A DNA stretch of 14,734 bases from Bacteroidales bacterium (GTDB lineage Bacteria > Bacteroidota > Bacteroidia > Bacteroidales > UBA932): NCBI GenBank assembly GCA_017651785.1, contig JAGCCD010000075.1, positions 1 through 14,734 of the forward strand, in the 5' to 3' direction. Positions 1 to 14,734 of this stretch are shown in pieces (positions within the stretch are counted from its first letter, which is position 1; each line of letters starts with the position of its first letter). The notes under the pieces were generated by a model, which did no database searches, was not told the DNA's origin, and saw only the letters and a program-made list of their open reading frames with translations. Position numbers and translations under genes: made by a program.

Positions 1-723
1 ATGTACGCCCGCAACAGGATCGTATACATGGACGAGGCTCCCTGGCCCGAGGGGCACGACTACATGAAGCTTGAGGGAATGCCCATGGGCTCGGCCCTGT
101 ACTATAAGGTTGGCGGCATCAACAAGACGGACGAAGACCTTGTGAACCACAAGCAGATGAGCGGCGCCACCAAGGGCGACTTCTGGTTCGAAGACCTTGA
201 CGGCGACGGCGAAATCACCACGCTGGACCGCTACCGGATGGGTTACACAGCCGTTCCCCAGATAGTGTTCGGCCTGAGCTTCGACGCCTTCTGGAAGAAC
301 TTCGACCTGTCTATCCTTTTCCAGGGACAGGCGCTCGCACGCTACTACTACTCCCCTGCAATGGACCCCGTCTCCGGCAACCTCGACTACTTTGCAGCAG
401 AGAACGCCTGGAGGCTTGACAACACAGATTCCAACTACCCCAGGATAGGTTCCACGGTGAGCAACGGCGGCGTAAACCGCTCCGACTTCTACTCCCGCAA
501 CGCCGCGTTCCTGCGTCTTAAGAACGTAGAGCTGGGCTACACCCTGCCAGTGAGCCAGTTCAGCTACAAGCTGGGGATCAGGAGCCTGCGCTTCTATGTG
601 GCAGGTTACAACCTCCTCACCTTCTCCGAACTCAAGTTCGTCGACCCCGAAACCTCGGACGAGAGCTACCAGACCTACCCGCAAATGCGGATTGTGAACA
701 CCGGTGTCAAACTTACATTCTAA
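1..723 (+). CDS. susC: SusC/RagA-family TonB-dependent outer-membrane transporter, C-terminal fragment
   Basis: This is the last 240 residues of a SusC-like transporter, a family normally about 1000 residues long. These proteins form a 22-strand outer-membrane barrel that imports oligosaccharides, driven by TonB. The frame is already open at base 1 and the methionine there is internal, so the gene is cut by the window edge. What remains is typical barrel sequence: alternating aromatic strands, the segment PQIVFGLSFDAFWKNFDLS at about residues 86-104, an LRLKNVELGYTLP strand near residue 171, and a terminal phenylalanine (VNTGVKLTF) as expected for the last strand read by the Bam machinery. 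The SusD-like partner begins six bases after the stop, the usual arrangement of the complex. The plug domain, carboxypeptidase-like domain and TonB box lie outside the window, so substrate type cannot be read from this piece. Confidence 0.96.
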   Translation: MYARNRIVYMDEAPWPEGHDYMKLEGMPMGSALYYKVGGINKTDEDLVNHKQMSGATKGDFWFEDLDGDGEITTLDRYRMGYTAVPQIVFGLSFDAFWKNFDLSILFQGQALARYYYSPAMDPVSGNLDYFAAENAWRLDNTDSNYPRIGSTVSNGGVNRSDFYSRNAAFLRLKNVELGYTLPVSQFSYKLGIRSLRFYVAGYNLLTFSELKFVDPETSDESYQTYPQMRIVNTGVKLTF

Positions 724-729
724 GAGGCC

Positions 730-2712
730 ATGAAAAAGATTTTCGTAATTATAGCCGCAGCTCTGGCCCTGGCATCCTGCAACGACGGTTTCCTTGACAA
801 GAAGCCCCTCAACAAGCTCAGTGAAGACGCCGTCTTCAACAGCGACGCCCTTGCAGAAGCGTACGTAAACGCGCTCTACACTGTTCTTCCAGACCCTTAT
901 CAGGAGGGCAACGTAGGCTGCATCTCAGACGAGGGATACTTCCGCTACGGAGGCACCTCCACCCGCTATATCGCCTCCGGATTCATGGATCCGGACAACG
1001 TTATGTACATCAAGGAAGGCGGACAGGCCCATAACACCCGTACCACCATCCTCAACATATGGAACCGCACCTACGAGTGGATCTACAGGATGAACTACTT
1101 CCTGCAGTATATAGATCAGAACGGCACGGCAATGTCCGACGCCGCAAAGCAGCGCCTCACCGGCGAGGTCTATTTCCTCCGCGCCTGGTCGTACTTCCTG
1201 CTCATCCAGCGCTACTCGGGCGTCCCCATCATCAAAAAGCCCCACGCGCTTACCGACGACTTCACCGTCGAGCGCTCAGACTTCGACACCTGCGTAGACT
1301 TCATCCTGGAAGACCTGGACAAGGCCTATTCCATGCTTCCCGCCAAGGGAGAAACCGCAAAGGGACGCATCAACAAAGATGTAGTCCTCGCGCTCCGAAG
1401 CCGCCTCACCCTCATTGCCGCATCCAAGCAGTTCAACGACCCCGACCAGCCTCAGGGCGGCATCTTCCGCGGCGCATACAGCCGTGACAAGTGGGAAAGG
1501 GCGTTCGACGCCGCCAAGGCAATAGTAGACCGTGCCGATGTAGACGGCGCCTATGTGCTGGACGACACCTACGACGGCTTCTGGAAAGATCCCGATTCTC
1601 CCGAACTCATCTGGGCAAAGTACTTCGTGGCCACCTCGGACGCAGACGACAACTACACCAAGAAAGCCCAGCTCCTGTACACCGTAGAGTACTTCAACGG
1701 CTGGGAGGCGTTCCACCCTTCACAGGCGGCGCAACTCGACTTCGAGATGACCAACGGCAAAAAGTGGTTCGAGGAAGATTCCGGATACGATCCAAACCAC
1801 CCGTACAAGAACCGCGATCCCCGTTTCTACTACTGCATCGCAGCTCCCTTCTACCCCTACGAGCACACGGACAAGAACGGCAACACTACCTCGGAGCCTC
1901 TGCTGCTCTACTACCAGTACGACGACATGACCAGGGCAGACTTCCTGGTGAGCAAGAACCCCAGCGAGCCCGCATACTCCGCAAGGGGCAAGCACCAGTG
2001 CTCGGGCAACCACGCCGGACTTGAGCTCTACAAGTGGTTCATTCCCACTTCATACATCTCCGAGTCGCAGACCGGCAGCCTCCTTTACCCCTGGTTCCGC
2101 CTTGCAGAAATGTATCTCAACTATGCAGAGGCCGCCTACATGCTGGGCAAGGAAGACATCTGCCGCGAATACATCAACAAGATTCGCCAGAGGCCCGATG
2201 TAATGATGCCTCCCGTGACCGAGAGCGGAGAAAACCTCTGGGACCGCCTGGTGAACGAGCGTCGCGTTGAGCTGTACGCAGAGACCTTCCGCTACTTCGA
2301 CCTGCGCCGCTGGAAGATGGCAGATTTCTATGAGAACGTGCCTCTGGGCAGCGCCGTGGCGATGGTGCTCAAGAACGGCAACCAGATGGACACCGTATAC
2401 CGCGTCGCCCGCCTGTACGACGAGACCAAGAACAACACCAACTACTACTGGGGAAACAAAGAGGCCAGCTCCACCTACGTCTACTCTGGATACACCTCAG
2501 ACCCCCGCTACGGCAAACCCATAGAATACATCATCACCTACAAGTGGCTCGGCAAGGAGTACAAGATAGACTTCGGCGACTGCATCCTCAACCAGAACCC
2601 CACTCCGAGGTACTTCCCCGAGGACGGACGCAACTACCTCATGCCAATCCCCCGCAACGAGATAACCAAGAGCGAGGGCAAGCTCCTCCAGAATCCTGGA
2701 TATCCCAACTAA
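730..2712 (+). CDS. susD: SusD/RagB-family surface glycan-binding lipoprotein
   Basis: This is a SusD-like lipoprotein of 660 residues, which sits as a lid on the SusC barrel and captures glycan at the cell surface. A lipoprotein signal peptide is clear: MKK, a hydrophobic run, then LASC with Cys17 as the lipidation site. The N-terminal family motif follows immediately (NDGFLDKKPLNKLSEDAVF). The TPR-like helical core is recognisable at residue 148 onward (YFLRAWSYFLLIQRYSGVPI), and the C-terminal SusD signature LVNERRVELYAE starts at residue 507, followed by FRYFDLRRWK. The family is usually 500-600 residues, so this member is long. The extra length falls mostly in aromatic-rich loops between about residues 290 and 450, where the ligand site usually lies. 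The gene follows susC by six bases and precedes the next lipoprotein by four. It is not an enzyme. Ligand specificity is inferred only from its neighbours. Confidence 0.96.
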   Translation: MKKIFVIIAAALALASCNDGFLDKKPLNKLSEDAVFNSDALAEAYVNALYTVLPDPYQEGNVGCISDEGYFRYGGTSTRYIASGFMDPDNVMYIKEGGQAHNTRTTILNIWNRTYEWIYRMNYFLQYIDQNGTAMSDAAKQRLTGEVYFLRAWSYFLLIQRYSGVPIIKKPHALTDDFTVERSDFDTCVDFILEDLDKAYSMLPAKGETAKGRINKDVVLALRSRLTLIAASKQFNDPDQPQGGIFRGAYSRDKWERAFDAAKAIVDRADVDGAYVLDDTYDGFWKDPDSPELIWAKYFVATSDADDNYTKKAQLLYTVEYFNGWEAFHPSQAAQLDFEMTNGKKWFEEDSGYDPNHPYKNRDPRFYYCIAAPFYPYEHTDKNGNTTSEPLLLYYQYDDMTRADFLVSKNPSEPAYSARGKHQCSGNHAGLELYKWFIPTSYISESQTGSLLYPWFRLAEMYLNYAEAAYMLGKEDICREYINKIRQRPDVMMPPVTESGENLWDRLVNERRVELYAETFRYFDLRRWKMADFYENVPLGSAVAMVLKNGNQMDTVYRVARLYDETKNNTNYYWGNKEASSTYVYSGYTSDPRYGKPIEYIITYKWLGKEYKIDFGDCILNQNPTPRYFPEDGRNYLMPIPRNEITKSEGKLLQNPGYPN

Positions 2713-2716
2713 AAGT

Positions 2717-4057
2717 ATGAAATTCAATCTTCTGATAATTGCGGCAATGCTTGCCGTCTCCTGCAACGGGGGCGGCAAGCTTACCTGCAACTACAACGCG
2801 GCCGATATATCAACCGTAGAGGGTGAGCACACCATGCTCGCAGGCTTCGCCGCCCGCAACGAACTGTCTACCGACCTGCACCTGCCGCTATACACCCACT
2901 GCCTCGTGGTGTCTGACGGCACAGACAAGGCTTGCATCATCTCCAACGACCTTATGGAGATATCGCCCGAGCTCAGCCTGGAATGGCGCAAGGAGATATC
3001 TGAAAAGTCCGGCCTACCGCTTGACCGCATATTCATGCACTGCATCCACACCCATTCGGCGCCACGCAACGGCGGCTGGAGGGCGGAACCTGGCGGAAGC
3101 AACTACTCCCACAAGGAACGCCTCCATAAAGTGCTGGTAGAGAATGCGGTAAAGACCATTACGGACGAGGCGTCGTTCCGTCCCTTCAAAATGGAAACCG
3201 GCATAGCGCAGACCAGCATCAACGGCAACCGCTGTGAGAAGACGGGCCCCGTAGACAGAGACGTCTATGTGGTCCGTTTCCTCGACTCAAAGGGAGCGCC
3301 CATCGTGTCCATAATGAACATCGCCTGCCATCCCGTCTGTATGGGCGCGGGCAGCCTGCTGGTCTCTTCCGACTATCCCGGCGTTGCCGGAAAGATCCTC
3401 CGGGAGGCCTGGGGCGGAGACGTCTTCCAGCTCACCGGAGCCGCCGGCAACATGGACCCGGCAAAAGGCCCCAAGAAGGTTGAGTATGCCGAGGAATGCG
3501 GCCGCAGCCTTGCAGATTCAATACTTACCGTCAAGTTCACGCCCGTCCGCGCAACCGGCGAGTTCAAGGTAGTGAACGACACCGTGGCACTGCCATACCG
3601 CATAGCGGAAGTAACGCCCGAGGCCGTAATTGCCCATGCAGAAGAGATTTCCGCCTGGGACAAGACCGTTTCCGCCAGCTGGAAAGACGATGTACAGGGC
3701 TGGAAAGAACTTATCCTGAGCCGTTTCAAAGACGGCGAGGTAAAGTCCGCGCTTGACTTCACCATGGGCGCCGTAAACATCAACGGCGTCATATTCTTCT
3801 TCACCCAGGGAGAGCCTTTCTGCGAGTACCAGATGAACGCCCGCAGCAAGTTTCCCGGCCGCACGGTATTCTTTGCCGGTTACACCAACGGACAGAATTC
3901 CTACCTGCCTTCTGCGCACGCATACGAGTACCGCAAAGGCTACGAATACGAAATCGACCAGATGCACGTCTACATCAAGGCCCCTTATCCCCTGTCGGAC
4001 AAGATGCCCCAGGCCTTCGAAGACGCCATAGAAAAAACAATACGGGAGGCATTATGA
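2717..4057 (+). CDS. Neutral/alkaline ceramidase N-terminal-domain-like lipoprotein lacking the serine nucleophile
   Basis: This 446-residue lipoprotein (lipobox LAVSC, Cys16) has the fold signature of the N-terminal catalytic domain of neutral/alkaline non-lysosomal ceramidases. Visible zinc-site motifs are HTHSAP at residues 111-116, CHPVCMG with His205, GEPFCEY with Glu366, and a tyrosine-rich stretch NGQNSYLPSAHAYEY including Tyr396. These match in order the His, His, Glu and Tyr ligands known for bacterial ceramidase. The loop that carries the ceramidase serine nucleophile (G-D-x-S-P) reads GNMDP here, with Asp247 in the serine position. The C-terminal beta domain of true ceramidases, which total about 640 residues or more, is also absent. 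A metal-dependent hydrolase acting on something other than ceramide is therefore more likely. Such proteins occur in Bacteroidetes polysaccharide loci, where their role is poorly defined. The stop overlaps the next start (ATGA at 4054). The fold call is firm, but the activity is unknown. Confidence 0.85.
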   Translation: MKFNLLIIAAMLAVSCNGGGKLTCNYNAADISTVEGEHTMLAGFAARNELSTDLHLPLYTHCLVVSDGTDKACIISNDLMEISPELSLEWRKEISEKSGLPLDRIFMHCIHTHSAPRNGGWRAEPGGSNYSHKERLHKVLVENAVKTITDEASFRPFKMETGIAQTSINGNRCEKTGPVDRDVYVVRFLDSKGAPIVSIMNIACHPVCMGAGSLLVSSDYPGVAGKILREAWGGDVFQLTGAAGNMDPAKGPKKVEYAEECGRSLADSILTVKFTPVRATGEFKVVNDTVALPYRIAEVTPEAVIAHAEEISAWDKTVSASWKDDVQGWKELILSRFKDGEVKSALDFTMGAVNINGVIFFFTQGEPFCEYQMNARSKFPGRTVFFAGYTNGQNSYLPSAHAYEYRKGYEYEIDQMHVYIKAPYPLSDKMPQAFEDAIEKTIREAL

Positions 4058-5862
4058 TGATCCTTTCTTTCCTGCTTGCCGCTGCAATAAACGTGGCCAC
4101 GGTGGCCAATCCGCCAAGGTACGACATAGTCCCCATGCCCAAGAGCCTCACTCCCGCGGAGGGCGAATTCGTGCTAAATAAAAAGACCCACCTGGTGGTA
4201 GAGGACTCCCTGTTCGGCGAAATCGCAGAAGATTTCACCGCCCAGGTGGCAACTGCCACAGGCTTTAAGCTTAACGGAAAAGGCGCGGCCATCACCCTCC
4301 GCAAAGTTCCCGGACTTGCCAAAGAGGCATACCGGCTGAATGTAAAGCCGGACGGCGTGCTCATAGAGGCAACCGAGGTGAATGGCGCCTTCTACGGGCT
4401 CCAGACGCTGCTGCAGCTGCTTCCCGCAGAGGTTTACGGCTCCGTCAAGGCAAAGGGAGTCAAGAAATGGACCGCCCCCTGCTGCTCCATTTACGACGAG
4501 CCCGAGTTCTGGTACCGCGGTTTCCTGTTCGACTCAGGACGCTTCTTCTTCCCAAAGGAGGAGCTGATGAAGTTCATCGACCTCATGGCCATGCACAAGC
4601 AGAACAAGTTCCACTGGCACCTCACGGAAGACCAGGGCTGGCGCATACAGATAGACAAGTATCCCAAGCTCACCGAGGTGGGTGCCTGGCGCAAGGAAAC
4701 CGCCTGGCACAGCGGCATCGGCAACGGAGAGCCCCACGGCGGCTTCTACACCAAAGACGATATCCGTGAAGTAGTGGAATACGCACGCAGGCGCTGCGTA
4801 GACGTTATTCCGGAGGTTGAAATCCCCGGCCACTGCACCGCCGCCATCACCGCCTATCCCGAGCTCAGCTGCTTCCCGGAGAGGCATTATGAGGTAGAGA
4901 CACGCTGGGGCATTTGGAAGAACCTCTATGCTCCCACGGCCAAAACCTTCACCTTCCTGGAAGACGTATTCACCGAGCTCTTCGACCTCTTCCCGTACGA
5001 CATCTATCACATCGGCGGAGACGAGGCACCCAAAGACGTCTACAAGGAGAGCCAGTACTGCCAGGACCTCATGAAAGTGCTTGGAATTGAGTCTGAAGAA
5101 GAGCTCCAGACCTTCTTTGTGAAGAGAATGGGAGACTTCCTGCGCAAGCACGGCAAAACCGTCATCGGCTGGGACGAAATCCTGGACGGAGGCGCCCTTG
5201 ACGACCCCATTGCAATGTCTTACCGCGGTCACGCACCCGCTGCCCGCGGCATAAAGAGGGGCATACGCGTAGTGCTCACCCCCAACCGCTGGTGCTATCT
5301 TGACAACAAGCAGGAAGACCAGGACGACCAGACCGCCCAGGAGATCTTCATGCCCCTCAAGAAAGTATACTGCTACTACCCGGCCGTAGATTCCCTGCCG
5401 GACCTCAGCGCCAAGTACATCGTTGGCTACGAGACCTGCCTCTGGACAGAGTACGTGTGGGACAACCACATCGCCGAGTACCAGGCCTTCCCGCGCAACG
5501 TGGCGGCCGCCGAGGTTGGCTGGACATCCCGCTCCAACAAAGACTGGGAGAGCTTCCGCCTGCGCATGCCCAAGATACTCAAGAGACTGGACGCCAAGCA
5601 GATAGAGTACTGCCCCGTATACTGGGACGTAATCTTCGACTACGACCGCCGTCTCCCCTTCCCCAAGCCCATGAACCTTGAGCTTGACTATCCCGACGGC
5701 GTGGTCCACTACACCCTGGACGGCTCCGAGCCCACCGCCAAGAGTCCCGTCTACGACGGCACCTCCTTCATGGTAGACAAGGGCAGCGTCATCAAGGCGC
5801 GCGGCTTCACCGCCAAGGGAAAGCCCATAGGCAAGACCGTCACTAAAGTGTTCGAAAAATGA
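4054..5862 (+). CDS. GH20 beta-N-acetylhexosaminidase (first of a tandem pair)
   Basis: This is a 602-residue family GH20 exo-hexosaminidase, which removes terminal beta-linked GlcNAc or GalNAc by substrate-assisted catalysis. Residues 1-18 look like a Sec signal peptide with probable cleavage after TVA, and there is no lipobox, so it is probably periplasmic. The GH20b-type N-terminal alpha/beta domain (about 23-145) precedes the TIM barrel. Barrel motifs include WYRG (Arg155 binds substrate), KFHWHLTEDQGWR, HIGGDE with the catalytic pair Asp323-Glu324, GWDEIL, and LWTEY. A chitobiase-type C-terminal domain with YTLDGSEPT follows near residue 550. Two pocket positions are unusual: the W of the common SW-x-G motif is tyrosine (SYRG, Tyr390), and the usual RHF is RFF (Arg163). 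The start overlaps the previous stop, and GGGAGG at 4044-4049 lies four bases before the first of two adjacent ATGs (4054 or 4057). The linkage cleaved is not determinable from sequence. Confidence 0.95.
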   Translation: MMILSFLLAAAINVATVANPPRYDIVPMPKSLTPAEGEFVLNKKTHLVVEDSLFGEIAEDFTAQVATATGFKLNGKGAAITLRKVPGLAKEAYRLNVKPDGVLIEATEVNGAFYGLQTLLQLLPAEVYGSVKAKGVKKWTAPCCSIYDEPEFWYRGFLFDSGRFFFPKEELMKFIDLMAMHKQNKFHWHLTEDQGWRIQIDKYPKLTEVGAWRKETAWHSGIGNGEPHGGFYTKDDIREVVEYARRRCVDVIPEVEIPGHCTAAITAYPELSCFPERHYEVETRWGIWKNLYAPTAKTFTFLEDVFTELFDLFPYDIYHIGGDEAPKDVYKESQYCQDLMKVLGIESEEELQTFFVKRMGDFLRKHGKTVIGWDEILDGGALDDPIAMSYRGHAPAARGIKRGIRVVLTPNRWCYLDNKQEDQDDQTAQEIFMPLKKVYCYYPAVDSLPDLSAKYIVGYETCLWTEYVWDNHIAEYQAFPRNVAAAEVGWTSRSNKDWESFRLRMPKILKRLDAKQIEYCPVYWDVIFDYDRRLPFPKPMNLELDYPDGVVHYTLDGSEPTAKSPVYDGTSFMVDKGSVIKARGFTAKGKPIGKTVTKVFEK

Positions 5863-7697
5863 GACGCTCCGCATTATATCTGGCAGCAGCGCTTCTGCTG
5901 GCGGCATGCGCCAAAGAAGCCGGGCAGCCCGCCGCTCCACAGGTCATCCCTCAGCCGGAGCACCTGCAGGCGATAGGAGATCCGTTCACCATAACGCGCA
6001 GCACGCCAATATGGATTGACACTCCGTCCGAGGAAGTGGCACGCACCGCCGGAATGCTCAGCGAGCGCTTCGGCAAGGCCGCGGGTTTCCAGCTCAAAAC
6101 CGCAGAGGAGTTCCCGCAGAGCGGCGGCATCTACTTCATGGAAACCGGGGGATACCCCCAAGAAGGTTACCTCCTGCGCGTAGAGCCCGGCCGCATCATC
6201 ATAGAATACAGCTCCGGCGCCGGTGCATTCTATGCAATGCAGACCCTCCTGCAGCTGCTCCCAAAGGAGATTTTCTCCGATTCTCCCGTAAAGGGCGTAA
6301 AATGGACGGTTCCCGGAGTAGACATAGAAGACAGCCCCCGCTTCCCCTACCGCGGAATGCATCTTGACTGCTGCCTCCACTTCTTCGACATCCCCTTCCT
6401 GCAGCGCTACATAGACCTTATGGCGCTTCACAAGGTAAACCGCTTCCACTGGCACCTCACCGAAGACCAGGGCTGGAGGATAGAGATTAAGAAGTACCCC
6501 CTGCTCACAGAGAAGGGCCAGTGGCGCAAAGAGACCGTTGTGGGCTCCCTCTCGTCGGGCATTTACGACGGCAAGCCCCACGGCGGCTTCTACACGCAGG
6601 AGGAGATAAAGGACCTCATAGCGTATGCAGCCGCCCGATATGTCACAATTATACCGGAAATAGAGATTCCCGGCCACTCACTTGCGGCCATATCCTGCTA
6701 TCCCGAGCTCAGCTGCGGACTGGAAGACCATTACGAGACCGCCACCCGCTGGGGCATCTTCCGTCAGGTCTACTGCCCTAAGGAAGAGACCTTCAAGTTC
6801 CTGGAAGACGTGTTCGACGAGGTGATAGACCTCTTCCCGTCCGAGCTCATCCACATAGGCGGCGACGAGTGCCCCAAGACAAGCTGGAAGCAATGTCCCC
6901 ACTGCCAGGCGCTTATAAAGAAGCTCGGCCTCAAGGACGAGTTCGAGCTGCAGAGCTGGTTCATCCAGAGGATGGAGAAGTACATCAACTCCAAGGGACG
7001 CCAGATAATAGGCTGGGACGAAATCCTCCAGGGAGGCCTTGCCCCCAACGCCAAAGTGATGTCCTGGCTAGGCGAAGAGGGCGGAATAAAGGCCGCCCAG
7101 CAGCATCACGAGGTGGTAATGGCACCATATCCCAAGTACTATCTTGACTACTGGCAGGCAGATCCCGACAGCGAACCCCTCGCCATGGGCGGCCCCACCC
7201 TGCTGCGCACAATGTATGAGTACAACCCCGTGCCCGATGTCCTTACTTACGAGGAACAAAAGTACATAATCGGAGTTGAGGGCTGCGTGTGGACGGAATA
7301 CATGCCCACTCCCGCCCGTGTAGAGTACATGGCCTGGCCCCGTATGTGCGCCATTGCAGAGAGCGGCTGGAGCAAGGCACCCAAAGACTGGGACGGCTTC
7401 ACCCGCAGGCTGGAAACCCACCTTGGCAGGCTCGACCTGCTGAACGTGGGCTACTGCAAGGCTTTCTGGAACCCGTTCATAGACTTCCACAAAGACACTG
7501 AGTACAGCAAAGTGGTCACAATGAGCGTAGACGCTCCGGATGCTGAGATCCACTATACCCTGGACGGCACCACCCCCACTGCGGCTTCACCCCTGTACAC
7601 CGGCCCCTTCGCCATCAACCGCCAGCAGAAAGTGACGGCTGTCACCATAAGGAACGGAAAGCAATTAGGAGAAATCAAGTATAAAGAATTCAGATAA
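5859..7697 (+). CDS. GH20 beta-N-acetylhexosaminidase lipoprotein (second of a tandem pair)
   Basis: This 612-residue GH20 enzyme is a paralogue of its upstream neighbour, but it is a lipoprotein: the signal peptide ends LLAAC with Cys17, so it is anchored in a membrane. The order is GH20b-like domain (about 30-155), barrel with PYRG (Arg165), RFHWHLTEDQGWR, the catalytic HIGGDE with Asp336-Glu337, GWDEIL, the canonical pocket SWLGEEGG (Trp403), YYLDYWQ and VWTEYM, then a C-terminal chitobiase-type domain containing YTLDGTTPT. The motif that is usually D-x-x-R-H-F reads DCCLHF (170-175), so leucine replaces arginine, while Trp403 keeps the pocket of ordinary hexosaminidases. The two GH20 genes share almost identical DNA across the HWHLTEDQGW motif, consistent with duplication, but differ in signal type and pocket residues, suggesting divided roles. 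The start overlaps the previous stop (ATGA at 5859). Confidence 0.96.
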   Translation: MRRSALYLAAALLLAACAKEAGQPAAPQVIPQPEHLQAIGDPFTITRSTPIWIDTPSEEVARTAGMLSERFGKAAGFQLKTAEEFPQSGGIYFMETGGYPQEGYLLRVEPGRIIIEYSSGAGAFYAMQTLLQLLPKEIFSDSPVKGVKWTVPGVDIEDSPRFPYRGMHLDCCLHFFDIPFLQRYIDLMALHKVNRFHWHLTEDQGWRIEIKKYPLLTEKGQWRKETVVGSLSSGIYDGKPHGGFYTQEEIKDLIAYAAARYVTIIPEIEIPGHSLAAISCYPELSCGLEDHYETATRWGIFRQVYCPKEETFKFLEDVFDEVIDLFPSELIHIGGDECPKTSWKQCPHCQALIKKLGLKDEFELQSWFIQRMEKYINSKGRQIIGWDEILQGGLAPNAKVMSWLGEEGGIKAAQQHHEVVMAPYPKYYLDYWQADPDSEPLAMGGPTLLRTMYEYNPVPDVLTYEEQKYIIGVEGCVWTEYMPTPARVEYMAWPRMCAIAESGWSKAPKDWDGFTRRLETHLGRLDLLNVGYCKAFWNPFIDFHKDTEYSKVVTMSVDAPDAEIHYTLDGTTPTAASPLYTGPFAINRQQKVTAVTIRNGKQLGEIKYKEFR

Positions 7698-7700
7698 ACT

Positions 7701-8540
7701 ATGGCACTCAGACTAACGGAGCAACCTTCGCTCCACGACAATCTGGAAAAGAAGAGCGTGGCACAGCTGCTGCGCGAGATCAACGAGGAGGACAAGAAAG
7801 TACCCCTGGCAATAGAGGCCGCCCTTCCCCAGATAGAAACCCTGGTAAACGCAATAGAAAAAACCATACTGGGCGGCGGCCGTATGTTCTATCTTGGCTG
7901 CGGCACCGGCGGAAAGCTTGCCGTTCTTGACATCCTTGAGGTTCCCAACACCTACGGCGTAGACCCCGAGATATGGCAGGCAGTTCTGGCCGGCGGCGTA
8001 GAGAACCTCGTCCTCGACCTTGAAGAGGCTGAGGACGACATAGAGGAAGGCTGGAGGACCCTGCGGGACAAGCACCACATTACGCCCAAAGACATAGTGG
8101 TTGGCATATCCGCCAGCGGCTGCACGCCGTACGTTCTTGCTGCAATGAAGGCCTGCAAAGAGCACGGCATCCCCTGCGGCTCCTTCTGCAACAACCCCGG
8201 TTCCCCCATTTCCGATTGGGTAGACTATCCGGTAGAGATCATCACCGGCCCCGAATTCATTACGGGCAGCACCAGAATGAAGTCCGGCACCTCGCAGAAA
8301 CTCCTCTGCGACATGATCAGCACAACCATTATGTGCCGCCTGGGCCGCGTGGAGGGCAACCGTATGGTGCGGGCCAACCTCATCAACAACAAAGTTGTAG
8401 ACCGTCTCACCCGCACCATGGTAGAGCGCAACCCCGGCCTTAGCTACGAGTTCTGCGAGCAAACCATCAAGAAGTGCGGCGGCCTGGTAAAAGCCGAGGA
8501 ATACCTCATAAAGAGCGGTGTAATCAAGGCACGCGTATGA
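7701..8540 (+). CDS. murQ: N-acetylmuramic acid 6-phosphate etherase (MurQ-like, SIS domain)
   Basis: This 279-residue cytoplasmic SIS-domain protein (no signal peptide) matches MurQ, which removes D-lactate from MurNAc 6-phosphate to give GlcNAc 6-phosphate in peptidoglycan recycling. The family landmarks are in order: the N-terminal INEEDKKVPLAIE, the glycine loop YLGCGTGGK (64-72), LEVPNTYGVDP with Glu80, EEAEDD with Glu111, SASGCTPYV (137-145), NPGSP and TGSTRMKSGTSQK. Glu80 and Glu111 align with the catalytic glutamates 83 and 114 of E. coli MurQ. Several near-invariant loop residues differ from E. coli: GAGTSGR becomes GCGTGGK, ASGRTPY becomes ASGCTPY and SECPPTYG becomes LEVPNTYG. It is slightly shorter than the 298 residues of E. 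coli MurQ. This could be a diverged paralogue with altered substrate. It is the only cytoplasmic enzyme in the operon, and the kinase supplying its phosphorylated substrate is not nearby. It starts three bases after the GH20 stop. Confidence 0.9.
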   Translation: MALRLTEQPSLHDNLEKKSVAQLLREINEEDKKVPLAIEAALPQIETLVNAIEKTILGGGRMFYLGCGTGGKLAVLDILEVPNTYGVDPEIWQAVLAGGVENLVLDLEEAEDDIEEGWRTLRDKHHITPKDIVVGISASGCTPYVLAAMKACKEHGIPCGSFCNNPGSPISDWVDYPVEIITGPEFITGSTRMKSGTSQKLLCDMISTTIMCRLGRVEGNRMVRANLINNKVVDRLTRTMVERNPGLSYEFCEQTIKKCGGLVKAEEYLIKSGVIKARV

Positions 8541-9871
8541 AATCGATCCGCATACTCCTGATTCCCGCCTGCTGCCTGCTGCTTGCCGCCACCTGCTGCA
8601 AGGAGCCGGCAAAGGAGCCGGTAGACAACTTCAAAGGTCTGGTCATCAACGAAATCTCCGCGCACGACGAGACCACTGACGCCATTTCCTGGGTAGAGAT
8701 CCTCAACACAGGCTCCGAGGCCATAAGCCTGGAGGGCCTTGGACTCTACATCACGGACGAGTATTTCAACGACCGCCGCATCTACACCGGCACCGGCAGC
8801 CTCGCCGCAGGAGAGCGCCTTGTGCTCACAACTGCAGACGAGTCGCTGGGCACGGGCATCAATTCAACGTCCCAGTTCGTCCTGCGCCTCGGCACAAAGG
8901 AGGTAACTACAGACACGTTCAACCGCGAAGAGGCGGCGCCAAAAGCGCTTACCGCACGCGGCACGTACCAGCGCATTCCTGACGGCACCGGCGACTGGCG
9001 CGTCCTCCCGTTCCATAGCCGCAACAAGGCCAACGCCATTGTTGACATCGATGCCCAGAATCACACCGCCATCTGGGTATGGAGCAGCCATATCCCTTCC
9101 TGGCTCGAGAATGACTGCGCAGAGATGAAAAGGCTCTACAACCTGGGCTACAGGCATATCCTGCTCAATTTTGTTGCATTCAACCCGTCAAACAAGCGTC
9201 GCACGCTAGAGTTCATGGAGGCTGCGGAAGACATGGGCTGGATTGTTCACGCATGGCTCCAGTGCTTCTACAACGGCGACTGGGAGAGTCCCGTAGACGA
9301 TGAGAACAACTGCTACAAGGAATACATCTATGAGCGCATCCGCAACAATGCCCGTTCTTACATAGAAGAATACGGAGTAAAGGGCCTGCACCTTGACTAC
9401 GTACGCTTTGGAGGCACGGCATACAAGCACAACCCTTCTGCGGAGGTCACTGCCATAGGCGCCATTGACAAGTGCTGCCGCGAGATCCGCGAGTTGGCCG
9501 ACAGCTATGAGGCCGGCATCCTTACATCCGCCGCCCTCATGCCGGAGATCAATTCGGCAATGTATTACGGACAAGAACCTTCCCACATGGGCAAATACCT
9601 GCACATCCTGATGCCCATGATTTATCGCTACTCCTACCACTATTCCGACGATTCGTGCAAGAGAGTGGCCAACTGGTTCGCAGACAACGCCGCCGACGCC
9701 CAGATGTGGTCCGGTATCCAGACCTACAGGGGCAACGACTCAAAGGTAGACCCCATGAACGCCGAGGATCTCCGCAAAGACATAGACATCTTTATGGACA
9801 CCCACGGCTCCGGAATAGTACTCTTCCGTTACGGCCTCGGGACCTTCCCCGACGTAAACGACATCAAATAA
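8537..9871 (+). CDS. Putative lipoprotein: lamin-tail domain plus glycoside-hydrolase-like TIM barrel
   Basis: This protein has 444 residues. The chosen start is the ATGA overlap with the murQ stop, because it gives a clean signal peptide (MKSIRILLIPACCLLLAATCC). A frame open from 8474 would only add a non-hydrophobic extension inside murQ. Lipidation at Cys20 or Cys21 is likely, although the lipobox is imperfect. Residues 34 to about 150 form a lamin-tail domain (GLVINEISAHDE, WVEILNTGS, LGLYITDEYF), a beta fold common in secreted bacterial proteins. From about 178 to the end is a TIM barrel with WVWSSHIPSW, HAWLQCF, the segment GLHLDYVRFGG (Asp287) and MPMIYRYSYHY. The HLDYVRF strand resembles the uncharacterised glycoside-hydrolase-like groups related to DUF187/GHL10 and DUF4015. 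An enzymatic role on the target glycan is inferred from the fold and the locus. No characterised activity can be assigned. Confidence 0.82.
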   Translation: MKSIRILLIPACCLLLAATCCKEPAKEPVDNFKGLVINEISAHDETTDAISWVEILNTGSEAISLEGLGLYITDEYFNDRRIYTGTGSLAAGERLVLTTADESLGTGINSTSQFVLRLGTKEVTTDTFNREEAAPKALTARGTYQRIPDGTGDWRVLPFHSRNKANAIVDIDAQNHTAIWVWSSHIPSWLENDCAEMKRLYNLGYRHILLNFVAFNPSNKRRTLEFMEAAEDMGWIVHAWLQCFYNGDWESPVDDENNCYKEYIYERIRNNARSYIEEYGVKGLHLDYVRFGGTAYKHNPSAEVTAIGAIDKCCREIRELADSYEAGILTSAALMPEINSAMYYGQEPSHMGKYLHILMPMIYRYSYHYSDDSCKRVANWFADNAADAQMWSGIQTYRGNDSKVDPMNAEDLRKDIDIFMDTHGSGIVLFRYGLGTFPDVNDIK

Positions 9872-9911
9872 CATACATACAGTTATTCACAACCCATTAA
9901 CACCAAAACAA
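9872..9911. other. 40-base AT-rich spacer before the giant lipoprotein gene
   Basis: This is the longest non-coding gap in the window and is noticeably richer in A and T than the genes around it. It ends in an A-rich run just before the ATG at 9912, a pattern common upstream of Bacteroidetes starts, which rarely use Shine-Dalgarno pairing. No Bacteroides-type promoter (TTTG with TAnnTTTG) and no hairpin terminator are evident, so read-through from the upstream operon is the simplest reading. A separate weak promoter cannot be excluded. Confidence 0.4.
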
Positions 9912-12900
9912 ATGAAAAAAATCCTTTTGTATTTGACAGCGGCACTCACTACGCTCGCGATCTTCAGCTCCTGCGAAAAGGAGAAGGAGCCCGAGTACGA
10001 CGTGAACGCCATGGCAAAGGTCACTCAGGCAAACCTGATTGACGCCGCAGCTGCGGCTTACGCCACTTGGGAAGAAGAAACCGTACTTCCCGAGACTCTC
10101 AAAGTAGAAGGAGAGCCTATCACGAAGGCACAGGAACTGGAGCTTACCAAAGCCCAGTACAACTTCGCCCTCGCACAGGTTCTCGTGGACCTCGTTGCAG
10201 GCAAGAAGGACGACGTGATTGTCCTCAACTACAAGCCCGCAGACCACCCGGACCGCGACAGCTACGACAAAGATGAAGTGGCGGTAACCGGAGGTCCCAA
10301 GATCGCCGAAGGCACTGAAGACCTGGCAGACCTTGCCAAGCGCTTCATCGAGGCTGCAAAGGACAAGGGAACCATTCCCAACCAGACCCTCGTAACCCGT
10401 GACGGAGCAAAGGCAATCGCCTTCTCCACCAACCGTCTGATGGTGTCCATCCTCCGCGCACTCGCAGAGTACAAGAAGGCCGGCTCCTTCCCCAAGAGCG
10501 TCACTACAGACTACCTCTCCGCGGCAGCATCCCTCAAGGGCTTCGCAGAGCAGTTCGTGAAGATCCTTGACATCTGGGAGAAGACCGTCGGTACCGTCTC
10601 CGCAGACGGCTCCCACTGCACCGACAACAACAGCGCATGGCAGAACGTACACTTCGTACCTATCCCCTTCTCCGGCGGCGCATATGCTGACGGCGTAGAC
10701 CAGTACGACGCAAAGTACCAGCCCTACTTCACCGTAGAGATTGACGGCACCACCTACACTTCCGCACAGACCTGGGGTATCGCCCTCCGCGGTATCGTAG
10801 ACCTTATCACCAAAGAAGGATCCGCAAAGTGGCAGCCCAGCCGCAACCCGTTCGCCCACACAATGGGCAATGGCGCATCCCTCAAGGAGCCCATCCCCGC
10901 CGTATACGATTACGACATCTGGGGCCAGTATCCCTGGTATGAGAGCACCAATGACGGACCGGCCATCAATCTTACCGAGTTCTCTGCTTATCAGATTGCA
11001 CGTACCGTCACCTGGTTCCTTGCCCGTCAGGCAGCTCCCCAGGACATCACCGGCATCAGCCCTCTGGGCAAGATCGGCAACTACCAGTTCTACGGAACCG
11101 ATCCCGACGAGAGCATCGTCGAGGAAGGTATGAGCGGCTTTGTGAGCTCGATGCGTATGTGGCTCATCGCTGCCCGCTTCTACAAGTACCTGCTTGACAA
11201 CAACATCACAGAGAACGTCTACGACGCCGTGAAGGATGTCAAGTTCTCCACCGACCTGTACGGCGTAGAGATGCCCGACATCGACCTGCTTGACAAGAAG
11301 GTTGACCTCGACTCCCAGGGCACCGCAGTAACCGCCAAGTTCAACGCCAAGAAGCCTTGGACCGCCACCGCATCCGAGAGCTGGATCCACGTAGATCCCA
11401 CCAGCGGTAGCGCCGGAACCGACATCGTCATCACCGTCACTGCAGATCCCAACGCCGGCGACACCCGCGAAGGCGAAATCGTCCTCAAGGGCGGTAACGT
11501 CGAGGGTCTCGCCATCCCCGTGAAGCAGGCCAAGTATGTAGAGCCTTCCAAGGCAACCCTGAGGGAATTCGCAGAAGAGTTCGTAAAGGGTCTGGACGTC
11601 TGGGCAGCAACCGTCGGTACCGTTGAGTCCGAGGGCAAGCACCTCATTGAGAACAATACCGCCTGGACAGACGTACACTTCATCCCTGTAGGCCACACCG
11701 GCGGTCCTTACGACGACCACGGCGGCAACCAGTATGATGAAACCCTCTACACTCCCTGGGTGCTCCACGTCGGAGATCAGGTCTACACCTCCGCACAGGC
11801 TTGGGAAATCGCTATCCGCGGACTGCTCAACATGGTCATCGCAGAAGGCGAAGAGTTCCTTCCTACCATGGACGGCCGCAACAAGGAATACACCCTTGCT
11901 AACAACAAGGCGTTCGGAGAGCTGATGATGTCCAATCCTTCTGAGGATTGCAAGTGGGGCAGCTATCCCTGGTACGAGGCATACGACGATGTTCAGGGCC
12001 TCACCTACAACGGCAAGCCCGTCACGGAGGTTGATGTGAACTTCATGGTGAAGGTCTGCTCCTGGCACGTCGTTCGCGGTCTCATCAAGACCCCCGGCAA
12101 CCAGAATCCTCTTGGCGCTATCGGCAACTACCAGGAGTTCGGAAACGATATTTCCGGCACTCTCGTCCTGGAAGGTTACTCCGGACTCATCGCTCCTATG
12201 CGTGAGCTCATGGTCCTGATGCGTATCTACAAGTACATCCTCGATAACAATATCGACAACAACGTATACGACGCTCTCAAGGACCAGAAGTTCGACTTCG
12301 ACCTCTATGGTGTAGACATTCCCGAGGCACCCAAGCCCACCATCGCAGAATTCGCAAAGGAATTCGCAAAGGTGGCCGACAAATGGGACAGCACCGTTGG
12401 AACCGTTTCCTACAGCTATGACGGCAAAGACTACAATATGGAGAACGTACACTACGTTCCCGAGAACTTCACCATCTCCGTAAAGGGAACCAGCCTGGAC
12501 AAGTATCAGATGCACGAGGTGGCAATGCGCGCCCTCAAGGCTCTTGAGGCCGGCGGTTCCTTCGCCGACAGCATCGAGGAGCCCGGCACTTACACTCCTG
12601 CTTCCGCTCCTTACCACGAGTACAACGATGCCCTCAAGGAGACAGAGGCCGGTCTTGACCTGCTCTCCAACTTCGCCACCAGGTGCCTCAACTACCTGAA
12701 GAACAACGGCGAGTGGCCTAATGTCTGCGGATATCCCCGCACCTCCGACCCTGTTCTCACCACCTACAACGGATATGTCTGCGTAGAGCGCAACCTTCTC
12801 ATGCTGTCCCGCCTCTGCCGCGAGATCGTGAGCAAGAACATCACCAATGTTGCCGACATCGCAAGCATCAAGGTGAGCACGGAGCTCTGGGGACAGGGCA

Positions 12901-14734
12901 GCGAACCCGCAGGCCCCGCCCTTAAGGACTTCGCAAGGGAATTCGTAAAGGGTCTTAACGTTTGGCAGAGCACCGTAGGCAACGTTGACGCAGACGGCAT
13001 CCGCAACCAGTTCAGCGAAAAGGGCGCATGGTTCAACGTGCACTTCATCCCTATCGTTCCCAACGAGGCCTGCGAATACCTTGAGTACGGCAACAACCAG
13101 TACGATCCCAAGTACACCCCCTGGAAACTCAATGTCAACGGCACCGAGTACAGCTCAAGCCAGGCATGGGAAATCGCCATCCGCGGCCTTATGGACATGG
13201 TTACCGCAGAAGGTGACGAGTTCCTCAACGACATGACCGACCGCAACAAGGCTTACACCCTGCAGGACGGTCTCTCATTCTCTACGGCAAAGGTCTCCAA
13301 GCCCAGCGCACAGAACAGGTGGGGCAAACACCCCTGGTACGAGTACGACAACCTCGTGACCGACGGGGGCAACAAGATTGAATCCGTAGGCGTAGACTTC
13401 ATGGTTAAGGTAGGTGCATGGCACGTGGTCCGTTCCTTCATCCCCGCAGGTAGCAACAATCCTCTGGGAATGATAGGCAACTACCAGGAATTCGGCAGCA
13501 AGGACGGCACTCTGCATCTCGGAAACTACTCCGGTTACATCGCCCCTATGCGCGAGCTCCTCATCCTCATGCGCATCTACAAGTACTTGCTGGACAACAA
13601 CATCGACAGCAACGTCTACACCGCCATCAAGAACCAGAAGTTCGACTTCGACCTCTATGGCGCCTCCGGCGATCCCATCAAGCTCAATGAATTCGCCGCA
13701 GAATTCGTCAAGGGCCTTGAAGTGTGGGAGAAGACCGTCGGTACTGTAGAGTCAGAGAGCCAGCACCTCATGGAGAAAGGAACCGCATGGGAGAACGTAC
13801 ACTTCATTCCCGTCGGCAAGACCGGAGGTGAATACGACAGCCACGCCGGCAACCAGCACGACTCCAAGTACACCCCTTGGAAGCTCAATGTGAAGGGCGT
13901 AGAGTTCACCTCGGCCCAGGCCTGGGAAATCGCGATACGCGGCCTGCTCGACATGGTCCTCACCGACGGTCAGGGCTACATCGGCAAGATGACAAGCCGC
14001 AATAAGCCCGGATACACCCACGGAGACCATATGGCATTATCAGACATTAAAATTGCAACTCCTTCCAAGTACGCAATCTGGGGCAATTATCCCTGGTACG
14101 AGGATGAACACCTTACCTACAACGGCCAGGTAGTCAGCGAGGTTGGCGTAGACCTTATCACCAAGGCTTGCCTGGGTCATCTCGTACGCGGACTCGTAGG
14201 TATCCCGGGAGTCTTCGAGCCTCTTGGAAAGATCGGAAACTTCCAGACCTTCGGCACCGACGACAGCGGCCTTATCCTGGACGGCTACAGCGGATACATC
14301 GCACCCATGCGTGAGCTCGTCCTGCTTCTGCGCTTCTACAAGTACCTGCTCGACAACCAGATAGACGCCAACGTCTACACTGCAGTGAAGGATGTCAAGT
14401 TCGACTATGACATGTACCATCAGGAAGCCGCTGCCGGAAACATCACCATAGACGGCAACTTTGACGACTGGGCAAATGTTACCGGCGCAGAGCCTTCAGA
14501 TGCCTTCAATGCGTTCAAGGTGACCAATGATGCCGACAACTTCTATTTCTACGTTGAAACGGATCCGGGTTCAAGGCTTTGGACCGGCGGCGGATACCTC
14601 TATCTCTATTTCAACTTCAAGAATGACCTTACTCAAGGAGCATATGGCGGAGCAACAGGTATGCACGACAACAAGTATGACGCATACATTTTCATGTACC
14701 TCTTCGGAGGCTCTGCTGATGCACCCAAGATTGA
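9912..14734 (+). CDS. Giant modular repeat lipoprotein with BACON and CBM9-like domains, 3' truncated
   Basis: The frame is open from ATG 9912 to the right edge, at least 1607 codons, without a stop. The signal peptide (MKKILLYLTAALTTLAIFSSC) ends at a lipobox with Cys21 and is followed by alternating charged residues EKEKEPE, which suits export to the cell surface. Layout: a helical N-terminal region (about 30-200), repeat 1 (208-451), a BACON domain (458-540), repeat 2 (550-800), a shortened repeat 3 (811-994), repeat 4 (1004-1250), repeat 5 (1258-1503), then the start of a CBM9/DOMON-like beta domain (1510 onward). Repeats share F-x-x-x-FVKGL-x-VW-x-x-TVGTV, NVHFIP, TSAQAWEIAIRGL, WG-x-YPWYE, GYSGYIAPMREL, YKYLLDNNI and KFDFDLYG. 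No catalytic motif is visible. It is probably a surface binding or adhesive protein serving the upstream hydrolases, in the slot where SusE/F-like proteins often sit. The full-length family is not one I recognise. Confidence 0.9.
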   Translation, partial: MKKILLYLTAALTTLAIFSSCEKEKEPEYDVNAMAKVTQANLIDAAAAAYATWEEETVLPETLKVEGEPITKAQELELTKAQYNFALAQVLVDLVAGKKDDVIVLNYKPADHPDRDSYDKDEVAVTGGPKIAEGTEDLADLAKRFIEAAKDKGTIPNQTLVTRDGAKAIAFSTNRLMVSILRALAEYKKAGSFPKSVTTDYLSAAASLKGFAEQFVKILDIWEKTVGTVSADGSHCTDNNSAWQNVHFVPIPFSGGAYADGVDQYDAKYQPYFTVEIDGTTYTSAQTWGIALRGIVDLITKEGSAKWQPSRNPFAHTMGNGASLKEPIPAVYDYDIWGQYPWYESTNDGPAINLTEFSAYQIARTVTWFLARQAAPQDITGISPLGKIGNYQFYGTDPDESIVEEGMSGFVSSMRMWLIAARFYKYLLDNNITENVYDAVKDVKFSTDLYGVEMPDIDLLDKKVDLDSQGTAVTAKFNAKKPWTATASESWIHVDPTSGSAGTDIVITVTADPNAGDTREGEIVLKGGNVEGLAIPVKQAKYVEPSKATLREFAEEFVKGLDVWAATVGTVESEGKHLIENNTAWTDVHFIPVGHTGGPYDDHGGNQYDETLYTPWVLHVGDQVYTSAQAWEIAIRGLLNMVIAEGEEFLPTMDGRNKEYTLANNKAFGELMMSNPSEDCKWGSYPWYEAYDDVQGLTYNGKPVTEVDVNFMVKVCSWHVVRGLIKTPGNQNPLGAIGNYQEFGNDISGTLVLEGYSGLIAPMRELMVLMRIYKYILDNNIDNNVYDALKDQKFDFDLYGVDIPEAPKPTIAEFAKEFAKVADKWDSTVGTVSYSYDGKDYNMENVHYVPENFTISVKGTSLDKYQMHEVAMRALKALEAGGSFADSIEEPGTYTPASAPYHEYNDALKETEAGLDLLSNFATRCLNYLKNNGEWPNVCGYPRTSDPVLTTYNGYVCVERNLLMLSRLCREIVSKNITNVADIASIKVSTELWGQGSEPAGPALKDFAREFVKGLNVWQSTVGNVDADGIRNQFSEKGAWFNVHFIPIVPNEACEYLEYGNNQYDPKYTPWKLNVNGTEYSSSQAWEIAIRGLMDMVTAEGDEFLNDMTDRNKAYTLQDGLSFSTAKVSKPSAQNRWGKHPWYEYDNLVTDGGNKIESVGVDFMVKVGAWHVVRSFIPAGSNNPLGMIGNYQEFGSKDGTLHLGNYSGYIAPMRELLILMRIYKYLLDNNIDSNVYTAIKNQKFDFDLYGASGDPIKLNEFAAEFVKGLEVWEKTVGTVESESQHLMEKGTAWENVHFIPVGKTGGEYDSHAGNQHDSKYTPWKLNVKGVEFTSAQAWEIAIRGLLDMVLTDGQGYIGKMTSRNKPGYTHGDHMALSDIKIATPSKYAIWGNYPWYEDEHLTYNGQVVSEVGVDLITKACLGHLVRGLVGIPGVFEPLGKIGNFQTFGTDDSGLILDGYSGYIAPMRELVLLLRFYKYLLDNQIDANVYTAVKDVKFDYDMYHQEAAAGNITIDGNFDDWANVTGAEPSDAFNAFKVTNDADNFYFYVETDPGSRLWTGGGYLYLYFNFKNDLTQGAYGGATGMHDNKYDAYIFMYLFGGSADAPKI
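10020..10472 (+). other. N-terminal helical region with two pseudomurein-binding-repeat-like units
   Basis: Residues 37-97 and 137-187 of the giant lipoprotein each follow the layout of the pseudomurein-binding repeat: an amphipathic helix, a x-LP- or x-IPN- turn, a short V-x-G strand, then a second helix. Unit 1 has LIDAAAAAYATW, VLPETLKVEG and YNFALAQVLVDLVAGK. Unit 2 has LADLAKRFIEAAKDKGTIPN and TNRLMVSILRALAEY. TKAQ occurs twice, eight residues apart, in unit 1. The resemblance is by eye and needs a profile search. Confidence 0.45.
10533..11264 (+). repeat. Tandem protein repeat 1 (residues 208-451)
   Basis: This is the first copy of the module, 244 residues. It starts LKGFAEQFVKILDIWEKTVGTV, continues NVHFVPIPFSGG, TYTSAQTWGIALRGIVDL, WGQYPWYES and LGKIGNYQFYG, and ends LLDNNITENVYDAVKDVKF. 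The GYSGYIAPMREL element of the other copies is altered to GMSGFVSSMRMW, making this copy the most diverged of the four full-length ones. It is separated from copy 2 by the BACON domain. Confidence 0.9.
11283..11531 (+). other. BACON domain within the giant lipoprotein (residues 458-540)
   Basis: This is an immunoglobulin-like beta domain with the full BACON pattern: a PW (Trp483), then SWIHVDPTSGSAG (Trp491), VTADPN, TREGEIVLKG, and a final strand IPVKQA. BACON domains are typical of secreted Bacteroidetes proteins. They are proposed to bind carbohydrate or mucin, or to act as spacers. Here it sits between repeats 1 and 2 instead of at the N-terminus. Confidence 0.88.
11559..12311 (+). repeat. 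Tandem protein repeat 2 (residues 550-800)
   Basis: This is a full-length copy, 251 residues. It runs from LREFAEEFVKGLDVWAATVG through NVHFIPV, GGNQYDETLYTPW, TSAQAWEIAIRGLL, WGSYPWYEA, PLGAIGNYQEFG and GYSGLIAPMRELMVLMRIYK to KFDFDLYG. It most resembles copies 4 and 5, and its 3' end shares DNA with copy 4. Confidence 0.92.
12277..12310 (+). repeat. Direct DNA repeat shared by modules 2 and 4 (copy 1)
   Basis: Bases 12277-12310 match 13627-13660 at 33 of 34 positions, with 28 identical in a row from 12283. They encode the module end KFDFDLYG. The copies lie 1350 bases apart in phase, so recombination between them would remove or add about two modules without changing the frame. Confidence 0.85.
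12342..12893 (+). repeat. Tandem protein repeat 3, shortened and diverged (residues 811-994)
   Basis: This 184-residue copy keeps the opening (IAEFAKEFAKVADKWDSTVG) and NVHYVP but lacks the GG-x-Y-D-x-x-Y-x-PW stretch, the TSAQAWEIAIRGL motif, the YPWYE motif and the GYSGYIAPMREL motif. In their place are VSVKG-like and helix segments, including LNYLKNNGEWPNVCG followed by LLMLSRLCREIVSKNI. It reads in frame and is a variant module, not a broken one. Confidence 0.8.
12921..13661 (+). repeat. Tandem protein repeat 4 (residues 1004-1250)
   Basis: This is a full-length copy of 247 residues. It opens LKDFAREFVKGLNVWQSTVG, carries NVHFIPIVP, GNNQYDPKYTPWKLNVNG, SSQAWEIAIRGLMDM, WGKHPWYEY, NPLGMIGNYQEFG and GYIAPMRELLILMRIYKYLL, and closes KFDFDLYG. 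It is highly similar to copies 2 and 5. Confidence 0.92.
13627..13660 (+). repeat. Direct DNA repeat shared by modules 2 and 4 (copy 2)
   Basis: This is the second copy of the near-identical 34-base stretch described at 12277-12310. The single mismatch is at 13632 (A here, G at 12282). Confidence 0.85.
13683..14420 (+). repeat. Tandem protein repeat 5 (residues 1258-1503)
   Basis: This is the last copy, 246 residues. It starts LNEFAAEFVKGLEVWEKTVG and has NVHFIPVGKTGGEYD, YTPWKLNVKGVEF, TSAQAWEIAIRGLLDMV, WGNYPWYED, PLGKIGNFQTFG, GYSGYIAPMRELVLLLRFYK and a slightly altered end, KFDYDMYH. It leads directly into the CBM9-like domain. Confidence 0.92.
14439..14734 (+). other. CBM9/DOMON-like domain, start only (residue 1510 onward)
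   Basis: The segment opens ITIDGNFDDWANVTG, the hallmark start of CBM9-like and related beta-sandwich domains of Bacteroidetes lipoproteins. It continues FKVTNDADNFYFYVE and a WTGG-x-YLYLYFNF strand that lines a putative ligand face. The window ends inside it, so the rest of the binding site and anything beyond cannot be seen. Confidence 0.72.

Follow-up and report, generated by a model that had tools for sequence, protein, structure and literature searches.

Genes of the locus

The window, that is, the whole 14,734-nucleotide stretch of DNA analysed here, is the complete contig C99 of its draft genome (1.47 Mb, 270 contigs, 67% complete). Its main genes all lie on the plus strand and nearly touch (Table 1). 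They form a polysaccharide utilization locus (PUL), a SusC/SusD pair followed by degradative enzymes, that is conserved in relatives. The partial gene at the 5' end gave no Pfam match and was assigned from its position and its alignment. The ceramidase-like protein is a candidate amidase for a sugar-peptide link, and the lamin-tail fusion, a relative of which occurs in 37 of 45 related loci, is a candidate new glycosidase. Archaeal kin of the glycosidase-like proteins of the locus were sought without support, a PF13200 match below the cut-off being found in one of three methanogen genomes.

Table 1. Features of the 14,734-nucleotide window (residue numbers are those of the giant lipoprotein)
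Feature	Position	Strand	Basis or remark
SusC-like protein, C-terminal end	1..723	+	Precedes SusD; 27% identity over 187 aa to a full-length SusC-like ORF
SusD-like lipoprotein	730..2712	+	PF07980, 159.7 bits; PF14322, 98.8 bits
Neutral-ceramidase-like amidohydrolase	2717..4057	+	PF04734, 32.7 bits, barely over the cut-off of 32.1
GH20 beta-hexosaminidase	4054..5862	+	PF00728, 349.9 bits
GH20 beta-hexosaminidase	5859..7697	+	PF00728, 401.9 bits
MurQ paralogue specific to this locus	7701..8540	+	NCBIfam models and identity groups
Lamin-tail domain and glycosidase-like domain (PF13200-like)	8534..9871	+	Both below the Pfam cut-off
Giant lipoprotein ORF	9912..14732	+	1607 codons, 1607 aa; 3' end cut by the contig end
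Putative lipoprotein signal peptide, lipobox-like FSSC end followed by an acidic stretch	9912..9974	+	Read by eye
N-terminal pair of pseudomurein-binding repeats, residues ~28-205	9993..10526	+	Profile and structure model
Module M1, expanded repeat pair, residues 205-462	10524..11297	+	Self-BLAST, pairwise identity
BACON domain, residues 482-540	11355..11531	+	PF13004, 43.1 bits, cut-off 25
Module M2, residues 547-811	11550..12344	+	Modelled: pLDDT 94.1, pTM 0.92
Module M3, short and divergent, residues 810-998	12339..12905	+	Links the full modules with PMBR
Module M4, residues 1001-1258	12912..13685	+	Pairwise identity
Module M5, residues 1255-1513	13674..14450	+	Pairwise identity
C-terminal domain, incomplete, residues ~1508-1607 and beyond	14433..14732	+	Copy on contig C76; weak TIGR04145 match

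Architecture of the giant lipoprotein

The last ORF has no stop before the window ends, which confirms the frame of more than 1600 codons reported in a first-pass annotation of this DNA and leaves the protein incomplete. Where the two were compared, its relative P0002 (1673 aa) is 77% identical; P0002 is built to the same plan and runs 73 aa past the point at which the giant protein is cut. The FSSC motif near the N-terminus, read by eye, is what we take to be a lipobox-like sequence, and the protein is thus a predicted lipoprotein that may be exposed on the outer surface.

All of the conserved motifs quoted in the first-pass annotation are present in the translation. Its description of five tandem modules of about 245 residues stands as far as the repeats themselves go; they are not five equal units, there being four full modules (about 250-265 aa) and a short one (about 190 aa), nor are they strictly tandem, since the BACON domain (residues 482-540) separates M1 from M2. 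Two further parts, the N-terminal repeat-pair domain and the C-terminal domain, had not been described. Only BACON-type domains exceed the Pfam cut-off in this protein, and the C-terminal domain gave a weak match to TIGR04145 (24 bits of the 50 needed).

The internal repeats are far beyond chance. Pairwise identity among M1, M2, M4 and M5 is 43-58% (z 68-128) and that of M3 to these four 31-35% (z 12-22), each z being taken against 50 shuffles, and comparison of the protein with itself by BLAST gave E-values down to 4e-56. Other matches in the same genome, on contigs C150, C178 and C209, were weak, that on C209 sitting inside what appears by eye to be a DNA ligase ORF.

Relationship to pseudomurein-binding repeats

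PF09373, the pseudomurein-binding repeat (PMBR), does not reach its gathering score in the giant protein and was not listed for it up to E 10. Kinship was revealed by comparing profiles with a reference set of 33 PMBR pairs (31 from Clostridia, 2 from Methanosphaera) taken from the ORFs of loci L068-L082; PF09373 is above its cut-off in all three scanned proteins of this kind, and the two Methanosphaera proteins were recognised by Pfam (L068) and by profile (L069). The profile of the N-terminal domain, built from 54 sequences after thinning, matched the reference pairs at 98.8% (E 6e-17; reversed profile 0.4%). It also matched, at 98.8% (E 4e-17), the N-terminal region of a transglutaminase family that occurs in the same genomes and, at 91.5% (E 8e-7), the pseudomurein-binding part of the protein from the Methanobacterium virus Drs3; it gave no match to a single PeiP sequence (0.5%). 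The best PDB matches to the structure model of this domain (pLDDT 92.7) were PeiP and PeiR, and its predicted fold is that of the PMBR region of the Pei enzymes.

The full modules are more remote. Their profile matched the transglutaminase repeat region weakly (60%, E 9e-5; reversed 0.3%), the reference PMBR pairs at 2.5% and the N-terminal domain at 2.1%, which is no better than the reversed control (3.6%); the M2 model found nothing in the PDB at E<=0.001. The short module provides the link. The M3 profile (28 sequences, 10 after thinning) matched the full modules end to end (99.9%, E 1.2e-33) and also the reference PMBR pairs (97.0%, E 9.7e-11), with reversed controls of at most 0.6% in both cases. 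As judged by eye, the order helix-strand-strand-helix occurs twice in the models of both the full module and the N-terminal domain. The module of about 250 residues is best read, from these alignments, as a PMBR pair with insertions. Since the direct match of the full module is weak, its kinship to PMBR is firm only by way of M3, and it is perhaps not uniform, because a further set of short modules, collected with a seed from the same-genus genome G023, matched the full modules at 99.8% and the PMBR pairs at 9% only.

The first-pass annotation recognised no kin for the module, a statement that has to be changed: these are best read as expanded PMBR pairs, by way of the N-terminal domain and M3. 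A confident match of the whole module to a family of unrelated role was looked for, and the kin that were found have a related one.

The partner transglutaminase

A 370-aa protein encoded on contig C76 of this genome has a transglutaminase domain (PF01841, 62.8 bits) and PF09373 matches below the cut-off (20.3-21.3 of 24.9 bits); at E<=10, the setting of this search, weak PF09373 matches also arise in 11 of 14 control genomes, none of them over the cut-off. Among the 120 homologues listed (of 169), PF09373 is recorded for 29 in a precomputed table. The transglutaminase Cys, His and Asp are all present in 45 of the 46 matches from Bacteroidales and in 16 of the 17 from elsewhere. PF12386 (Peptidase_C71) was not listed for the C76 protein up to E 1, and the Drs3 protein itself scores 20.7 of the 22 bits required. 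By its sequence the partner is a protein of PMBR units joined to a transglutaminase-type cysteine peptidase with a Cys-His-Asp triad, and a putative pseudomurein endoisopeptidase.

Its best match among 50,697 phage records is the Drs3 "pseudomurein-binding repeat protein" (30% identity over 81% of the query, E 6e-28). In a tree of 37 rows all 20 Bacteroidales rows form one group (100/99) with Drs3 as its sister. That join is unstarred (93/77) and Drs3 has a long branch, which leaves transfer of the transglutaminase from a virus as no more than a lead. When viral contigs were scanned with the Drs3 protein, none of the 15 pattern matches obtained was confirmed.

Downstream of the transglutaminase, C76 carries genes for a MurK-like kinase, an MFS carrier, a C45-like hydrolase and a symporter, these assignments having been made on the copies in G023. 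The C-terminal domain of the giant protein (14433-14732) is 92% identical to C76:5310-5609, the end of a lamin-tail-like protein of at least 943 aa. From this identity, and from the gene order MurQ, giant protein, transglutaminase, MurK in relatives, C76 probably follows C99 in the genome; the join is putative, and no overlap of at least 20 bases was found between the two contigs. The C-terminal domain copy on C76 appears to be recent and was perhaps the cause of the assembly break. The 943-aa protein has a weak partial match only (41% over 66 aa) in the 60 loci described below.

Conservation and distribution

One scan of the genome collection with the transglutaminase yielded 60 loci, several of which share a genome (L034 and L054 overlap on one contig): 45 from Bacteroidales, 4 from Methanobacteriaceae, 10 from Clostridia/Oscillospiraceae and 1 from Omnitrophota. 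By their record titles, the Bacteroidales loci come from ruminants (13), a horse (1) and the RUG series (15), which we take to be rumen genomes, a further 15 titles naming no host; bias in the collection is uncontrolled in these counts. One of the 45 is from Candidatus Cryptobacteroides intestinipullorum.

The giant gene was found in 42 of the 45 Bacteroidales loci and in 40 of them ends no more than 1.5 kb upstream of the transglutaminase gene. The exceptions are L028 and L037, where the fetched stretch starts within this region, and L058 and L059, where one gene lies between; in L057 there is no giant gene in the 2.9 kb upstream of the transglutaminase. Where at least 9 kb upstream of the transglutaminase was available (34 loci), GH20 was present in 34, MurQ in 32 and SusD in 13, an outcome that bears out the earlier association of the giant protein with an amino-sugar PUL. 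SusD was seen in 14 of all 45, the fetched stretches reaching at most 10 kb upstream. In G023, of the same genus, a single contig holds MurQ, the lamin-tail/glycosidase-like protein, the giant protein, the transglutaminase, a glycosidase-like protein, the kinase, the MFS carrier, the C45-like hydrolase and the symporter.

In the draws made, the locus was seen in this one genus only. The module was present in G023 and the genome of the window alone in a draw of 60 relatives, and in the latter alone in an order-wide draw (1 of 393). Among 400 same-genus genomes, 46 have the module (E<=1e-10), 40 the transglutaminase (E<=1e-40) and 45 the locus-type MurQ (at least 66% identity). Every one of the 40 genomes with the transglutaminase, and 43 of the 45 with the locus-type MurQ, is among the 46 (Fisher p 5e-49 and 1e-51, uncorrected for relatedness). 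The other two, G541 and G579, have the locus-type MurQ without a module match, through incomplete assembly or another use of the enzyme.

The gut Clostridia and Oscillospiraceae (L072, L073, L075-L082) have PMBR-plus-transglutaminase proteins with several repeat pairs, including four PMBR stretches by Pfam in L077 and two such genes in a row in L073. These gut Clostridia may represent a second group of bacteria that act on archaeal walls.

MurQ, kinase and NamZ

The MurQ of the locus matched the NCBIfam subfamily model PRK05441 (281.6 bits, cut-off 168) and stayed below the cut-off of the equivalog TIGR00274 (235.5 bits of 302). Its E80 and E111, which we take to be the catalytic glutamates, are present in 35 of 35 rows. 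MurQ proteins of the genus fall into two groups, 66-86% and 41-49% identical to the copy in the window, with nothing between in the rows listed. The locus type carries a GTGG motif throughout (GTGGK in 28 of 35, GTGGR in 7), whereas GTSGR was found in the five usual copies examined; its substrate may, on this sequence evidence, differ from MurNAc-6-phosphate.

The usual MurQ was found in 28 of the 46 module-bearing genomes, and not in the draft genome of the window. Both types are present in 25 of the 43 genomes that have the module together with the locus MurQ (both listed in 19, inferred from the match count in six). No second MurQ was found in the remaining 18, which include the window's 67% complete draft and five that are at least 92% complete (G455, G472, G726, G749 and G773). 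Beside the usual MurQ gene there is a MurK-like gene in three of five fetched neighbourhoods, and one of these (L131) also has a NamZ gene in the same 14 kb. NamZ_N exceeded its cut-off in 45 of the 46 module-bearing genomes, six having partial matches only (E 1e-17 to 1e-20), and in the listed rows it is either on a contig different from that of the giant gene or, in G575, more than 150 kb away.

In the accessible part of one report, S133-P134-L135 and T94 of MurNAc kinase are said to make room for the lactyl ether (PMC10465942). When we mapped this numbering onto the locus kinase, the first site read D-S-C in 38 of 39 rows and D-S-L in one, and Met stood at the place of T94 in all 39. The locus kinase is 32-34% identical to the copies beside usual MurQ genes, and the three usual copies have HSS, RSG and PSG at the first site. 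Because these also differ there, the residues, which lean away from a lactyl pocket, are suggestive only. No gene necessarily acting on N-acetyltalosaminuronic acid was found, and no lysozyme, lytic transglycosylase or NlpC/P60 match was obtained among the locus genes scanned with Pfam.

Proposed role of the locus

With good confidence, the giant protein is a PMBR-derived, predicted wall-binding lipoprotein of a conserved utilization locus that also specifies a Pei-like enzyme. The proposal of a surface lipoprotein with binding modules made in the first-pass annotation is supported, its surface placement coming from the signal sequence. Since the modules read as PMBR pairs, the likely ligand is a peptide-cross-linked cell wall, more likely an archaeal one.

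We lean towards the following scheme as a whole. The giant protein, with one plain N-terminal, four expanded and one short PMBR pair, would keep Methanobacteriales sacculi, or fragments of their walls, at the cell surface and serve as the scaffold of a dedicated pseudomurein-utilization locus. The PMBR-transglutaminase lipoprotein, encoded here on C76 and adjoining the giant gene in relatives, would cut isopeptide cross-links, while the glycosidase-like lipoproteins and the ceramidase-like amidohydrolase would open the glycan and the sugar-peptide link. Wall pieces might then be imported by SusC/SusD, GlcNAc/GalNAc released by the two GH20 enzymes, and the products used by the MurK-like kinase, the MFS carrier, the specialised MurQ paralogue and the glutamate symporter.

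A possible but distinctly less probable reading is that the locus eats bacterial murein, the modules binding peptidoglycan or muropeptides, the transglutaminase cutting Lys-type cross-links, and MurK and MurQ using MurNAc as in Tannerella forsythia. MurQ and MurK homologues are indeed encoded in the locus, this MurQ retains both glutamates and is the sole MurQ found in 18 of 43 genomes, and in the available text of PMC3124540 a PMB-GFP fusion bound cells of Lactococcus and E. coli that had been treated with lysozyme, and for Lactococcus two motifs sufficed. However, a further usual MurQ is present in the other 25, NamZ lies outside the locus, the locus MurQ has GTGG in place of GTSG, and the locus kinase is without the reported lactyl-pocket residues, though the three usual copies differ too. 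The lack of lysozyme, lytic transglycosylase and NlpC/P60 matches in the scanned locus genes also argues against murein, as does the partner, whose best kin in the phage collection are methanogen-virus proteins.

It is improbable that the giant protein is an adhesin tethering the bacterium to live methanogens for hydrogen transfer, with enzymes that only trim the wall. Great size and many repeat pairs would suit such a function, and methanogens and their viruses bear the same repeats on wall-attached proteins and lysins, as far as the accessible sections go (PMC11532034, PMC3124540), but the place of its gene in a conserved cluster that also holds homologues of SusD, GH20, the kinase, the carrier and MurQ points to uptake and use. 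Slightly less probable again is binding to another amino-sugar polymer (chitin, mucin or a host glycan), the PMBR kinship reflecting shared fold ancestry only. The full modules are far diverged from PMBR and GH20 enzymes are general, both of which fit this view; against it, a Pei-like transglutaminase with plain PMBR units is the constant partner, and the N-terminal domain of the giant protein itself stays close to PMBR.

Utilization of pseudomurein, the reading preferred here, can be extended only tentatively to a first bacterial locus for eating archaeal walls: rumen Bacteroidales would have acquired a lysin of Pei type from the world of methanogens, made its repeats into a giant lipoprotein that grips the wall, re-tooled duplicates of MurQ and MurK for archaeal amino sugars, and would graze on or lyse methanogens. 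PMBR-plus-peptidase proteins belong to methanogen viruses and methanogens (PMC11532034, PMC3124540), and PMB motifs alone are reported in Xanthomonas, Granulibacter and Novosphingobium (PMC3124540), in the parts of these papers that were accessible. Bacterial use of pseudomurein was not found in the literature on pseudomurein and Bacteroidales, covered by titles and the start of abstracts and with few subscription papers. If the scheme is true, a gut Bacteroidales lineage is a bacterial consumer of methanogen walls, with a carbon and nitrogen route from methanogens, dead or alive, and with new enzymes to use against those of the rumen, and the question of who recycles pseudomurein becomes testable with purified proteins.

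Comparison with known systems

Like SusE/SusF-like lipoproteins, the giant protein is large and is encoded beside SusC/SusD and glycoside hydrolases, and it has a BACON domain; unlike theirs, its gene is separated from SusD by several others and follows those for the enzymes, and there is no SusE/F Pfam match. The SusE/F-like role suggested in the first-pass annotation, which was drawn from the position of the gene, is a possible one. The MurTKQ system of Tannerella forsythia, which salvages MurNAc, brings together MurQ, a MurK-like kinase and a sugar carrier, as does the present locus. Here, in contrast, MurQ and the kinase are diverged paralogues, with the usual MurQ (where found) and NamZ elsewhere.

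Surface-located PMBR units are likewise described for methanogen adhesin-like proteins of the transglutaminase type and for the S-layer protein MTH719, in the sections available (PMC11532034, PMC3124540). Their owners are archaea with such a wall, whereas the giant protein belongs to a bacterium, with its gene in a PUL. PeiP, PeiW, PeiR and the Drs3 virus protein, all from archaeal viruses, have PMBR units as the giant protein does, the PMBR-plus-transglutaminase architecture of Drs3 being shared with the partner in the locus. The giant protein differs from these in having no peptidase domain and in being a very large bacterial lipoprotein whose repeat pairs are mostly expanded to about 250 residues.
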